Below the pieces are notes generated by a model. That model saw only the letters and a program-made list of their open reading frames with translations, did no database searches and was not told the origin of the DNA. 64,000 nucleotides of DNA from Thermococcus guaymasensis DSM 11113 (GTDB lineage Archaea; Methanobacteriota_B; Thermococci; Thermococcales; Thermococcaceae). Within the stretch, counting starts at the first letter, position 1. Every line of letters begins with the position of its first letter. Positions 1-64,000 of the stretch are shown here, one piece after another. The stretch lies in assembly GCF_000816105.1 (NCBI RefSeq), contig NZ_CP007140.1, positions 310,001-374,000 of the forward strand. Direction: 5' to 3'. The translations under genes were made by a program, and so were the position numbers.

Positions 1-778
1 GATAATCTACGATGCAACGGGCAAGGCAAGGCTAGTCCTCTGGGACTCCCAGGTCGGCAAGTATTACAACGAGATCAACGTCGGAGATGTTGTCAAGGTA
101 ATAAACCCGAGCGTAAGGGAAGGCAGGAACGGGATTGAGCTTCACGTGAACTTCAGAAGCAGGGTCATACTCAACCCGACCGACGATCCAAGGATCGAGG
201 AGATACCCCCCTTGGAGGAAGTCAGGAGCTATAACTACAGGCGCGTCAAGATAGAAGAGCTTGAGGGTGGCGAACGCTTCATCGAACTGAGGGGAACCAT
301 TGCAAGGGTTTACCGCGTGACTGTTTACAACGCCTGCCCCCAGTGCAGGAGAAAGGTTGACTACGACCCGGCAACCGATTCATGGACGTGCATAGAGCAC
401 GGAGAGGTTAAGCCCGTAAAAATGACAGTCCTTGACTTCGGGCTTGACGACGGTAGCGGCTATATCAGGGTGACCTTGTTTGGCGACGAGGCCGCTGACC
501 TCCTCGGTGAGGATCCAGAGGTAATAGAGGAGATGCAGAAAGAGCTCGTTGAGGCAGGGGCCACTCCAAAGGAAGCTGCGAGAAAGCTTGCCGAGGAGAA
601 GTTCTACACCATACTAGGAAAGGAGATAGTGGTCAGGGGCAACGTCATTGACGACAAGTTCTTCGGACTTATGCTCAAGGCGTTCACGTGGGATGAGATC
701 GACTTCAAGCGCGAGATAGCCAGGGAGAGGGAAGGGCTCAAGAAGGCCCTCAAGATGCTCGAGGAGAGCGAGGGGTGA
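1..778 (+). CDS. rpa41: Replication protein A 41 kDa subunit, 5'-truncated by window edge
   Basis: The window opens inside this gene: the frame is open from base 2 to the TGA at 776-778, giving 258 visible codons of a protein that is about 360 aa in Thermococcales, so the first OB-fold region is missing. It is the large subunit of the heterotrimeric single-stranded DNA binding protein used in replication, repair and recombination. The visible part holds OB-fold sequence and a zinc finger with Cys-Pro-Gln-Cys at 335-346 and Cys-x-x-His at 389-400. It heads an operon with rpa14 and rpa32, which is the Pyrococcus/Thermococcus order. Identification is firm; only the N terminus is unseen. Confidence 0.95.
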   Translation, partial: IIYDATGKARLVLWDSQVGKYYNEINVGDVVKVINPSVREGRNGIELHVNFRSRVILNPTDDPRIEEIPPLEEVRSYNYRRVKIEELEGGERFIELRGTIARVYRVTVYNACPQCRRKVDYDPATDSWTCIEHGEVKPVKMTVLDFGLDDGSGYIRVTLFGDEAADLLGEDPEVIEEMQKELVEAGATPKEAARKLAEEKFYTILGKEIVVRGNVIDDKFFGLMLKAFTWDEIDFKREIAREREGLKKALKMLEESEG

Positions 779-783
779 TGTAG

Positions 784-1161
784 ATGGAAGTTGAAACCCG
801 CTTCAGGAGGAGAAAACCTGCCGTAGAGAGGAAAATAGCCGAGATACGCGAGGACGACACAAGGGTCGCGCTCATCGGAAAGGCATTCAAGATAGACAAG
901 ATGGACTACACATTCTGGCTCGACGATGGAACGGGAGTCATACTCGTTGAGAGCGAGGACAACGTCCTGCCCGAGAACGGCCAGCTCGTTAGAGTCATAG
1001 GCAGGGTCATCAGAAACGAAAACGTCCACATCTACGGCGAGGTAGTGCAGGACTTCACCGGCGTCGATCTGGAGGCTCTTGAAGAAATAAGAGAACTCGA
1101 AAGAAAGTACCTCCCCAAGATAGAAGAGATTGGCAGCTTCTTTGGGGGTGAGGGAGAATGA
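784..1161 (+). CDS. rpa14: Replication protein A 14 kDa subunit
   Basis: A 125-aa single OB-fold protein, the small subunit of the archaeal RPA heterotrimer. The ATG follows the rpa41 stop by five bases, and its ribosome binding site (GGGGTGATG) overlaps that stop, indicating translational coupling. The stretch around residues 22-80 shows the alternating strands of an OB fold, including the phrase FWLDDGTGVILV, which recurs as FQIDDGTGTIWV in rpa32. The gene overlaps the start of rpa32 by four bases (ATGA). Assignment rests on size, fold pattern and position between rpa41 and rpa32. Confidence 0.94.
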   Translation: MEVETRFRRRKPAVERKIAEIREDDTRVALIGKAFKIDKMDYTFWLDDGTGVILVESEDNVLPENGQLVRVIGRVIRNENVHIYGEVVQDFTGVDLEALEEIRELERKYLPKIEEIGSFFGGEGE

Positions 1162-1961
1162 AGAAGAGACTCCCGGCGAGCAGAGTCTACCTCAAGGACG
1201 TCATAGAAGGCTATTACGTCAAGAGCGACGGAGACCTCGAGCCCAACTACCTCATCACCAAGGACGCCAGAAAAGTTTACCGCGTTAAAGTAGTCGCGAC
1301 CGTTGTGAGAGAGCCTTTCCTCAGCGACGACGAAACTTACGGCAAGTTCCAGATTGATGACGGAACTGGAACGATATGGGTGCTCGCCTTCAGGGACAAC
1401 ACCAAGTTTGTGAAGCTGGTCAAGAAGGGCGACCTCGTTCAGGTCATAGGGAAGGTCGCCGAGTGGCGCGACGACAAGCAGATACTGGTTGAAGGAGTTT
1501 CCAAGGTTCACCCGAACATGATGGTGCTCCACAGGTTCGAGACCCTCAAGGAGAAGGCCGAGCACGTCCGCAAAGCCAGGATCGCCTTCGATATCTACGA
1601 CCGCTACGGCATAACCGCAAAGGCAAAGGTCATCGCGAAGAACAAGGGGATAAGCGAAGACCTCCTCATGACTATTGACGAGCTGTACACGCTCATGCTC
1701 GAACAGAGGAGCACGGAGCTTGAGGAGGAGCTCTTTGAAGAGGAGATCGAAGAGAAGCCCGCAGAGAACCCAGAGCTGGAGAAGGCCAAGGAGGCCGTTA
1801 TGAACCTCCTCCGGGAGAAGGGGAAGCCGCTGTCCCACAAGTTCATAGTGAAGAAGCTCTCCAAGGAATTCGATGAGGAAATAATCGAGGAAGCAATAAC
1901 AAAACTTCTGGCGGAGGGAGAAATATACGAGCCGGAGACTGGCTACTATGAGCCTCTCTAA
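1158..1961 (+). CDS. rpa32: Replication protein A 32 kDa subunit
   Basis: A 267-aa RPA subunit whose start overlaps the rpa14 stop by four bases. Residues about 35-120 form an OB fold (FQIDDGTGTIWV motif). A charged, Glu-rich linker follows at about 185-205, and the last 60 residues look like a winged-helix domain, the same architecture as eukaryotic RPA32, where the winged helix binds repair partners. It completes the RPA operon. Downstream is a short T-rich intergenic stretch shared with a convergent gene. Confidence 0.94.
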   Translation: MKKRLPASRVYLKDVIEGYYVKSDGDLEPNYLITKDARKVYRVKVVATVVREPFLSDDETYGKFQIDDGTGTIWVLAFRDNTKFVKLVKKGDLVQVIGKVAEWRDDKQILVEGVSKVHPNMMVLHRFETLKEKAEHVRKARIAFDIYDRYGITAKAKVIAKNKGISEDLLMTIDELYTLMLEQRSTELEEELFEEEIEEKPAENPELEKAKEAVMNLLREKGKPLSHKFIVKKLSKEFDEEIIEEAITKLLAEGEIYEPETGYYEPL

Positions 1962-1977
1962 CTCCGGCCGAATCTTG

Positions 1978-1998
1978 ACTCTTTTTCCTTTCTCTTGA
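1978..1998. terminator. T-rich intergenic terminator between convergent genes
   Basis: The 37 bases between the rpa32 stop and the end of the convergent minus-strand gene contain runs of T on the plus strand (CTTTTTCCTTTC). Archaeal RNA polymerase ends transcription at T tracts without needing a hairpin, so this probably ends the RPA transcript. No hairpin is seen. Confidence 0.45.
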
Positions 1999-2379
1999 TC
2001 AATACTGCTCGCGCATCGTCCTTATGACCGGATCGTGGATCAGGGTTGAGGTTATGCTGTCGACTATCCTGAAGAACTCGTTCTTACCCTTCTCCAGATC
2101 CATGTTCTCTATCCTTATCAGCCTGCACTCGTTTCCAAGGATCCACTTGCCGAGGAGTATCTTCTCCCTGCCCTCCTTGACCGCATCTATCCTGATGAGC
2201 CCGTAGGGTATGTCCGCCGTCCACCAGTTGGCCTTAAAGGTTATCTTCCATCCCGCGCTCCTGACAACTTCGGCCAGTTTTTCCAGGGTCACACCAGGGC
2301 CGTGGGGGGTCTGGAAAGTAACGACCGTCCAGAGGCCTTCTTCATCAAGCTTCTTAACTATCTCATTTCCAAACTCCAT
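1999..2379 (-). CDS. Conserved hypothetical protein, 126 aa
   Basis: A small soluble protein of unknown function. It has no signal peptide or membrane segment and no cysteine cluster; the sequence alternates short strands and helices, with a Trp-rich middle (KANWWTADIPYG). The ATG has a strong upstream GAGGTGATG site. It lies 11 bases downstream of the DGGGP synthase gene on the same strand, so the two are probably co-transcribed, but this context does not reveal a role. I do not recognise a named family beyond a likely Thermococcales conserved protein. Confidence 0.75.
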   Translation of the reverse strand: MEFGNEIVKKLDEEGLWTVVTFQTPHGPGVTLEKLAEVVRSAGWKITFKANWWTADIPYGLIRIDAVKEGREKILLGKWILGNECRLIRIENMDLEKGKNEFFRIVDSITSTLIHDPVIRTMREQY

Positions 2380-2390
2380 AACCCATCACC

Positions 2391-3221
2391 TCACACCAAA
2401 GCGGCTATCAGGAAGGCGAAAACCGCCAGGAAAATGCTCGCCTTGAGCAGTATCTGCGACCTGTGGGCAGTTTTCCGATCCTGACTCCTAAGGATCAGGT
2501 AAACCGCGTATAGGATTATCAAGTCAACGGGAACCATCGCATAGTAGCCAACGCCAACTCCAGCCTTGACGGGAAGGAAAGACGCCACAACAGTTGAGAT
2601 TCCAAAGAACGCCGCTATATAAGCCGCCTTTTTGGGTCCTATGATTATGGGCAGCGTTCTGGCTCCCTTTTTGATATCCCCCTCAATGTCCTCAATGTCC
2701 TTTACTATCTCCCTCGCCACGTTAACGAGAAATGCACAAACTGCCAGCGTCCCGGCAAGGCCGAGCCTGCCCACGGCGACGGCACCGTAGAGCGGCGTTA
2801 CTCCAGTCAGGGCTGCAACGGTCAGGTTGCCGATGAACGGGAGGGGCTTGAGCTTCCAGGCGTAGAGAAACATCGCTACGTAAGCAACTAACGCAAAGAT
2901 GAAGGCCGCAACTGAGATCAGCGCCGCGAGGCCCAGCCCCAGGCCAAAGAGAAACATCGCGTACCAGAAGGCGGTCTTTCTTTTCATTGCGCCCCTGGGG
3001 AGCGGCCTCTCAGGACGGTTTATCCTGTCAATCTCATAGTCAAAATAGTCGTTGATAGTGTTTCCACCAGCGCAACCGAGGGTAACGACGAGGAACACGA
3101 GCAAAAGGATTTTCTCCTCTGGAACTGACCCGAGAGCGACTATCGAACCCAGAACACCAACTAGCCCGGCCAGGATGCAGTTGTGGGGTCTGGTTATCTC
3201 TAGGAAGGCCCTCAGCTCCAT
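2391..3221 (-). CDS. Geranylgeranylglycerol-phosphate geranylgeranyltransferase (DGGGP synthase)
   Basis: A 276-aa UbiA-family membrane prenyltransferase. In archaea this enzyme adds the second geranylgeranyl chain to geranylgeranylglyceryl phosphate, the second ether bond of membrane lipids. Seen in the protein: the NDYFDYEIDRINRPERPLP Asp-rich motif near residue 60 and a second Asp motif (DIEDIEGDIKKGARTLP) near residue 180, with about eight hydrophobic helices. The start is placed at the ATG preceded by AGGTGCATCTA rather than the GTG three codons earlier. It is followed by a small unknown gene on the same strand. Confidence 0.92.
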   Translation of the reverse strand: MELRAFLEITRPHNCILAGLVGVLGSIVALGSVPEEKILLLVFLVVTLGCAGGNTINDYFDYEIDRINRPERPLPRGAMKRKTAFWYAMFLFGLGLGLAALISVAAFIFALVAYVAMFLYAWKLKPLPFIGNLTVAALTGVTPLYGAVAVGRLGLAGTLAVCAFLVNVAREIVKDIEDIEGDIKKGARTLPIIIGPKKAAYIAAFFGISTVVASFLPVKAGVGVGYYAMVPVDLIILYAVYLILRSQDRKTAHRSQILLKASIFLAVFAFLIAALV

Positions 3222-3266
3222 TAGATGCACCTAACAAACCCTCTGGGGAGAACTTAAAAAGGTTTG

Positions 3267-4364
3267 CTAAAGATCATCCCGCCGGAGGAGCGCCAGCTCT
3301 TCCCCCATCTCAGTGACCCTTATCCTGCCGAACCTAACCTCAACTGCCCGAGAGAGTTCCTCGGGGCCGAGGGGCGTTAAGACTTCCAGCAGGCCCTCGC
3401 TGAGACGGGGCCACTTGAGAATTCCAAGACCTAAGCAGAAGCCGAGCTCATCAATGAAACCAACGAGCAAATTGCTCAGCATCTCAAAATCAATGGCCTT
3501 GATGACGAATCTGTTGTAGGGCCTTCTGCTGGAGTCTGCCTTAACGATGGTGTAGACCTCTTTGTCCTTCCAGCCCGCGAGGACTACCCAGTCGTGGAGC
3601 CTCTCGAAGATTTCCCTTTCTTCAGCCGTCAGAGACCGTCCTGAGAACATAGAGGTTCCAGAAACGCGAAGGGTCGAGAGATCCACGAGAACAGGGGAGG
3701 ATCCAGAAAAATACGTCCTCCACTTTGCAGCCCTTATTGCACGTCTTTCCTCGTGGGAGTAAGGCCTTACCCTCTCACTCCGCTTTAGGAGAACAGCCTC
3801 CGCCAGGGGAGAGGAAACCGCCATGAGCTCCTCGATTGAGTGCTCCCTTTCTCCCGTGGACTGAATAAAAACGACCAGATCGGGTCTAACAGCCTCGATC
3901 TTGAGCCTCTTGAGGTCAAAACCGGGCCCGGTTACGAACCCTGTCGTGTCTATAAGAACGACGTCAGCCATAGATCTTGCCACATCAACAAGCCGCTTCA
4001 CGCCGACCACGGTCTCCCCGATGTACTGGGCGGGGGTCGTTATTCCTATGAAATAATGCATGTACGGTTCGACGGCCGAGAGACTGGGGAAGTTTTCCTC
4101 GACGATTCCGAGGCTCACGGTCGCAGGAGGGAGGATGCCCTTTTGACCAAGATCGCTGTCCACTATACCGACCCGGTAACCAAGGTTTATCAACTCATTT
4201 GCCACAAAGGTTAGGGCGGTGGTTTTTCCACTGTCCACATCACCAATAAACATGACCACTGGCTTTTCTAGTCTAGTTATCATCTCGACAAGCTTAATCC
4301 TGTCCTCGGGGACATCAGTTGTATAGACAGCCTTGTTAGAGCCAATGTTGCTCTCCATTCCCAT
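3267..4364 (-). CDS. Polynucleotide 5'-hydroxyl kinase, Clp1/Grc3/Nol9 type
   Basis: A 365-aa protein with a Walker A loop (GDVDSGKTT) near residue 43, a Walker B-like DVVLIDTTGFV near residue 135 and a C-terminal domain typical of archaeal Clp1-like kinases. The Pyrococcus horikoshii relative phosphorylates 5'-hydroxyl ends of RNA and DNA, a step in RNA maturation or repair. It is transcribed alone: a TATA-like CTTTTATAAG (minus strand) lies at about 4390-4400, about 30 bases before the start. Two ATGs (4364 and 4358) are possible starts. Confidence 0.85.
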   Translation of the reverse strand: MGMESNIGSNKAVYTTDVPEDRIKLVEMITRLEKPVVMFIGDVDSGKTTALTFVANELINLGYRVGIVDSDLGQKGILPPATVSLGIVEENFPSLSAVEPYMHYFIGITTPAQYIGETVVGVKRLVDVARSMADVVLIDTTGFVTGPGFDLKRLKIEAVRPDLVVFIQSTGEREHSIEELMAVSSPLAEAVLLKRSERVRPYSHEERRAIRAAKWRTYFSGSSPVLVDLSTLRVSGTSMFSGRSLTAEEREIFERLHDWVVLAGWKDKEVYTIVKADSSRRPYNRFVIKAIDFEMLSNLLVGFIDELGFCLGLGILKWPRLSEGLLEVLTPLGPEELSRAVEVRFGRIRVTEMGEELALLRRDDL

Positions 4365-4484
4365 TCCCCAGCAAAAGTTATGGGAAAGCCTTATAAAAGT
4401 CTCTGCCCCCCAAAACTAATGGTAAGTTTGACAAAATAAAACCAAAACCTGTAACTGAGTCAAAGTCTCCTAAGCGGAGGTGGA

Positions 4485-4949
4485 ATGATGGAAAAGAACT
4501 CTCTAACAAGCAGACAGTTAAAACTTCTTAAAAAGCTCTACGAAGAAGGCAGGCCACTCGAAGTCCACACCGTCGAGAAAACACAGGACGAACTTGCAAA
4601 CGAGCTCGGCATAACAAGACAGGCCCTCAGCAATCACCTTAAGGTTCTTAAGGAGCTCGGATACATAAGGACAGGCAGGGGGTTCATAGACTTGACAGAA
4701 AAGGCCTTAGAACTCCTCGGCGAGAAGAAGGGGGATGTATTTATCTTTGTGAGGATAGAACCGACAAAGAGAAAGCAGGTTTATGAAAATATTAGAAAGC
4801 TCAAAATAAAGAGAATTTACCGTGTCACTGGGGACATAGACCTTATCATAGAGGCAGACAAAAGCAGACTCGATGAAATCCTTGAGGAGATAGCGTCCCT
4901 TGATGGAGTGAAGGAGACAATAACCCACGTCGTGCTAGAAGTTCTATGA
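4485..4949 (+). CDS. Lrp/AsnC-like transcriptional regulator
   Basis: A 154-aa regulator. Residues 1-70 form a winged helix-turn-helix (TQDELANELGITRQALSNHL), and the C-terminal 80 residues resemble the AsnC/RAM effector-binding fold with the DIDLIIEADKS segment. A GGAGGTGG site precedes two adjacent ATGs (4485, 4488), either of which may be used. It overlaps the end of convergent engB by six bases. The N-terminal HTH looks more like ArsR/MarR than a textbook Lrp, so effector and targets cannot be predicted. Confidence 0.8.
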   Translation: MMEKNSLTSRQLKLLKKLYEEGRPLEVHTVEKTQDELANELGITRQALSNHLKVLKELGYIRTGRGFIDLTEKALELLGEKKGDVFIFVRIEPTKRKQVYENIRKLKIKRIYRVTGDIDLIIEADKSRLDEILEEIASLDGVKETITHVVLEVL

Positions 4950-5492
4950 GCGCAGTTTCTTTTCTATCAACTTTTTTAGCTCCTCAATGTTCTTTCCGAA
5001 CTTGGCCGATATCGGGACGAAAGTTTCTGAGATCTCCTGGAACGGGACGCCAAACTTTTCTGCAAGGTAGTTGATAACGCTCTGGACGTTTTTTACCTTG
5101 TCTATCTTGTTGACAGCCACGACGGTAGGTATCTCAAGCTCTCGCAGGAACTGGAAGAACTCCACGTCTATTGGTATTTCGCCCCGCTTCTCCCACCTCT
5201 CGATTATCTCAGGTGCTGCCTTACCATCGACGACGAGAACTGCCAGCTTTATCTTCTCCGCATTGTTCTCAACAAAGTGTACTATCTCGTCCTTGATTCT
5301 CTCCTGAACCCTCTTCGGAAGACCGCTCATAAAACCAAAGCCGGGCATATCTATGATAATCCTGTTGCGCCACACAACCTCAACAGGCTTTCTAGTGACG
5401 CCCGGCCTCTTCCCGCGCTTTACCTTCTTTCCCGTGAGTTTGAATATCAAAGTGCTCTTGCCAACGTTCGACCTTCCAACAAATATTATCAT
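4944..5492 (-). CDS. engB: Ribosome-biogenesis GTPase EngB
   Basis: A 182-aa small GTPase of the YihA/EngB family, implicated in ribosome assembly. Motifs in order: G1 GRSNVGKS, G3 DMPGFG, G4 NKID and G5-like ISAKFG. The start is the ATG directly downstream of GGAGGGG; the longest frame begins at a TTG five codons earlier that lies inside this ribosome binding site and is rejected. The gene diverges from the coiled-coil gene at 5573 and overlaps the regulator at 4485-4949 tail to tail. Confidence 0.92.
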   Translation of the reverse strand: MIIFVGRSNVGKSTLIFKLTGKKVKRGKRPGVTRKPVEVVWRNRIIIDMPGFGFMSGLPKRVQERIKDEIVHFVENNAEKIKLAVLVVDGKAAPEIIERWEKRGEIPIDVEFFQFLRELEIPTVVAVNKIDKVKNVQSVINYLAEKFGVPFQEISETFVPISAKFGKNIEELKKLIEKKLRS

Positions 5493-5572
5493 CGCACTCC
5501 CCTCCAAGGGCCCCCCAGCAGGGTAATAAACCTTGCGGAAAAGTTAAGTATCTTTAGGGCCCAATTTAAGCG

Positions 5573-6235
5573 GTGGTGAAAGTGGTACCCTCCGGTGATC
5601 GGGCAAATCAACTGGTAAACAAGTTCGTTGTTTCACTGACAACAGGGAAGATACTCGGCTATGTAACCGATATAAACGTTGAAGTTGAGGGGACGAAGTT
5701 CTACTTCATTCTCAAGATGAAGATCGTTGAGAACCTCGGAAAAGGGCAGGGCGTGTTCACTAACGAGACCAAGGTTAGGATAGAACCCACCGATATCGTA
5801 AACGTTGGCCCGGATGTTATTGTCCTGGGCGATGGCAAAGTGCCCCCACTAAGGGAGATAGAACGCCTGTACCAGCTCCAGAGTGAGTACGAAGAAGTTG
5901 TCAGCCAGTTGAGAGAAAAGGAAGCCCTACTCAAAAGTCTCAAGGAGGAAAACGGCCAGCTAAGAAAGCAGCTGGACGAGGCTCAGCGGGAGATAAGACG
6001 CTGTGAGGTCATGAGGGAGGACTTTGAGCACCTTAAGGAACAGTTAATAAGGCAGGAAGGCCAGCTGGAGATGGCGAAGGAGTACATCAAGCTCTTGGAG
6101 GGATTAAGGCACGACATAGATCATATAAAAGACCTTCTTGAAAAGCTCGTGAGGGAGGGTCTAGAGGACACAGTCAGGGGAGTCATAGACGAAGAACTCA
6201 ACGCAAGGGGTCTCAAAAAGACCGGTCTCCTATGA
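5573..6235 (+). CDS. PRC-barrel-like plus coiled-coil protein, unknown function
   Basis: A 220-aa protein. The first 85 residues look like a small beta barrel of the PRC type, ending GPDVIVLGDGKVPP. Residues about 95-205 are a long, highly charged coiled coil with heptad-like Leu/Glu/Lys repeats. There is no membrane segment. Several GTG codons in a row (5573, 5576, 5582) make the start uncertain; GGTGGTG just upstream favours 5582. PRC barrels occur in RNA-processing proteins (RimM) and archaeal CdpB-type division proteins, so an adaptor role is possible but unproven. It is divergent from engB, and tRNA-Leu follows. Confidence 0.8.
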   Translation: MVKVVPSGDRANQLVNKFVVSLTTGKILGYVTDINVEVEGTKFYFILKMKIVENLGKGQGVFTNETKVRIEPTDIVNVGPDVIVLGDGKVPPLREIERLYQLQSEYEEVVSQLREKEALLKSLKEENGQLRKQLDEAQREIRRCEVMREDFEHLKEQLIRQEGQLEMAKEYIKLLEGLRHDIDHIKDLLEKLVREGLEDTVRGVIDEELNARGLKKTGLL

Positions 6236-6244
6236 TCAAAAAAT

Positions 6245-6252
6245 TTTATAAA
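6245..6252 (+). promoter_or_regulatory. TATA box for tRNA-Leu(TAG)
   Basis: TTTATAAA lies about 28 bases before the first base of the mature tRNA, the standard archaeal spacing between TATA element and transcription start. Confidence 0.75.
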
Positions 6253-6276
6253 CGTCCGTCACTTCCCATACTTTGC

Positions 6277-6364
6277 GCGGGGGTTGCCGAGCCTGGTCAA
6301 AGGCGCGGGATTTAGGGTCCCGTCCCGTAGGGGTTCCGGGGTTCAAATCCCCGCCCCCGCACCA
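6277..6364 (+). tRNA. tRNA-Leu (anticodon TAG)
   Basis: An 88-base class II tRNA with encoded CCA. The acceptor GCGGGGG pairs with CCCCCGC, the anticodon stem CGGGA/TCCCG holds loop TTTAGGG, and the long variable arm (GTCCCGTAGGGGTT) is typical of leucine tRNAs. The T arm is GGGGTTCAAATCCCC. It reads CUA and other CUN codons. It differs by a single base, in the anticodon, from tRNA-Leu(GAG) at 36561. Confidence 0.97.
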
Positions 6365-6561
6365 AAAACTTTTCTCGAAGGCCATGACTAAACTCCAACA
6401 AGCTGGATAATTTCCCGTTTTATGTTGTATGTTGGAAATACCTGCTACCAATTTTACAAGGCACTTTAGAGGAGAGCATGGTTGTCCTTCGGCATTTCGT
6501 CTCTCTTACCAACGCGATGGGGTTAATTTCTAGTATCTCCCACTGACGGTCTTCAATTTAC

Positions 6562-6576
6562 CGAAAGCTTTATATA
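6562..6576 (+). promoter_or_regulatory. BRE/TATA promoter of the histone gene
   Basis: CGAAAG followed by CTTTATATA matches the archaeal TFB-responsive element and TATA box. A start site about 25 bases downstream (near 6600) would give a short leader carrying the GGAGGTG site at 6614-6620. Histones are highly expressed, which fits this near-consensus promoter. Confidence 0.75.
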
Positions 6577-6626
6577 GTTTCTATGGCCAAAAGAATACTG
6601 AAAAGCCCTTTAAGGAGGTGTATGAA

Positions 6627-6830
6627 ATGGCTGAGTTGCCGATTGCCCCGGTTGACAGGCTTATAAGGAAGGCCGGCGCTGAGAGGGTCAGTGAGGAGGC
6701 CGCTAAGGTTCTCGCCGAGTACCTCGAGGAGTACGCCATCGAGCTTGCTAGGAAGGCCACCGAGTTCGCCAGACACGCTGGCAGGAAGACCGTTAAGGCC
6801 GAGGACATTAAGCTCGCTATCAGGAGCTGA
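6627..6830 (+). CDS. Archaeal histone
   Basis: A 67-aa HMf-family histone that wraps DNA as dimers and longer polymers. The sequence is the minimal histone fold of three helices, ending with the conserved [12 protein letters not shown]. The ATG at 6627 is preceded by GGAGGTG; the earlier in-frame GTG at 6618 lies inside that site and is rejected. It sits alone between tRNA-Leu and a radical SAM gene, with its own strong promoter and a T-rich tail. Confidence 0.96.
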
Positions 6831-6833
6831 ATG

Positions 6834-6857
6834 TCTTTTCATTCCTTTTCCTTTGCT
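6834..6857 (+). terminator. T-rich terminator after histone gene
   Basis: TCTTTTCATTCCTTTTCC follows the histone stop directly. Successive T tracts without a hairpin are the usual archaeal intrinsic terminator. Confidence 0.45.
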
Positions 6858-6904
6858 CAATTCTGAACCGTTAGTGTTTTAAACATCTTCTCGCGCTTTC
6901 CATC

Positions 6905-8179
6905 ATGCCGGAAATAGCTATAAGGATGACAAGGCGCAACCATAACGCTTTCGTCCACCTTCTCGGCGCCCTTGAGAACCAGGGTTTCGACTTAAGCGAA
7001 CTCCTGATCACAAAGGACTTTAGGGAAATTCTGAATGGTCGGCCAAAGGTTGTTCTCTACTCATTCTTCACGGAAGAGATATGGAGTTCCCTTCCGGAAG
7101 AAGTCAGGCTTTTGAAAGAGCACGGTGCGCTTTTGGTTGCTGGTGGATATCACGCCATAGCGATGCCAAAGCATACACTCAACGTTCTCGGCTTTGACAT
7201 AGCAGTCATCGGAGAGGGTGAAGAAGTAATTTATCAGTTGCTGACGACCCTCAAGAAAACAGGTTACCGAATAACATCTGAACTGACAAAGATCAAAGGT
7301 CTCGCGTTCTACCTCAACGGTGACTTCGTGTTCACGGGCTTTGCCAAGGTTGAAGACTTCTGGCGGTTCCCTCCTTACCCAGAGAGCGTTCGGCTTATTT
7401 CACCAATGGAAATAAGCAGGGGCTGTCCTTTCCGCTGTTACTACTGTCAGACACCTTACATCAAGGGGTTCCGCATGAGGCACAGACCGATAGACCAGAT
7501 CGTTAGGTACTCCCGCAGGATGAAGGACATGCGATACATAACCCCCAACGCCTTCGCCTACGGCAGTCCGGGGGCGATACTCAAGCTCAACAAGCTTGAG
7601 GCACTCCTCAAAGCCCTCCAACCCCTCCGCAAGGAAGGAAGGAGGCTCTTCTACGGTACGTTTCCGAGCGAGGTCAGGCCAGAGTTCGTCTTGCCTGAAA
7701 CACTGGAACTCCTCACCGACTACGCTGACAACAGAAGGCTGGCCATTGGAGCGCAGAGCGGGGACGATGCCATGCTGAAAGCGATGCACCGCCTTCACCG
7801 CGTCGAGCACGTTCAGAGGGCCGTTGAATACATGATTGAGTACGGCTTTGAGCCGGTCGTTGACTTCATCGTGGGTCTGCCCAACGAGACGCCTGAAAGC
7901 CAGAGGAAGAGCATCGAGCTCATGAAGTGGATCATGAGAAAGGGCGGCAAGGTTCGCGCCCACTACTTTATGCCTCTCCCCGGGACGCCCTGGGCGCGCT
8001 GCAAGCCGAGTCCGCTGAGCGAGGAGATGAGGAAGTTCCTCGGCAGGATGGCGGCGAAAGGCAAAATCGAGGGCTCATGGGGGATCCAGATAGAGCTCTC
8101 AAGAAGGCTCCAGAAACTCATCGAGGAGTTCTACGAGGAGCCGATGAGCTACCACGGACATGTGGACTCGGTCTGTTGA
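6905..8179 (+). CDS. B12-binding domain / radical SAM protein (MJ1487 type)
   Basis: A 424-aa protein. The N-terminal 150 residues resemble a cobalamin-binding domain (VLGFDIAVIGEGEEVIYQLL). The radical SAM core follows with CPFRCYYC (Cys-x3-Cys-x2-Cys) near residue 178, then an Elp3-like domain (GAQSGDDAML, VVDFIVGLPNETPES). It matches the B12-binding radical SAM group typified by MJ1487, whose substrate is unknown. There is no ribosome binding site; TTTTAAA lies about 27 bases before the ATG, so the mRNA is probably leaderless. Confidence 0.85.
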   Translation: MPEIAIRMTRRNHNAFVHLLGALENQGFDLSELLITKDFREILNGRPKVVLYSFFTEEIWSSLPEEVRLLKEHGALLVAGGYHAIAMPKHTLNVLGFDIAVIGEGEEVIYQLLTTLKKTGYRITSELTKIKGLAFYLNGDFVFTGFAKVEDFWRFPPYPESVRLISPMEISRGCPFRCYYCQTPYIKGFRMRHRPIDQIVRYSRRMKDMRYITPNAFAYGSPGAILKLNKLEALLKALQPLRKEGRRLFYGTFPSEVRPEFVLPETLELLTDYADNRRLAIGAQSGDDAMLKAMHRLHRVEHVQRAVEYMIEYGFEPVVDFIVGLPNETPESQRKSIELMKWIMRKGGKVRAHYFMPLPGTPWARCKPSPLSEEMRKFLGRMAAKGKIEGSWGIQIELSRRLQKLIEEFYEEPMSYHGHVDSVC

Positions 8180-8253
8180 GGGGAAGTCACACCCCATCCA
8201 AAACAAGACCCAAAAGCTTTTAACTTCACAGAGTATTGGTGGGCGAGGGCGTC

Positions 8254-8655
8254 ATGTACGCCGAAAACTATAAAAGATTCCTGGAGCTTATAGACAAACT
8301 GCGAGAGTTCGAAGGTGCCCTCATCGTGGAGGGCATGCGAGACGAGGTGGCTCTGAGGAATCTGGGGGTCAGAGCGGAGATAATAAGGCTATCACGATTA
8401 CCGCTTGCCGAAATCGCTCTCATTGCCTCACAATACCGTGAAGTCATGATCCTTACCGATTTCGACAGGAAGGGTGAAGAGCTCGCTAAGAAGCTCGTTT
8501 CATATCTTGAGGGCTACCCGTGCCGGGTAGACACTGAGACTAGAAGGGAGCTCAAACACATAGCAAAGAAGGACATCAAGGGCATAGAAGAGCTCTACGG
8601 GCTCTATAGAAAAATCATCTCCGTTTCTGACCCCCGGTTGGAGGGGTTTCAATGA
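8254..8655 (+). CDS. Small Toprim-domain protein
   Basis: A 133-aa protein that is essentially one Toprim fold: the conserved Glu in ALIVEGMRDEVAL and the DxD-like LTDFDRKGEELA are the metal-binding motifs shared by primases, topoisomerases and RNase M5. The start is the ATG at 8254 after GGTGGGCGAGG; the TTG eighteen bases upstream is rejected. Its stop overlaps the first possible dnaG start (ATGA), so the two genes form one unit. The RNase M5-like size suggests action on nucleic acid, but the substrate is not known. Confidence 0.85.
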   Translation: MYAENYKRFLELIDKLREFEGALIVEGMRDEVALRNLGVRAEIIRLSRLPLAEIALIASQYREVMILTDFDRKGEELAKKLVSYLEGYPCRVDTETRRELKHIAKKDIKGIEELYGLYRKIISVSDPRLEGFQ

Positions 8656-10019
8656 AGAGGAAGAAGCACGTCCTGCATCAGATTTTGTCCGAAAAGAGGA
8701 AGGCAGAAAAAATAAGGGGTGGTAACATGTCAGCCAAAGATGAATTTGGGACGACCAAATACATCATCTACGCCGAGTTTGAGGCAAACGGCGTTGTTGA
8801 AAGGCCTGACGTTGTCGGTGCTATTTTTGGTCAAACTGAGGGTCTTCTCGGAGATGACCTCGACCTGAGGGAACTCCAGAAGACAGGGAGGATAGGAAGG
8901 ATTCGCGTTGAGGTTCACACAAAGGCTGGAAAGACATATGGAACGATAACGGTTCCATCGAGCCTTGACAGAGTTGAGACTGCAATTCTCGCTGCTGCGC
9001 TAGAAACAATAGACCGTGTGGGCCCTGCTGAGGCTCACATAAAGGTTCTCCGTATCGAGGACGTCAGGGCGACCAAGAGGAAGTACATAATCGAGAGGGC
9101 CAAGGAGATACTGGAGACCCTCATGGAGCAAGAGATCCCAGAGACGCAGGAGCTCACTGAGGAGGTCAAGAAGGCCGTCCGCGCCAAGGAGCTCATCGAA
9201 TACGGCCCAGAGAAGCTCCCAGCCGGGCCTCACGTCCCGTTTTCGGACTCCATCATCGTAGTTGAGGGCAGGGCTGACGTGCTGAACCTGCTCAAGCACG
9301 GCATAAAGAACGCGATAGCGGTAGAGGGAACATCGATTCCGGAGACCATCATCAAGCTCAGCAAGGAGCGCATTGTTACGGCCTTCACGGACGGCGACCG
9401 TGGTGGAGAGCTCATTCTCAAGGAGCTCCTGCAGGTTGCAGACGTTGACTACGTGGCAAGGGCACCGGAGGGCAAGGAAGTCGAGGAGCTCACCAAGAAG
9501 GAGATCGTCAAGGCCTTGAGGAGCAAGATCCCGGCTGAGCAGGTCATAACTGAGATGTTCCACAAGGGCAAGAACTTCTACGAGATACTGAGGGAGAAGG
9601 AGACGGCCAAGAGCGAACCGATCAAAGAAGTTAAGCCCCCTACTCCCGCTCCGAAGCCCGAGCCAAAGCCTCATCCTGTGGAGCAGCCGCCGAGGGAAGA
9701 GAAGATAATAAGACCCATACAGCAGACCAAGAGTCCGGAGATAGAGAAGTTCGGAAAGTTCATAGAGCGCGTTAAGAAGGAGCAGACCGCCATACTCCTC
9801 GACGAAAACATGAACGTTATCGTTGAAATCCCGGTAAGGGATCTTCTCACTACGATCTCAAGCAGGGAGAACATCTACGCCATAGTCTTCAATGGAATAA
9901 TCACCCAGCGGCTCATAGACATAGTCAGCGAAAACAACGTCCGCTACCTCGTGGGAGCGAGGAAGGCTAACGTCGTCAGAAGGCCGGTGAACCTTAAGAT
10001 CCTGACCTTTGCTGAGTGA
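8652..10019 (+). CDS. dnaG: Archaeal DnaG-type protein (exosome-associated, Toprim)
   Basis: Up to 455 aa. The central Toprim domain holds IIVVEGRADVLNLL and VTAFTDGDRGGELI, followed by a Pro/Lys-rich linker (about residues 320-355) and a C-terminal domain. Archaeal DnaG has weak primase activity, but its best-documented role is as an RNA exosome subunit that recruits poly(A)-rich RNA. Two starts are possible: 8652, which overlaps the upstream Toprim gene by four bases, and the ATG at 8727, which has the better site (GGGGTGGT) and gives 430 aa. The second may be the true one. Confidence 0.93.
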   Translation: MKRKKHVLHQILSEKRKAEKIRGGNMSAKDEFGTTKYIIYAEFEANGVVERPDVVGAIFGQTEGLLGDDLDLRELQKTGRIGRIRVEVHTKAGKTYGTITVPSSLDRVETAILAAALETIDRVGPAEAHIKVLRIEDVRATKRKYIIERAKEILETLMEQEIPETQELTEEVKKAVRAKELIEYGPEKLPAGPHVPFSDSIIVVEGRADVLNLLKHGIKNAIAVEGTSIPETIIKLSKERIVTAFTDGDRGGELILKELLQVADVDYVARAPEGKEVEELTKKEIVKALRSKIPAEQVITEMFHKGKNFYEILREKETAKSEPIKEVKPPTPAPKPEPKPHPVEQPPREEKIIRPIQQTKSPEIEKFGKFIERVKKEQTAILLDENMNVIVEIPVRDLLTTISSRENIYAIVFNGIITQRLIDIVSENNVRYLVGARKANVVRRPVNLKILTFAE

Positions 10020-10078
10020 TTTTCTCATCTTTCCTTAACTTTATAACCCCTCTGCCTCTTCTTTTTGCGGTGGTGTTA

Positions 10079-11797
10079 ATGGTCGAGGAGTTAATCTTGA
10101 AGTACGCACTCATCAACGCCTACACCCACAAGGGAAAGGCAAACCCCAAAGCGGTTATAGGAAAGGTTCTCGGAGAGAACCCGGAGCTGAGGCCGAAGGC
10201 GAAGGAGATAATCCCGCTCGTGAACGAGATAGTCGAAAAGGTAAACCAGCTTTCCCTTAAGGAGCAGGAGGCCAAGCTGAGAGAACTCTACCCGGAGTTC
10301 TTTGAGGAGAAAAAAGAGAAGAAGGAAGAGAAAAAGGGACTCCCACCGCTCCCGAAGGCCGAGAAGGGAAAAGTCGTTACCCGCTTCGCGCCCAACCCCG
10401 ACGGTGCCTTTCACCTCGGAAACGCCAGGGCGGCGATACTGAGCCACGAGTACGCGAGGCTCTACAATGGCAAGTTCATACTCCGCTTCGACGACACGGA
10501 TCCCAAGGTCAAGAGGCCTGAGCCAATTTTCTACGAGTGGATTAAGGAAGACCTCGAGTGGCTCGGCTTCAAGATCGACGAAATACACGTAGCAAGCGAC
10601 AGGCTTGAAATATACTACCGCTATGCGGAGAAGCTGATAAGGATGGGCAAGGCCTACGTCTGCACCTGCCCGCCGGAGAAGTTCCGCGAGCTCCGAGATA
10701 AGGGAATAGCCTGCCCCCACAGGGAGGAGCCGGTCGAGGTCCAGCTGGAGCGCTGGAGGAAGATGCTGAACGGCGAGTACGGGGAAGGGGAAGCGGTCGT
10801 CCGGATAAAGACCGACCTCAAGCACCCCAATCCAGCGGTTAGGGACTGGCCCGCTCTGAGGATCATAGACAACCCCAACCACCCAAGGACGGGCAACAAG
10901 TACCGCGTCTGGCCCCTTTACAACTTCGCCTCCGCCATAGACGACCACGAGCTGGGCGTTACGCACATCTTCCGCGGGCAGGAGCACGCGGAGAACGAGA
11001 CGAGGCAGCGCTACATCTACGACTACCTCGGCTGGGAATACCCTGTTACGGTTCATCACGGCAGGCTGAGCATTGAGGGCGTTATCCTCAGCAAGTCCAA
11101 GACAAGAAAGGGCATAGAGGAAGGTAAGTACCTCGGCTGGGACGACCCGAGGCTCGGAACGATTCGCGCTTTAAGAAGGCGCGGTATAAGGCCGGAGGCG
11201 ATAAGGGAGCTCATCATCGAGGTCGGCCTCAAGAGAAGCGACACGACGATAAGCTGGGACAACCTCGCGGCCATAAACAGGCGCATAATCGAGCCGATAG
11301 CCAACCGCTACTTCTTCGTCGCCGACCCGGTTCCGATGTATATAGAGGGTTACGACAAGGAGTTCGTGGCCGAGATTCCACTCCACCCCGACCATCCAGA
11401 GAGGGGCGTTAGAAGGCTCAAGTTCGTTCCAGGAAAGCCCGTCTACGTCTCGAAGGACGACATGGAGCTCTTCAAGCCAGGGAACTTCGTCCGCCTGAAG
11501 GACCTCTTCAACGTCGAAATCCTTGAGGTCAACGAGGATGGCATAAAGGCAAGGTTCCACAGCGTTGAGTACGAAGTCGCCAGGGAGAACCGCTGGAGGA
11601 TGGTTCACTGGGTCACCGAAGGAAAGCCCTGCGAGGTCTGGGTTCCGGAGGGCGAGGAGCTAATTATCAGGAATGGCCTCCTTGAGAGCGACGCTGACAT
11701 AAAAGTCGATGACATCGTCCAGTTCGAGCGCTTTGGCTTCGTGAGAATCGACGAGGTAAAAGATGGAAAGGTCAGGGCGATCTTCGCCCACAAATAA
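10079..11797 (+). CDS. gltX: Glutamyl-tRNA synthetase
   Basis: A 572-aa class I aminoacyl-tRNA synthetase of the archaeal/eukaryotic GluRS type, charging tRNA-Glu (and usually tRNA-Gln for later amidation). The HIGH-like FAPNPDGAFHLGNA lies near residue 100, the KMSKS-like ILSKSKTRKGI near residue 340, and the C-terminal beta-barrel anticodon domain is present. The ATG at 10079 follows GCGGTGGTG; the frame is open a further 21 codons upstream, but those residues are not family-like. A T-rich tract follows the stop. Confidence 0.96.
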   Translation: MVEELILKYALINAYTHKGKANPKAVIGKVLGENPELRPKAKEIIPLVNEIVEKVNQLSLKEQEAKLRELYPEFFEEKKEKKEEKKGLPPLPKAEKGKVVTRFAPNPDGAFHLGNARAAILSHEYARLYNGKFILRFDDTDPKVKRPEPIFYEWIKEDLEWLGFKIDEIHVASDRLEIYYRYAEKLIRMGKAYVCTCPPEKFRELRDKGIACPHREEPVEVQLERWRKMLNGEYGEGEAVVRIKTDLKHPNPAVRDWPALRIIDNPNHPRTGNKYRVWPLYNFASAIDDHELGVTHIFRGQEHAENETRQRYIYDYLGWEYPVTVHHGRLSIEGVILSKSKTRKGIEEGKYLGWDDPRLGTIRALRRRGIRPEAIRELIIEVGLKRSDTTISWDNLAAINRRIIEPIANRYFFVADPVPMYIEGYDKEFVAEIPLHPDHPERGVRRLKFVPGKPVYVSKDDMELFKPGNFVRLKDLFNVEILEVNEDGIKARFHSVEYEVARENRWRMVHWVTEGKPCEVWVPEGEELIIRNGLLESDADIKVDDIVQFERFGFVRIDEVKDGKVRAIFAHK

Positions 11798-11799
11798 GC

Positions 11800-11816
11800 T
11801 TTTCTCTCTTCCTTTT
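11800..11816 (+). terminator. T-rich terminator after gltX
   Basis: TTTTCTCTCTTCCTTTT starts three bases after the gltX stop, a pyrimidine tract of the kind that ends archaeal transcripts. The convergent malP gene ends 55 bases further on. Confidence 0.4.
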
Positions 11817-11871
11817 GGTAGAGATTTCAAAAAGATTATCTTTCAGCCGGCTCAGATGAATAAAAAGGGAA

Positions 11872-14370
11872 TCAGTCAAGGCCAACCCACTTCACGAGGC
11901 CTAGGAGGAACTTGTGCGGGAGCTTCTCATGGTGAGGGTGTATTCTGAGGGCATAGTGCCAGCAGGGGTCTCCAAGGTGTCTCAGGGCGCTTCCGTGGTA
12001 GGTGTAGAGCCACTTGCCGTCTTCGAGCTTCTCGGGGTGCCTGAGCTCGACTATGTGGGGCCGTTCCACGGTGTAGCCCTCCGCGCGGACACCGTAGTAC
12101 AGCTCGACGCGGACGTCTTCCGGCTTAAGACCGTCGAGGTCAACGGTAACCTCAAGGCCTGAGCGGTCGTCAAGGACTTTAACGTCAACGAAGTTAACAT
12201 TCGGCCACGATGCGGTTACCCTGTCCTTCCACTCGGCTATCTCTTTTGCTCCCCTGTAGTTGTCCCTCGTGAGCCAGATGTAGTTGCTCATGGCCTTTGA
12301 GTAGAACTTGTCCATGTACTCCTTGACCATCCTGTGGGTGCTGAAGCGCGGGGCGATGCTCTTTATGCTCTCCTTCATCATGTATATCCAGCGCTCGCGG
12401 TTGTTGTAGTAGGTCGGAATGACTTCCTGCTCAAGGAGGTCGTAGAGGGCCTGTGCGTCCTTGGGGTCGTCCTCCTCATTCTCAGGCTCCGTGCTCTCCT
12501 CACCGATTACCCAGCCGTTCTTGCCGTTGTATCCCTCGACCCACCAGCCGTCGTAGATGCTCACGTTCAGGACGCCGTTTAAACCTGCCTTCATTCCGCT
12601 CGTTCCGCTGGCTTCCATAGGCCTGCGCGGGTTGTTGAGCCACACGTCAACACCGGCGACCATGAGCCTTGCGCTTCCCATGTCGTAGTTCTCCATGACG
12701 AATATCTTGCCCCTGAACTCCGGCATCCTGCTGACTTCATAGACCCTCCTGAGGAACTCCTTACCGCCCTCGTCCCTCGGGTGGGCCTTTCCGCCGAAGA
12801 CTATGTAGACTGGCCTCTCGGGGTTGCTGAGGATTTTCTTCAACCTCTCAAGGTCGCTCAGAATGAGTGTGGCGCGCTTGTAGGTCGCGAAGCGCCTGGC
12901 AAAGCCGATTATGAGGGCGTTTTCGTCGATGTCCGGGATGGGGTCGTCTATTCCGAGGCGCCTGTTCCTCTCCATGGCTTTTCTCCTAAGGAGCTCTATA
13001 AACTGTCTCTTCGCCTCAAGATGGGCTTCCCAGAGCTCTTCATCGGGAATTCTCTCAATCGCGTACCAGATGCCCTCGATGTTCGTGTGCTCGCGCCACA
13101 CCTTGCCGATGTAGCGGTCGAAGAGCTTCCTCATCTCGTTGTGGACCCACGTCATGGTGTGAACGCCGTTGGTTATGCCCTCGATGGGTATCTCATTGAG
13201 AGGCACACCAGGCCAAAGATCCTTCCACATGCGCTTGCTTACCTCGGCATGAAGCTTGCTGACGCCGTTTACGTAGCTGGACGTCCTGATTGCGAGGAGT
13301 GTCATGTTGAGCTGGTCGCCTTCCCTGCCGAGCTCCAGGAGTTCTTCCCTTCCCTCAAGGAACTTGGCGAGCCTCTTCTTGACTTCCTCAATTGGGAACC
13401 TGTCATGGCCGGCTGGAACCGGAGTGTGCGTGGTGAAGATTGTCGTTCCCCTGACGACGCTGAGGGCCTCTGTGAAGGTGAGGCCTTCCTCCATGAGCCA
13501 CGCTATCCTCTGGAGGTTTGCAAAGGCCGGATGTCCCTCGTTGAGGTGGACAACACCGGGCTCTATTCCCAGGGCCTTGAGGAGCCTCATTCCGCCGATG
13601 CCGAGGAGTATCTCCTGCTTTATGCGCTTGTCTATCTCGGCATTGTAGAGGTAGTCGCATATTGTCCTGTCTTCGGGGCTGTTCTCAGGAACATCGGTAT
13701 CGAGGAGGTAAATCTTAACCCTTCCGACCTGCACCTCAAAGGCTCTCGCGTAGATGATCCTATCCTCTACCGGGACTTCGATGAGGAGCCTCTCGCCGTT
13801 GCTGTCCAGTATGGGCTTAATCGGCATCTCCTCTGGCTTGTATTCGGGGAAAATTTCAATCTGGTTGCCTTTCTCGTCGATCTCCTGACGGAAGTAGCCG
13901 TGCTTGTAGAGAAGACCAATAGCTATGAACGGAAGGCCGAGGTCGCTCGCGGTCTTGACGTGGTCGCCGGCGAGGATTCCCAGGCCGCCAGAGTAAATCG
14001 GCAGGCTCTTGCTTATGCCGTACTCCATACAGAGATAGACTATGGGCTTGTCCCACTTGGGGTAGTTTGTCGAGAACCAGGTGGAGCGCGGGTTCATGTA
14101 AGCATGGAACTGGTCCATAACGAGTTCGTAGAGGTTCATGAAGTCATCGTCCTTTATGAGCTCCTTGAAGCGTTTTTCGGGCGTGTCAAGAAGGAGCTTA
14201 ACGGGGTTCTTGTATTCCCTCCAGTGCTCGGGGTCTATGTACTCCCAAAGCTTTGAGGCCCTCCTGTTCCAGCTCCACCAATAGTTGTAGGCGAGGTCAG
14301 CGAGCTCTCCGAGCGGGTACGGGAGCTTTTTCCTTATTGAATCCTGGGTGCAGGTGTCTATCTTGGCCAT
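11872..14370 (-). CDS. malP: Alpha-glucan (maltodextrin/glycogen) phosphorylase
   Basis: An 832-aa GT35 phosphorylase that releases glucose 1-phosphate from maltodextrins or glycogen. The pyridoxal phosphate lysine lies in GTSGMKAGLNG, with substrate-binding GGLGILAGDHVK and VHLNEGHPAF earlier. Archaeal members, like this one, are of the short MalP type without an N-terminal regulatory extension. The start is placed at the ATG five bases after GGTGGT; an ATG four codons upstream is less well placed. A TGM operator sits 13 bases upstream, predicting repression when maltodextrins are absent. Confidence 0.95.
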   Translation of the reverse strand: MAKIDTCTQDSIRKKLPYPLGELADLAYNYWWSWNRRASKLWEYIDPEHWREYKNPVKLLLDTPEKRFKELIKDDDFMNLYELVMDQFHAYMNPRSTWFSTNYPKWDKPIVYLCMEYGISKSLPIYSGGLGILAGDHVKTASDLGLPFIAIGLLYKHGYFRQEIDEKGNQIEIFPEYKPEEMPIKPILDSNGERLLIEVPVEDRIIYARAFEVQVGRVKIYLLDTDVPENSPEDRTICDYLYNAEIDKRIKQEILLGIGGMRLLKALGIEPGVVHLNEGHPAFANLQRIAWLMEEGLTFTEALSVVRGTTIFTTHTPVPAGHDRFPIEEVKKRLAKFLEGREELLELGREGDQLNMTLLAIRTSSYVNGVSKLHAEVSKRMWKDLWPGVPLNEIPIEGITNGVHTMTWVHNEMRKLFDRYIGKVWREHTNIEGIWYAIERIPDEELWEAHLEAKRQFIELLRRKAMERNRRLGIDDPIPDIDENALIIGFARRFATYKRATLILSDLERLKKILSNPERPVYIVFGGKAHPRDEGGKEFLRRVYEVSRMPEFRGKIFVMENYDMGSARLMVAGVDVWLNNPRRPMEASGTSGMKAGLNGVLNVSIYDGWWVEGYNGKNGWVIGEESTEPENEEDDPKDAQALYDLLEQEVIPTYYNNRERWIYMMKESIKSIAPRFSTHRMVKEYMDKFYSKAMSNYIWLTRDNYRGAKEIAEWKDRVTASWPNVNFVDVKVLDDRSGLEVTVDLDGLKPEDVRVELYYGVRAEGYTVERPHIVELRHPEKLEDGKWLYTYHGSALRHLGDPCWHYALRIHPHHEKLPHKFLLGLVKWVGLD

Positions 14371-14383
14371 AGCAACCACCATG

Positions 14384-14400
14384 TATCATCTCTGGTGATA
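14384..14400 (-). promoter_or_regulatory. TGM operator (Tgr/TrmBL1 site) before malP
   Basis: Read on the minus strand the sequence is TATCAC-CAGAG-ATGATA, one mismatch from the Thermococcales glycolytic motif TATCAC-N5-GTGATA. It lies 13 bases before the malP ATG and 16 bases downstream of TTTTAAAT, so it covers the expected transcription start. In this family such downstream placement marks glycolytic genes repressed by the sugar-responsive regulator. Confidence 0.85.
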
Positions 14401-14416
14401 CCTACTTGGTCTCTGC

Positions 14417-14424
14417 ATTTAAAA
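14417..14424 (-). promoter_or_regulatory. TATA box of malP
   Basis: TTTTAAAT on the minus strand, about 47 bases before the chosen malP start; the predicted transcription start (about 25 bases downstream) falls inside the TGM operator. Confidence 0.6.
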
Positions 14425-14478
14425 CCCTGTCGTTCGGCGTTTGACGAAGATAGTGAAAAGAAAAGTTGGGGAGAAAAT

Positions 14479-16353
14479 TCACTTCTCCAGGACAAACGGG
14501 CTTATGTAGTCGCCGTACTTCTCTCTGGCCTCAAGGAGGCGCTTCCTTTCCTCCTCAAGGATTTCAAAGAGCTCCTCCGGGACTTCCTTAACCTGCTCGC
14601 GGTAGATCTTCTCAATACGCTCGATCTTCGCAAGAAGCTCCGGAACCCTTATCGTGAACTGCTTCTCGTAGTCCTCCCTGCTGTAGTCCTTGTTAAGAAC
14701 CTGCTTGAAGAGCCTCTTCAGGTCTTCGTACTTCGGGATGTAGCCTATCGGCGTCTCTATCGCGTCAACGTCACCGTGAACCCTAAGCTCCATCCACTTG
14801 AGCCAGACGGCCTTGTCGAGCTTGTGGTTCAGCCAGTTGCCGTTCTCGTCGCGGAGGAAGTAGTTGACGGCGAATATCTTCGGCGCTTTCTTCAGCTTTT
14901 CTCCAAATTTCAGGTAGTTCTCGATGTACTCGCCGAGCGGGACGCTCATGAAGTCGAGTATGGCCATCGGGTTGAAAGCTCTGACACCTTCTTTTCCGAG
15001 CGTCGCCGCGGTCGTTTCGCTCTCAAGGGCGGCACCCATTGTAACGACGCCGTGCTTCCAGTCGAACGCTTCTCTAACCGGCGGCCACGTGTCCTTGTCC
15101 CTGCCGCCGAATATCATCCCGCCAATTTCTACGCCGCACGGGTTCTCAAGGGCTTCTAAATCCACGTTCGGGAAGTGCTCCAGGCTGACGGTAAAGCGGG
15201 CGTTCTTGTGGCTCGGCGGAATCTCGTTGCCCTCTTTGTCTCTCTTGCCCCTCCACCACTTTCCACTGTGGTTCTCGCCCTCATCGGGTATAGGCACGCC
15301 CATGTCATTCCAGTAGGGCTTTCCGTCCTTGACGAGGACGTTCGAGAAGATTATCTCGACGGGCGAGTGGAGAACCTTCCAGATTATTGGGTCGTCCTCT
15401 GGATTAACGCCCTGGATTATGCCGAAGACGCCCTTCTCGACGTTTGCACCGCGGGCGATGCCGTTGACTGGGATGATGAAGGTGAGGTCGTCGCCGACGA
15501 TGTTCTCCCATGGTATCATAGCGGTGGACGTCTTGCCACACATGCTCGGATATGCACCGGTGAAGTAGGTCTTTCTGCCGTTGGGGCCGTTGACTCTCAT
15601 TAAGAACATATGCTCGCTGAGCCACCCTTCCCGGACAGCCTTCTGAATTGTGAGCCGGAACGCGGGCTTCTTCAGACCGATGGTGTTGCCGCCGTACTGG
15701 GTGTTGACTGAGTACACTGTCTCATCAACGAGGTCTATGTAAATCCTCCTCTTGTCGAGGTTCTTGCTGGTCTTCCTCTCGTCGAGCTCTCCTGCGCTGT
15801 GGACAAATTTGAAAAACTTTGCGTTTCTTCCAAGGCGCTTGAACTCCTCGTAGCCCTTCCTGTAGAGGATGAACTCCGAGTGGGCCACGTAGGCCGAATC
15901 GGTGAGCTGGACGGCAGGAATCGTGAAGACTGAGTTCTTCGGTCCGAGGACGAAGAAGCATATGAAGAGCTCTTTTCCACGCATGATGCCCTTCATGAGC
16001 TCTTTAATTTCCTTCAGCCCCTCGTCCCTGTCCTTTGTGTTGAGGAAGGGGATTTTCTTTCCGCCGGGCACGAGAAGCTTGGTGTTGGCCTTGTCCCTCG
16101 CCTGGTCGTAGTAGTTGTCGTAGTGGACGGTGTGGTTCGGCGTTTCGAGCATCTTTTCCTCGCCGTAGTAGAGGGCCTTCCAGCGGACGTAGTGTTCGTC
16201 TTCCGGGCTGTCCGTGCAGACGAAGACTTTGTCCGGTTCGAGCCACTCAATCCATTCCGCCAAAAAAGCGTGGAGCTCCGGGTTGTTGATTGCCTTGATT
16301 TTCTCAAACTGTTCTCTAGGGAGGAGTTCCTTAAGCTTTTCAAGTGCCTCCAT
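14479..16353 (-). CDS. pckG: Phosphoenolpyruvate carboxykinase (GTP)
   Basis: A 624-aa GTP-dependent PEP carboxykinase, interconverting oxaloacetate and PEP at the entry to gluconeogenesis. The nucleotide-binding loop carrying the reactive cysteine reads AYPSMCGKTSTAMIPW, and the FAVNYFLRDENG segment follows in the C-terminal half. Length is as expected for the GTP family. The ATG is preceded by GGAGGCGG, and TTAAATTC lies about 55 bases upstream on the minus strand. It is upstream of and co-directional with malP, but malP has its own promoter. Confidence 0.96.
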   Translation of the reverse strand: MEALEKLKELLPREQFEKIKAINNPELHAFLAEWIEWLEPDKVFVCTDSPEDEHYVRWKALYYGEEKMLETPNHTVHYDNYYDQARDKANTKLLVPGGKKIPFLNTKDRDEGLKEIKELMKGIMRGKELFICFFVLGPKNSVFTIPAVQLTDSAYVAHSEFILYRKGYEEFKRLGRNAKFFKFVHSAGELDERKTSKNLDKRRIYIDLVDETVYSVNTQYGGNTIGLKKPAFRLTIQKAVREGWLSEHMFLMRVNGPNGRKTYFTGAYPSMCGKTSTAMIPWENIVGDDLTFIIPVNGIARGANVEKGVFGIIQGVNPEDDPIIWKVLHSPVEIIFSNVLVKDGKPYWNDMGVPIPDEGENHSGKWWRGKRDKEGNEIPPSHKNARFTVSLEHFPNVDLEALENPCGVEIGGMIFGGRDKDTWPPVREAFDWKHGVVTMGAALESETTAATLGKEGVRAFNPMAILDFMSVPLGEYIENYLKFGEKLKKAPKIFAVNYFLRDENGNWLNHKLDKAVWLKWMELRVHGDVDAIETPIGYIPKYEDLKRLFKQVLNKDYSREDYEKQFTIRVPELLAKIERIEKIYREQVKEVPEELFEILEEERKRLLEAREKYGDYISPFVLEK

Positions 16354-16487
16354 TTTTACCGCCTCCTGTTTCTGTTGGCCGGTGTATTAAAATAGTTTGC
16401 CAGTGAATTTAAGTACTCCGAAGAATATTTAAGGGCATCAGCAGACAAATTTTTGTTGGATTATGTAGGGGAAACCTTGAAAAGCGG

Positions 16488-16504
16488 TAACACTCACGGT
16501 GATA
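16488..16504 (+). promoter_or_regulatory. TGM-like operator before the phosphohexomutase-like gene
   Basis: TAACAC-TCACG-GTGATA differs from TATCAC-N5-GTGATA at one base. It ends 14 bases before the ATG at 16519, just ahead of the GGAGGTGG ribosome binding site. The distance to the start almost equals that at malP (13 bases). The same site lies about 75 bases upstream of the divergent pckG promoter and could serve it too. Confidence 0.65.
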
Positions 16505-16518
16505 TAGGAGGTGGTACC

Positions 16519-17226
16519 ATGGAGCTTTACTATTCCGAGAGATTCAACCCGGAGGAACTGGCTCTTCTAGGAAGGGCCATTGGAACAGTTGCCCACGGAA
16601 CGACCATAGTCGGAAGGGACGGAAGGGCGCTATCGAGGTATGGTAAGAGGGCTATGGTTGTCGGCATAGTCAGCACTGGATCCACCATAATGGACGTTCG
16701 CCTCATCCCTCTCATTGCCCTCAAGGACTTTGCACATAAAAAGGGTCTCCCTTTGGCTTATGTGTACTACCACCAGGGAGTAAGGGTTGAAGTAAACGGC
16801 TTGGACGTTGAAGAGGTAAGGGCCATTCTCGACAGCAGAAACTTCATTGAGGCTCACCCAAGTGATATAGGAGCAACAGTTTACTATCCAAACGCCCTCG
16901 ACGACTTCCTGAACGACCTGCTCAAGAAATATCGTTTCAAACTTGAGAAAAGAGTCCTTGTCGATGCCATGAATACTCCAGCGGTGCTGTTCTTCCCAAG
17001 ACTCTCGGAGGCTCTGGGGATGCAGGTTGATATAATAAACGACATGATGACCAGCTACCTGCCGCCCAAACCTAAGGAGGTGTTCCTGCACAAGCTTAAA
17101 AAAGAAAACTACGACTTTGGGCTCCGCTTTAGGCCGGAGGGCGTGGTGGAAGTACACGCAAACGGAGAGGAGGTTGAGTTCGGCAGTATGTGGACATTAA
17201 TGGAGTACTTGAAGAAAAACCTTTGA
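16519..17226 (+). CDS. Truncated phosphohexomutase homologue, probably inactive
   Basis: A 235-aa protein related to the first half of phosphoglucomutase/phosphomannomutase. The domain I landmark TIVGRDGRALSRYGKRAMV and the domain II segment VLVDAMNTPAVLFFPRLSEAL are clear. The catalytic serine loop (normally T-A-S-H-N-P) is replaced by YYHQGVRV, the metal loop (D-G-D-x-D-R) is replaced by FRPEGVV, and domains III and IV are absent. Known enzymes are about 450 aa. It is divergent from pckG and carries a TGM-like operator, so a regulatory or binding role in sugar metabolism is possible. The ATG follows GGAGGTGG. Confidence 0.8.
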   Translation: MELYYSERFNPEELALLGRAIGTVAHGTTIVGRDGRALSRYGKRAMVVGIVSTGSTIMDVRLIPLIALKDFAHKKGLPLAYVYYHQGVRVEVNGLDVEEVRAILDSRNFIEAHPSDIGATVYYPNALDDFLNDLLKKYRFKLEKRVLVDAMNTPAVLFFPRLSEALGMQVDIINDMMTSYLPPKPKEVFLHKLKKENYDFGLRFRPEGVVEVHANGEEVEFGSMWTLMEYLKKNL

Positions 17227-17304
17227 ATTTTTCTTTTTCACCAACAGTGGGACAACTATTAAAAACTGCCCCCCACACTTATCCCCATTCTGGAGGTGAA
17301 AGTG

Positions 17305-17931
17305 GTGGGTATATTCGTGGTCATGGAGGGCATTGACGGAGCCGGTAAGTCAACGCAAGCGAAGTTGCTTGCAAAATGGTTTGAAAAAAAGGGGTATGAG
17401 GTAGTTCTTACAAAGGAACCTACGGACACGGCCTTTGGGAAGCTCATAAGGAGGCTCGTCCTCACTGGGGGTAAAGAGGGTATAATTGATGGCGCTAGAA
17501 TAAGCCACGAGGCTGAGGCCTTGCTTTTTGCAGCGGACAGAGCAGAGCACGTTCACAAGTTAATAAAACCCTCCCTCGAATCCGGGAAGGTCGTTATCTC
17601 AGACCGTTACTTCTACTCCTCTTTAGCATATCAGTGGGCAAGGGGGCTCGACCTCAAGTGGCTCATAGACTTGAACAGATTTGCAGTCCGGCCCGACCTG
17701 GTGGTGCTACTTGACCTTCCAGTCAAGGAGAGCATGAAGCGGATAAATGGAAGGGGCATTAAAACAGAGTTCGATAAGATCGTTGAACTTCAGAAGAAAG
17801 TCAGGGAAAACTACCTAAAGCTAGCCGAGATGTTTCCTGAAATAAAGATAGTGAACGCCCAGAACAGCATTGAGGATATCCACAGGGACATAGTGGGTCT
17901 TGTGGAGCAGGAGATTCTCTCAAAGGTTTAA
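17305..17931 (+). CDS. tmk: Thymidylate kinase
   Basis: A 208-aa dTMP kinase producing dTDP for DNA synthesis. The P loop [13 protein letters not shown], the DR motif in [14 protein letters not shown] and the lid region are present. Start choice: GGAGGTGA overlaps the first in-frame GTG (17296), so the GTG at 17302 or 17305 is more likely; 17305 gives the usual short N terminus [12 protein letters not shown]. The gene stands alone between the mutase-like gene and tRNA-Gly. Confidence 0.95.
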
Positions 17932-18012
17932 CTGTCCTGGCTTTTTGGATTTCTACTTTTATTGAACGAACAAAACAATTCTCTGCCCTTAACAACAAAA
18001 AGAAGTTACACA

Positions 18013-18026
18013 CCTCACGGTTGTGA
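18013..18026 (+). other. Short hairpin between tmk and tRNA-Gly
   Basis: CTCAC-GGTT-GTGAG forms a perfect five-pair stem with a four-base loop about 80 bases after the tmk stop and is followed by a few T residues. It may help define the end of tmk mRNA or of the convergent tRNA transcript. It is short enough to be chance. Confidence 0.25.
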
Positions 18027-18053
18027 GTTTGATTGTTCAGAAGAAGTGTATAC

Positions 18054-18131
18054 TGGTGCGGTGGCCGGGATTTGAACCCGGGTCACCGGCTTGGAAGGCC
18101 GGTGTCCTAGACCAGGCTAGACTACCACCGC
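18054..18131 (-). tRNA. tRNA-Gly (anticodon TCC)
   Basis: A 78-base tRNA with encoded CCA on the minus strand. The acceptor GCGGTGG pairs with CCACCGC, the anticodon stem CCGGC/GCCGG holds loop CTTCCAA, and the T arm is CCGGGTTCAAATCCCGG. It reads GGA and GGG codons. A TTTTTAAATA element lies about 37 bases upstream. Confidence 0.97.
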
Positions 18132-18163
18132 ACGGACACCGCGCGATGTTAGTACCGGACGAG

Positions 18164-18173
18164 TATTTAAAAA
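18164..18173 (-). promoter_or_regulatory. TATA-like element for tRNA-Gly
   Basis: TTTTTAAATA on the minus strand, upstream of the tRNA-Gly 5' end by about 35 bases, allowing a short 5' leader for RNase P removal. Confidence 0.5.
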
Positions 18174-18304
18174 GTTTACGCGTGGGGGACTTTTCTTTCC
18201 AAGGCTTCATTGAACATTTCTGTGCCCCAAAAACCTGAAAAGCACAGGGAACACTTCTTAAACTTTTCGTAAGTTCTATAAACCTCTACCCGCAGTCCAA
18301 TCAC

Positions 18305-18318
18305 GAAAAGCTTATATA
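18305..18318 (+). promoter_or_regulatory. BRE/TATA promoter of the RNA polymerase operon
   Basis: CGAAAAGC followed by TTATATA is a near-consensus archaeal promoter about 66 bases before the rpoH start, predicting a leader of about 40 bases. No other strong TATA is seen before the downstream polymerase genes, so it probably drives the whole operon. Confidence 0.7.
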
Positions 18319-18383
18319 GGTGAACCTGAAGGCGATGGGTGTGGCGGTCATTCTTGTAAAAAACTGTAAGGGGGCACTTCTCG

Positions 18384-18629
18384 GTGGCGCGGAAAAAGTT
18401 TAGTGTGTTTATGCACGAGCTGGTTCCAGAGCATAGGGTTATCAGCGAAAAGGAAAAGGAAGAGCTCCTCAGGAAGTACCGCATTAAGCTCTCTCAGCTT
18501 CCGCAGATCAAGGCTTCCGACCCGGCAGTCGTGGAGCTCGGCGCAAAGCCGGGGGACGTTATAGAGATCAAAAGAAAAAGCCCGACAGCTGGGGTCTATC
18601 TATACTACCGGCTGGTCGTGGAAGACTGA
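18384..18629 (+). CDS. rpoH: RNA polymerase subunit H
   Basis: An 81-aa homologue of the C-terminal domain of eukaryotic Rpb5, sitting at the downstream jaw of archaeal RNA polymerase. The [19 protein letters not shown] start and the [17 protein letters not shown] end are characteristic. It uses a GTG start. It is the first gene of the polymerase operon and precedes rpoB by 15 bases, as in other archaea. Confidence 0.96.
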
Positions 18630-18644
18630 TTCTGAGGTGAGATC

Positions 18645-21600
18645 ATGAGCGCGAGAGGAGTTACTGTAGTTGATGTTACTCCCGACGATCTCTGGATTGT
18701 TATGGAGTCCTACTGGAAGGAAAAGGGTCTCGTCAGGCAGCACCTCGATTCTTACAACGCTTTCATCGAGTACGGGCTTCAGGAAGTCATAGATGAATTC
18801 GGCGGCGTTAAGCCGGACATTCCCAACTTCGAGGTCAAGTTTGGAAAGATACGCCTCGGTGAGCCGATATTCCAGGAGGCACAGGGTCAGAGGAGACCCC
18901 TCTATCCGATGGACGCCCGCATAAGAAACCTAACTTACTCAGCGCCCCTCTTTCTTGAACTCATACCCGTCGTTAACGGCATCGAGCAGGAACCGGTTGA
19001 GGTTCGCATCGGTGAGCTTCCCCTTATGCTCAAGTCCAAGGCCTGCAGGCTCTACGGTCTGAGCGACGAGGAACTCATAGCGCTTGGTGAGGATCCCAAA
19101 GATCCTGGTGGATACTTCATAATCAACGGCTCTGAGAGGGTCATTGTTTCTATTGAGGATCTGGCCCCGAACAAGACCCTCGTCGAGAAAGACGAAAGGC
19201 AGAACAAAGTCGTTGCCAAGGTCTTCTCTTACAGGCATGGTTACAGGGCTCTAATAACTGTCGAGAACAGAAAAGACGGCATTCTGTACGTTTCAATTCC
19301 TAACGTTCCGAAGCCCGTTAAGTTCGTCTACGTCATGCGTGCCCTGGGCCTTACCAGCGATAAGGAGATCGTTGAGGCCATAAGCGAGGACCCGAGGATA
19401 CAGCAGGTTCTCTTTAACAACCTCGAAGATGCAAGCGACATAAGGACTCAGGAGGAGGCACTTGACTTTATAGGAAAGCTGGCCCTTCCGGGGCAGCCCA
19501 AGGAGTACCGCCTCAAGAGGGCCGAGCACATAATAGACAACAACCTCCTGCCCCACATGGGCGTCGAGCCCGAGAACAGGAGGGCCAAGGCCTACTACCT
19601 TGGTATGATGGCCCTCAAGGTTCTGGAGCTTTCCCTCGGCCTCCGTGACGAGGACGATAAGGATCACTACGCCAACAAGAGGCTCAAGCTCGCTGGAGAC
19701 CTTCTCAAGGACCTCTTCCGCGTCGCCTTCGGCCAGCTCGTCAAGGACATGCAGTACCAGATGACCAAGACCTACCAGAGGAAGGGCGAGCGCTACACCT
19801 TCGAGAACATCCAGAGGTTCGTGAGGAACTCCGTTAGGCCCGACGTTCTGAGTGAGAGAATCGAGCACGCACTTGCAACCGGTTCCTGGCCCGGTGGAAG
19901 GACAGGCGTTAGTCAGCTCCTTGACAGAACCAACTACATTTCGACCCTCTCACACCTCAGGCGTGTTACCTCGCCCCTCAGCAGGGATCAGCCCCATTTC
20001 GAGGCCCGTGACCTGCACGGAACCCACTGGGGTAGAATATGCCCGACTGAGACCCCAGAAGGTCCGAACTGTGGTCTCGTCAAGAACCTCGCTCTCATGT
20101 CCCAGATTACCACCGGAATCCCAGAGGAAGAAGTTAAAGAGTACCTCCTCAAGCTTGGTGTCGTTTCGATAGAGGAGAGGAGGCCTTCTCCAGAGCTGTA
20201 CCGTGTCTACCTCAACGGTGTTCTCATCGGGACTATAGGGGAAGGCAGGGCCCTCGTGAATAAGATTAGAACCGACAGGAGGAGTGGCAAGATAAGCGAC
20301 GTAATAAACGTGGCCCTCTACGAAGACGAGGAGGTCAAGGAAATCTACGTCAACAGCGACGACGGTAGGGTTAGGAGGCCTCTCATTATCGTCGAGAACG
20401 GTAAGCCCAAGCTCACCCGTGAGCACGTCGAGGGCATAAAGAACGGTCAGCTTACCTGGAGCGACCTCATAAAGATGGGCGTCATTGAGTACCTCGATGC
20501 AGAGGAAGAGGAGAATGCCTACGTTGCCACCTGGCCTTGGGAGGTCACGGAGGAGCACACCCACCTTGAGCTGATGCCGGCAGCTATACTCGGTATCCCG
20601 GCTTCGCTCGTTCCGTATCCAGAGCACAACGCCGCCCCGCGTAACACTTACGGTGCGGGTATGGCCAAGCAGAGCCTTGGTCTTGGATGGGCTAACTTCC
20701 GCATCAGGGTAGACACTCGCGGTCACCTCATGCACTACCCGCAGGTTCCGCTCGTCAACTCAAGGATAATGAAGGCAGTTGGTTTTGAAGAGAGACCGGC
20801 AGGTCAGAACTTCGTCGTTGCTGTTCTAAGCTACGGCGGTTACAACATGGAGGACGCAATCATCATGAACAAGGCCTCCATCGAGCGCGGCCTGGCGAGG
20901 AGCACGTTCTTCAGAACCTACGAGGCAGAGGAGAAGCGCTACCTCGGCGGTCAGATGGATCGCTTTGAGAAGCCTGATCCGACAATCAAGGGCTACCTCG
21001 GTGAGAAATACTACCGCCACCTTGACGAAGACGGCCTCATCTTTCCGGAGTCCAAAGTCGAAGGAAAGGACGTCCTCGTTGGGAGGACTTCACCTCCGAG
21101 GTTCCTTGAGGAGCAGAGCGGCCTCGGTGGAATAGCCCTTCAAGAGAGGAGGGAGACCAGCGTTACCGTGAGACCAAGTGAGAGGGGCATCGTTGACAAA
21201 GTCATTGTTACCGAGACCGGAGACGGAACTAAGCTCGTCAAGGTCACCGTTAGGGATCTCCGTATCCCTGAGCTCGGTGATAAGTTTGCATCAAGGCACG
21301 GTCAGAAGGGTGTCATCGGTCTCATCGTCCCGCAGGAGGACATGCCATGGACTGAGAGTGGTATCGTTCCAGACCTCATAGTCAACCCGCACGGTATCCC
21401 GAGCCGTATGACCGTCGGACAGCTTATAGAGGCAATAGGCGGAAAGGTTGCGTCCCTCAAGGGAAGAAGGGTCGACGGCACTGCCTTCATCGGAGAACCG
21501 GAGGAGAGGCTCAGGAAGGAGCTTGAGGAGCTCGGCTTCAAGCACAGCGGAAGGGAGGTCATGTACGACGGCATAACCGGAAGGCGCCTTGAGGCAGACA

Positions 21601-22013
21601 TATTCATCGGTGTCATCTACTACCAGAGGCTCCACCACATGGTCGCCGACAAGATGCACGCGAGGAGCAGGGGTCCGGTTCAAGTTCTCACCAAGCAGCC
21701 GACCGAGGGTAGAGCGAGGGAAGGTGGTCTCAGGTTCGGTGAGATGGAGCGTGACGTCCTCGTCGGACACGGCGCTGCGATGCTGCTCATCGAACGTCTC
21801 CTCGAGGAGAGCGACAAGACAGAGGTATGGGTCTGCGAGAACTGCGGACACTTGGCACTTGAGGACAAGCGTCGCGGTAAGGTCTACTGTCCTGTCTGTG
21901 GCGAGGAGGAGAAGATAAGCAAGGTTGAGATGAGTTACGCGTTTAAACTGCTCCTCGACGAGCTGAAGGCGATGGTGATTAGGCCTTCCCTCAAGTTGAA
22001 GGATCGGGTGTGA
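18645..22013 (+). CDS. rpoB: DNA-directed RNA polymerase subunit B (unsplit)
   Basis: A 1122-aa Rpb2 homologue. The single continuous subunit is typical of Thermococcales, in contrast to the B'/B'' split in methanogens. Visible motifs: [18 protein letters not shown] near residue 725, the conserved SRHGQKGV region near residue 885 and a C-terminal zinc ribbon (CENCGHLAL...CPVCGEE) near residue 1065. It forms one side of the catalytic cleft. The start follows GAGGTGAGATC, and the stop overlaps the beginning of rpoA1. Confidence 0.98.
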
Positions 22014-22018
22014 TGGCC

Positions 22019-24736
22019 ATGCAGTCCATGAAAAAGGTCATCGGGAGTATAGAGTTTGGAATACTATCGCCTCAGGAAATCAGAAAGATGAGTGCGGCCG
22101 AAATCACCGTTCCAGACACATACGACGATGACGGTTATCCGATAGAAGGAGGTCTCATGGACAAGAGGCTCGGTGTCATTGACCCCGGCCTTAGGTGTGA
22201 GACCTGTGGTGCAAGGGCCGGGGAGTGTCCGGGCCACTTCGGTCACATAGAGCTCGCGAGGCCCGTAATTCATGTTGGCTTTGCCAAGACCATCCAGAGG
22301 GTCCTTGAGAGCACCTGCAGGGAGTGTGGCAGGATAAAGCTCACCGACGAAGAGATAGAGGAGTACATGAAGAAGTTTGAGGTAATCGGCGACCGCAAGA
22401 AGGACAAGGATCGGCTCATCAAGGAGATCCACAAGAAGGCCAAGGAGAGGATGGTCTGCCCGCACTGCGGAGCACCTCAGTTCCCGATCAAGTTTGAGAG
22501 GCCGACGATCTACTACGAGCTCCGCCGTGACGAGGAAGGAAACGAGTACAAGCACAGGATGATGCCCAGCGAGGTCAGGGACAGGCTTGAGAGGGTGCCC
22601 GACAAGGATCTGCCCCTCCTTGGGCTCCACCCCGAAAAGAGCAGGCCTGAATGGATGGTTCTTACTGTCCTTCCAGTCCCGCCGGTCACAATGAGGCCCT
22701 CCATTACGCTTGAGAGCGGTATCCGCGCTGAGGATGACCTCACCCACAAGCTCGTTGACATAATCCGCATCAACAACAGGCTCAAGAGCAACATCGAAGC
22801 CGGAGCTCCCCAGCTTATCATCGAAGACCTCTGGGACCTCCTTCAGTACCACGTCACCACTTACATTGACAACGAGACCTCTGGAATCCCGCCCGCCAAG
22901 CACAAGAGCGGAAGGCCTCTCAAGACCCTTTCCCAGAGGCTTAAGGGTAAAGAGGGTCGCTTCCGTGGAAACCTCAGCGGTAAGCGTGTCAACTTCTCTG
23001 CCCGTACGGTCATCAGCCCCGATTCAATGATCAGCATCAACGAGGTCGGTGTTCCAATAGCCGTTGCGATGGAGCTCACCGTTCCCGAGAAGGTAACCGA
23101 GTTCAACTACGAGAAGCTCAAGCAGAGGGTCTTGAACGGTCCCGAAAAGTACCCCGGTGCCAACTATGTCATCGACCCTGAGGGCAGGAGAATCCGCCTC
23201 ATGGAGAACAACCTTGAGACAATAGCGGAGAAGCTTGACATCGGCTGGACAGTGGAGAGACACCTCGAAGACGGTGATATAGTTCTCTTCAACAGACAGC
23301 CCTCACTCCACAGAATGTCTATTATGGCCCACCGCGTTAGGGTCATGCCCTACAGAACCTTCCGCCTCAACCTCCCTGTCTGCCCGCCGTACAACGCTGA
23401 CTTCGACGGTGACGAGATGAACCTCCACGTGCCGCAGACTGAGGAGGCCCAGGCCGAGGCAAAGATCCTCATGGAAGTCCAGAACCACATAATCTCGCCG
23501 CGTTACGGTGGTCCGCTCATCGCTGGAATTCAGGATCACATCTCAGGTGGTTACCTGCTCACCCGTGAGGGGGCCTACTTCACCCGCTCAGAGGTCGAGC
23601 AGATGCTCATGTTCGCGGGCATTGAAGTCGATGAGCTCCCGGAGCCTGACAAGGTTGAGAACGGCGTCGAGCTCTGGAGCGGAAAGACGATATTCTCACT
23701 TCTCCTGCCGGATGACCTTACGATATGGTATCGCAACAAGCTCTGCGACGAGCCGGAGCGCTGTGAGGCACTTGAAAAGCTCATCGAGGAGAAGCTCATC
23801 CCCGACCCAGAAGAAGTCAGAAAGCTGGCCTACGACGGCTTTGTTTACATACAGAACGGGAAGCTCCTCAGCGGGGCAATAGACAAGAAGGCCTACGGTA
23901 GAGAGGACGGAAAGCTCCTCGACATCATAGTTAGGGAGTACGGTGTCGAGAGGGCCAGGCAATTCCTTGACCAAGTAACCAAGCTGACTATTTGGGTGAT
24001 CACCCACAAGGGCTTCACTACCGCCATAGACGACGAAGACCTTCCGCAGGAGGCCCTTGACAGAATTAGGGAGATCATCCGCGAGGCAGAGGAGAGGGTC
24101 AACAGGCTCATAGAGGCTTACAAGCAGGGTGAGCTCGAACCTCTCCCGGGCAAAACCCTTGAGGAGACCCTTGAGAGCAAGATAATGGCCGTTCTGGCTG
24201 AGGCGCGTGACAACGCAGGTAAGGTGGCTGAGAAGTACCTGGGTATGAACAATCACGCTGTCATCATGGCCAAGACTGGAGCGAGGGGTAAGATACTCAA
24301 CATCACCCAGATGGCAGCTATGCTCGGCCAGCAGTCAATCCGTGGAAAGCGTCTCTACCGTGGCTACCGCGGAAGGGTTCTCACCCACTTCAAGCCCGGT
24401 GACCTTGGGGCTAGATCTAGGGGATTCGTCATCAACTCCTACAAGAGCGGCCTCACGCCGCAGGAGTACTTCTTCCACGCAATGGGTGGACGTGAGGGTC
24501 TCGTTGACACCGCAGTCAGAACCGCTCAGAGCGGTTACATGCAGAGGAGGCTCATCAACGCCCTCCAGGATCTCAAGGTTGACTACGACGGAACCGTCAG
24601 AGACCCGACAGGAATCATCGTCCAGTTCAAGTACGGTGAGGATGGCGTTGACCCGATGAAGAGCTGGCAGGGTAAGACACTCGACGTGGACAGGATAATA
24701 ATTAGAAATCTGATTAAGTCAAGGAGCGGGAGGTGA
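22019..24736 (+). CDS. rpoA1: DNA-directed RNA polymerase subunit A'
   Basis: A 905-aa N-terminal half of the Rpb1 homologue. The catalytic NADFDGDEMNLHVP with the three Mg-binding aspartates is near residue 460, zinc ligands lie in CETCGARAGECPGHFGH and CPHCGAP, and the bridge-helix region is at the C terminus. Several in-frame starts exist (22010, 22013, 22019, 22028); ATG 22019 gives the usual MQSMKKVIGSIEFG N terminus and follows GGTGTGATGG. No intein interrupts it. Confidence 0.97.
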   Translation: MQSMKKVIGSIEFGILSPQEIRKMSAAEITVPDTYDDDGYPIEGGLMDKRLGVIDPGLRCETCGARAGECPGHFGHIELARPVIHVGFAKTIQRVLESTCRECGRIKLTDEEIEEYMKKFEVIGDRKKDKDRLIKEIHKKAKERMVCPHCGAPQFPIKFERPTIYYELRRDEEGNEYKHRMMPSEVRDRLERVPDKDLPLLGLHPEKSRPEWMVLTVLPVPPVTMRPSITLESGIRAEDDLTHKLVDIIRINNRLKSNIEAGAPQLIIEDLWDLLQYHVTTYIDNETSGIPPAKHKSGRPLKTLSQRLKGKEGRFRGNLSGKRVNFSARTVISPDSMISINEVGVPIAVAMELTVPEKVTEFNYEKLKQRVLNGPEKYPGANYVIDPEGRRIRLMENNLETIAEKLDIGWTVERHLEDGDIVLFNRQPSLHRMSIMAHRVRVMPYRTFRLNLPVCPPYNADFDGDEMNLHVPQTEEAQAEAKILMEVQNHIISPRYGGPLIAGIQDHISGGYLLTREGAYFTRSEVEQMLMFAGIEVDELPEPDKVENGVELWSGKTIFSLLLPDDLTIWYRNKLCDEPERCEALEKLIEEKLIPDPEEVRKLAYDGFVYIQNGKLLSGAIDKKAYGREDGKLLDIIVREYGVERARQFLDQVTKLTIWVITHKGFTTAIDDEDLPQEALDRIREIIREAEERVNRLIEAYKQGELEPLPGKTLEETLESKIMAVLAEARDNAGKVAEKYLGMNNHAVIMAKTGARGKILNITQMAAMLGQQSIRGKRLYRGYRGRVLTHFKPGDLGARSRGFVINSYKSGLTPQEYFFHAMGGREGLVDTAVRTAQSGYMQRRLINALQDLKVDYDGTVRDPTGIIVQFKYGEDGVDPMKSWQGKTLDVDRIIIRNLIKSRSGR

Positions 24737-24741
24737 TCTGC

Positions 24742-25917
24742 ATGGTGGCCGAGAAGACAATTAAAACACTCGTATGGAACTCTGAGCTTCCCGATAACAT
24801 CAAGGAAGAGCTATACAGCAAGCTCATAGAGTACAACAAGAAGTACAAGCTCAAAAAATCTGAGATTGAGACGATAATCGAGGATGCTGTAAACGAATAT
24901 AAAAAGGCTCTAGTAGAACCGGGTGAACCTATAGGAACAGTTGCGGCGCAGTCCATCGGTGAGCCTTCGACGCAGATGACCCTCAACACTTTCCACTACG
25001 CGGGTGTCGCTGAGATTAACGTCACCCTCGGTCTGCCGAGAATCATCGAGATTGTCGACGCAAGAAAGAATCCCTCCACACCTGTTATGACAGTTTTCCT
25101 CGATGAAGAGCACCGCTACGATCTTGAGAAGGCCAGAGAAGTCGCTAGGAGGATTGAAGGAACCACCCTAGAGAACATTGCGAGGGAGATGAGCATAGAC
25201 ATCCTAAACTTCGAGTTTATAGTCGACATTGATCCGGAGAGGCTTGAGAAGAGCGGCCTTGACATGGAGAAGATCATCAAGAAGCTATCCAGCTCATTCA
25301 AGAGCGCTGAGTTTGAGGCTGATGGATACTCCCTCATAGTCAGGCCTAAAAAAGTCACGAAGCTCTCAGACCTCAGAAAGCTTGCCGAAAAGGTTAAAAA
25401 GCACCGCCTTAAGGGTCTCTCGGGCGTCGGGAAGACCATCATCAGAAAGGAAGGCGACGAGTACGTGATATACACCGAGGGCTCGAACTTCAAGCAGGTG
25501 CTCAAGGTTCCAGGCGTTGACCCGACGAGGACGAGAACCAACAACATCTGGGAGATAGCAGAGGTCCTTGGCATCGAGGCCGCAAGAAACGCCATCATCG
25601 AGGAAATCGTCAGCACGATGCGCGAGCAGGGTCTTGAGGTTGACATCAGACACATAATGCTCGTCGCCGACATGATGACGCTCGACGGCGTTATAAGGCC
25701 GATAGGAAGGCATGGTATCGTTGGTGAGAAATCGAGCGTCCTCGCAAGGGCGGCCTTCGAGGTTACCACAAAACACCTGCTCGAGGCCGCCGAGAGGGGA
25801 GAAGTGGATCCGCTCAACGGTGTCGTTGAGAACGTCCTCATTGGTCAGCCTGTGCCCGTCGGTACAGGAACCGTTAAGCTGGCTATGAATCTCCCCCTGA
25901 GACCGCAAAGGGAGTAG
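24742..25917 (+). CDS. rpoA2: DNA-directed RNA polymerase subunit A''
   Basis: A 391-aa C-terminal part of the Rpb1 homologue, encoded separately in archaea. It carries the trigger-loop segment EPIGTVAAQSIGEPSTQMTL and the conserved LGLPRIIEIVDARKNPSTP. The ATG at 24742 is preceded by GGGAGGTGAT; the GTG three codons earlier is part of that site. The split from A' falls at the normal archaeal position. rpl30e follows 13 bases downstream. Confidence 0.97.
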   Translation: MVAEKTIKTLVWNSELPDNIKEELYSKLIEYNKKYKLKKSEIETIIEDAVNEYKKALVEPGEPIGTVAAQSIGEPSTQMTLNTFHYAGVAEINVTLGLPRIIEIVDARKNPSTPVMTVFLDEEHRYDLEKAREVARRIEGTTLENIAREMSIDILNFEFIVDIDPERLEKSGLDMEKIIKKLSSSFKSAEFEADGYSLIVRPKKVTKLSDLRKLAEKVKKHRLKGLSGVGKTIIRKEGDEYVIYTEGSNFKQVLKVPGVDPTRTRTNNIWEIAEVLGIEAARNAIIEEIVSTMREQGLEVDIRHIMLVADMMTLDGVIRPIGRHGIVGEKSSVLARAAFEVTTKHLLEAAERGEVDPLNGVVENVLIGQPVPVGTGTVKLAMNLPLRPQRE

Positions 25918-25930
25918 GGAGGTGTAGTTG

Positions 25931-26676
<746 letters not shown>

Positions 26677-26686
26677 GGTGATGATC

Positions 26687-27130
26687 ATGGCTGGAAAGAA
26701 GGCCCCGTATGGAGAGTTTGCCGGTAGAAAGCTCAAGCTCAAGAGGAAGAAGTTCCGCTGGAGCGACATCAGGTACAAGAGGAGAGTCCTCAGGCTCAAG
26801 GAGAAGAGCGACCCGCTTGAGGGCGCTCCGCAGGCAAGAGGGATCGTCCTTGAGAAGATCGCAGTTGAGGCTAAGCAGCCGAACTCGGCTATGCGTAAGG
26901 CCGTCAGGGTTCAGCTCATCAAGAACGGTAAGGTCGTTACCGCCTTCACCCCCGGTGACGGTGCCATCAACCACATCGACGAGCACGATGAAGTGATCAT
27001 CGAGGGAATCGGTGGTCCAAAGGGCGGTTCGATGGGTGATATCCCAGGAATCAGGTACAAGGTCGTCAAGGTCAACAGGGTCTCCCTCAAGGAGCTCGTC
27101 AAGGGAAGGAAGGAGAAGCCGAGGAGGTGA
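26687..27130 (+). CDS. rps12: Ribosomal protein S12 (uS12)
   Basis: A 147-aa decoding-centre protein of the small subunit. It contains the conserved [20 protein letters not shown] segment and the [22 protein letters not shown] loop next to the decoding site. The ATG at 26687 follows GAGGTGATG and gives the standard archaeal length; the GTG three codons upstream is rejected. rps7 starts six bases after its stop. Confidence 0.97.
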
Positions 27131-27136
27131 AGGAGA

Positions 27137-27784
27137 ATGGCCAAGCCGCTTACAGAGCGCTTCTTTATCCCGAAGGAGCCCAAGGTCATGGGCAGGTGGA
27201 GCGTTGAGGACGTCGTCGTGAACGACCCGTCGCTCAGGCCCTACATAAACCTTGAAGCCAGGATTCTCCCGCACAGCCACGGCAGGCACGCCAAGAAGCC
27301 CTTCGGTAAGACGAACGTCCACATCGTCGAGAGGCTCATCAACAAGGTCATGAGGAGCGGTGCCAGCCACTCCAAGGCCGGCGGTCACTTCATGAGGAGA
27401 GAGCACCGCTCGATAATGAGCAAGAAGATGAAGGCCTACGAGGTCGTCAAGGAGGCCTTCATGATCATCGAGAAGAGGACGAAGGAGAACCCGATCCAGG
27501 TTCTTGTCAGGGCCCTTGAGAACTCCGCCCCGAGGGAGGACACCACCACCATCGCCTTCGGTGGAATCCGCTACCACATGGCCGTTGACGTCTCCCCGCT
27601 CAGGAGGCTCGACATAGCCCTCAAGAACATCGCCCTCGGTGCGAGCATCAAGTGCTACCGCAACAAGACCACCTACGCCCAGGCCCTGGCTGAGGAGATC
27701 ATCGCCGCCGCCAACAAGGACCCGAAGAGCTTCGCCTACAGCAAGAAGGAAGAAATCGAGAGGATTGCCCAGTCCTCACGCTGA
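27137..27784 (+). CDS. rps7: Ribosomal protein S7 (uS7)
   Basis: A 215-aa small-subunit head protein that nucleates assembly on the 3' domain of 16S rRNA. The family phrases [20 protein letters not shown] and the C-terminal [11 protein letters not shown] are present, and the N-terminal extension is typical of archaea and eukaryotes. The ATG follows GGTGAAGGAG. It is the last gene of the polymerase operon here; fusA and tuf do not follow, unlike in many archaea. Confidence 0.97.
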
Positions 27785-27832
27785 GGGCTGATTGCTTCTT
27801 TCACTCTTCTGCTTTTTCGCTTAGTTCTTCAA
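27785..27832 (+). terminator. Pyrimidine-rich end of the rpo-rps operon
   Basis: The bases after rps7 contain repeated T tracts (TTGCTTCTTTC, TTCTGCTTTTTCGC) before the next TATA-like element at about 27840. This probably ends the long operon transcript. Confidence 0.4.
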
Positions 27833-27870
27833 TCGGAAGGTTTTTATGCTCGAATGAGAGTTCTCTTCCG

Positions 27871-28020
27871 GTGGCTGAATTGAGGAAGCGAAAATTTCAG
27901 GCCTTTGACTTTGGAGATGAAGTCGTTCTTGTCCCGATTGAGGATGGCGTAGAGTTGCGTGGAATTCTAAAGCTCGACAAGTTCGCAAGGAAGAAAGGAA
28001 AGGATTCTGGAGGAGCGTAA
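27871..28020 (+). CDS. Small AbrB-like protein, 49 aa (possible orphan or remnant)
   Basis: A GTG-started 49-codon frame ending at TAA 28018-28020. The middle (FGDEVVLVPIEDGVELRGIL) resembles the C-terminal strand pair of AbrB/MazE-type DNA-binding antitoxins, but the usual N-terminal swapped-hairpin strand is weak. GGTTTTTATG lies about 27 bases before the GTG, which suits a leaderless mRNA. No toxin gene follows. It could be a real small protein or the remnant of a toxin-antitoxin locus. Confidence 0.4.
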   Translation: MAELRKRKFQAFDFGDEVVLVPIEDGVELRGILKLDKFARKKGKDSGGA

Positions 28021-28065
28021 GCTTCGCCGCCTTGGACTGCTCTAAGCTTTTCTCCAGATGTTATA

Positions 28066-28081
28066 CCCTTCGGGAGAAGGG
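28066..28081 (+). other. Perfect 6-bp hairpin downstream of the small ORF
   Basis: CCCTTC-GGGA-GAAGGG forms a six-pair stem with a four-base loop in the 136-base gap between the small ORF and the convergent gene at 28157. No T tract follows. The rest of this gap holds no gene that I can support. Confidence 0.3.
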
Positions 28082-28156
28082 AAATGGACTGCCATTAAGT
28101 GGTTTGTGTGATGGAATTCTGTCCCTCACCTAATGGACGAGGCTTTCGGAGAAAAT

Positions 28157-28897
28157 TCAATCGTCCCGCTTACATTTGCTAAACCTCACCCTGAATGAGT
28201 CCCTATCTTTATCGATTCTCGGTGAAAATCTGGCGTAATAGCTGTCGTAGGTGAAGTCGTCGAAGACCATCTGGCCGCCACCTTTCACCTGCAGGGGTTT
28301 TCCTTTCCCAGTAACCTCAACTCTCAGTACTCCACCGTTCCCCGGCAAAAGTTTGAATTCCTTGATAACGCCCCTAAATGGTCTTACGGTGATAGCGCCC
28401 TCCCAGAAGTCCAGAAGCACAGGGGAGAGCCGGCCCGTTATTTTTATATACTCACCTCGTTTGAAGGTCATCTCCCCTGTGAGTTCCTCCTCGATGGGGA
28501 CGTACATGAACGACTCACGTCCCGCCCTACAAAGCCGACAGCGGACTGGAAAATTTATCACTGCCCTTGAGAGAACCCCGAAGTCCACAACCAAGTACAC
28601 CACTCCCCAGTAGGTTTCCTCCTCCCCATCATCGCACGATACCTCTCGCTCCACCCCGGGAATTGTCTGGGCGTACCCGCCGAGAATCCTGGCGACTATT
28701 CTGTACGTCCCCTCGTCGTCAAGGGGCTTGATTGAGGGGGTGGCGTCCTTCAGCACTTCCACTTTGTCTATGGTGGCCTTGATAACGGGTTCTATCTCAA
28801 TCTCCTGCCCTATCCTGAACACTTCAAGGGGTTCCCTCAGGCCACCGGAGGTCATGTCCGAAAGCGTTGTATTGTCAATGTAGAGGTTTAGCCCCAT
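28157..28897 (-). CDS. Hypothetical protein, 246 aa
   Basis: I do not recognise the family. The protein is soluble, rich in beta-strand patterns, and has one CRLC pair near residue 122 that could bind a metal if combined with other residues. There is no signal peptide or transmembrane helix. The start is the ATG shortly after the stop region of the phosphodiesterase-like gene upstream on the same strand (20-base gap), so the two are probably co-transcribed. A nucleic-acid or carbohydrate-binding role would be a guess. Confidence 0.7.
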   Translation of the reverse strand: MGLNLYIDNTTLSDMTSGGLREPLEVFRIGQEIEIEPVIKATIDKVEVLKDATPSIKPLDDEGTYRIVARILGGYAQTIPGVEREVSCDDGEEETYWGVVYLVVDFGVLSRAVINFPVRCRLCRAGRESFMYVPIEEELTGEMTFKRGEYIKITGRLSPVLLDFWEGAITVRPFRGVIKEFKLLPGNGGVLRVEVTGKGKPLQVKGGGQMVFDDFTYDSYYARFSPRIDKDRDSFRVRFSKCKRDD

Positions 28898-28917
28898 GTT
28901 CGCTCCACCGATTTCAG

Positions 28918-30036
28918 TTATATCAAACTCTTCCCCACCATGTTCCCCGGCCTCTCGACTCCGAAGAACTTCAGAACCGTCGGGGCAATGTCCATGAGGC
29001 TCGGCTCCCCAAGGTTCACCTTCTCGAAGCCCCAGAGGATAAGTGGAACCTTCATTACAGGCTCGTTCATCGAGCCGTGCATGCCCTTAACCCAGTGGCT
29101 CACTCCTTTTATTCCCCTGCACATCCTGTGGGAGCAGAACCAGTAGCCGGGTTTGGCAGAGACTATCAGTTCCCCGCTGTTCGGGCTGTTGAGGTGCTCC
29201 AGCTCCTCACGGAAGAAGACCGCCCCAACGCCCGGTGCCCGTCTGAGAACTTCAAAGGCCTCCTCGGCCTCGTTTGGATTCCTCAAATAGATGTGAACGC
29301 CTCCACCAGAGGAAACGCGGAGCGTCTCTATCCCGTGCTTTCTGAGGTATGCCTTCAGGTTCACCCATGTGTGAACCTCCTCCTGCCCGTGGTCGGCGAA
29401 GATAATGAAGGCGTACTCGTCTTTAAGGCGTTCCCAGAGTGTTCTGACGGCTGTGTCCACGGTCTCCACAGCTTTGAGCGCGTCCTCGCTCCGGGGCCCG
29501 TAGTCATGCCCCATGCCGTCTATCGAGGCGAAGTGAACGAGGAGCAAATCCGGCTTGCATTCCTCGTAGAGGTAGATGGCGGAGTTCAGAACCCACAGGT
29601 CTTTCCTCCAGTCTCGGCCGTGCTGTCGGTACATCTCGTCGCTCGCAAAGAAAGGCGGGAATATCCTGACGTCCGTCCCGCTGAAGGGGGGCATTGTGTA
29701 GCCCGAAACGCTCGCCGTCCTGACACCGCGCCCCCGGAGTATGTCAACGATGGTCGGGGCCTTGATGACCCTGTGAGGATTGAAGGCAACCTCATAATCG
29801 TAGAAGTTTATCTTCCTGTCGGTCAGCCTGTCGTAGTAGCCGTTCTCGACGACACCATGACATTTTGGCCAGACTCCAGTCATTACGCTCGTGTGGACCA
29901 AATCCGTCAGCGTCGGAAAGATTGAATCCACCACCGCGAAGCTTCCAGTCTCAGCTAACTCGCTCAGAAACGGCATGTGCCTGAGGTTGTAAACGCCGTT
30001 TCCGTCGAGGCTTATCAAAGCCAGCTTTCTTCTCAT
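28918..30036 (-). CDS. Type I phosphodiesterase / nucleotide pyrophosphatase family protein
   Basis: A 372-aa alkaline-phosphatase-superfamily hydrolase. The metal-binding and nucleophile region is PTLTDLVHTSVMTGVWP (Thr nucleophile candidate), with LLLVHFASIDGMGHDYG and FIIFADHGQEEVHTW supplying the paired Asp/His metal ligands. Such enzymes cleave phosphodiester or phosphonate bonds, and the substrate here is unknown. No signal peptide is visible, so it acts in the cytoplasm. The ATG at 30036 follows GGTGATG; the frame is open ten more codons upstream but lacks a site there. Confidence 0.85.
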   Translation of the reverse strand: MRRKLALISLDGNGVYNLRHMPFLSELAETGSFAVVDSIFPTLTDLVHTSVMTGVWPKCHGVVENGYYDRLTDRKINFYDYEVAFNPHRVIKAPTIVDILRGRGVRTASVSGYTMPPFSGTDVRIFPPFFASDEMYRQHGRDWRKDLWVLNSAIYLYEECKPDLLLVHFASIDGMGHDYGPRSEDALKAVETVDTAVRTLWERLKDEYAFIIFADHGQEEVHTWVNLKAYLRKHGIETLRVSSGGGVHIYLRNPNEAEEAFEVLRRAPGVGAVFFREELEHLNSPNSGELIVSAKPGYWFCSHRMCRGIKGVSHWVKGMHGSMNEPVMKVPLILWGFEKVNLGEPSLMDIAPTVLKFFGVERPGNMVGKSLI

Positions 30037-30110
30037 TTCCATCACCGGTGTCAGCCTGACGTGCACTCCTCACCGCTCGGTGGGATGGAGTGGTCATCAT
30101 TCACCGGGTT

Positions 30111-31361
30111 TTATTGATCAATTCGGTATAAATTCCTTCCGAGCCATTCGTCCAAGGTTTTCTGCCTAGCGAGGCTTCCGAGGATGTAACTCCTCCTAAG
30201 GTACTCCTCGAAGGGGTGCTCAAGCCTCCTCCGTATCGCGTCGAGGGCCTCGTTGAGCGTCTCGAAGCGTCCGATCAAGTTGCCCATCGCCTTCTTCACC
30301 CCGAGGCGAATCTGCCAGACGCCGACGGGGGCGTAGTATTCCGGCGTAACTTCCCTGAAGACGACTGCCCGCGCCTGCCTCCTTCTCGCTCTGAGGGCTT
30401 CGAGGACACTTAAGCGGGCGGCGTGGTATGCACCGGCCGTTTCTTTGACGTACTCCTTCCTTCCGCGGAAGTCCTCATAGTCATGAATCACACTCGGCCT
30501 CTCGCTACCGAAGAGCGAGCCCTTGAGCCAGACCTCCAAAAGCTCGAAGGCGTAAGACTGGGGCATCAGCAGAACTACATAGCGGTTGCCGAGGAAGCGG
30601 TAGAAGTAGACCTCGTAGTCGTTTATCTCGGGGTAGTGCAGAATTTCTCTCCTGAGATTCCTCCCAATTGTGTCCTGGACGGCGGTGATGCTCCACCTCG
30701 TCGGGACGAGCTTTTTCTCGACTCCAAGCAGTCCGGCGGAGAGGAGCCTTATTATGTAGTACTCGTCAAAGCCCCAGTTGTAGAGGCGCATTATGGCCTG
30801 CTCCGCCTTCAGTTCATCACTCACAACGTAGTCGGTTTTCCTTGGTATCCTCGGGTTCTCGGTCAGCTCGAAGTCTAGAAGTTCAGCCTTTGGCCCTATC
30901 GGCGGGGCAAACTCGCTCGGGACGACTTTGAGGACTGGCTTCCTCTTGAGGATTATTTCACTGTCAACTGGCCTTATGGACATGGCAAGCTCCTGAACCT
31001 CGCTCAGAATCCTACCGCTCTTTCTCACGCTGACGTCAGCCTTTGTCTCACCCATGACGAGGAGGGAACGGTAGTAGAGAATATCGCGAATCGTCTTGTT
31101 CTCCCACTTCAGCGGGCTGTCGAGGTGGCTGGTGTTTCCTTCGATTGGGGGGACGAGGGGGCCAATCCGGACCTTGGGGTAGCCATACTCACCGACGAAT
31201 ATGCTGGGTGGAGAGGAGCCGAAGAGGTGGCGCTTGTTGAGTTTCTGCTCAACACTTCTAACTACCCTGAAGCGCTCTAAAATCGGGCAGGTTGGCCTTC
31301 CGCAGAGGAGCTTCCGACCCTTGCAGATAGCACAGAGCTTGGAGTTGAAAAGCTCGACCAT
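30111..31361 (-). CDS. nreA: DNA repair protein NreA
   Basis: A 416-aa archaeal Nre protein. An N-terminal zinc-finger-like CAICKGRKLLCGRPTC opens the protein, followed by the conserved DUF650/651 regions, and a PCNA-interacting peptide (QKTLDEWL) lies 15 residues from the C terminus. Nre proteins protect archaea from DNA crosslinking damage and bind PCNA. It is divergently transcribed from aor, with a 243-base region between them. Confidence 0.9.
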   Translation of the reverse strand: MVELFNSKLCAICKGRKLLCGRPTCPILERFRVVRSVEQKLNKRHLFGSSPPSIFVGEYGYPKVRIGPLVPPIEGNTSHLDSPLKWENKTIRDILYYRSLLVMGETKADVSVRKSGRILSEVQELAMSIRPVDSEIILKRKPVLKVVPSEFAPPIGPKAELLDFELTENPRIPRKTDYVVSDELKAEQAIMRLYNWGFDEYYIIRLLSAGLLGVEKKLVPTRWSITAVQDTIGRNLRREILHYPEINDYEVYFYRFLGNRYVVLLMPQSYAFELLEVWLKGSLFGSERPSVIHDYEDFRGRKEYVKETAGAYHAARLSVLEALRARRRQARAVVFREVTPEYYAPVGVWQIRLGVKKAMGNLIGRFETLNEALDAIRRRLEHPFEEYLRRSYILGSLARQKTLDEWLGRNLYRIDQ

Positions 31362-31441
31362 CGTTAGTGATTCGCCGTGTTCTATTTTATTCTTTTCCGT
31401 TCCTAATTCTTTTTCCTGTTGCTGCTGTTTTTCTTTCTAAG

Positions 31442-31457
31442 TTGCTCAGAGGAGCAA
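31442..31457. other. Inverted repeat between nreA and aor
   Basis: TTGCTC-AGAG-GAGCAA, a six-base inverted repeat with a four-base spacer about 80 bases upstream of nreA and 120 bases before the aor promoter. It is a candidate operator or hairpin; no regulator can be named. Confidence 0.3.
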
Positions 31458-31540
31458 GTGTTCAAAAATCATAGCCATTTATATTCCGATTAGTACTTTG
31501 GTGGAGTTAAATCCAACAGCTTAACTTTTTACCCTCATAC

Positions 31541-31552
31541 ACCTAAAGGTGT
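31541..31552. promoter_or_regulatory. Candidate operator upstream of the aor TATA box
   Basis: CACCT-AA-AGGTG is a short dyad ending about 11 bases before the aor TATA box, where an archaeal activator would sit. It is short, so chance cannot be excluded. Confidence 0.35.
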
Positions 31553-31563
31553 TTTCCCCAACT

Positions 31564-31571
31564 TTTATATA
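31564..31571 (+). promoter_or_regulatory. TATA box of the aor operon
   Basis: TTTATATA lies 34 bases before the aor ATG. The predicted start leaves a short leader that carries GTGAGGTGG as the ribosome binding site. Confidence 0.7.
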
Positions 31572-31604
31572 CAGCAATGTACTTACATGTCGTGAGGTGG
31601 TTTT

Positions 31605-33422
31605 ATGTACGGAAACTGGGGTAAGTTTTTGCGCGTGAACCTCTCCACTGGAGAGGTCAAAGTTGAGGAGTACGACGAAGAGCTTGCCAAAAAGTGGCTC
31701 GGCAGCAGGGGACTGGCAATATACTTCCTTCTCAGGGACATGGATCCCAAGGTCGACCCGCTCAGCCCGGAGAACATGCTGATAATCACACCCGGCCCGC
31801 TCAGCGGAACGAGCGCGCCCACCGGCGGCAGGTACAACGTCGTAACAAAGAGCCCGGCGACGGGCTTCATAACCATGGCCAACTCCGGCGGCTACTTCGG
31901 GGCGGAGCTCAAGTTCGCCGGATGGGACGGCATAATAGTCGAAGGAAAGGCCGACAACCCGGTTTACATCTACATAAAAGATGAGAACGTCGAGATCAGA
32001 GACGCCTCTCACCTCTGGGGCAAGGTCGTTAGCGAGACCGAGAAGACCCTCAGAGAAGAGATAGGCAGTAAGAAGGTCAGGATCCTGAGCATAGGCCCGG
32101 CCGGTGAGAACCTCGTCAAGTTCGCGGCTATAATGAACGACGGCCACAGGGCGGCCGGTAGGGGTGGCGTCGGTGCCGTCATGGGAAGCAAGAACCTCAA
32201 GGCCATAGTCGTTGAGGGAAGCAAGAGCGTCCCGATAGCGGACAGGCAGAAGTTCATGCTCACCGTCAGGGAGAAGATAAACAAGCTCAAGAACGACCCC
32301 ACCGCTGGAGGAGGCCTTCCGAAGTACGGAACCGCCGTCCTCGTTAACATTATCAACGAGAACGGTCTCTACCCGACCAGGAACTTCCAGACCGGTGTCT
32401 TTGAGCACGCCTACGAGCAGAGCGGTGAGGCGATGGCCAAGAAGTACCTCATAAGGAACCAGCCATGCTACGCCTGTCCGATTGGCTGTGGAAGGGTCAA
32501 CAGGCTCCCGACAGTTGGCGTCACCGAGGGACCGGAGTACGAGAGCATCTGGGCGCTCGGTGCTAACCTCGGAATAAACGACCTCGCGAGCATTATCGAG
32601 GCCAACCACCAGTGTGATGAGTTCGGTCTCGACACAATCTCGACCGGTGGAACTTTGGCGGCTGCGATGGAGCTCTACGAGAAGGGCTACCTCACCGACG
32701 ACGAGCTCGGCGACGCTCCGCCCTTCAGGTGGGGCAACACAGAGGTTCTCCACTACTACATCGAGAAGATAGCCAAGAGGGAAGGCCTCGGAGACAAGCT
32801 CGCCGAGGGAAGCTACCGCTTCGCCGAGATGTACGGCCACCCCGAATTCTCAATGAGCGTCAAGAAGCTCGAACTTCCGGCCTATGACCCGAGGGGTGCC
32901 GAGGGGCACGGCCTCGGTTACGCCACCAACAACCGCGGTGGATGCCACATCAAGAACTACATGATAAGCCCGGAGATCCTCGGATACCCGTACAAGATGG
33001 ATCCGCACGACATAAGCGACGACAAGATCAAGATGCTCATAGTCTTCCAGGACCTCACTGCCATCATTGACGCCGCGGGACTCTGTGTCTTCACGACCTT
33101 CGGCCTCGGTGCGGACGACTACCGCGACCTCCTCAACGCGGCCCTTGGCTGGGACTTCACCACCGAGGAATACCTGAAGATAGGCGAGCGCATCTGGAAC
33201 GCCGAGAGGATATTCAACCTCAAGGCCGGCCTCGACCCGCTCAAGGACGACACCCTGCCGAAGCGCTTCCTCGAGGAGCCGATGCCAGAGGGCCCGAACA
33301 AGGGCCACGTCGTCAGGCTCAAGGAGATGCTCCCGCGCTACTACAAGCTCCGCGGCTGGACCGAGGACGGAAGGGTTCCAAAGGAGAAGGCGGAAGAGCT
33401 CGGAATTGCCGAGTTCCTCTGA
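31605..33422 (+). CDS. aor: Tungsten-containing aldehyde ferredoxin oxidoreductase
   Basis: A 605-aa AOR, the same length as the Pyrococcus furiosus enzyme. It oxidises aldehydes from peptide fermentation to acids, passing electrons to ferredoxin through a bis-tungstopterin and a [4Fe-4S] cluster. The cluster ligands are Cys288, Cys291 and Cys295 (CYACPIGC) and Cys494 (GLCVFTTF), at positions identical to those of the crystallised enzyme. The gene is followed by moaD and cmo, the maturation partners. It has its own strong promoter. Confidence 0.97.
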   Translation: MYGNWGKFLRVNLSTGEVKVEEYDEELAKKWLGSRGLAIYFLLRDMDPKVDPLSPENMLIITPGPLSGTSAPTGGRYNVVTKSPATGFITMANSGGYFGAELKFAGWDGIIVEGKADNPVYIYIKDENVEIRDASHLWGKVVSETEKTLREEIGSKKVRILSIGPAGENLVKFAAIMNDGHRAAGRGGVGAVMGSKNLKAIVVEGSKSVPIADRQKFMLTVREKINKLKNDPTAGGGLPKYGTAVLVNIINENGLYPTRNFQTGVFEHAYEQSGEAMAKKYLIRNQPCYACPIGCGRVNRLPTVGVTEGPEYESIWALGANLGINDLASIIEANHQCDEFGLDTISTGGTLAAAMELYEKGYLTDDELGDAPPFRWGNTEVLHYYIEKIAKREGLGDKLAEGSYRFAEMYGHPEFSMSVKKLELPAYDPRGAEGHGLGYATNNRGGCHIKNYMISPEILGYPYKMDPHDISDDKIKMLIVFQDLTAIIDAAGLCVFTTFGLGADDYRDLLNAALGWDFTTEEYLKIGERIWNAERIFNLKAGLDPLKDDTLPKRFLEEPMPEGPNKGHVVRLKEMLPRYYKLRGWTEDGRVPKEKAEELGIAEFL

Positions 33423-33423
33423 C

Positions 33424-33450
33424 TTCCTTTTCTCTACCCATTTTTGCCCA
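33424..33450 (+). terminator. T-rich tract after aor
   Basis: TTCCTTTTCTC and ATTTTTGCC directly follow the aor stop. They may give partial termination, leaving less read-through into moaD and cmo, which would match the high need for AOR relative to its maturase. Confidence 0.35.
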
Positions 33451-33500
33451 GCAACTTTTTAATAGCCTCTCGCCCATGAGCCTGTTTAAGGTGGTCATCT

Positions 33501-33752
33501 ATGGTGAAGGTCAAGGTGTTTGCAACGCTCATCGACATCGTTGGAAAACGCATGCTTGAACTTAGCGGCCCTAAAACCGTTAAAGAGTTACTGGACGAGC
33601 TCGACAAGCGCTTCCCCGGGTTCAAGAAGGAGCTTGAGAAGGGCTTCATAATCCTCGTGAACGGAAAGAACATAGAGCACCTTCAGGGCCTTGAGACGCC
33701 GATAAGTGAGGACGACACCGTCAGCATCTTCCCGCCTGCAGGGGGCGGTTGA
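33501..33752 (+). CDS. MoaD-like ubiquitin-fold sulfur carrier
   Basis: An 83-aa beta-grasp protein ending in Gly-Gly-Gly, the tail that MoaD/SAMP proteins use for thiocarboxylate or isopeptide formation. Between aor and cmo it most likely supplies sulfur for the dithiolene of tungstopterin, although archaeal MoaD-like proteins can also act as protein modifiers. Its ATG follows AAGGTGGTC. It ends two bases before the GTG start of cmo. Confidence 0.9.
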   Translation: MVKVKVFATLIDIVGKRMLELSGPKTVKELLDELDKRFPGFKKELEKGFIILVNGKNIEHLQGLETPISEDDTVSIFPPAGGG

Positions 33753-33753
33753 A

Positions 33754-34899
33754 GTGGCGAAGGAAGTCGACAAGGAGTACACCTTCACTCTGTGGGACGG
33801 GAAGGTAATAGTCAGGCCGAAGCTCGACATGAAGTACCTGTACATAGAGACAACCAGCAGATGCAACCTGAAATGCGAGATGTGTTTCAAGCAGTACTGG
33901 GAGGACAAGGAGGGGGACATGGACTGGAACCTCTTCCTCAAGATACTCGACGACGCGGAGGAGTTTCCAGAGCTCAGAATGATATACTTCGGCGGAATAG
34001 GGGAGCCATCGGTTCATCCTCGCTTTATGGATATGGTGCGGGAGGTTAAGAGAAGGGGGTTTGCCCTCGGGATGAGCACGAACGGAACCCTGCTGACGGA
34101 CAAAATGCTCCGAGAGATCTCTGAGCTTGGGGTTGAGCTGGTATACTTCTCCATGGATACCGTACCAACGGCCCAGAACGCGATAACACTCGGTCACATC
34201 GCCGCGGCGGTTACAGCGGATAAAATAAGGAAGCTCGTGAAATACAGGGAGGAGACGGGAACGCATAAACCGAGCATTGGAGTTGAAGTCGTCGTGACCA
34301 AGGAGAACTACATGGAACTGCCTGACCTCGCCCGTTATCTCCTCGACCTCGGCGTCGATTCGATGCTGGTTTCGAACCTCCTACCATTGACGGAGGAACA
34401 AACCAAGGACATAGTCTACGATGGGAGTGTTGATATGAAGCCCATAATAGAAGAGCTCTACAAGATAGCCCACAACGGGCTTTACATAAAGCTCCCCTAC
34501 TTTGAACTGAAGACGGAGAGGCAGTGCGAGTTCGATGAAAACAACGTGGCGGTCGTCAGGTGGGACGGCGAGGTTGCACCCTGCTACCGGTTCCTCCACA
34601 CCTACTACGAGTACATCTTTGGAAGGAAGAAGAAGGTGAACGCCTACTCCTTCGGAAACGTCAGAGAAAAGAGTCTCGCGGAGATATGGACGAGCGAAAA
34701 GTACACGTGGTTCCGCTTTACGATGAAGAACTATATGTACCCCTCCTGTACCGACTGTCCCCTCGTCGATGCCTGCGACTTCGTGAAGACGAGTGACGTT
34801 GACTGCTGGGGTAACGAGCCGAGCTGTGCTGACTGCCTGTGGTCCCGGAGAATAGTCCAGTGTCCCATTCCGCAGTACAACTTCGGAAAGTTCTATTAG
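33754..34899 (+). CDS. cmo: Tungsten oxidoreductase radical SAM maturase (Cmo)
   Basis: A 381-aa MoaA-like radical SAM protein. The cluster motif CNLKCEMC is at residues 37-44, and the C-terminal half has a SPASM-like array of cysteines (CTDCPLVDACDF, then CWGNEPSCADC). In Pyrococcus this gene neighbours aor and is proposed to finish or insert the tungsten cofactor. The start is set at the GTG two bases after the moaD stop, behind GGGGCGG; upstream in-frame codons overlap moaD and are rejected. Confidence 0.9.
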   Translation: MAKEVDKEYTFTLWDGKVIVRPKLDMKYLYIETTSRCNLKCEMCFKQYWEDKEGDMDWNLFLKILDDAEEFPELRMIYFGGIGEPSVHPRFMDMVREVKRRGFALGMSTNGTLLTDKMLREISELGVELVYFSMDTVPTAQNAITLGHIAAAVTADKIRKLVKYREETGTHKPSIGVEVVVTKENYMELPDLARYLLDLGVDSMLVSNLLPLTEEQTKDIVYDGSVDMKPIIEELYKIAHNGLYIKLPYFELKTERQCEFDENNVAVVRWDGEVAPCYRFLHTYYEYIFGRKKKVNAYSFGNVREKSLAEIWTSEKYTWFRFTMKNYMYPSCTDCPLVDACDFVKTSDVDCWGNEPSCADCLWSRRIVQCPIPQYNFGKFY

Positions 34900-34926
34900 C
34901 AAAAAGCTTAAAAACCCTCCCTGGCT

Positions 34927-34934
34927 CATATAAG
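34927..34934 (+). promoter_or_regulatory. TATA box of the tRNA-Ser/tRNA-Cys pair
   Basis: CATATAAG lies about 18 bases before the mature tRNA-Ser, somewhat close, but no better element is visible. tRNA-Cys follows 20 bases after tRNA-Ser with no TATA of its own, so a joint transcript is likely. Confidence 0.5.
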
Positions 34935-34948
34935 TCGGGCATGGGAGT

Positions 34949-35034
34949 GCCGCGGTAGCCTAGCCTGGTAGGGCGCCGGCCTGCTAAGCCGGTGGGCGGT
35001 GCCCACCGGGGTTCAAATCCCCGCCGCGGCGCCA
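34949..35034 (+). tRNA. tRNA-Ser (anticodon GCT)
   Basis: An 86-base class II tRNA with encoded CCA. The acceptor GCCGCGG pairs with CCGCGGC, the anticodon stem CCGGC/GCCGG holds loop CTGCTAA, and the long variable arm GTGGGCGGTGCCCAC is diagnostic of serine tRNA. G precedes CCA. It reads AGC and AGU. Confidence 0.97.
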
Positions 35035-35054
35035 TTAACTTCTCTGGGATCAAT

Positions 35055-35129
35055 GCCGGGATAGCCTAGAGGCGAGGCGAGGGACTGCAGATCCCTTCCA
35101 CCCGGGTTCAAATCCCGGTCCCGGCTCCA
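35055..35129 (+). tRNA. tRNA-Cys (anticodon GCA)
   Basis: A 75-base tRNA with encoded CCA. The acceptor GCCGGGA pairs with TCCCGGC, the anticodon stem GGGA/TCCC holds loop CTGCAGA, and the T arm is CCGGGTTCAAATCCCGG. It follows tRNA-Ser closely and ends seven bases before the convergent helicase gene. Confidence 0.96.
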
Positions 35130-35135
35130 CAATTT

Positions 35136-36314
35136 TCAGAACCTCCTTCTTCCCCATCTCTGCCTGTATTCTCTCTCTAAATTCTCATTGCGGAAGTGCT
35201 TTGGAATTTTCTCGCTCAGGTGAGATCTCTTCACCTCGACCTTGGCTTTCCTTGCTATGCCCCTGAACCTGCCAATCTCACCGGGTTCGAGAAAAGTGAT
35301 AGCCTTTCCTTTCTTTCCCATCCTGCCGGTTCTTCCAATCCTGTGGATGTACTGCTCAGGATTCATTGGAAGTGAATAATTGACAACATGAGTTATCTCT
35401 CCGACGTCAAGTCCCCGTGCCGCTACATCTGTGGCAACGAGTACGTTGATCTTCCGCTCCTTAAAGCGACCGAAGGTTCTCTCCCTGGCGGCCTGGCTCA
35501 TGTCCCCGTTGAGGGCGTCTGCCTTGAAGCCATCCCTCCTCAGCCTTTCGCTGAGTTCTCGGGTTTCCCTCTTGGTGTGGCAGAAGATTATGCCGTAGAA
35601 CCCCTCGTCCAGGACCTCCTTCAGCTTTTCATACTTTCTCGCTGGGAGGACTTCTATGTACTCTTGATCGACCATCTCTGGGACTATCTCATCCCTACTA
35701 ACAAGGACAACATCTGGGTTTTTCATGTACTTCTTTGCCAGCAATAGAATCCCCATTGGCATCGTAGCCGAAAACATGAGTATCCTCTTGTCTTCGGGTG
35801 CCCTCTTCATTATTTCCTCGATGTCATCTATGAAGCCCATATCGAGCATCCTGTCCGCCTCGTCGAGCACAAAGAATTTCACAGCACTGAGGTCTAGGGT
35901 ACCTCTGTTGAGGTGATCGAGAACCCTTCCAGGGGTTCCCACAACTACATGAACGCCCCTCTCAAGTGCCCTTATCTGAGGTCCTATGGGTTGGCCCCCA
36001 TAAATCGCATACACGTATATCCTCTTCTTTCCGCGGAGGCTCTTGATTTCATCGGCCACTTGAAGGGCGAGCTCCCTTGTGGGCGTGAGTATTATAGCCT
36101 GTACTGTTTTTTCATTTGAGTCTATCGCCTCTATTATCGGGAGGGCAAAAGCGGCTGTTTTGCCAGTCCCCGTCTGAGACTGACCGATTATATCAACGGT
36201 CCCCTCCAAAAGCCGAGGGATTACCTCCCTCTGGATGTCCGTTGGGGTCTCAAAACCCTTCCTTCTAACTGCCTCTAAACTTGATTCTGACAGTCCCAAT
36301 CTTTCAAAACTCAT
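35136..36314 (-). CDS. DEAD-box RNA helicase
   Basis: A 392-aa minimal DEAD-box protein of about the eIF4A size, with no extra domains. Motifs in order: Q motif TPTDIQ, Walker A SQTGTGKT, PTRELALQ, TPGR, DEAD, SAT and HRIGRTGR. It unwinds short RNA duplexes; in hyperthermophiles such proteins are linked to cold stress and RNA decay. It lies between the Ser/Cys and Lys tRNA genes on the opposite strand to the first two. Confidence 0.95.
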   Translation of the reverse strand: MSFERLGLSESSLEAVRRKGFETPTDIQREVIPRLLEGTVDIIGQSQTGTGKTAAFALPIIEAIDSNEKTVQAIILTPTRELALQVADEIKSLRGKKRIYVYAIYGGQPIGPQIRALERGVHVVVGTPGRVLDHLNRGTLDLSAVKFFVLDEADRMLDMGFIDDIEEIMKRAPEDKRILMFSATMPMGILLLAKKYMKNPDVVLVSRDEIVPEMVDQEYIEVLPARKYEKLKEVLDEGFYGIIFCHTKRETRELSERLRRDGFKADALNGDMSQAARERTFGRFKERKINVLVATDVAARGLDVGEITHVVNYSLPMNPEQYIHRIGRTGRMGKKGKAITFLEPGEIGRFRGIARKAKVEVKRSHLSEKIPKHFRNENLEREYRQRWGRRRF

Positions 36315-36385
36315 CTTTACAAACTCCTATAACTTGCTCAGACGCACTCCTTCTCAGGCGGAACGCGTCGAGAAGAAACGCGATC

Positions 36386-36463
36386 TGGCGGGCCGGGGGG
36401 GATTCGAACCCCCGACCTGCGGATTAAGAGTCCGCCGCTCTAACCAGGCTAAGCTACCGGCCC
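36386..36463 (-). tRNA. tRNA-Lys (anticodon CTT)
   Basis: A 78-base tRNA with encoded CCA on the minus strand. The acceptor GGGCCGG pairs with CCGGCCC, the anticodon stem GCGGA/TCCGC holds loop CTCTTAA, and the T arm is GGGGGTTCGAATCCCCC. It reads AAG. Confidence 0.96.
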
Positions 36464-36490
36464 TCAACCCGAAACCATAGACGGAAGTGG

Positions 36491-36500
36491 CTTTATAAAT
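36491..36500 (-). promoter_or_regulatory. TATA box of tRNA-Lys
   Basis: ATTTATAAAG on the minus strand, about 28 bases before the 5' end of tRNA-Lys. It is arranged back to back with the tRNA-Leu(GAG) promoter 26 bases away. Confidence 0.7.
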
Positions 36501-36525
36501 TTTTTGGTTCCCACCAAGGGAAAAC

Positions 36526-36533
36526 TTTATAAA
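36526..36533 (+). promoter_or_regulatory. TATA box of tRNA-Leu(GAG)
   Basis: TTTATAAA about 28 bases before the tRNA 5' end, the same octamer and spacing as at tRNA-Leu(TAG). Confidence 0.75.
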
Positions 36534-36560
36534 TCCTTTCTGGCCCCTATAATTGGCGGC

Positions 36561-36648
36561 GCGGGGGTTGCCGAGCCTGGTCAAAGGCGCGGGATTGAGG
36601 GTCCCGTCCCGTAGGGGTTCCGGGGTTCAAATCCCCGCCCCCGCACCA
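36561..36648 (+). tRNA. tRNA-Leu (anticodon GAG)
   Basis: An 88-base class II tRNA with encoded CCA, reading CUC and CUU. Every base equals tRNA-Leu(TAG) at 6277 except the first anticodon base (G instead of T), and the following dozen bases (AAAAACTTTTCT) are also shared. This points to a recent duplication or gene conversion. Confidence 0.97.
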
Positions 36649-36761
36649 AAAACTTTTCTGAGGCAAAAGTTGCATCATCAAGAGTTTTGACTTTCGAAGA
36701 GTTTTCAGCTAGATGGTATTCACTGTTGATGCATTTGGTAAAGGGGAAGAGAAAAGGTGCC

Positions 36762-37106
36762 CTAGTATCTGCCCAGAACCTCGGCTTCTACCTCCGGATC
36801 ACTCAGGAGAACGAGAATGAGCGCTGAGAGGAAGAAGAGTGTTGCACCCTGGGGCAGGACACCCAGCATCATCCAGAGTATTGAGAAAATCAGATCAATA
36901 AACGAGAGGTACTTTCCAGATGCGATGCCCCAGTCCCTCCCGGTGTAGATACCCCACGCTAAAAGGAGGTGGAGGCCTCCAATGAAAGCGGCACCAATTA
37001 CCTGCAACTCATGACCGGTCGAGAGAAACCCAATACCCACGAAATAGAGGGCAATAATAAGGAAAGAAGCCACAATGGCCGCCTTTGGTCTGGGAAAGAA
37101 GCGCAT
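36762..37106 (-). CDS. Small hypothetical membrane protein, four TM helices
   Basis: A 114-aa protein with four predicted membrane helices (about residues 10-30, 34-54, 66-85 and 92-107) and short loops. No family is recognised. The ATG follows GGTGGTGGT. It starts nine bases after the stop of the GDT1-like gene on the same strand, so it is probably the last gene of a three-gene operon with the GDT1-like transporter and an aminotransferase. A partner role for the transporter is conceivable. Confidence 0.7.
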   Translation of the reverse strand: MRFFPRPKAAIVASFLIIALYFVGIGFLSTGHELQVIGAAFIGGLHLLLAWGIYTGRDWGIASGKYLSFIDLIFSILWMMLGVLPQGATLFFLSALILVLLSDPEVEAEVLGRY

Positions 37107-37115
37107 ACCACCACC

Positions 37116-37379
37116 TCATATCTTCCCTGCGAACATTAGGACCCCGATTATAACGAAGAGAACTCCCGCAGCCCGGTGGATAACGTCCTGAGGGAGGATA
37201 TTCCCAAGCTTCTCGCCGACTACCGCCCCGAGGAGATTAATCAGGGCTAGCCCCAGTAGTGCACCGGCAAAAGCCGTCTTCCAGCCATATTTAGTTGCAA
37301 AAGCCATAGTTGCCAGCTGGGTCTTATCCCCCAGCTCCGCAAGGAACACCGTAATAAAAATGTAAATTAGAGGATCCAC
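37116..37379 (-). CDS. TMEM165/GDT1-family (UPF0016) half-size cation transporter
   Basis: An 87-aa membrane protein with one copy of the family motif ELGDKTQ in its first helix. Family members in bacteria and eukaryotes carry two such repeats; single-repeat versions like this presumably work as dimers. Relatives export or exchange Mn2+ or Ca2+. It starts at GTG behind GGTGAGG and is 11 bases downstream of the aminotransferase gene. Confidence 0.85.
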   Translation of the reverse strand: MDPLIYIFITVFLAELGDKTQLATMAFATKYGWKTAFAGALLGLALINLLGAVVGEKLGNILPQDVIHRAAGVLFVIIGVLMFAGKI

Positions 37380-37390
37380 TGAGCCTCACC

Positions 37391-38569
37391 TCACAGCTTT
37401 TCAAGGGCCTTTTTCATCCTCTCCATGGCCTCTATCAACTGCTCCTTTTTTGTTGCATAGCTTATCCTTACCCAGCCTTCTCCCTGTTTTCCAAAGGCAG
37501 TTCCAGGGATAACCACAACTCCTGCGTTCTCAAGGAGCCACCCGGCAAAGTCCTCGCTGCTCATGTCGAGCTCAGGGTCTATCTTGGCCCATACGTAGAA
37601 AGCGCCCTTGGGTCTGAAAGGTTCAATGTGTGGCATTTCATTGAGATACTGGAGGACGAGCTTCCTTCTTTCTGCATAGACCCTTCTCATGTGCTCCACG
37701 GCTTCCCAGCTCCTCTTATCCCTGAGGGCCGTTATGCCCGCGATCTGGATGAAGGACGTGACGTTCCCGATGACGTAGGCGTGGAGCTTTATCATGTCCT
37801 TAATAACCTGGGGAGGGGCTATGGTGAACCCCAGCCTCCACCCTGTCATGGCGAAAGTCTTGGAGAAGCTGTTGGCGAGGATGGTATTGTCCGGAGCGTA
37901 CTTTATCATAGGATAGTGCTTGGCTCCCTCGTACAGGAAGTGCTCGTAGGGTTCATCGCTCAGTATGTAGATGTTGTAGTCCTCGGCTATCTGGGCGATG
38001 GCTTTGGCGGTTTCCTTGTCGAGGGTAGCACCTGTTGGGTTGTTGGGGTAGTTCATGACGATCATCCGGGTTCTTTTGGTTATCAGCTCAACGAGTTCAT
38101 CCGGATCGATCCTGAAGCGGTTCTCTTCCCTGAGGGGAATGCGAATTATCCCCGCCTCGGCAATCTTTGCGTCCTCAACATAACAAACGAATGCAGGATC
38201 TGGAATTATAACATCGTCTCCTTCCTCAAGGATGGACTCAAAGGCCAAATATGTGGCTTCATAAGCACCGGCCGTGACGAGTATGTTGTCAACGTCGATA
38301 TCAATCTTGTAGAACTCGCGATAGTATTCAGCTATGGCTTCCCGAAACTCTGGGATGCCAGCATTGGGGGTGTAATGAGTGTAGCCCTCATCCAAGGCCC
38401 TCTTGGCGGCATCCTTTATAACCTCCGGCGTGTCGAAATCAGGCTCACCGATTCCAAGAGAAATGACGTTCTCCATTTTCCTTGCCTTTTCAAAGAGTTC
38501 TCTAATCTTCGACCTCTGGATAAGGTTGATTCTGCCAGCCATAAAATACTTCCGTTTTTTGTATCTCAT
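37391..38569 (-). CDS. Class I/II pyridoxal-phosphate aminotransferase
   Basis: A 392-aa fold-type I aminotransferase. The PLP lysine lies in NSFSKTFAMTGWRLGF, the cofactor-holding NYPNNPTGA lies near residue 175 and the carboxylate-binding arginine in EGWVRISYA near the C terminus. It is close to archaeal aspartate/aromatic aminotransferases, but substrate choice cannot be read from the sequence. The ATG at 38569 has GGGGTGAT upstream; an alternative ATG at 38542 (MAGRINL) would match the shorter family N terminus. Confidence 0.9.
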   Translation of the reverse strand: MRYKKRKYFMAGRINLIQRSKIRELFEKARKMENVISLGIGEPDFDTPEVIKDAAKRALDEGYTHYTPNAGIPEFREAIAEYYREFYKIDIDVDNILVTAGAYEATYLAFESILEEGDDVIIPDPAFVCYVEDAKIAEAGIIRIPLREENRFRIDPDELVELITKRTRMIVMNYPNNPTGATLDKETAKAIAQIAEDYNIYILSDEPYEHFLYEGAKHYPMIKYAPDNTILANSFSKTFAMTGWRLGFTIAPPQVIKDMIKLHAYVIGNVTSFIQIAGITALRDKRSWEAVEHMRRVYAERRKLVLQYLNEMPHIEPFRPKGAFYVWAKIDPELDMSSEDFAGWLLENAGVVVIPGTAFGKQGEGWVRISYATKKEQLIEAMERMKKALEKL

Positions 38570-38643
38570 TGGGATATCACCCCGGCAGTTGACACTCTAA
38601 GAGGGTGCCTTATAAAGTTTAAGATAAACTCAAATGACAAAAA

Positions 38644-39036
38644 TTAGAGCACCTCAACGAGGGCGGATCTTTCCATTAGAGGTTTCAGCTTCTCAGGGTC
38701 GCAATGAACGGCTTCAGCTTTTCTCAGTCCGAGCTCCCTTAGTATTGGCTCGGGATCTTTTTCCCCGAAGAGGACGAGGTAGTTGAGACCTCTCTTCACG
38801 CCGTTCTCGTTAATCGCATCCCTTATCTGGAGCTTGCCCGAGAGCCTGAGCAACAGCTCCCCTCCAAGAGTTTTGGCGTGGTTGGTTCCCCGTTCAAACG
38901 CCCTGATCGCAAGGATTACCGCATGAACAACGGCTTCGTAGCATGGAGCGGTGACTATCTGGACGTTTCCCCCAATCCGGGATATCACTTCATCGACATT
39001 CTCCACTTCCACCGGAATTACCTCAACGCACTTCAT
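38644..39036 (-). CDS. cgi121: KEOPS complex subunit Cgi121
   Basis: A 130-aa protein matching Cgi121/TPRKB, the KEOPS subunit that helps bind tRNA during N6-threonylcarbamoyladenosine synthesis. The segment NHAKTLGGELLLRLSG is characteristic. The ATG at 39036 follows GTGAAGGGG, and a GTTATAAGC element about 30 bases upstream makes the longer in-frame start at 39096 unlikely. It is divergent from the RHH-ftsZ genes across an AT-rich 205-base region. Confidence 0.85.
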   Translation of the reverse strand: MKCVEVIPVEVENVDEVISRIGGNVQIVTAPCYEAVVHAVILAIRAFERGTNHAKTLGGELLLRLSGKLQIRDAINENGVKRGLNYLVLFGEKDPEPILRELGLRKAEAVHCDPEKLKPLMERSALVEVL

Positions 39037-39181
39037 ACTTTCCCCTTCACGTTGCTTGATGCCCAGCTTATAACGGTTGCTATGGTCGTGACCCATGATT
39101 TTAAAAATTTTTAATTTTTGAAATTTTCTAAAAAAATTTTTGAAATTCTTAATACTACAATATTATCCAAAAGGCGCAAAG

Positions 39182-39213
39182 TATTTAACTACTTAAAGCA
39201 CTAACTAAAGTAG
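39182..39213 (+). promoter_or_regulatory. Promoter with candidate RHH operator
   Basis: A TATA-like TATTTAAC at 39182-39189 overlaps the first arm of an imperfect inverted repeat: CTACTTAAAG (39189-39198) and CTAAAGTAG (39205-39213). The repeat spans TATA to the expected transcription start, where a bound repressor would block initiation. The adjacent RHH protein is the obvious candidate ligand, as CopG-type proteins bind short dyads and autoregulate. Confidence 0.5.
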
Positions 39214-39241
39214 CGACCCACTGTTACAGGTGATACATTGT

Positions 39242-39430
39242 ATGACAAAGATGCGCATCATAAGCGTCCAAGTGCCACAGAGCTATGTCAATGCAATGGA
39301 TCAGCTTGTTAAGCGCGGTCTTTATCCAAACAGAAGTGAGGTCATTAGGGCTGCACTCAGGGAGTTCCTCAAAAAAGAGATGAACACAGAAATTCAGGTG
39401 GACGAGGTTCCTGAATATGTAATTAAATAA
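39242..39430 (+). CDS. CopG/Arc-type ribbon-helix-helix DNA-binding protein
   Basis: A 62-aa protein that is almost entirely one RHH fold: strand MRIISVQVP, helix YVNAMDQLVKRG and helix RSEVIRAALREFLKKE. These proteins bind DNA as dimers. The ATG at 39242 is preceded by GGTGAT at suitable spacing. It begins 22 bases upstream of ftsZ, so the two are co-transcribed. It may autoregulate the ftsZ transcript through the dyad at 39189-39213. Confidence 0.9.
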   Translation: MTKMRIISVQVPQSYVNAMDQLVKRGLYPNRSEVIRAALREFLKKEMNTEIQVDEVPEYVIK

Positions 39431-39451
39431 CTCCTGAGGGGGGTAAAGGGG

Positions 39452-40711
39452 ATGGTGTTTAAACTCTTGGAGCAGGCCGGAATAAAGCTTGATCTTGAAG
39501 AGGGGACAGAAGTAGAGAAGAAAGCAGACTTTTATGGCGAGGATTTCGACGATTTCATAAAAATAGCCATCGTCGGTGTTGGTGGTTCTGGTAACAACAC
39601 GATAACCAGACTCTATGAGCTTGGTGTCGAGGGAGCCGAGCTCATAGCCATGAACACAGATGCTCAGCACCTCTCCAGGGTGAAGGCCCACAAAAAGCTC
39701 CTTCTCGGAAGGGAGATAACTCATGGAAAGGGTTCAGGTGGGGATCCACGCATAGGGTACAAAGCCGCGGAGGCGAGTGCCCACGAGATAGCAAAGACCG
39801 TTGGGGATGTGGATCTAGTCTTCATAACTGCGGGGATGGGCAACGGAACCGGTACTGGAGCCGCCCCGGTGGTTGCAAAGGTTATAAAGGAGCACGCCAG
39901 GAACAGCGGCCGTTTCCGCGAGCCCCTTGTTGTGAGCGTTGTGACGTTTCCCTTCAAGACTGAGGGCACTCTCCGCCTTGAGAAGGCCAGGGCTGGTATC
40001 AAGGCCCTGCTCCAGTACTCAGACACCGTGATCATCATAGAAAACGACAAGCTCCTTAAGCTTGTCCCCAACCTGCCAATAAGCGCCGCATTCCGCTTCG
40101 CGGACGAGATAATAGCAAGGATGGTTAAGGGGATAACAGAGACTATAAAGCTCCCGTCCATGGTAAACATCGACTTCGCCGACGTTTACAGCGTTATGAA
40201 GGACGGAGGAGCCGCACTCATAGGTATCGGTGAGAGCGACTCCAAGAACAGGGCCGTTGAGGCCGTCAAAGCTGCCCTCGAGAATAAGATGCTCGATGTT
40301 AAATTCGGCAGCGGCAACAAGGCCCTCGTCCACTTCACCGTTGGCCCGGACGTCAATCTCGGCGAAATAAACGAAGCTATGGAAGTTGTTTACAATAACC
40401 TTGGAGCCAAATCCGAAATCAAGTGGGGTGCCAGGGTAGATGAAGACATGGGTAAAGTTGTGAGGGCAATGGTAATTATGACCGGCGTCGAGAGTCCTCA
40501 CATACTTGGTGGCGAGACGGCTTTAACGACTAGGTCTGACTCAGTTGTTTTACCCGAGGAGCCCAAGCCCTTCCCGTTCACAGACAAAGCCACAAAGCCT
40601 TCAAAAGACCTCTACGCTATACTCTCCGGCAACGACAAACCTGAAAAGAAGGGTGACGACGAATACAGGAAGCGCATTGAGAAGATCCTCGAAGGTATCG
40701 AGGAGCTTTGA
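39452..40711 (+). CDS. ftsZ: Cell division GTPase FtsZ
   Basis: A 419-aa tubulin-superfamily GTPase that forms the division ring. It shows [13 protein letters not shown] at the N terminus of the nucleotide fold, MNTDAQHL, and the signature [15 protein letters not shown] near residue 130. A variable acidic C-terminal tail follows (residues about 355-419). The start follows a run of G residues (GGGGGGTAAAGGGG). It is one of the usual two archaeal paralogues; which type cannot be settled here. It is co-transcribed with the RHH gene and precedes parA by 87 bases. Confidence 0.96.
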
Positions 40712-40798
40712 GGTTTACCTCTTTATTTAATTCCACAAGATTTTTATGTTCTGAACTTTAAGTCAAGCCAAGTAAAACCTGAGGAGACAGGTGGTAGT

Positions 40799-41572
40799 AT
40801 GGCCGTTGTAATCAGCGTGGCCAACCAGAAGGGAGGGGTCGGAAAAACGACCCTCACCTTAAACCTCGGATACGGCCTTGCAAGGGCCGGCAAAAAAGTT
40901 CTTCTGATAGACGTGGACCCTCAGTTCAACCTCACGTTCGGTCTCATAGGTATGAATGTTATGAAATACGAAACCAACAACGTAGGAACCCTGATGACCA
41001 GGGAGAGCAGCGTTGAAGATACAATAGTTGAAGTATCCCCAAACCTCCACCTCATACCGAGCCACCTAAACCTCTCTGCCAAGGAAATTGAGATTATAAA
41101 TGCATACAACCGCGAAAGACGGCTTGTAAAGGCAATAGCCCCGGTTCTTCCGGACTATGACTACGTCCTCATAGACAACCCGCCAAGCATGGGAATATTT
41201 CTCGTCAACTCACTAACGGCTTCAGACTACGTTCTCATTCCCCTCGAACTCAGCTACTTCGGCGTCATCGGAATGCAGCTTATGTTCAATTTAATGGCGA
41301 TGATAAGGAACGAGACCAATGAAAACCTTACCCTAATGGGGCTCGTGCCCAACAAATTCACACGCCAGACCAAGGTCCCTCAGACGAGGCTTAACGAACT
41401 CAAAGAAGCTTACCCCAATGTTCCGATTCTAACGACTATCCCCAAGGCCATAGCCCTTGAGAAGGCCCAAGGGGATGGTGTGAGCATCTTCGATTATGAA
41501 CCAGATGGGCGCGCCGCCCGGGCGTTTGAGAAGCTGACTAAAGAGGTGATTTCAATTGCCGAGGGAGGGTAA
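40799..41572 (+). CDS. ParA/Soj-family partition ATPase
   Basis: A 257-aa deviant Walker ATPase: QKGGVGKTTLTLNLG carries the signature lysine, followed by LLIDVDPQFNLT (A') and DYVLIDNPPSMGIF (Walker B). It resembles Soj/ParA, which positions chromosomes or plasmids on the nucleoid, more than MinD, because it lacks the C-terminal amphipathic helix. It follows GGTGGTAGT. Its 3' end overlaps a small basic gene by 17 bases, as in parA-parB/parG operons. Confidence 0.93.
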   Translation: MAVVISVANQKGGVGKTTLTLNLGYGLARAGKKVLLIDVDPQFNLTFGLIGMNVMKYETNNVGTLMTRESSVEDTIVEVSPNLHLIPSHLNLSAKEIEIINAYNRERRLVKAIAPVLPDYDYVLIDNPPSMGIFLVNSLTASDYVLIPLELSYFGVIGMQLMFNLMAMIRNETNENLTLMGLVPNKFTRQTKVPQTRLNELKEAYPNVPILTTIPKAIALEKAQGDGVSIFDYEPDGRAARAFEKLTKEVISIAEGG

Positions 41573-41888
41573 AATCCCCAAGCTGTTTTCTGGATCGGTT
41601 GATGACCTGACAAAGCCGTCCAAACCAAAAAAACAGAAAGACAACGCAGACCTCAAATCCCAGAAGAAACAGAAGACCCTTTATATAAGCCTCGACATAA
41701 ACCGGAAGCTTATAGAGCTCTACGGCGAGGAAGGAAGAAGGCAGAGCATAATCGTAGAAGATGCAGTTAACCTCTATTACTACCTCCGCCTTGCCCTTGG
41801 AGAGAAGAAATTCGAAGAACTCATGAGCGCCGTTAGGAGAGAAGACCCGGATTTCCTCAGAGGGTACCTGGAGAAGTTCAGACTTTGA
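41556..41888 (+). CDS. ParA partner candidate with RHH-like C terminus
   Basis: A 110-aa protein translated from TTG, with GAGGTGAT nine bases upstream inside the 3' end of parA. Residues 1-38 are basic and probably disordered. Residues 39-70 (KTLYISLDINRKLIELYGEEG, then QSIIVEDAVNLYYYL) resemble a ribbon-helix-helix fold. This matches the organisation of small centromere-binding partners (ParG, AspA type) that stimulate ParA. No ParB CTPase is present. The function is inferred from position and fold pattern only. Confidence 0.7.
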   Translation: MPREGKIPKLFSGSVDDLTKPSKPKKQKDNADLKSQKKQKTLYISLDINRKLIELYGEEGRRQSIIVEDAVNLYYYLRLALGEKKFEELMSAVRREDPDFLRGYLEKFRL

Positions 41889-41889
41889 G

Positions 41890-42345
41890 TCACTCGCAGA
41901 ACTCCTCGATTATTCTCCTTATTATCTTGCTCGTCTTAGCCCTGTCGCTCTTATACAGGTAGGGAATCCTTATCACTTCGGCGTTTATTCCGTGCCTCCT
42001 GAGCTCTTCCTTGAGCCTCTCGCAGTTGAAGTTCTGATCGGGGCCGATTGCTATCACGTCCGGGTTTATTCTTTTCACGAGCTTGAAGTCTATTCCTCCG
42101 GGCGAACCTATGTAAACCTCGTCGACGTATCTAATTGCCTTCAGGAGCTCGGCCCTGTCCTCCGCGGGGTTTATCGGGTTCCTCCGCTTGTTTTTCTTAA
42201 CGGTCTCGTCGTGGGCAACTATAACCACGAGTTCGTCGCCGAGCTCTTTGGCCTGCCTCAAAAAGTGTATGTGGCCGACGTGGAGGATGTCAAAGACGCC
42301 ACCGACAAGAACGCGGATTTTCCTGCCCCTCGATGGTTCACTCAT
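41890..42345 (-). CDS. ribL: FAD synthase (FMN adenylyltransferase), archaeal RibL
   Basis: A 151-aa cytidylyltransferase-superfamily protein. The [11 protein letters not shown] (HxGH) motif and the C-terminal KTSKIIRRI motif define the active site. The archaeal enzyme makes FAD from FMN and ATP (or CTP). It is the last gene of a minus-strand series with the PUA protein (one-base gap) and pyrF. It converges with the ParA-partner gene, whose stop is one base away. Confidence 0.9.
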
Positions 42346-42346
42346 C

Positions 42347-42865
42347 TCATCCCACCGTGATGTTCCAGATTTTATCCTTGGCGTGATGGATGTTCTTCAC
42401 GGCCTTGCCCTTGGGCTTCTCCTTCATTGCCTTACCGGTCATCAGGGCTATTCCGATGGCGAGGGGCCTCCCATACTGCTCCTCGACAACGAAGACGAAG
42501 TCCCCCTCTTTGATGTTCTCATCGGCGTCAACTATGCCAGCGGCCATAACATCAGCGCCGTTGATGATGTATGGAACGGCTCCTTCATCAACGACAACGC
42601 GCCTTGGCCACTTCCTCAAGTCTTCCTCGTTGGACAGCTCATAGAGCGCTATGACGAGCGGGAAAATCAGGTCCTTGCGCCTTATGAAAAATGGCTTTCC
42701 ATTGACGAGAAGGATTTCAGTGGTCTTGTCGAACTCAGCAACCTCAACGCGGTCCTTCTTGCTCAGCATCTTCTCTGCTATCTCCTCTCCGAAAATCTCG
42801 GCCATCTCGCGGATTATGGCCTTTACCTCCTTCTTGCTGAGGGGGTGCTTGACCTTCAGCTCCAT
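42347..42865 (-). CDS. PUA-domain RNA-binding protein (MCT-1/Tma20-like)
   Basis: A 172-aa protein: an N-terminal pre-PUA domain ([18 protein letters not shown]), then a C-terminal PUA domain ([23 protein letters not shown]). The architecture matches archaeal relatives of MCT-1/Tma20, which bind ribosomes and act in translation re-initiation. The ATG at 42865 is chosen because GGAGGTG overlaps the earlier GTG/ATG codons. It overlaps or abuts pyrF and ribL, so the three are one operon. Confidence 0.82.
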
Positions 42866-42867
42866 CA

Positions 42868-43503
42868 TCACACCTCCAGCTCCTCGTAAATCCGCCTCAC
42901 GCTCTCCCTTGGGTTCTCGCTCGCGTAGATTGAACGCCCCACGATGATGTAGTCGGCACCGGCCTTTAAAACCTCGCCCGCCTTTCCACCCTGGGCACCA
43001 ACTCCGGGAGTGAGGATTTTGATTCCCGGTTTGAGCTTCGAGCGGATATACGCTACCCTTTCAGGCCTCGTGGCGGGGGCTATGACACCAAAGGGTTTAA
43101 GATGGTTGGCGAGCTCTATTAGCTTGTCCGTCACGGGCTGGATGAACTCCCTCGCCCCTGGGTGGCTCATCTCGACGACGATTATTGTCTTCCCGAGCTC
43201 CATGACAGCCCGAACGCTGTCGCTCCCGACAAAGCTGTGCGCTATGATGTAATCCGCCCCGGCCTCGAAAACCCTCCCCGCTATCAGCCTGTTGGTGTTT
43301 GGAATGTCGGCGAGCTTGAGGTCCGCTATGACCGGAAGGCCTGTCTCTTCTTTGAGTTCGGTGACAATGCCCAGGCCCGAGCCAATTATGAGCGGCCAGT
43401 TCACCTTAATCGCCCAGAGGTAATCCGCCGTCTCGCGGGCTATCTGAAGGGCCCTTTCGCGCTCGTAGACGTCCAGGGCGAGTATAAGCCTGCTATCCCC
43501 CAT
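42868..43503 (-). CDS. pyrF: Orotidine 5'-phosphate decarboxylase
   Basis: A 211-aa TIM-barrel enzyme catalysing the last step of UMP synthesis. The catalytic charged motif is DLKLADIPNT near residue 60, and the phosphate-binding end TPGVGAQGG and VGRSIY are present. Length is typical for archaeal OMPDC. The start is the ATG four bases after the stop of the winged-helix gene; it ends two bases before the PUA gene start. Confidence 0.96.
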   Translation of the reverse strand: MGDSRLILALDVYERERALQIARETADYLWAIKVNWPLIIGSGLGIVTELKEETGLPVIADLKLADIPNTNRLIAGRVFEAGADYIIAHSFVGSDSVRAVMELGKTIIVVEMSHPGAREFIQPVTDKLIELANHLKPFGVIAPATRPERVAYIRSKLKPGIKILTPGVGAQGGKAGEVLKAGADYIIVGRSIYASENPRESVRRIYEELEV

Positions 43504-43507
43504 CGGC

Positions 43508-44101
43508 TCACCTCACGAGGGACTTTATCTCATCGGGGACGTCCTTAAGGAAAACCGCCACGTGGTAGGCGCTCTTCATCGCATCGGCTGGGTTTTCAGC
43601 CCACGTGACTACGACCATGTCTCCTTCTTCGGACCTCAGAACCGAGAGTCTCTCGGCGAGCTCTGGCATAGTCTCTCTTAGGGGCCTGCCGTCTTCTGGA
43701 AAAACTACCTCCCCGTTTTTAACTACGAGAATCATTGCACCCTTCGCGAAGAACCTTATGGCCTCATCGCGGAGCTCGATGCTCTTGAATTCAGGGGGAT
43801 TCCTCACGACGATGGCGTAAGCGGGGTAGCCTTCGACTCTGCCAACGGCGTGGACTTCGGAGAAGGACTTCGAGAGCCTCTCCACGAGCTCCCTTCCCCC
43901 TTCGCTGAGGGTGTGGCCCCTCTGGGAGGACTCGATGAGGTTCATCTTCGAAAGCTTTCTCAAAAGCGTCCTGACGCTCCCTTCGCCAAGGCCGAGAAGC
44001 TCCGAAATCGTCTTTCTTCCAACAGGATTTTTCATCAGGTACAGAACCGCGACCGCGTCTTCAATCGTGAACTCAGGATACGCTCCCCTCTTCCAGCTCA
44101 T
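43508..44101 (-). CDS. Winged-helix DUF4443-type protein
   Basis: A 197-aa protein: the N-terminal winged helix (GRKTISELLGLGEGSVRTLLRKL) resembles DtxR/MarR-type regulators, followed by a roughly 110-residue domain matching the DUF4443 pattern with AYAIVVRNPP and VVVTWAENPADAM. It could be a ligand-responsive regulator. The ATG at 44101 follows GGTGGGTGAGA; the frame is open 33 codons further upstream, overlapping ino1, and is rejected. It sits between ino1 and pyrF on the same strand. Confidence 0.75.
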   Translation of the reverse strand: MSWKRGAYPEFTIEDAVAVLYLMKNPVGRKTISELLGLGEGSVRTLLRKLSKMNLIESSQRGHTLSEGGRELVERLSKSFSEVHAVGRVEGYPAYAIVVRNPPEFKSIELRDEAIRFFAKGAMILVVKNGEVVFPEDGRPLRETMPELAERLSVLRSEEGDMVVVTWAENPADAMKSAYHVAVFLKDVPDEIKSLVR

Positions 44102-44147
44102 TCTCACCCACCGAGAAGAGTAGGAAAAAGGAGTTAAAAGCTTGCCG

Positions 44148-45296
44148 TCAGAGCCATCTCGGCTTGAGCCCGGCCCAGGTGCGCATCTTCTCGTGGGCAA
44201 TGATGCGCGGGATGTTGGGCATCTCCTTCGGGCCGGGGTTCTTCATGTAGAAGGCGTTGACCTCGTAAACGGTTCCGAAGGCCTTCTTCTCGACGGCAAT
44301 CTTTCCGAGCCTGACGAGGTCGACGAGCAGACCTGCCAAAGCGGGGCTATCGTTTATCCTACCCGTGATGACGAGCTCGTCGTGGGCGCCGTTGAAGCTG
44401 ACGTACTCGATGTGCATGGCGATGAACTTCTTGTCGCCGAGTGGCTCGAGGAAGCCGGTCGGCTTGATGTAGTGCGGGGCGTCGTAGCCGAGGAGGTCCT
44501 TGACGATGGAGCTCTTGGTGAACTCTTTGCTCTTGTTCCTATCCTTGTCCGTGAGGGCAAGGAAGTCCTGGTTTCCACCGATGTTGAACTGAGCTATATC
44601 GAGGACGTAGCGGTTCCTCTGGGCGAGGTGGCTGAGGACGTCGGCGGTGAGCGGGGTGGCACCTGTGGCACCGTCGTCGCCGAAGATGACGAGGTTGCTC
44701 TCCTTCGCGAGCTCAACGAAGGCTGGGTCGTTGGCGATGAGGGTGGGAATCGCGTTGACGAATGCCGCCCCACCGACCTCCTTGGCGTACTTGGCGGCGG
44801 CGTAGACGTAGACCTGGGTCGCGGTGAGCCTGTCCTTCCTGTCCTCGGCGATGGCCTTCTCAAGCTCCTCCTTCTTCTCGAAGGGGATGAATGCCTCGGT
44901 GGTGCAGACGTTGACAAAAACATCGGGCTTGAGCTCCTTCCACTCGTTGACGAGCCTCTCAACGGCCTCGCTGAGGGTCATCTCGTCATCGAGGCCCGTT
45001 GCCTCAAGCGGGAGGTTCCTGAGGCTTCCAAGGTGGACACCCTTCCTGATGGTTATCCCCTTGAGGCTCTCGGGAGCCTCGGGGTCGTAGGCCTTAACGA
45101 CCTCGTAGAGGTCCTTTCCGACCTTTGCCTTGTCAACGTCGTAAGAACCGACGATTTCAATGTCCTTAATCTTAATCGGGAGCTCGTCAGCGAGGGGAAC
45201 ACCATACGGCTCCATCTTCCCGGTCTTTATCTTCTCAAGGCCGCTCGCAAAAATGCTGGCAACGTAGCCCTGTCCGAGTATGACGACCTTCACCAT
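44148..45296 (-). CDS. ino1: myo-Inositol-1-phosphate synthase
   Basis: A 382-aa NAD-dependent enzyme that converts glucose 6-phosphate to inositol phosphate. It has the N-terminal Rossmann motif VVILGQGYVASIFASG and the family segment GDDGATGATPLTADVL. The ATG follows GGAGGTGGAGGAG. It lies directly downstream of the IPCT/DIPPS gene, and together they build di-myo-inositol phosphate, a heat and salt stress solute. A TATTTAA element in the 58-base gap suggests it also has its own promoter. Confidence 0.95.
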   Translation of the reverse strand: MVKVVILGQGYVASIFASGLEKIKTGKMEPYGVPLADELPIKIKDIEIVGSYDVDKAKVGKDLYEVVKAYDPEAPESLKGITIRKGVHLGSLRNLPLEATGLDDEMTLSEAVERLVNEWKELKPDVFVNVCTTEAFIPFEKKEELEKAIAEDRKDRLTATQVYVYAAAKYAKEVGGAAFVNAIPTLIANDPAFVELAKESNLVIFGDDGATGATPLTADVLSHLAQRNRYVLDIAQFNIGGNQDFLALTDKDRNKSKEFTKSSIVKDLLGYDAPHYIKPTGFLEPLGDKKFIAMHIEYVSFNGAHDELVITGRINDSPALAGLLVDLVRLGKIAVEKKAFGTVYEVNAFYMKNPGPKEMPNIPRIIAHEKMRTWAGLKPRWL

Positions 45297-45354
45297 CTCC
45301 TCCACCTCCTTTTTGTTGTTTTAAGATATTTTATGGCAGTTAAATAGTTTTTGG

Positions 45355-46638
45355 TTACGAAACTTTTCTGGCTATAAGATAGAGGGTCGCCCCAACGCGG
45401 AGGTTGGTGAGTAAGGCCAGGAGCGCGAAGAGTGCCTTGACTGAGGCATCTACCGGGTACAGCAGGAAGAGCATCGTCAGGAAGACCCTCTCGTCCCTCT
45501 TCCCAGGGAGCTTCCTGAGGCCCGGAACTTCCCTGTAAGCATCCCTGCAGAAGGCCCCCTTGAACCTCTCGGTCGAGTAGCTCACCATCACTGAGCCGAG
45601 GAGCGCTACAAGCGCCACGAGGTACCAGAGGGGCTCGCGGAGAGTCGAATATGCCAGCAGGGCGAGGAAAGTCCCGTCAACGTAGCGGTCGAGGATAGAG
45701 TCAATGTAACCACCGAGCCTGCTGGCCCTCAGCTGGGCCCTTGCAAGCTCGCCGTCAACGCCGTCGAGGATTGAGCTGAGCTGGTAGAGAACTCCCGCCA
45801 GCGGAAGGTTGATTAACGTGAGGACTGCCGAGAGAATTCCGACTGCAAACGTGACGGCAGTCATCTGGTTCGGAGTCACTTTCTCCGCGAGGAGGTAGCT
45901 TATCTCGGTGGAAATTCTCCTGTTGATGTGCCTGCTGATAAAGCCGTCCCCGATTCCCTTGGGAGCACTCTTAACGAGCATCTTCCTGGCCCGTTTGACA
46001 TCAGACGGGGTATCAACATCAGTCCAGGAAAGGCCGTCCACGAAAGTCACAGGGAGCCTTGCCCTCTTCACGACCTCACTGAGGGGATAGTCGCCGTTCC
46101 GCTCTCCTTCAAGCTCAGCAGTCACTTCAAAGATGCCCTCATCGAGAACGAAGAAGCCGGTATCCACAGCGTCCCATTCACGGAGGGACTTGCCTATATC
46201 CTCGACCCTACCGTCCCTGACCTTTACCTTGGTGGCCTCACCTACGTCGGCCCATCTCGGCCTTCTGTCGGCGATGAGGCCGTTTCCCTTCACTGCTTCC
46301 GCAACGAACTCCTCGCCGTAGACGTGATCGCTCATAACGAGAACGAACCGCCCGGAGACGTAGTTTCTGGCGAGGTGGAGCGAGTGGCCGTTGCCCTTCT
46401 CCGGCTCGGGGTTTATAACGAGCTCGGCGTTGAAGCCGTGTTTCTCTATGAACTCCCTGTAAAGTCCTGCATACCGCTCGTTTGTGACGATTACAAACTT
46501 ATCGACGCCGCTCTTCTGGAGAAAGTAGATGGTCCGGTACAGGATCTCCCTTCCTGCAACTTTGACGAGTCCCTTGGGCTTCCCGCCCATCCTCGTGCCA
46601 AGGCCGGCCGCGAGAACCACTGCAGTCTTTGGGGTCAT
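45355..46638 (-). CDS. Bifunctional inositol-1-phosphate cytidylyltransferase / DIP phosphate synthase
   Basis: A 427-aa fusion. Residues 1-230 are a nucleotidyltransferase ([20 protein letters not shown]) making CDP-inositol. Residues 230-427 are a membrane CDP-alcohol phosphotransferase with the motif [11 protein letters not shown], then [14 protein letters not shown], that joins CDP-inositol to inositol phosphate. The product is di-myo-inositol-1,3'-phosphate-1'-phosphate. The ATG follows GGTGGTG. The order before ino1 matches Thermococcus and Pyrococcus. Confidence 0.94.
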
Positions 46639-46731
46639 TGGCACCACCTTTTTAAGGCCCTTCTCTGTGGCCCTACCGGGAGAACCAAAGTTAAATTAAC
46701 CCAATGTAATTTAAAGCTTTCGGTGATGGAA

Positions 46732-47415
46732 ATGCGAGTTGCAGTGCTATACTCCGGCGGAAAGGACTCCAACTACGCCCTCTACTGGGCGCTGAAGCGG
46801 GGCTTCGAGGTCAAGTACCTCGTCTCTATGGTGAGCGAGAGGGAAGACAGCTACATGTACCACGTGCCGAACATCCACCTCACCGAGCTCCAGGCGAGAG
46901 CGGTAGGGATTCCGCTCGTTAAGGGGTTCACCAGCGGCGAGAAGGAGAAAGAGGTAGAGGACATGAAGGCCGTCCTTGAGGGGCTGAGGATAGACGGAGT
47001 GGTTGTGGGAGCACTGGCGAGCGAGTACCAGAAGAAGCGCGTTGATAGAGTTGCAGAGGAACTTGGCATAGAGAGCTTTGCCCCCGCTTGGCATCGCGAT
47101 CCAATCGAATATATGCGCGAGCTGATTGGAATTTTTGACATCGTAATGGTGGGGGTTTCAGCCTACGGGTTGGACGAGAGATGGCTCGGGCGGAGGATTG
47201 ACGAGAAAGCCTTAGACGAGCTGATAAAGCTCCACGAGAGGTACAAAGTCCACGTGGCTGGAGAGGGCGGTGAGTTCGAGACCTTCGTGAGGGACGCGCC
47301 GTTCTTCAAAGCCAGGATAGTCTTCGATGAAGTGGAAAAGAAGTGGAGCGAGTGCAACTACTCAGGAGTCCTTGAGGTCAAGAGGGCGCATTTGGAGCCG
47401 AAGGCACAACATTAA
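46732..47415 (+). CDS. dph6: Diphthine--ammonia ligase (Dph6-like ATP pyrophosphatase)
   Basis: A 227-aa PP-loop enzyme that performs the final amidation of diphthamide on elongation factor 2. The PP loop is [11 protein letters not shown] near the N terminus, and [16 protein letters not shown] is the family's C-terminal signature. The ATG at 46732 follows GGTGATGGA; the frame continues open far upstream antisense to the DIP gene, which is clearly not coding. It is divergent from IPCT/DIPPS. Confidence 0.93.
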
Positions 47416-47452
47416 TTTATCCCTTCTTCCGAATTGAGTATGGTGGGAACGG

Positions 47453-47641
47453 ATGGAAAAGGTTGAGGCGATTTATGACCATGGGGCACTGAGGCCCCTA
47501 AAAAAGATATCCCTCCGAGAAGGCGAAAAGGTCCAGCTCCTGATAAAGCGCTCCCTTTATGAGATAATCTCCGCACTTGAGAGAGAGTTTGAAGACGTTG
47601 ATGAGGATCTCACCGAAACCCTTGTGAGGGAGAGAAAGTGA
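47453..47641 (+). CDS. DUF104 (AF2212-like) antitoxin
   Basis: A 62-aa protein whose first half matches the AF2212-like antitoxin fold (VEAIYDHGALRPLKKISLREG, a beta-hairpin with the typical GxLRPL). The acidic C-terminal tail (EDVDEDLTE) probably occupies the toxin. It overlaps the downstream PIN toxin gene by four bases, the usual antitoxin-first order. Confidence 0.9.
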   Translation: MEKVEAIYDHGALRPLKKISLREGEKVQLLIKRSLYEIISALEREFEDVDEDLTETLVRERK

Positions 47642-48081
47642 TTGTGCTCGATGCTTCTCTTATCATTGATTCCCTGCTACCGAAACTTGGTGAGAGGCAC
47701 CGGCTTGCAAAGGAAATACTCAGGGAAATTTCGGACAGGGGAATCGAGGTACTCATGCCCAAGATAGCTAAGATAGAGCTGTTGAGTGTGTTCAGCAGGA
47801 AAATAGGAAACAGGGCCATAGAAGTCGTCACCTCCATTGGGGAGGGTGTAACCTTTGTAGGAGAGTTCTACCAAGTGGCAGAGGCTGTAGCCCCCAAAGT
47901 CAGGGGGAGGGCTGTGGATCTGTACTACACCGCACTTGCTTTCAAGGACTCCGCGATTCTACTTTCGTGCGATAAGCTTCAAGTTGAAAACGCCAGGTTG
48001 GCCGGGGTTGAAGCGTACTACGTTCCGGACGATTTTGAAAAAGCGCTCGAAAGAATAAAAGGGATTAGGGCTTCACCCTGA
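47638..48081 (+). CDS. vapC: VapC-type PIN-domain toxin ribonuclease
   Basis: A 147-aa PIN domain protein. Acidic residues of the Mg-dependent active site appear in VLDASLIIDSLL (first Asp), KIAKIELLSVFSR (Glu), RGRAVDLYYTALAF and LLSCDKLQV. VapC toxins cut tRNA or rRNA unless bound by their antitoxin. It starts at GTG, overlapping the DUF104 gene by four bases. The 3' end overlaps the tail of a minus-strand gene fragment. Confidence 0.9.
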   Translation: MIVLDASLIIDSLLPKLGERHRLAKEILREISDRGIEVLMPKIAKIELLSVFSRKIGNRAIEVVTSIGEGVTFVGEFYQVAEAVAPKVRGRAVDLYYTALAFKDSAILLSCDKLQVENARLAGVEAYYVPDDFEKALERIKGIRASP

Positions 48082-48211
48082 CCCAGAACCACGCCTTTGA
48101 GCAGCCGTCCGAGACGCCACAGCTCGGAAACTCGAGGCTCCATTCTTTGGCTGGAATCGCCGAATCCGGCTCCCAGATCGAAGTAGTCGTCGTCGAATCA
48201 TGAATGCCAAT
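48065..48211 (-). pseudogene. Tail fragment of a lost secreted-type gene
   Basis: On the minus strand a frame of 48 codons ends at TAA (48065-48067) and is closed upstream by TGA at 48212-48214, with no start codon. It reads as a protein C terminus: a Thr run (DSTTTTSIW), then EWSLEFPSCGVSDGC and SKAWFWVRVKP. Paired cysteines and aromatic residues suggest an extracellular protein. Upstream homologous sequence is gone and replaced by the ABC gene, so this is probably a remnant. The parent family is not identified. Confidence 0.4.
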
Positions 48212-48262
48212 TCACGCAGAAAGCTTATTAAAGAAAGTGCAAGAGTTACCCCGGGTGGTGGT

Positions 48263-49024
48263 GTGATAGAGGTTGAGAACCTCGTCAAGCGCTTCAGTGG
48301 TAAGGTTGTGCTCAAGGGGATTTCCTTCACAGTCCACGATGGCGAGATCTACGGCCTCCTCGGGCCGAACGGGAGCGGTAAGAGCACGACGATGAGGATT
48401 TTAGCTGGAATCATCCCGCCGAGCGAAGGAAGGGTTGTGATCGAGGGTATAAACGTCGCCGAGAACCCGATTGAGGTCAAGAGGGTAGTGGGCTACATAC
48501 CTGAAACGCCTGTCCTGTATGAGAGCCTAACCCCGATGGAGTTCTTTTCCTTCGTGGGGAGCATAAGGGGGATTCCCAAGAACGAGCTTGAAGAGCGTGT
48601 TGAAAGGCTCGTGAAGGCCTTCGGAATAGAGGAGTACCTCGGCGAACTGATAGGGACGCTCAGCTTCGGAACCCAGCAGAAGGTTTCGATAATAGCTGGT
48701 TTGCTCCACGACCCAAAGGTACTGATCCTCGATGAGGCCATCAACGGCCTCGACCCCAAGAGCGCGCGCATAATGAAGGAGCTCCTCAACGGCTTCAAGG
48801 AAGAGGGGAGGAGCATCGTCTTCTCAACGCACATCCTGGCAATAGCGGAGGCAATTTGCGACAGAATAGGCATAATCTACAACGGCGAGCTGATAGCCGA
48901 GGGAACTCCAGAAGAGCTCAAGCGCTTCGCCCACGAGGAGAGCCTTGAGGATGTTTTCCTCAAGCTGACCGAGAGCCAGGAGGAGGTAAGCTCCCTCGTC
49001 AGGGCCCTGAGGGAGGCCTTCTGA
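48263..49024 (+). CDS. ABC-2 type transporter ATP-binding protein
   Basis: A 253-aa ATPase with Walker A GPNGSGKST, a variant signature LSFGTQQK in place of LSGGQ, Walker B KVLILDEAINGLD and the switch histidine in STHILA. The start is the GTG after GGGTGGTG; an ATG 21 codons upstream is open but has no site. It overlaps the permease gene by one base (TGATG). It powers an exporter of unknown substrate. Confidence 0.92.
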   Translation: MIEVENLVKRFSGKVVLKGISFTVHDGEIYGLLGPNGSGKSTTMRILAGIIPPSEGRVVIEGINVAENPIEVKRVVGYIPETPVLYESLTPMEFFSFVGSIRGIPKNELEERVERLVKAFGIEEYLGELIGTLSFGTQQKVSIIAGLLHDPKVLILDEAINGLDPKSARIMKELLNGFKEEGRSIVFSTHILAIAEAICDRIGIIYNGELIAEGTPEELKRFAHEESLEDVFLKLTESQEEVSSLVRALREAF

Positions 49025-50487
49025 TGGAGTGGGAAATCGTAAACGTCCTTTACCGCGAGATGACCTACAAAAGGCTGAAGGCAAACCCGCAGCTCTCAGC
49101 CGACTGGAAGAAGTTCCTCAAAACCTTCAAGAGGAGCGGGAGTCTCAAGAGAACCCTGCTGAGCCAGGCACTCCTCTTCAGTTTTCTCGGCCTCATACTC
49201 TTTCCGGGCGTCTACTACGTCAAAACTGACGGCTCGGCGGTAATCTACGCGAGCTACTGCATGCTCCCTCTGATTGTTACACTCTACGGAACGGCCGTTA
49301 CTGCACAGTATGCGGTCTCTCTCGGCCTCTTTGAGCCACTCCTCTCACTCCCGGTTCGCGTTGGAGGGAAGTACCTAAGTGCCCTGCTCCTCATAACGGA
49401 ACTGCCCTCTACCCTCTTCCTCCTCCCACCGACGGTGGCTTTATCCCTGAAACTCGGGATAACGGCTGGAATCCTCGGCCTCGCGTGGGCGTTGATTGGA
49501 GCCATGCTCGGCCACACCCTGGGCCTGGTCATCTACGACCGCCTTGGAAAGGCCTCCGGCGGGAGGTTTTCGGGCCTAAAGACGGCCTTTAAAGCCTTTG
49601 GGATAGTCCTCGTGATGTCCCTCTTCTACGGCCTCAACTACCTCCAGCGCTACGTTGCAAGCCACTATGAAACGCTTAAGGGCGTTTTCGAGAGGTACTC
49701 CATCGCCTACCCCTTCTCCGTCGTCACCGTTGAGAAGCCCCTTCTTTCACTTGGCCTCTTGATTGTTTACGGACTTGTAATTGGAGTGGTCTACGTTTCG
49801 ACGGTTAGGAGACTCTGGAGGAGGATAAGCGAGGGGACCGCGACCGAGAAGAGAGGAAGCAGGAAAAAACTCTCGCCCCGCAGTCCTGCCCTCGCGCTCG
49901 CTCTCAAGGACTTCAAGATAGCCTCGCGGAACACATCCCTCCTGACCGGCCTGCTGATGCCGGTCGTCATGATAATACCGGCGCTCGCCGGTGTCCTCAG
50001 CTCGGGAGGCGAGAGCTCGGCCGTCGACTTCGCCTTCGGCTTCGTCCTGGCCATTGGCTGGACATCGTTCATATCGATAGACGCCGTTTTGAAGATAGAC
50101 GGCAGGGGCTTTGAAGTCCTCCATTCACTCCCACTGAGCCTGGGGACGTTCCGGAGGGGCAAGCTCATTACGATGACGGTTGTTCCCGTGACGGCGGGCC
50201 TAGGCGCTGTTTTGGGGCTCTCTCTCAGGAACCCGACTGTGGTGAAGGTTCTCCCCCTCGCGCTCCTCCTGCCGGTCGCGACCGCTGGAACGACGCTGAC
50301 GGTTTTCTACTGGGGAATCAAAGAGGTTGCACTGCCCCAGACGACGTGGAAGAAGATGCTCCTCGCTCTGCTCGCGAACGGGCTGATAATCGGTGCAACC
50401 TTTGGACTGTGGCACTTGGGGTGGTTCCTCTCTATCCCCTTCCTTGTAATCGTTGACGCACTGTTGCTCTGGCACCTCAGCAGGTGA
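49024..50487 (+). CDS. ABC-2 type transporter permease
   Basis: A 487-aa membrane protein with about ten to twelve hydrophobic helices in two blocks (residues about 45-240 and 300-485), separated by a basic loop (RRLWRRISEGTATEKRGSRKK). It is the membrane part of the exporter with the ATPase upstream; the exported compound cannot be inferred. Its 3' end overlaps the convergent Mth938-like gene by 11 bases. Confidence 0.85.
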   Translation: MEWEIVNVLYREMTYKRLKANPQLSADWKKFLKTFKRSGSLKRTLLSQALLFSFLGLILFPGVYYVKTDGSAVIYASYCMLPLIVTLYGTAVTAQYAVSLGLFEPLLSLPVRVGGKYLSALLLITELPSTLFLLPPTVALSLKLGITAGILGLAWALIGAMLGHTLGLVIYDRLGKASGGRFSGLKTAFKAFGIVLVMSLFYGLNYLQRYVASHYETLKGVFERYSIAYPFSVVTVEKPLLSLGLLIVYGLVIGVVYVSTVRRLWRRISEGTATEKRGSRKKLSPRSPALALALKDFKIASRNTSLLTGLLMPVVMIIPALAGVLSSGGESSAVDFAFGFVLAIGWTSFISIDAVLKIDGRGFEVLHSLPLSLGTFRRGKLITMTVVPVTAGLGAVLGLSLRNPTVVKVLPLALLLPVATAGTTLTVFYWGIKEVALPQTTWKKMLLALLANGLIIGATFGLWHLGWFLSIPFLVIVDALLLWHLSR

Positions 50488-50833
50488 CGTGGAAGATTCC
50501 GAGAACCTTTCTCTTTCCGCTCAGTTCGTTGAAGAGCTCCACAGCTTTTCCCGTGGGGAGCTCATAGACTTCTTTGTCCTTAACCAATTCCCTGCTCTCG
50601 GGGAGAAGCGAGAGGTAGCCGTAGTAGCCTGTGCCGACGATTAGGACGTCGAATTCCTCCGACAGGTACTCCCCCAGCTCCTCCGGGTCAAGTTTGTGGC
50701 TGGTGCCATGCTTGGACTTGCTCAGCCACTTCTTTCTCTTCTCGACCCTTCCGCTCGGATAAACGACTATATCGTGCTCGTATGTTTTGCCATCGACGAT
50801 TATCCTCCCGAATGCGGGATATTCGAGCTTCAT
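50477..50833 (-). CDS. Mth938-like domain protein
   Basis: A 118-aa protein of the Mth938/NDUFAF3 fold. The core FGRIIVDGKTYEHDIVVYP and DVLIVGTGYYGYLSL are typical. Eukaryotic relatives assist complex I assembly; the archaeal function is unknown. The ATG follows GGAGGTT, within the last codons of the NERD gene (four-base overlap), so the two are translated from one mRNA. The frame remains open 32 codons upstream but that part overlaps the NERD gene. Confidence 0.83.
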   Translation of the reverse strand: MKLEYPAFGRIIVDGKTYEHDIVVYPSGRVEKRKKWLSKSKHGTSHKLDPEELGEYLSEEFDVLIVGTGYYGYLSLLPESRELVKDKEVYELPTGKAVELFNELSGKRKVLGIFHVTC

Positions 50834-51507
50834 AACTTCCCAACCTCCATTACATGGCCGGAATAAGACGCAAGCAAGTCTGACAAACGAACTATCTCTT
50901 GTTTGGACAGAATCTTTGGAAGTGAACATATGTACTCCTCTATCCGAGAGGGGAATAATACAGGGACCGTTGAAACTCCATCAAAGATCGTTGCACCAGC
51001 AAAAACCAGTATTGGCTGGACAAAATACTTCTCTCCGTATTTTTCGTTGAGGAATCTCGACAGCATTGCGGCGTTTCTTTTTGCTACTCTACTCAAACTT
51101 TTTATCCGTATTCTGGTTCCAGATAGAGTTTCATGATACCACTCGTCCCCCTCTGCGTGATATATCCCAGTGTACGCCTTAGTTTCAATCGCAAAGATAC
51201 CCTGCTCGCAGATTAAGACGTGGTCAATGTTTGAACGCATATTTGGAAGAACGACATCCGAGAGAAGCACTCCTTTAATGCACTTGGCCCTTGATAAGGC
51301 TTCAATAACTTGATATTCCCCCTCAAACCCGCTGGTCCATCGTTTAAATTTCCCTGTCGCATATTTTGCGCAAATACCAAAAGCAACTGCAAGGAGGAAG
51401 AAAAATGGGTGTACAAAAACAGCCAATCCCAAGAATACAATCGCTACCACAATGGATACGTCGCGCAATTTTTTCCAGCGAAGTGCCTCCTCGCCGGTGT
51501 ATATCAT
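50830..51507 (-). CDS. Membrane-anchored NERD-domain protein
   Basis: A 225-aa protein with two hydrophobic helices near the N terminus (about residues 17-50) followed by a NERD nuclease-related domain. Visible residues include GEYQVIEAL, NIDHVLI and IFAIETKAYTG, which supply the Glu, Asp and E-x-K of the PD-(D/E)XK-like core. NERD proteins are presumed DNA- or RNA-processing enzymes. Codon use looks more AT-rich than that of its neighbours, a possible sign of recent acquisition. The ATG follows GGTGAAAGG. Confidence 0.8.
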   Translation of the reverse strand: MIYTGEEALRWKKLRDVSIVVAIVFLGLAVFVHPFFFLLAVAFGICAKYATGKFKRWTSGFEGEYQVIEALSRAKCIKGVLLSDVVLPNMRSNIDHVLICEQGIFAIETKAYTGIYHAEGDEWYHETLSGTRIRIKSLSRVAKRNAAMLSRFLNEKYGEKYFVQPILVFAGATIFDGVSTVPVLFPSRIEEYICSLPKILSKQEIVRLSDLLASYSGHVMEVGKL

Positions 51508-51511
51508 CCTT

Positions 51512-52015
51512 TCACCTCGGGGTTAGAGCGTCCCTCAAAATCTTTGCGTGGTCAAAGGCCAGCGGGAGTTTCTCAGCCTCCTCGATTGGGACGACGTGGA
51601 CTTCCTTTGCGTCGTCCCCTGCCTTAAGTTCTCCCTCTCCAAGGCAGAGAAAGGCGACGGAAACGGTGTGGCCCCGTGGATCCCTGTTCGGATCAGAGTA
51701 AACGCCCACCATCCTGAGGATTCTGACGTCGAGGCCGGTTTCTTCCTTCATCTCCCTCTTTAACGCTTCCTCCACAGTTTCGCCATACTCCACGAACCCG
51801 CCGGGTAAAGCAAAGTGATCTTTGAAGGGCTCGTTCTTCCGCTTTATGAGGACGAGACCGTTGTTGTAGATGATCACACCATCGACTGTGAGCCCTATGC
51901 ACCTGTGGAGCTCGGCCTTCAGGTCGTGCTTTTCGGCAAGAAGCTTCGCTTCCTCACGGAACTGGCTTACGTCTTTACCCTTTGGGGCCTTGACGAGCAG
52001 AACGTACCGATCCAT
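51512..52015 (-). CDS. Nudix hydrolase
   Basis: A 167-aa protein with a complete Nudix box: GGFVEYGETVEEALKREMKE followed by ETG. It hydrolyses a nucleoside diphosphate linked to another moiety, perhaps ADP-ribose or a damaged nucleotide; the substrate cannot be read. An N-terminal 40-residue extension precedes the Nudix fold. The ATG follows GAGGTGAGAACT; the start ten codons upstream is rejected. It lies just upstream of the NERD gene on the same strand. Confidence 0.9.
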   Translation of the reverse strand: MDRYVLLVKAPKGKDVSQFREEAKLLAEKHDLKAELHRCIGLTVDGVIIYNNGLVLIKRKNEPFKDHFALPGGFVEYGETVEEALKREMKEETGLDVRILRMVGVYSDPNRDPRGHTVSVAFLCLGEGELKAGDDAKEVHVVPIEEAEKLPLAFDHAKILRDALTPR

Positions 52016-52141
52016 AGTTCTCACCTCAGGGAAGTCCCTTCTCATCAGCGTTCAGCGTGCTGACGTTTCATCATCGGTCGATTAAGTTTATACAAAGCGA
52101 TTTATATCATTGATGCTATTTTGAAATATGGGGTGGGGAGT

Positions 52142-52708
52142 ATGGAAAGAAAGCATGAGATGGCGGGAATTCTGGCCCCCATTGTTGGGCTTGGTGGAGT
52201 TTTCGCCGCGATTTTGATCCACAGGTCGTGGTGGAGGCTCACTGAAAACGCGATAAGCGACCTCGGAAAGGTTGGTCTGAGCTATAACTGGGTGATGAAC
52301 GCCTCTCTGATCATTGCGGCGGTTTTGGCTCTCTATTATCTCCATGGATTGTGGGAGGAGCTTGAGGGCACCCTCCAAAAGATAGGAGTGGCAGTCTTCG
52401 CGGCTGGCCTTCTGTCCCTGGCGGGTATCGGGGTATTCCCTGAGGGCACGGGCCCCCACTACTACGTGAGCTGGGGCTTTTTCGTGGCCTGTAGCATTGG
52501 GATGCTCCTCATCGGAATTGGTCTCTACATCCAAGGCGAGAAAACCCTTGGTCTTCTTGCGTTTGCAATATTCACAGTCGGGTGGATCCTCGCACTCTGG
52601 GCCAAGTCCCGTTTTCAGGGCGTCGCAGTTGCAGAGTTCATAGGAGTGTTCGGTATAGTTACCTGGCACTATGCACTACTCAAGAGGTTCCTCGTCCCAG
52701 AGGCTTAG
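52142..52708 (+). CDS. DUF998-family membrane protein
   Basis: A 188-aa integral membrane protein with six predicted helices. The family segment is NAISDLGKVGLSYNWVMN after helix 1. The function of DUF998 is not known. The ATG at 52142 follows GGGGTGGGG. Its 3' end overlaps the convergent PPC-domain gene by 33 bases. Confidence 0.82.
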   Translation: MERKHEMAGILAPIVGLGGVFAAILIHRSWWRLTENAISDLGKVGLSYNWVMNASLIIAAVLALYYLHGLWEELEGTLQKIGVAVFAAGLLSLAGIGVFPEGTGPHYYVSWGFFVACSIGMLLIGIGLYIQGEKTLGLLAFAIFTVGWILALWAKSRFQGVAVAEFIGVFGIVTWHYALLKRFLVPEA

Positions 52709-53101
52709 CCCGTTTTCCCTCTCTTTTCTCTCAAGCGTCCCGCCGAGGAGCTCCTGAATAAAGACCTCAGCCACAAAAACCTCTCCCTCAGAGAGATGGC
52801 CTCCCCAAAGTTTCCCCTCCGAATCGCCAAGGGCAACGTGGATGTGGGCAAAGGGCTTACTGCCCTTGATGCTTATGTTCCCCATGAGGGAGACCAGCTC
52901 GTAGGTGCCCGGAAGCTCTATGACCTTGTACTCCCCGGCGTCTTCATCAAAGTAGCCTATCTTCGGGTTCTTCAGGCTCCCAATTGCGTTCACGGTTCCG
53001 GTTTTGATCCCTTTGGCTTCCGCGAATCTGTTTATGAAGCCCAGGAGCTCTTCTCCCTCGGGTACGCGAAACAGAAAGCTCCTTCCAATTGAGAACTCCA
53101 T
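52676..53101 (-). CDS. PPC-domain (DUF296) protein
   Basis: A 141-aa single-domain PPC protein, the fold found in plant AT-hook proteins and in stand-alone archaeal and bacterial forms. The conserved His cluster is in FAHIHVALGDSEGKLWGGHL, which binds metal in structural relatives. The role is unclear: it may be a small-molecule or DNA-associated regulator. The ATG follows GGTGGTTCAA. Confidence 0.85.
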   Translation of the reverse strand: MEFSIGRSFLFRVPEGEELLGFINRFAEAKGIKTGTVNAIGSLKNPKIGYFDEDAGEYKVIELPGTYELVSLMGNISIKGSKPFAHIHVALGDSEGKLWGGHLSEGEVFVAEVFIQELLGGTLERKERENGLSLWDEEPLE

Positions 53102-53157
53102 TTGAACCACCTAAACCCTAATAAACTGCCCTCAACTTAACCTTTTGGGTGCTGAAT

Positions 53158-53703
53158 ATGGAAGCCAGGAAAGCGATAATGGCCGTGTTGCCCGAGCTCG
53201 TCGAGCTTGAGGAAGTTGATTTCTCGCAGTACTCCAGCCGGTACCTCCCGCTGGCGGTTTCCTTCGCAGAAACCGGTCGAAAAGGCCTGAAGGAGTTCGA
53301 GGAATTCATCAAGTCCAATGGTCTTAACATTTCCCTCGTTGGAAACTTCCTGCTGTCGGTTTTTCAGTATCTGATTATCAGGTACCGGCGGTATGGGGAC
53401 GAGAGCGTCATCAAGCCGGCTATCAAGGTCTTTCTGACCCTAAAGGGCTGGCTCAATGAAAACGGCTTTGAAAACCAGTGGAAACTGCTCCTCCACAACT
53501 TCGTGGGATACCTCGTGGACATGGGAGGCATGATCGCCAAAAAAGAGGAGTGTGAGATGGCGCGTGCCTATCTGAGGCTCATCCACAGGCTCGCCGTTGA
53601 AGCCGCCCGGACCTTTTCAGAGGCCTACTTCAAAGGGCTCTCCGAAAAAAGTGCCAGTATCTTAAAGGAAGTAGAGGAGCGCTGTGGTTCCGGTGACAAC
53701 TAA
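53158..53703 (+). CDS. Hypothetical helical protein, 181 aa
   Basis: An unrecognised soluble protein that appears almost wholly alpha-helical, reminiscent of a repeat or bundle (segments VLPELVELEEV, KGLKEFEEFIKSN, WKLLLHNFVGYLVDMGGM). There are no catalytic motifs. The ATG follows GGGTGCTG. Its stop overlaps the end of the convergent QueD-like gene by four bases. It may be restricted to Thermococcales. Confidence 0.65.
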   Translation: MEARKAIMAVLPELVELEEVDFSQYSSRYLPLAVSFAETGRKGLKEFEEFIKSNGLNISLVGNFLLSVFQYLIIRYRRYGDESVIKPAIKVFLTLKGWLNENGFENQWKLLLHNFVGYLVDMGGMIAKKEECEMARAYLRLIHRLAVEAARTFSEAYFKGLSEKSASILKEVEERCGSGDN

Positions 53704-54158
53704 CGTTCGAGGACAACCTCCGCGTAGCTCCTCGGATCCTCCCAGACCCTGACAAGGATCTTCTTAACATTTTTTCCCGCTTTCTCTGCCACTCTTTCGG
53801 CGAACCACTCTGCGATGTACTCGGCCGTAACGTTCGGCTTGTCGAGGATCACAACTTCGTCCTCCGGCAGCTCAAGCCTCTTGCCGTTCTTTTCCACGAC
53901 TACCCTCCCGTCCCCCCGCTCCACGACCCACTTCTCGCTGACGAGAATCCGGTGGTCAAGCCTCTTGACGAGGTTGCTGAGGTGGTTGAAGTCGAAGACC
54001 ATGCCGTTTTCGTTAAGCTCCCCCCAGATCTCAACGTCCACGTTGTATGTGTGGCCGTGGATCCTGAGGCACTTGCTGTCGTAGGGCAGGGCGAGGAAGT
54101 GAGAGCTGTCGAAGTCCTTGTGCCAGCCTATCTTCCTCCCTCTGACTTTGAAGTCCAT
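53700..54158 (-). CDS. 6-pyruvoyl-tetrahydropterin synthase / QueD-like protein
   Basis: A 152-aa T-fold enzyme. The zinc histidines are in SSHFL and HGHTYNVDVE, the catalytic cysteine lies four residues before HGH (KCLRIHGH), and the pterin-binding Glu is in VRVWED. These features fit QueD, which makes 6-carboxytetrahydropterin for preQ0 and then archaeosine in tRNA; a pterin role is the alternative. The ATG follows GGTGATAGAG. Confidence 0.86.
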   Translation of the reverse strand: MDFKVRGRKIGWHKDFDSSHFLALPYDSKCLRIHGHTYNVDVEIWGELNENGMVFDFNHLSNLVKRLDHRILVSEKWVVERGDGRVVVEKNGKRLELPEDEVVILDKPNVTAEYIAEWFAERVAEKAGKNVKKILVRVWEDPRSYAEVVLER

Positions 54159-54190
54159 CTCTATCACCAGCTAATGTTTCCGGAGAGGTG

Positions 54191-55030
54191 TTATAACCGT
54201 TGTGAGATCAACTTTGAGACCCGGACCCTCATTGCAGTTTTTCCAACTTCTTCGTCAGGAATATCAAAGTCCCTTCTCTCAAGGAACAGGGCGGTAAACG
54301 CGGCGGCTCTCTTAAGGGCCTGCACGAAGGGACATCTCCTGTAGAAGTACGCAAACGAAGCGAGGAAAACGTCGCCGGCCCCCGTTGATTCGGGAACGTC
54401 CACTCTGAGTGGTTCAAACGAGTAAGCCTTTCCCCTGAGGTATGCAGTTCCTGGGTTTGGACCATCGGAGAGCAGGAAAACCTCGACCTCAGAAGGGTTT
54501 AGGCCCTTAACATACTCGAACTCGTTTATATCTGAGTGGAGAACGCGCACCCCCCTCAAAAACGACCCATCTATGGGCTTAAGGCGTAGAGGGCCTGGAA
54601 TAGGCTCCCGGATAAAGCCCTGGACGTCTGTCGCAACGAAGTGTTTCTCCGCAAGCCTGGAAACAAGGGCGGGCGGAATTTCATCAGCGACGGGGTTCAA
54701 CACTACCAGGTCAAAGCCCTCCGCGTTAACGCTCGCGATGGGCTTTGCCCTTGAGAGCAGCCTCAGTTTTCTCCTGTTGCCGTCGAGGTAGCGGAGCTCG
54801 TAGGACGTGCTCTCCGCCGAAGGGAGGACTTCAACCGCGATGCCCCTCTCAGTGAGCTCCTCAATCCATTCCCTCGGGAAGTCTTTTCCAACGCTCGTTA
54901 TGACCTTCACATCGCAGAAGCTTGAGAGGGCTAAGGCCGAGTAGTAGGCACCTCCCCCTATCCTGAGTTCCTCCTTGTCTTTTCTCACTATCCTGTCAAT
55001 AACCAAATGGCCGACCACGAGGCATTTCAT
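54191..55030 (-). CDS. myo-Inositol 3-kinase, PfkB family
   Basis: A 279-aa ribokinase-family protein that closely resembles the characterised Thermococcus kodakarensis myo-inositol 3-kinase (TK2285). It shares IGGGAYYSALALS, YELRYLDGNRRKL, PIDGSFL and the catalytic ESTGAGDVFLASF, whose Asp is the base. The enzyme phosphorylates myo-inositol to inositol 3-phosphate, linking free inositol to DIP metabolism encoded at 44-46.6 kb. The start follows AGGTGAAAGC, four bases after the glyoxylate reductase stop. Confidence 0.88.
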   Translation of the reverse strand: MKCLVVGHLVIDRIVRKDKEELRIGGGAYYSALALSSFCDVKVITSVGKDFPREWIEELTERGIAVEVLPSAESTSYELRYLDGNRRKLRLLSRAKPIASVNAEGFDLVVLNPVADEIPPALVSRLAEKHFVATDVQGFIREPIPGPLRLKPIDGSFLRGVRVLHSDINEFEYVKGLNPSEVEVFLLSDGPNPGTAYLRGKAYSFEPLRVDVPESTGAGDVFLASFAYFYRRCPFVQALKRAAAFTALFLERRDFDIPDEEVGKTAMRVRVSKLISQRL

Positions 55031-55034
55031 GCTT

Positions 55035-56039
55035 TCACCTGAACCCGGGCTTTCTGACGTTCACGACTTCCTTATTTACGAGTGTCGGTGGGACCTCCCC
55101 GTTCTTAAAGGTTATGAGGTTCCTCGCCACGAGTTCGGCCATCCCCTCCCTCGCTCCGTAGGTCGCGCTGCCTATGTGGGGCGCGAGGACAACGTTCTTC
55201 AGGCTGAAGAGCTCCTCGTTGTAGTACGGCTCCTCTTTATAGACGTCAAGTCCAGCCCCGGCTATCCAGCCCTCCTTCAGGGCCTTTATCAGCGCTTTCG
55301 TGTCAACGACCTTTCCGCGCGCTATGTTCACGAGTATTGCCGTGTTCTTCATGAGCTTGAGCTCCCTCTCTCCTATCATGTGGTAGGTCTCTTTTGTTAG
55401 TGGAACTGCCAGAACTACGAAGTCGCTCTCTCTGAGGAGCTCATTAAGGGACTTGAACTCCGCGTTGAGTTCCTTCTCAGCTTCTGGTTTCCTCGTGCGC
55501 GAGTTGTAGAGAATTCTCATTCCGAAGCCCCTGGCGCGCCTTGCTACGGCCTGCCCTATCCTGCCAAAGCCCACGATACCTATCGTCTTCCCATAGACGT
55601 CGTATCCGAGGAACCAGCGCGGGTGCCAGGCTACTCCCCTTCTCTTCCATTCACCAGAGCGCGTGAAGCTGTCTGCCTCGATGAGGCGCCTCGCCGTTGC
55701 GAGCAGAAGAGTCCATGCAAAATCTGCCGTTGCATCTGTGAGGACATCGGGGGTGTTGGTGACGTAGATTCCCCGTCTTGTTGCCTCCTTGATGTCTATG
55801 TTGTCGTAGCCCACAGCGTAGTTCGCCACAATCCTGAGCCTCGGGGCGTTGTCGAAGACTTCCGCGTCAATCCTCTCGCTGAGCATCGTGACGAGCGCGT
55901 CAACATCACGAACCTTTTCAAGCAGAACTTCTCTGGGAATTTCCCTCTCCTCAGGCCAGACCTCAACCTCGAAGTGTTCCCTCAGCATCTCAATGCCGTT
56001 CTCGGGGATTGCGCGGGTGATGAAGACCTTCGGCTTCAT
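55035..56039 (-). CDS. gyaR: Glyoxylate reductase (D-2-hydroxyacid dehydrogenase)
   Basis: A 334-aa NAD(P)H-dependent enzyme reducing glyoxylate to glycolate. The Rossmann motif is [16 protein letters not shown], the catalytic Arg is in NIARGKVVD, the Glu in GLDVYKEEP and the His in LAPHIGSAT. The Thermococcus litoralis glyoxylate reductase has the same length and N terminus ([14 protein letters not shown] type). The ATG follows AGGTGAGAAT. It is upstream of the inositol kinase in a two-gene unit. Confidence 0.94.
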
Positions 56040-56110
56040 ATTCTCACCTTAACGTTTTGATAGGGATAAACTATTAATATTTTCGGGACAATGTTTAACC
56101 TGTGATTTCT

Positions 56111-57240
56111 ATGGAGTACGAAACGTTTCTTGCAGGGCGGGCCAACTGGATTAGAGGCTCTGCCCTCGCTGACGTTATGAAGAAGGCCGCCGAACTGAAG
56201 GAGCAGGGAAAAGAACTCATCTCCCTCTCGGCCGGCGATTCTGACCCCAACTTCATTCCGAGGGAGGCTCTGGGTGAGCTCACAAAAGAGATTCTCGAAA
56301 ACATCCCAGCCTCGGTAATGTACACCCCCGCCAACGGAATTCCCGAGCTCAGAGAAGAGCTCTCGAAGTTCATTGAAAAGTACGAGGGTTATAAGGTCTC
56401 TCCGGACGACATCATCGTGACCGTTGGCGGAACGGGGTCCTCGACCTCCTAGGAAGGGTTTTAATAGACTCAGGAGATGCAGTAATAATCGAGAATCCGA
56501 GCTACATAAACACCCTTCTGGCTTTTGAGCAGCTTGGGGCAAAGATATACGGTGTCTCGGTTGATGGCGGGCATGAGGGTTGACCTGCTCGAGAAGAAGT
56601 TGAGGGAGCTGAGGGCGAAAGGAGTCAAGGTCAAGTTCATTTACACAATTCCGACCGGTCAGAACCCGATGGGCGTCACCATGATCAAAGAGAGGAGAAA
56701 GCACCTCCTCGAACTAGCAAGCGAGTACGACCTCCTCATCATCGAGGATGCCGCCTACAACTTCATGCGCTATGAAGGAGAGGCGACCCCGCTTAAGGCC
56801 ATGGACGAGGAGGGTCGCGTTATAGTGGCCGGAACCCTCAGCAAGGTTCTCGGAACCGGCTTCAGGGTCGGGTGAATTATAACCCACGGGGCGGTAAAGC
56901 AGAAGGTGCTTATGGAGAAGTCGCCGATAGACCTCTGCGCGCCGACGAGTACCACCTCAAGAGGAGCCCCCCGGTTACAAGGAAAAGAGTGACGCAATGC
57001 TGAAGGTCCTTGAGGAGAACCTTCCGGAGGCAGAGTTCACTAAGCCGATAGTTGGAATGTTAATTATGCTCTTCCTCCCAGAGGGCGCCGATGGAATGGC
57101 CTTTGCCAGCGAGCTGATGGAGAAGAAGGAAGTCGTCGTTGTCCCAGGAAAGCCGTTCCGCACAGAAGCAGAGAAAACGCAGTGAGGCTGAACTTCTCAA
57201 GACCAAACAAAGAAGAAATAGAAAAGGCATCTGGATCCGC
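56111..57240 (+). pseudogene. Broken class I aminotransferase (2-aminoadipate/alanine type)
   Basis: Homology to a roughly 400-aa PLP aminotransferase runs through the whole interval, but the frame is broken at least five times: a one-base loss at about 56438, a shift at about 56570, TGG to TGA at 56873-56875 (GFRVGW), a deletion with a shift at about 56945-56985, and a shift at about 57176. Intact pieces include ANGIPELREELSKF, TIPTGQNPMGVTM, the PLP lysine SKVLGTGFRVG and VRLNFSRPNKEEI. Neighbouring genes are intact, so sequencing error is unlikely. The original start had a weak upstream site. Confidence 0.88.
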
Positions 57241-57281
57241 GGAGCCCTATCGCGAAAGCCCTGGCTTCTTCATTTTTCCAT

Positions 57282-57458
57282 TCAGTCGAAGTCCCATATG
57301 GTTCTGCCCTTGTAGAACATCATGACGTAGCCGCAGTTCTTGCAGATAACGATTTTCACCTTGTGAGCCGTAAAGCCCCACTTACTGTCGAGCTTGCCCT
57401 CCTCAAAGTCAAAGTCCGTCCCTCCGCAGAGGGGACACTTAAGCTGGCGCTTTTCCAT
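57282..57458 (-). CDS. Small zinc-ribbon protein, 58 aa
   Basis: A short protein with two CxxC knuckles: CPLCGG near the N terminus and CKNCGY 25 residues later, the classic zinc-ribbon spacing. It resembles small archaeal nucleic-acid-binding zinc-ribbon proteins. The ATG follows GGTGATAACA; the GTG four codons upstream is part of that site. It is convergent with the aminotransferase pseudogene and divergent from the methyltransferase gene. Confidence 0.8.
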   Translation of the reverse strand: MEKRQLKCPLCGGTDFDFEEGKLDSKWGFTAHKVKIVICKNCGYVMMFYKGRTIWDFD

Positions 57459-57547
57459 TGTTATCACCACTCTTGGTAGAGTATTAAACTCTAAAAAGTT
57501 TTTGTCTGGGAGACAACTTTCTTAAAAGCTAGCTCATAGGGAAAGGT

Positions 57548-58813
57548 ATGCAGATAGAAGGAAAGGTCAAAGCGCTCAACGAGGACGGTCTCGGTGTTCT
57601 CGTTGAAGGGAACAGAAAGATACACGTCCCATTCGCTTATCCCGGCGACGTCGTGAGAATTACCTCTAAAAAGAGGCGCTTTGGAAGGCTAATTGCAAGG
57701 GACTTTGAGCTGATCGAGCCCTCTCCCCTGCGACAGACCCCAAGGTGCCCCCACTTTGGGAAGTGCGGCGGCTGTCTCTGGCAGGGAATGAAATACAAGG
57801 AACAGCTAAGGCTTAAAGCTGAGCTCTTCGAGCGGATAACTGGGATAAACGCGCCGGTAAAGGGTTCACCCAAAATCTGGGGCTTCAGGAACGTCAGCAA
57901 CTTCATAATTACCGCTGCGGGAACAGGTCTCAAGGAGTACGAAAACCCACTCGGCGTTGTGAACCTTTTCGAGTGTCCTGTCTTCTCGAAGAGAACTCCC
58001 GAATACCTCCGCGCGCTCCGGGATTTTCTGGCCGAGACCAGGTTGAGGCCCTGGAACCTGCGGAAGAAGAGCGGCGACGTCCACTACCTCCAGATAAGGG
58101 AGGGCAAGTTCACGGGAGAAGTCATGGTGAACCTCATAACCCACGTCGAGCCCTCGGAGGGAGTTGTTGAGGCCTTTATGGGCTATTTCTCCTTCGCCGA
58201 TTCGCTATACTGGAGCGTCAAAGGTGACGAAAGAGATGACCCGCATGGAGAGCCCGAACTGGTTGGAGGGAAGCCCCTTATAAGCGAGAAAATCGGCGAC
58301 GTGGTGTATTTAATCCATCCAAACAGCTTCTTCCAGACCAACAGCTACGCCCTTGAGCTTCTCCTCAGGGCCGTTGAGGGCTTCACCGACGGCGAAAGGG
58401 TCCTCGACCTCTACTCCGGCGTCGGCACCTTCGGCGTCTGGCTTGCCAAAAGGGGCTTTGATGTTGAGGGGGTCGAAATAAACCCCTTCGCTGTTGAGAT
58501 GGCCAAGGGAAACGCCGAGCTGAACGGGGTAGATGCCAAATTCCATGTCGGAAGGAGTGAAGAAACCTTAATTGGAGACTACGACACCGTGATAGTTGAC
58601 CCCCCGCGGAAGGGGCTGAAGGGGGCGGCGGAGCTGCTGGTAAGGAGCGGTGTTGAGAAGATCGTTTATGTCTCCTGCAATCCAAAGGCATTCAAACTTG
58701 ACTACGAGAACCACCTGAGAAAAGCTTACCGCGTGGAGGAAGCGGTTCTCGTGGACATGTTCCCGCACACGCCGCATGTTGAGGCTGTGGTTGAACTTGT
58801 CAGAAAGTTTTAA
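57548..58813 (+). CDS. RNA m5U methyltransferase (TrmA/RlmD-like, Fe-S)
   Basis: A 421-aa SAM-dependent uridine C5 methyltransferase. Residues 1-60 form a TRAM domain. Iron-sulfur cysteines follow in CPHFGKCGGC and FECPVF. The Rossmann core has DLYSGVGTFG and VDPPRKG, and the nucleophilic cysteine is in VYVSCNPKAF. In Pyrococcus two paralogues act on tRNA U54 and on 23S rRNA; this sequence alone does not let me choose. It starts at ATG after GGGAAAGGT and ends 37 bases before the AAA ATPase. Confidence 0.93.
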   Translation: MQIEGKVKALNEDGLGVLVEGNRKIHVPFAYPGDVVRITSKKRRFGRLIARDFELIEPSPLRQTPRCPHFGKCGGCLWQGMKYKEQLRLKAELFERITGINAPVKGSPKIWGFRNVSNFIITAAGTGLKEYENPLGVVNLFECPVFSKRTPEYLRALRDFLAETRLRPWNLRKKSGDVHYLQIREGKFTGEVMVNLITHVEPSEGVVEAFMGYFSFADSLYWSVKGDERDDPHGEPELVGGKPLISEKIGDVVYLIHPNSFFQTNSYALELLLRAVEGFTDGERVLDLYSGVGTFGVWLAKRGFDVEGVEINPFAVEMAKGNAELNGVDAKFHVGRSEETLIGDYDTVIVDPPRKGLKGAAELLVRSGVEKIVYVSCNPKAFKLDYENHLRKAYRVEEAVLVDMFPHTPHVEAVVELVRKF

Positions 58814-58818
58814 AAAAG

Positions 58819-58827
58819 TTTTAAATA
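58819..58827 (+). promoter_or_regulatory. TATA box of the AAA ATPase gene
   Basis: TTTTAAATA about 26-30 bases before the ATG at 58851, with no ribosome binding site between, indicates a leaderless transcript. Confidence 0.55.
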
Positions 58828-58850
58828 GTTCATACACGATTATCATAATC

Positions 58851-60224
58851 ATGAGCGAACTATTTGTGAACAGGGTGGAAGAACTTGAGGCACTCAGAAA
58901 GGCCTATGCAAGCAACAGGAAGGAGCTCATAATAGTTTACGGGCGCAGGAGAATTGGAAAGACTACACTGGTCAAAAAGTCCGTGAAAGGGCTCAAACAC
59001 GTCTACTTCTTCGCAGAGGAGACCCTAGAGGAGGAAAATCTTCAAGCTTTTAGGAGCTTAGTGGCGAGGGCCTTGGGAAATCCGGTCATAGCGAAGGCCG
59101 AGCTCTCATGGGAAGAGCTCTTTGAGCTGCTCGACGGCTCTGGAGCCATTGTCATAATAGACGAGTTCCCAAACCTGATAAAGTCCAACAGAGCTGTAGT
59201 CTCGAAGTTCCAAAAGATCTGGGACGGAGTGAAAGACCTCAAACTCGTTCTAACTGGCTCTTCAATAAGCGTTATGGAAAGCCACGTTCTCAACTATAAG
59301 AGCCCGCTCTACGGCAGGAGGACGCTTTCTATGAAGCTCAACCCCCTGAGCTTCTTCCACCTGAAAGAGTTTTTCCCGGAGAAGGGGTGGGAGGAACTCG
59401 TGAGGATTTATGGCATAACCGATGGGATACCGGCATACATTGAGGAGGTTCGCTTCAGGCTTAGGGCGGGCGAAAGGCTTGAGGAGGTTTTCCAGCCAAA
59501 CAAGCCCCTCTTTGACGAGGCTGAATTCCTCCTCAGGAGCGAGCTAAGGGAGCCGGCGCGCTACTTCGCGATACTCAAAGCGATAGCCTTTGGGAAGACG
59601 AGGTTCGGCGAGATAGTGGGCTTTACGGGCCTTCCGAACTCGACGGTCTCGCAATACCTCAGCAACCTCCAGAAGCTCCACATCGTCGAGGAGAGACACC
59701 CCGTGGGGGAGCCAGAGAGAAGAAGGAACGCCCGCTATTATCTAAGCGACCTCTACTTCACCTTCTGGTTCCGCTTCATCTACCCCAACCGCTCCCAGCT
59801 CTTCGATTTCGGCTACATCGAGAACTTTGAGGAGGAATACAACCGCTACCTCGGCTTCGTCTTTGAGAAAGTGGCGGAGCAGTTTTTAAGGAAGCTGAAC
59901 AGGGTTGGAAAGCTTCCCTTCAGGTTTACTAAAATCGGCCGCTGGTGGCACAAGAACGAGGAGATTGATTTGCTTGCTCTGAACGAACGGGAGAAGAAGG
60001 CTTTGCTGGTTGAGGTTAAGTGGAAAGAGCTGAAGAGGAGAGAAGCCAAAGGCATTTTAAAAGACCTTGAAAGAAAGGCCGAGCTCGTTGGGCTTGACGG
60101 CTGGGAGAAGAGCTACGGAATTGTAGCTAAGAACATCAAAGGCGAGGATGAAATACGGGGAGAAAGATGGCTTGTCTGGGAGTTGAGGGACTTTAGCAGG
60201 CTGATGCAGGAAGAAAATGGATAA
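58851..60224 (+). CDS. Archaeal AAA ATPase with DUF234 nuclease-like C terminus
   Basis: A 457-aa protein of the PF01637 STAND-related ATPase group expanded in archaea. Walker A GRRRIGKTT lies near residue 30, Walker B VIIDEFPN near residue 105, then a winged helix (GLPNSTVSQYLSNLQKL). The C-terminal DUF234 has EIDLLALNE and LLVEVKW, a PD-(D/E)XK-like arrangement. Biological roles are largely unknown and are often linked to mobile or defence loci. It stands alone with a leaderless-type promoter. Confidence 0.88.
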   Translation: MSELFVNRVEELEALRKAYASNRKELIIVYGRRRIGKTTLVKKSVKGLKHVYFFAEETLEEENLQAFRSLVARALGNPVIAKAELSWEELFELLDGSGAIVIIDEFPNLIKSNRAVVSKFQKIWDGVKDLKLVLTGSSISVMESHVLNYKSPLYGRRTLSMKLNPLSFFHLKEFFPEKGWEELVRIYGITDGIPAYIEEVRFRLRAGERLEEVFQPNKPLFDEAEFLLRSELREPARYFAILKAIAFGKTRFGEIVGFTGLPNSTVSQYLSNLQKLHIVEERHPVGEPERRRNARYYLSDLYFTFWFRFIYPNRSQLFDFGYIENFEEEYNRYLGFVFEKVAEQFLRKLNRVGKLPFRFTKIGRWWHKNEEIDLLALNEREKKALLVEVKWKELKRREAKGILKDLERKAELVGLDGWEKSYGIVAKNIKGEDEIRGERWLVWELRDFSRLMQEENG

Positions 60225-60236
60225 GCGTTCGAGAAA

Positions 60237-62033
60237 TTAAACCGCCTTCCAGAACGGATCCTGCTTCGCCTTAACCTTTGCTGTCATCTTGAGGGCCTTT
60301 ATGTCGGTCTCCTCAAGCTCGTTCTTGAGCTGTTTGGCGAGTATGATGACGTCGTTCTTGCTCAGGTCGACGTAGAGTGTCTCTCCAGGGTGGATGTGCC
60401 TGCCAACTATCGCCCCCTCAATCGCTATGGCAACAGCGTCCCCCTTCTTGGCCTCCTGAACGAAGTCGTTCTTGTTCTTGATGGACTTGATGACGCCGAC
60501 TTTCTCGCCCGTTTCCTTGATGAGGGCCACACCAGGCCGTATCCGGCCCTCTAGAACCTCGATACCGACGATTGCTGGTTTGCTTCTCCTGAAGACGTAG
60601 CGCTCGTCAGGGTAGAGCCTGATAACTCCTGGGAAGGTGACGTTCTTCAAGAGCTCACGCTTCCTCTTCTCCTCCTCGGCCTTAACCCAGGCCTCGTAGT
60701 CCTCTATGAGCTTGTAGATGATGCTGCCCACGAAAATCGGCACTCCCTTGGCCTTGGCGACCTCCCCAGCATCCTCATTGACCTTGACGTTGAAGCCAAG
60801 GACGACGCCGTACTTCGGCTCCTCCTCGCGGACGCTCAGAGCTTCCATGACGTCGGTCTTGCTGATGTTGCCGACGTCGGCCTTCCTTATTGGAATGTTC
60901 TTCTCCTGGAGCTCCTTGCTAAGGGCCTCAAGCGAACCGAGGGTGTCGGCCTTGACGATGACGCCTATCTTGCCCGTGCTTATGACGACGCTCTGTATCT
61001 GGCCCAGAATTTCCTGCTTGGCCTTCTCTATCTCCTCCTCGGAGCGGGCCGCTATTACCGGTGAACCGGCCAGGGCCTCCTCAAGGCCGGGGGCGGCTAT
61101 CTTGACACCAGCCGCGGCAGTTACCTCATCAACCTGGTCGAAGCGGAACCTCGGGTCGCGAATCTCGTCGAGGGGCTTCGGCTTGAGGAGTGCGCGGATT
61201 TTGGTCACTATCGCCTTGTCCTTGCCTCCAACGACTATCGTGTCATCCTTCCTCAGGGTTCCGTCGTAGATGATGACGTCTATTGTGGTTCCGAGGCCGA
61301 CCTCCTCGCGAACCTCAAGGATTGTTCCGCGCGCCGGTCCCTCGACCTCGATCTTGAGCTTCTGCTCAAGGTACTTCTGGCTGAGACCCGCTATGAGCAC
61401 GAGGAGTTCAGGGACACCGATGCCGTATTTGGCCGAAATCGGGACTATGGCCAGCTCGCGCGTGAAGTCCTGGACGCGGTCAAAGCGGTTCGCCTGGAAG
61501 CCGAGCTCGTAGAACTTTCCGATAAGCTCCCAGAGCTTGGTCTCCAGTTCCTGAACTGCCCTCTGATCCTGCTTCTTGATGTTTATCAGGAAGGGTTCGT
61601 CCTCCTCAATTACCCAGCCCTTTATCCTGTCTATCTTGTTGGCGGCGACTATGAAGGGCGTCCGGTAACGCCTCAGTATCTCGATGCTCTCTATCGTCTG
61701 GGGCTGGAAGCCCTCGTTGATGTCCACGACGAGAACGGCCAAATCGGCTAAACTACCTCCCCTCGCGCGCAGACTTGTAAACGCCTCGTGGCCGGGGGTG
61801 TCGATGAAGAGCAGGCCGGGAAGCTTTATCTCGCCCTTCCATATCTTGATGAGCGGGCCGGCTAACTGCTTGACGACGTCAATTGGGACTTCCGTTGCGC
61901 CGATGTGCTGGGTTATTCCGCCCGCTTCTTTACTTGCAACATTAGTATTTCTTATCCTGTCAAGCAAAGTAGTCTTTCCGTGATCCACGTGCCCGAGAAC
62001 CGCTATGATGGGCTGTCTAATCTTCTTGGTCAT
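60237..62033 (-). CDS. infB: Translation initiation factor aIF5B (IF-2), intein-free
   Basis: A 598-aa GTPase that joins ribosomal subunits and positions initiator tRNA. The G domain shows GHVDHGKTT (G1), DTPGHEAF (G3) and NKID (G4), followed by the barrel domains II and IV and the C-terminal helix. In P. furiosus and T. kodakarensis the gene carries an intein in the G domain; here the sequence runs through uninterrupted. The start is the ATG after GGTGATG; 27 further upstream codons are rejected. Confidence 0.96.
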
Positions 62034-62124
62034 CCTCATCACCTGAGCATAACTCAGGTGTGGGTTTTTAAAGGGTTCGGGGCAAGGATTAAAAAGCCCC
62101 ATAGTAACTCCCAACGGTGGTTGG

Positions 62125-62991
62125 ATGATAGCGCTCGCACTCGGCCTGATCGTTGGCTTTGGACTCGCGTTCCTGCTTGGAAGGGGGAAGGGCAGGAAAT
62201 CAGAGATGGCAACGACACTCGCGGTTCCGTTGATGGTATACGAAGTTGCAGAGGGCGTTTACGGAGGCTAGAGCGGAAACGTTTTCATTGCAACTCCCCT
62301 TGGAGATTTCACACCTAAAGAGTTAATCGGGCTCGAAACTTTCTTAGCGCTTCTTGTGGTTCTCGTTTGCGTTCACCTCCGCGCGAGAGGGACCTTTGAG
62401 ATAGACGAGTTCATAGGCTTCTCAACGTTTTTCTGGGCAATGGTTGGATTTGGAATTGGTCTCTCCGCAAGCGGCTGGTCCCTGCTGGCCATTCCGGGAC
62501 TTATTCTATGGGGAATCCTTATGTGGATCTCACGAAGGAACCCTCTTGTAGGTCTAAGGGCCACGCCCTGTACGGACGGGCTGAGTGAACTGGTCAGTGA
62601 AAGTGGCCTCAGATGCCTCACTGACGAGGAAAGCCTGGGAGTTTACAGAATCAACGGCTACCTTCTCGTGGGCGGGAAAATTGGAAACTTTCCCCGGTGG
62701 AGGGAGATTGTCAGGTGCATTGCGATGGCCCCAGAGCAGAGAACTGTCCAAGGGGTGATAATTGGGCTCATCTACCTCCTTCCCGTCCCGGCAGGGATTA
62801 TTCTGGGAGACGGTATCGTGACAGCACTGGCACTTCTGATTCTGGCGGTGTTAGACTACCTCACCGTGGCGTTTCTGAGCGTTAGGGTGTTTCAAAGGGC
62901 TCTTCCCGAGGACTGCAGGGAGGTGATGGATGAATACAAGAAGTTCTTTAAGGAGAGCAAGAAGAGGGAAGGAAAACGGGTTATTGCCTGA
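62125..62991 (+). pseudogene. Membrane protein gene interrupted by one in-frame TAG
   Basis: The ATG at 62125 follows GGTGGTTGG and encodes a signal-anchor-like helix (MIALALGLIVGFGLAFLLG), reaching TAG at 62269-62271 after 48 codons. The same frame continues without shift to TGA at 62991, so the full frame is 289 codons with a single amber. The downstream part has four or five membrane helices (VVLVCVH, FFWAMVGFGIGL, GLIYLLPVPAGIIL, LALLILAVLDYL). The family is unknown. It is most likely a nonsense-mutated gene; two separate proteins or readthrough are less likely. Confidence 0.6.
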
Positions 62992-62993
62992 TA

Positions 62994-63518
62994 TCACCTT
63001 TCAAGGCAGTCCATGCTGTCTAGGTACTCTCTCTTTGCCCTTGCGTGGGTGTGGTAGAACCAGTCCGCCGCTTTACAGTAGCTGTAGAGCTCCTCCGGCT
63101 TGAAGTAGAGGTTTATCTCCCTCTCGGCGCTTTCCGGGCTGTCCGAGGCGTGGATAACGTTGTAAATCGCATCGCCAACGTCGAGGCCGTAGTCACCCCT
63201 TATGCTTCCAGGCTCGGCGTCCTTCGGGTCAGTGGCGCCGGCCATCTTCCTGACGACGCTTATCGCGTAGCGCCCCTCAACGACCATGACGACGCTCGGG
63301 GCTTTGGTAATGTAATCTATCAGAGCCTCGAAGAAGGGCTTCCCTTTGTGCTCCTCGTAGTGCTTTTCAGCGAGCTCGCGGTCAATCCATATCATCTTCA
63401 TTCCCACTATCTTGAGGCCTCTCTTCTCAAAACGGCTTATGATTTCGCCTATGAGGCCTCTGACAACGGCGTCCGGCTTCAGAATCACGAGGGTTCTCTC
63501 TACCTTGTTCTCAGCCAT
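62994..63518 (-). CDS. ndk: Nucleoside diphosphate kinase
   Basis: A 174-aa NDP kinase transferring phosphate between nucleoside di- and triphosphates. The N terminus [20 protein letters not shown] and the active-site histidine in [16 protein letters not shown] are standard. It is longer than bacterial enzymes by a C-terminal extension ([20 protein letters not shown]), as in other Thermococcales. The ATG at 63518 follows GGTGTTGCCG. It ends two bases after the stop of the amber-interrupted gene. Confidence 0.95.
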
Positions 63519-63629
63519 CGGCAACACCAGAATTGGTAGGAGTAGTGGTTAATAGGTTTTTTGGAACTATCGTGGAAGAAGCAGGGGTTGAAAGAAAGAA
63601 GAGACCCACCAACTTGCAGGAAAGTTGCC

Positions 63630-64000
63630 TTACGCTCGTTGTGCCTTTGCACCGCCCGTGAGCTCCTCCATCCAGGCCAGGTATTTCCGTGCAACTTCAT
63701 CGTTGTAGGGGCCGTTGTAGCTTAACTTTCCGCCCTCAAGGACGATCATCTGGTCTATCCCCATGTTCAGCGGGATGTGGCTGGCGATCACGAGGGTCGT
63801 CTTCTTCGGGAGGTCGGAAAGGGCGCGGGCTATGATTATCCTGCTTTCGGCGTCGAGACCGCTGAAGGGCTCGTCCATGAGGATGAGCTCCCTGCCGCTG
63901 GAGAGGGGTTCTATCATCGAGACCCTTCTTCTCAGCCCCTTTGACAGTTCGCCTATCCTCTTGAAGGTATGCTCTTCGAGTTTGAGCAGCTTTACGGCTT
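63630..64000 (-). CDS. ABC transporter ATP-binding protein, 5' end beyond window
   Basis: The frame enters from base 64000 and ends at TGA near 63630, giving about 123 visible C-terminal codons. The ABC signature region ELSKGLRRRV, Walker B LILMDEPFSGLD and the switch histidine ASHIPLN are present; the Walker A part lies outside. It is probably an ABC-2 type exporter ATPase. The short Ala/Gly-rich tail (GGAKAQRA) is unremarkable. Confidence 0.88.
   Translation of the reverse strand, partial: AVKLLKLEEHTFKRIGELSKGLRRRVSMIEPLSSGRELILMDEPFSGLDAESRIIIARALSDLPKKTTLVIASHIPLNMGIDQMIVLEGGKLSYNGPYNDEVARKYLAWMEELTGGAKAQRA

What the first reader, a model, noticed from the sequence alone, without database searches (positions are those of the whole stretch)
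16519..17226. Sugar-regulated pseudoenzyme: phosphohexomutase half without catalytic residues
The protein keeps recognisable domain I and II landmarks but lacks the phosphoserine loop (YYHQG in place of ASHNP) and the Mg-binding DGDxDR loop (FRPEGVV), and stops at 235 aa. It is intact, has a good ribosome binding site and a TGM-like operator, so it is selected for something other than mutase activity, perhaps sugar-phosphate sensing or binding a true mutase.
Basis: partly seen in the sequence, partly recalled or inferred. Interest (0 to 1): 0.55.

Follow-up and report, generated by a model that had tools for sequence, protein, structure and literature searches.

The report
Conserved dead half of sugar-phosphate mutase
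This gene makes a small, well-preserved protein built like half of a sugar-phosphate-converting enzyme but without its working parts, and nearly all its archaeal relatives keep it even where its usual neighbour gene has been lost, which suggests an unrecognised regulatory or binding role in sugar metabolism.

Summary
Window 16519-17226 encodes a 235-aa protein with the fold of domains I+II of an alpha-D-phosphohexomutase (model pLDDT 93.7; Z 22.7, rmsd 2.4 over 234 residues to T. kodakarensis phosphopentomutase). The phosphoserine loop, the DGDxDR loop and domains III-IV are missing. It is not decaying: 93 of 94 Thermococcaceae genomes keep an orthologue of nearly constant length under purifying selection. 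The T. kodakarensis orthologue, TK1404, is not credited with PGM/PMM activity in print. A TGM operator (1 mismatch) ends 14 nt before the start codon and is conserved in 16 of 90 loci. New here: in 62 of 90 loci the gene directly follows an intact sugar-phosphate nucleotidyltransferase (NTase) gene; five bacterial proteins examined fuse such an NTase to a PMM-like part that has also lost both loops. The NTase is absent or decaying in several lineages, including this genome, yet the half-mutase persists. Best reading: a catalytically dead binding/regulatory subunit, ancestrally of the NTase, with an NTase-independent job as well. Partner and ligand are unknown.

The parts
16519..17226 (+). half-mutase pseudoenzyme gene (235 aa, domains I+II only); T. 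kodakarensis orthologue is TK1404 by synteny and elimination
16488..16504 (+). TGM operator TAACACTCACGGTGATA (1 mismatch to TATCACN5GTGATA), ending 14 nt before the start codon
16507..16514 (+). ribosome-binding site GGAGGTGG
   Evidence: read from sequence
16477..16484 (+). weak TATA-like stretch TTGAAAAG just upstream of the TGM (inferred; clearer TTTTAAAC-like boxes in some related loci)
   Evidence: alignment of 16 upstream regions, by eye
16759..16788 (+). codons of YVYYHQGVRV (residues 81-90), where active mutases have the phosphoserine loop (ASHNP)
17119..17142 (+). codons of GLRFRPEG (residues 201-208), where active mutases have the metal loop (DGDADR)
14479..16353 (-). pck (PEP carboxykinase), divergent neighbour
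   Evidence: TK1405 in T. kodakarensis
17296..17931 (+). tmk (thymidylate kinase), downstream neighbour in 90 of 90 fetched loci

Best explanation
A catalytically dead, two-domain phosphohexomutase remnant that works as a non-catalytic binding/regulatory subunit in sugar-phosphate and nucleotide-sugar metabolism. Ancestrally it was co-transcribed with, and probably bound to, an adjacent sugar-1-phosphate nucleotidyltransferase with an LbH domain, as the PMM-like part of bacterial fusion proteins is tied to its NTase. It probably uses the remodelled cleft between domains I and II to hold a sugar phosphate or nucleotide sugar. In this genome and others the NTase is gone, the protein is still under purifying selection, and its promoter carries a TGM, so it should be induced by malto-oligosaccharides through Tgr/TrmBL1 and serve a second partner or ligand. 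Shown: fold, loss of catalytic parts, conservation, adjacency to the NTase gene, absence or decay of the NTase in several lineages, TGM conservation. Inferred: co-transcription, complex formation, ligand binding, regulation.
For: Fold of domains I+II; catalytic loops absent; 93 of 94 genomes; length 233-237 aa in 89 of 90. NTase directly upstream, gap 10-14 nt, intact in 62 of 90 loci, partial in 6, none in 22 (with L022 counted as intact because tblastn trimmed its ends). For the NTase-less genomes whose hits one search lists, the best are 32-37% identical paralogues or remnants; for G034, G035, G041, G045 and G068 it gives only E-values of 5e-13 to 2e-52, against 1e-174 or better for full-length orthologues. 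Bacterial fusions have the same order and the altered loop G-x-R-[FL]-D-P-x-G in 4 of 5, against G-[LM]-RF-[RK]-P-x-G in 28 of 28 half-mutases. At least 11 changes of NTase state on the tree. dN/dS 0.016 (L011/L012), 0.017-0.020 (L025/L028/L034), 0.035 (L014/L015), 0.071 (L016/L019), all NTase-less. 96 of 126 columns conserved in the 62 NTase-bearing loci are unchanged in 27 NTase-less or decayed ones. TGM core invariant in 16 loci.
Against: No binding, interaction or expression data. A profile of the family scores two native archaeal mutases (45.7 and 38.9 bits) above every fused bacterial protein (27.1, 17.4, 9.2, 7.7, L131 not reported; the third native mutase has 23.1), so common descent with the fused part is not proved. 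Median dN/dS is higher in the NTase-less set (0.105, 82 pairs) than in the other (0.060, 454 pairs), so constraint may have eased after the loss. The most constant neighbour is tmk (90 of 90), which this reading does not explain.
Confidence: 0.5

Rival explanations
1. It binds a full-length phosphohexomutase (for example the PGM/PMM or phosphopentomutase) through the domain I surface and modulates it, independent of any NTase.
For: The genome holds three full mutases; the closest fold is the T. kodakarensis phosphopentomutase (Z 22.7, rmsd 2.4, 234 residues); the TGM would co-express it with the glycolytic regulon. It explains survival without the NTase.
Against: No mutase gene lies beside it: the flanks I compared (1.5 kb or less on each side) gave pck, the NTase, malP in L067, and tmk. 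No interaction was computed.
Confidence: 0.2
2. It is a stand-alone ligand-binding protein or an enzyme with a new chemistry in the remodelled cleft.
For: Invariant Y83, Y84, G87, R203, F204, P206 and G208 sit at the two former catalytic loops; strong conservation without the NTase.
Against: No sign of another activity: the Pfam and NCBIfam scans gave only mutase-family matches and weak noise.
Confidence: 0.18
3. A truncated, decaying mutase gene (pseudogene).
For: It lacks domains III-IV and the catalytic residues; median dN/dS is somewhat higher in NTase-less loci.
Against: Orthologues in 93 of 94 genomes, no stop codon inside the listed orthologous frames, nearly constant length in 90 loci, dN/dS at most 0.22 in the pairs compared.
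Confidence: 0.01
4. Half of a split active mutase whose other half is encoded elsewhere.
For: It ends at about the end of domain II.
Against: The genome has three PGM_PMM_IV domains, all in frames of 472-481 aa, so no orphan C-terminal half; the catalytic serine and metal loops that belong to domains I-II are themselves missing.
Confidence: 0.02

Closest known systems
TK1404 of Thermococcus kodakarensis (annotated phosphomannomutase, COG1109)
   Same: The orthologue itself (L028 in G023): next to pck (TK1405), half-size, TGM upstream. Of three proteins tested only TK1108 had both PGM and PMM activity (PMC11940775 passage citing Rashid 2004; that TK1404 had neither is my recall of the Rashid abstract, whose text is not held).
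   Different: The one held paper with the TK number mentions it once, in a list; its half size, the NTase link and the operator do not appear in the passage seen.
Bacterial fused sugar-phosphate nucleotidyltransferase with a PMM-like C-terminal part (832-845 aa; L127-L131)
   Same: NTase followed by a PMM-like part that has also lost SHNP and DGDxDR; similar GxRFxPxG replacement in 4 of 5.
   Different: One fused chain, long enough to hold domains III-IV as well (not scanned); here a separate 235-aa gene, and in this genome no NTase.
GMPPA, non-catalytic partner of GDP-mannose pyrophosphorylase GMPPB (PMC11228364, abstract and passages)
   Same: Possible working analogy: a dead subunit that gives allosteric feedback to a sugar nucleotidyltransferase.
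   Different: GMPPA is a dead NTase paralogue, not a phosphohexomutase; analogy only.
GlmM bound to the c-di-AMP cyclase CdaA (PDB titles 7olh, 7ojs, 9g69; PMC8573169, title and abstract start in a listing)
   Same: A phosphohexomutase-fold protein acting by protein binding on another enzyme.
   Different: GlmM is a mutase with its catalytic parts (recalled); analogy only.

Membership tests
active alpha-D-phosphohexomutase (PGM/PMM/GlmM) | fold of domains I and II | tested here: met
   Foldseek E 4.3e-14, prob 1.00; VIA-align Z 22.7, rmsd 2.4, 234 residues. Chain ranges run to residue 339-354, so the last helix may be laid on domain III.
active alpha-D-phosphohexomutase (PGM/PMM/GlmM) | phosphoserine loop (SHNP) | tested here: not met
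   YVYYHQG with a 3-residue deletion
active alpha-D-phosphohexomutase (PGM/PMM/GlmM) | metal loop DGDxDR | tested here: not met
   RFRPEG
active alpha-D-phosphohexomutase (PGM/PMM/GlmM) | domains III and IV | tested here: not met
   235 aa; no PGM_PMM_III or IV match; G000's three PGM_PMM_IV matches lie in full-length frames
active alpha-D-phosphohexomutase (PGM/PMM/GlmM) | mutase activity | not testable with these tools
   Literature: only TK1108 of three tested had both activities
PMM-like part of fused NTase proteins | directly follows an NTase | tested here: met
   62 of 90 loci, as a separate gene; not met in the window genome itself
PMM-like part of fused NTase proteins | both catalytic loops replaced, GxRFxPxG-like loop | tested here: met
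   28 of 28 aligned half-mutases; 4 of 5 fused proteins, L127 reads GFVLFPHG
PMM-like part of fused NTase proteins | closer to the fused parts than to canonical mutases | tested here: inconclusive
   HMM scores favour two native archaeal mutases; no tree of the three groups was built
PMM-like part of fused NTase proteins | fusion and room for domains III-IV | tested here: not met
   235 aa, separate gene
Tgr/TrmBL1 (TGM) regulon | TGM in the promoter region | tested here: met
   1 mismatch at 16488-16504; core invariant in 16 loci
[quoted passage not shown]
   TTTTAAAC or TTTTGAAC/TTTAAAC-like boxes directly before the TGM in some loci (for example L025, L028, L034); weak in the window (by eye); rule from PMC4158304 passages
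Tgr/TrmBL1 (TGM) regulon | regulation in vivo | not tested
   no expression data seen

The most novel reading that the evidence does not exclude
A family-wide pseudo-mutase that started as the regulatory half of a split nucleotidyltransferase complex and, after repeated loss of that enzyme, was kept and placed in the TGM promoter class as a free-standing sugar-metabolite sensor controlling another central-carbon enzyme.
Probability: 0.25. Interest if true: 0.75.

Novelty: new variant of a known kind. Interest (0 to 1): 0.5.

Why it matters
Pseudoenzymes in archaea are, to my knowledge, little documented. This one is near-universal in Thermococcaceae, has a ready genetic model (T. kodakarensis TK1404) and offers a natural experiment: the same protein with and without its NTase neighbour in closely related species. 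It would also give a handle on the PMM-like part of bacterial fused nucleotidyltransferases, for which I found no described role in the searches made.

Tried and rejected
Rejected: pseudogene; split active mutase. Distribution outside the family: in 21 other genomes of the phylum the profile gave weak hits in 5 (best E 2.0e-11), which I did not inspect but which fit ordinary mutases; the other 16 had none. Other phyla were not searched with the profile; the genome-contig scan, which finds close relatives only, gave five Thermococcales loci.

Led nowhere: a tblastn of an orthologue (L070) in plasmids found one distant Pseudomonas mutase only (not fetched). The first structure model with 28 orthologues was poor (pLDDT 71.4); adding 14 native mutases gave 93.7, so part of the confidence may come from the mutase rows. 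Papers: TK1404 one paper; phosphomannomutase+TGM+Thermococcales none; fused-NTase searches nothing usable; TK1403/TK1405/PH1695-1697 two papers, one used. The P. furiosus TrmBL1 ChIP-seq paper does not mention PF0288-PF0291, the numbers I tried for this locus; I do not know this gene's PF number. Columns conserved with the NTase but changed without it (I29T, I38L, N115S, F135L, F168M/L/I and G196E/D in all ten loci of the window's clade; F140L/M in seven of the ten) were noted as a possible old interface but not followed. I did not test an NTase complex: no tool for it.

Full report
What is there. The window lies in a 1.92-Mb single-contig genome of a Thermococcus-like archaeon (the nearest named relatives found are Thermococcus MAGs). 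At 16519-17226 (+) an ATG after GGAGGTGG opens a 235-codon frame. Pfam finds PGM_PMM_I at 25.2 bits (cut-off 22.5) and nothing else significant; NCBIfam finds the archaeal GlmM model far below its cut-off (59.7 of 439 bits). The genome has four domain I matches but only three domain IV matches, all in frames of 472-481 aa, so this is a lone half and no orphan second half was found.

Catalytic parts. Aligned with 26 orthologues and 14 native mutases (half of the rows were displayed), the protein lacks the N-terminal GTxGIR loop and has YVYYHQGVRV for ASHNPPEYNGIKV. In a second alignment with 9 native mutases it has RFRPEG for AHDGDADR. It ends at about the end of domain II. A model built on the first alignment has pLDDT 93.7 and matches phosphohexomutases along its whole length: T. 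kodakarensis phosphopentomutase 9ix8, Foldseek E 4.3e-14, VIA-align Z 22.7, rmsd 2.4, 234 residues. The aligned ranges in the targets run to residues 339-354, so the last helix may be laid on domain III rather than II.

The family. 93 of 94 Thermococcaceae genomes hold a close orthologue (69-92% identical) besides ordinary mutases; the one without (G052) is 73% complete. I fetched 90 loci (30, 60; G051, G082 and G083 were not fetched), the window's own included. Length is 233-237 aa in 89; L094 reads 241 from the matched codon. In 21 other genomes of the phylum no half-mutase was recognised. Other phyla were not searched with the profile.

Known function data. G023 is T. kodakarensis: its mutase domain IV at 971939-972118 adjoins position 971852, which a paper places just downstream of TK1108 (PMC12628685 passage); its length, 2,088,737, fits my recall of KOD1. 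Its half-mutase L028 lies beside pck, and pck is TK1405 (PMC11921379 passage). T. kodakarensis has four COG1109 members, TK1108, TK1404, TK1777 (phosphopentomutase) and TK2185; of the other three proteins only that of TK1108 showed both PGM and PMM activity (PMC11940775 passage). I recall the abstract of Rashid 2004 as saying that the other two had neither, but its text is not held. By synteny and elimination (four matches in G023, three of them with domain IV) TK1404 is the half-mutase. So mutase activity has been looked for and, as far as I can see, not found.

The missed neighbour. In most loci the gene ending 10-14 nt upstream is a protein of about 361 aa with NTP_transferase and hexapeptide/LbH domains (one member scanned), nearest NCBIfam model mannose-1-phosphate guanylyltransferase (260 bits, below its 440 cut-off), so its substrate is not settled. 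It is intact in 62 of 90 loci, partial in 6 (L020, L033, L042, L043, L044, and L088 which is cut by a contig end) and absent in 22, including this genome (L022 moved from partial to intact because only its ends were trimmed). In the NTase-less genomes whose other hits are listed, the best are 32-37% identical paralogues or remnants; for G034, G035, G041, G045 and G068 only E-values of 5e-13 to 2e-52 are given, against 1e-174 or better for full-length orthologues (list cut). On a half-mutase+Tmk tree the intact state needs at least 11 changes (L088 left out, remnants counted as not intact); 29 of 86 inner branches have support under 80. Remnants, and the presence of the NTase in five further genera, argue for losses; recombination could have spread some of them.

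Link to fused proteins. Among 248 plasmid records with a match to the NTase I examined five: all hold single frames of 832-845 aa, an NTase followed after a hexapeptide-like stretch (by eye) by a PMM-like part. That part also lacks SHNP and DGDxDR in all five, and four of five carry GxR[FL]DPxG where the half-mutases have G[LM]RF[RK]PxG. Against this, a profile of the half-mutases scores two native mutases (45.7 and 38.9 bits) above every fused protein (27.1 at best; third native mutase 23.1). The shared order and loop make a split of such a fusion attractive but not proved.

Selection without the partner. Close NTase-less pairs give NG86 dN/dS of 0.016-0.071. Over all pairs with dS 0.2-1.5 the median is 0.105 in the NTase-less set (26 loci, 82 pairs) and 0.060 in the other (63 loci, 454 pairs; L033, later found to hold only a remnant, was in this second set, and L088 in neither); between sets it is 0.100 (399 pairs). 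So some relaxation is possible. Of 126 columns at least 95% identical in the 62 NTase-bearing loci, 96 are unchanged in the 27 others examined. The protein therefore has a role that does not need the NTase.

Operator. The TGM before the gene has 1 mismatch. Sixteen loci, all without the NTase, have a TGM with at most 2 mismatches; 0 of 90 downstream controls and 1 of 90 shuffles do. Their flanks differ but the core half-sites do not; they need at least three changes on the tree. Part of this spread may be by recombination: L021 is 91-97% identical to the window over the 750 bp before the start codon (promoter and 5' part of pck) but 73-75% at 150-600 bp inside the half-mutase gene, whereas L011, nearer by the gene itself, has 79-93% upstream. 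Upstream of the NTase itself 28 of 65 loci have a weak TGM-like site (3 mismatches or fewer; about 4.8 expected from shuffles; three of the 65 are remnants), next to a TATA-like box by eye (the loci are related, so this may be one ancestral site). By the published rule a TGM downstream of the TATA box means repression relieved by maltotriose (PMC4158304 passages); the window's own TATA box is weak, so direction is an inference.

Reading. The fold, dead site, neighbouring NTase and fused counterpart point to a non-catalytic subunit, like GMPPA for GMPPB (PMC11228364 abstract and passages) or GlmM bound to CdaA (PDB titles; PMC8573169 title and abstract start). The absence of the NTase in many genomes shows that this cannot be the whole story. 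Which partner or metabolite it serves is open; tmk, next door in 90 of 90 loci and within an estimated 30 nt in 13 of them, is one more candidate to test.

Noticed in passing
L021 versus window locus L010: DNA identity falls from 91-97% over the 750 bp before the start codon (promoter and 5' part of pck) to 73-75% inside the half-mutase gene: a recombination breakpoint near its start, suggesting that a pck-TGM-promoter cassette can spread and displace the NTase.
   Followed up: partly
window 14384-14400: A second TGM (1 mismatch) lies directly before the first ATG of the malP (maltodextrin phosphorylase) frame, next but one to the finding.
   Followed up: no
L020, L033, L042, L043, L044 (upstream of the half-mutase): Decaying NTase genes next to intact half-mutase genes; L067 shows a short 3' remnant by eye.
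   Followed up: partly
90 fetched loci, downstream of the half-mutase: Thymidylate kinase follows in 90 of 90 loci, within an estimated 30 nt in 13 loci, all with an intact NTase, where a three-gene operon is likely.
   Followed up: partly
window 18054-18131 (-): tRNA-Gly(TCC) lies under a spurious ORF at 18023-18238.
   Followed up: yes
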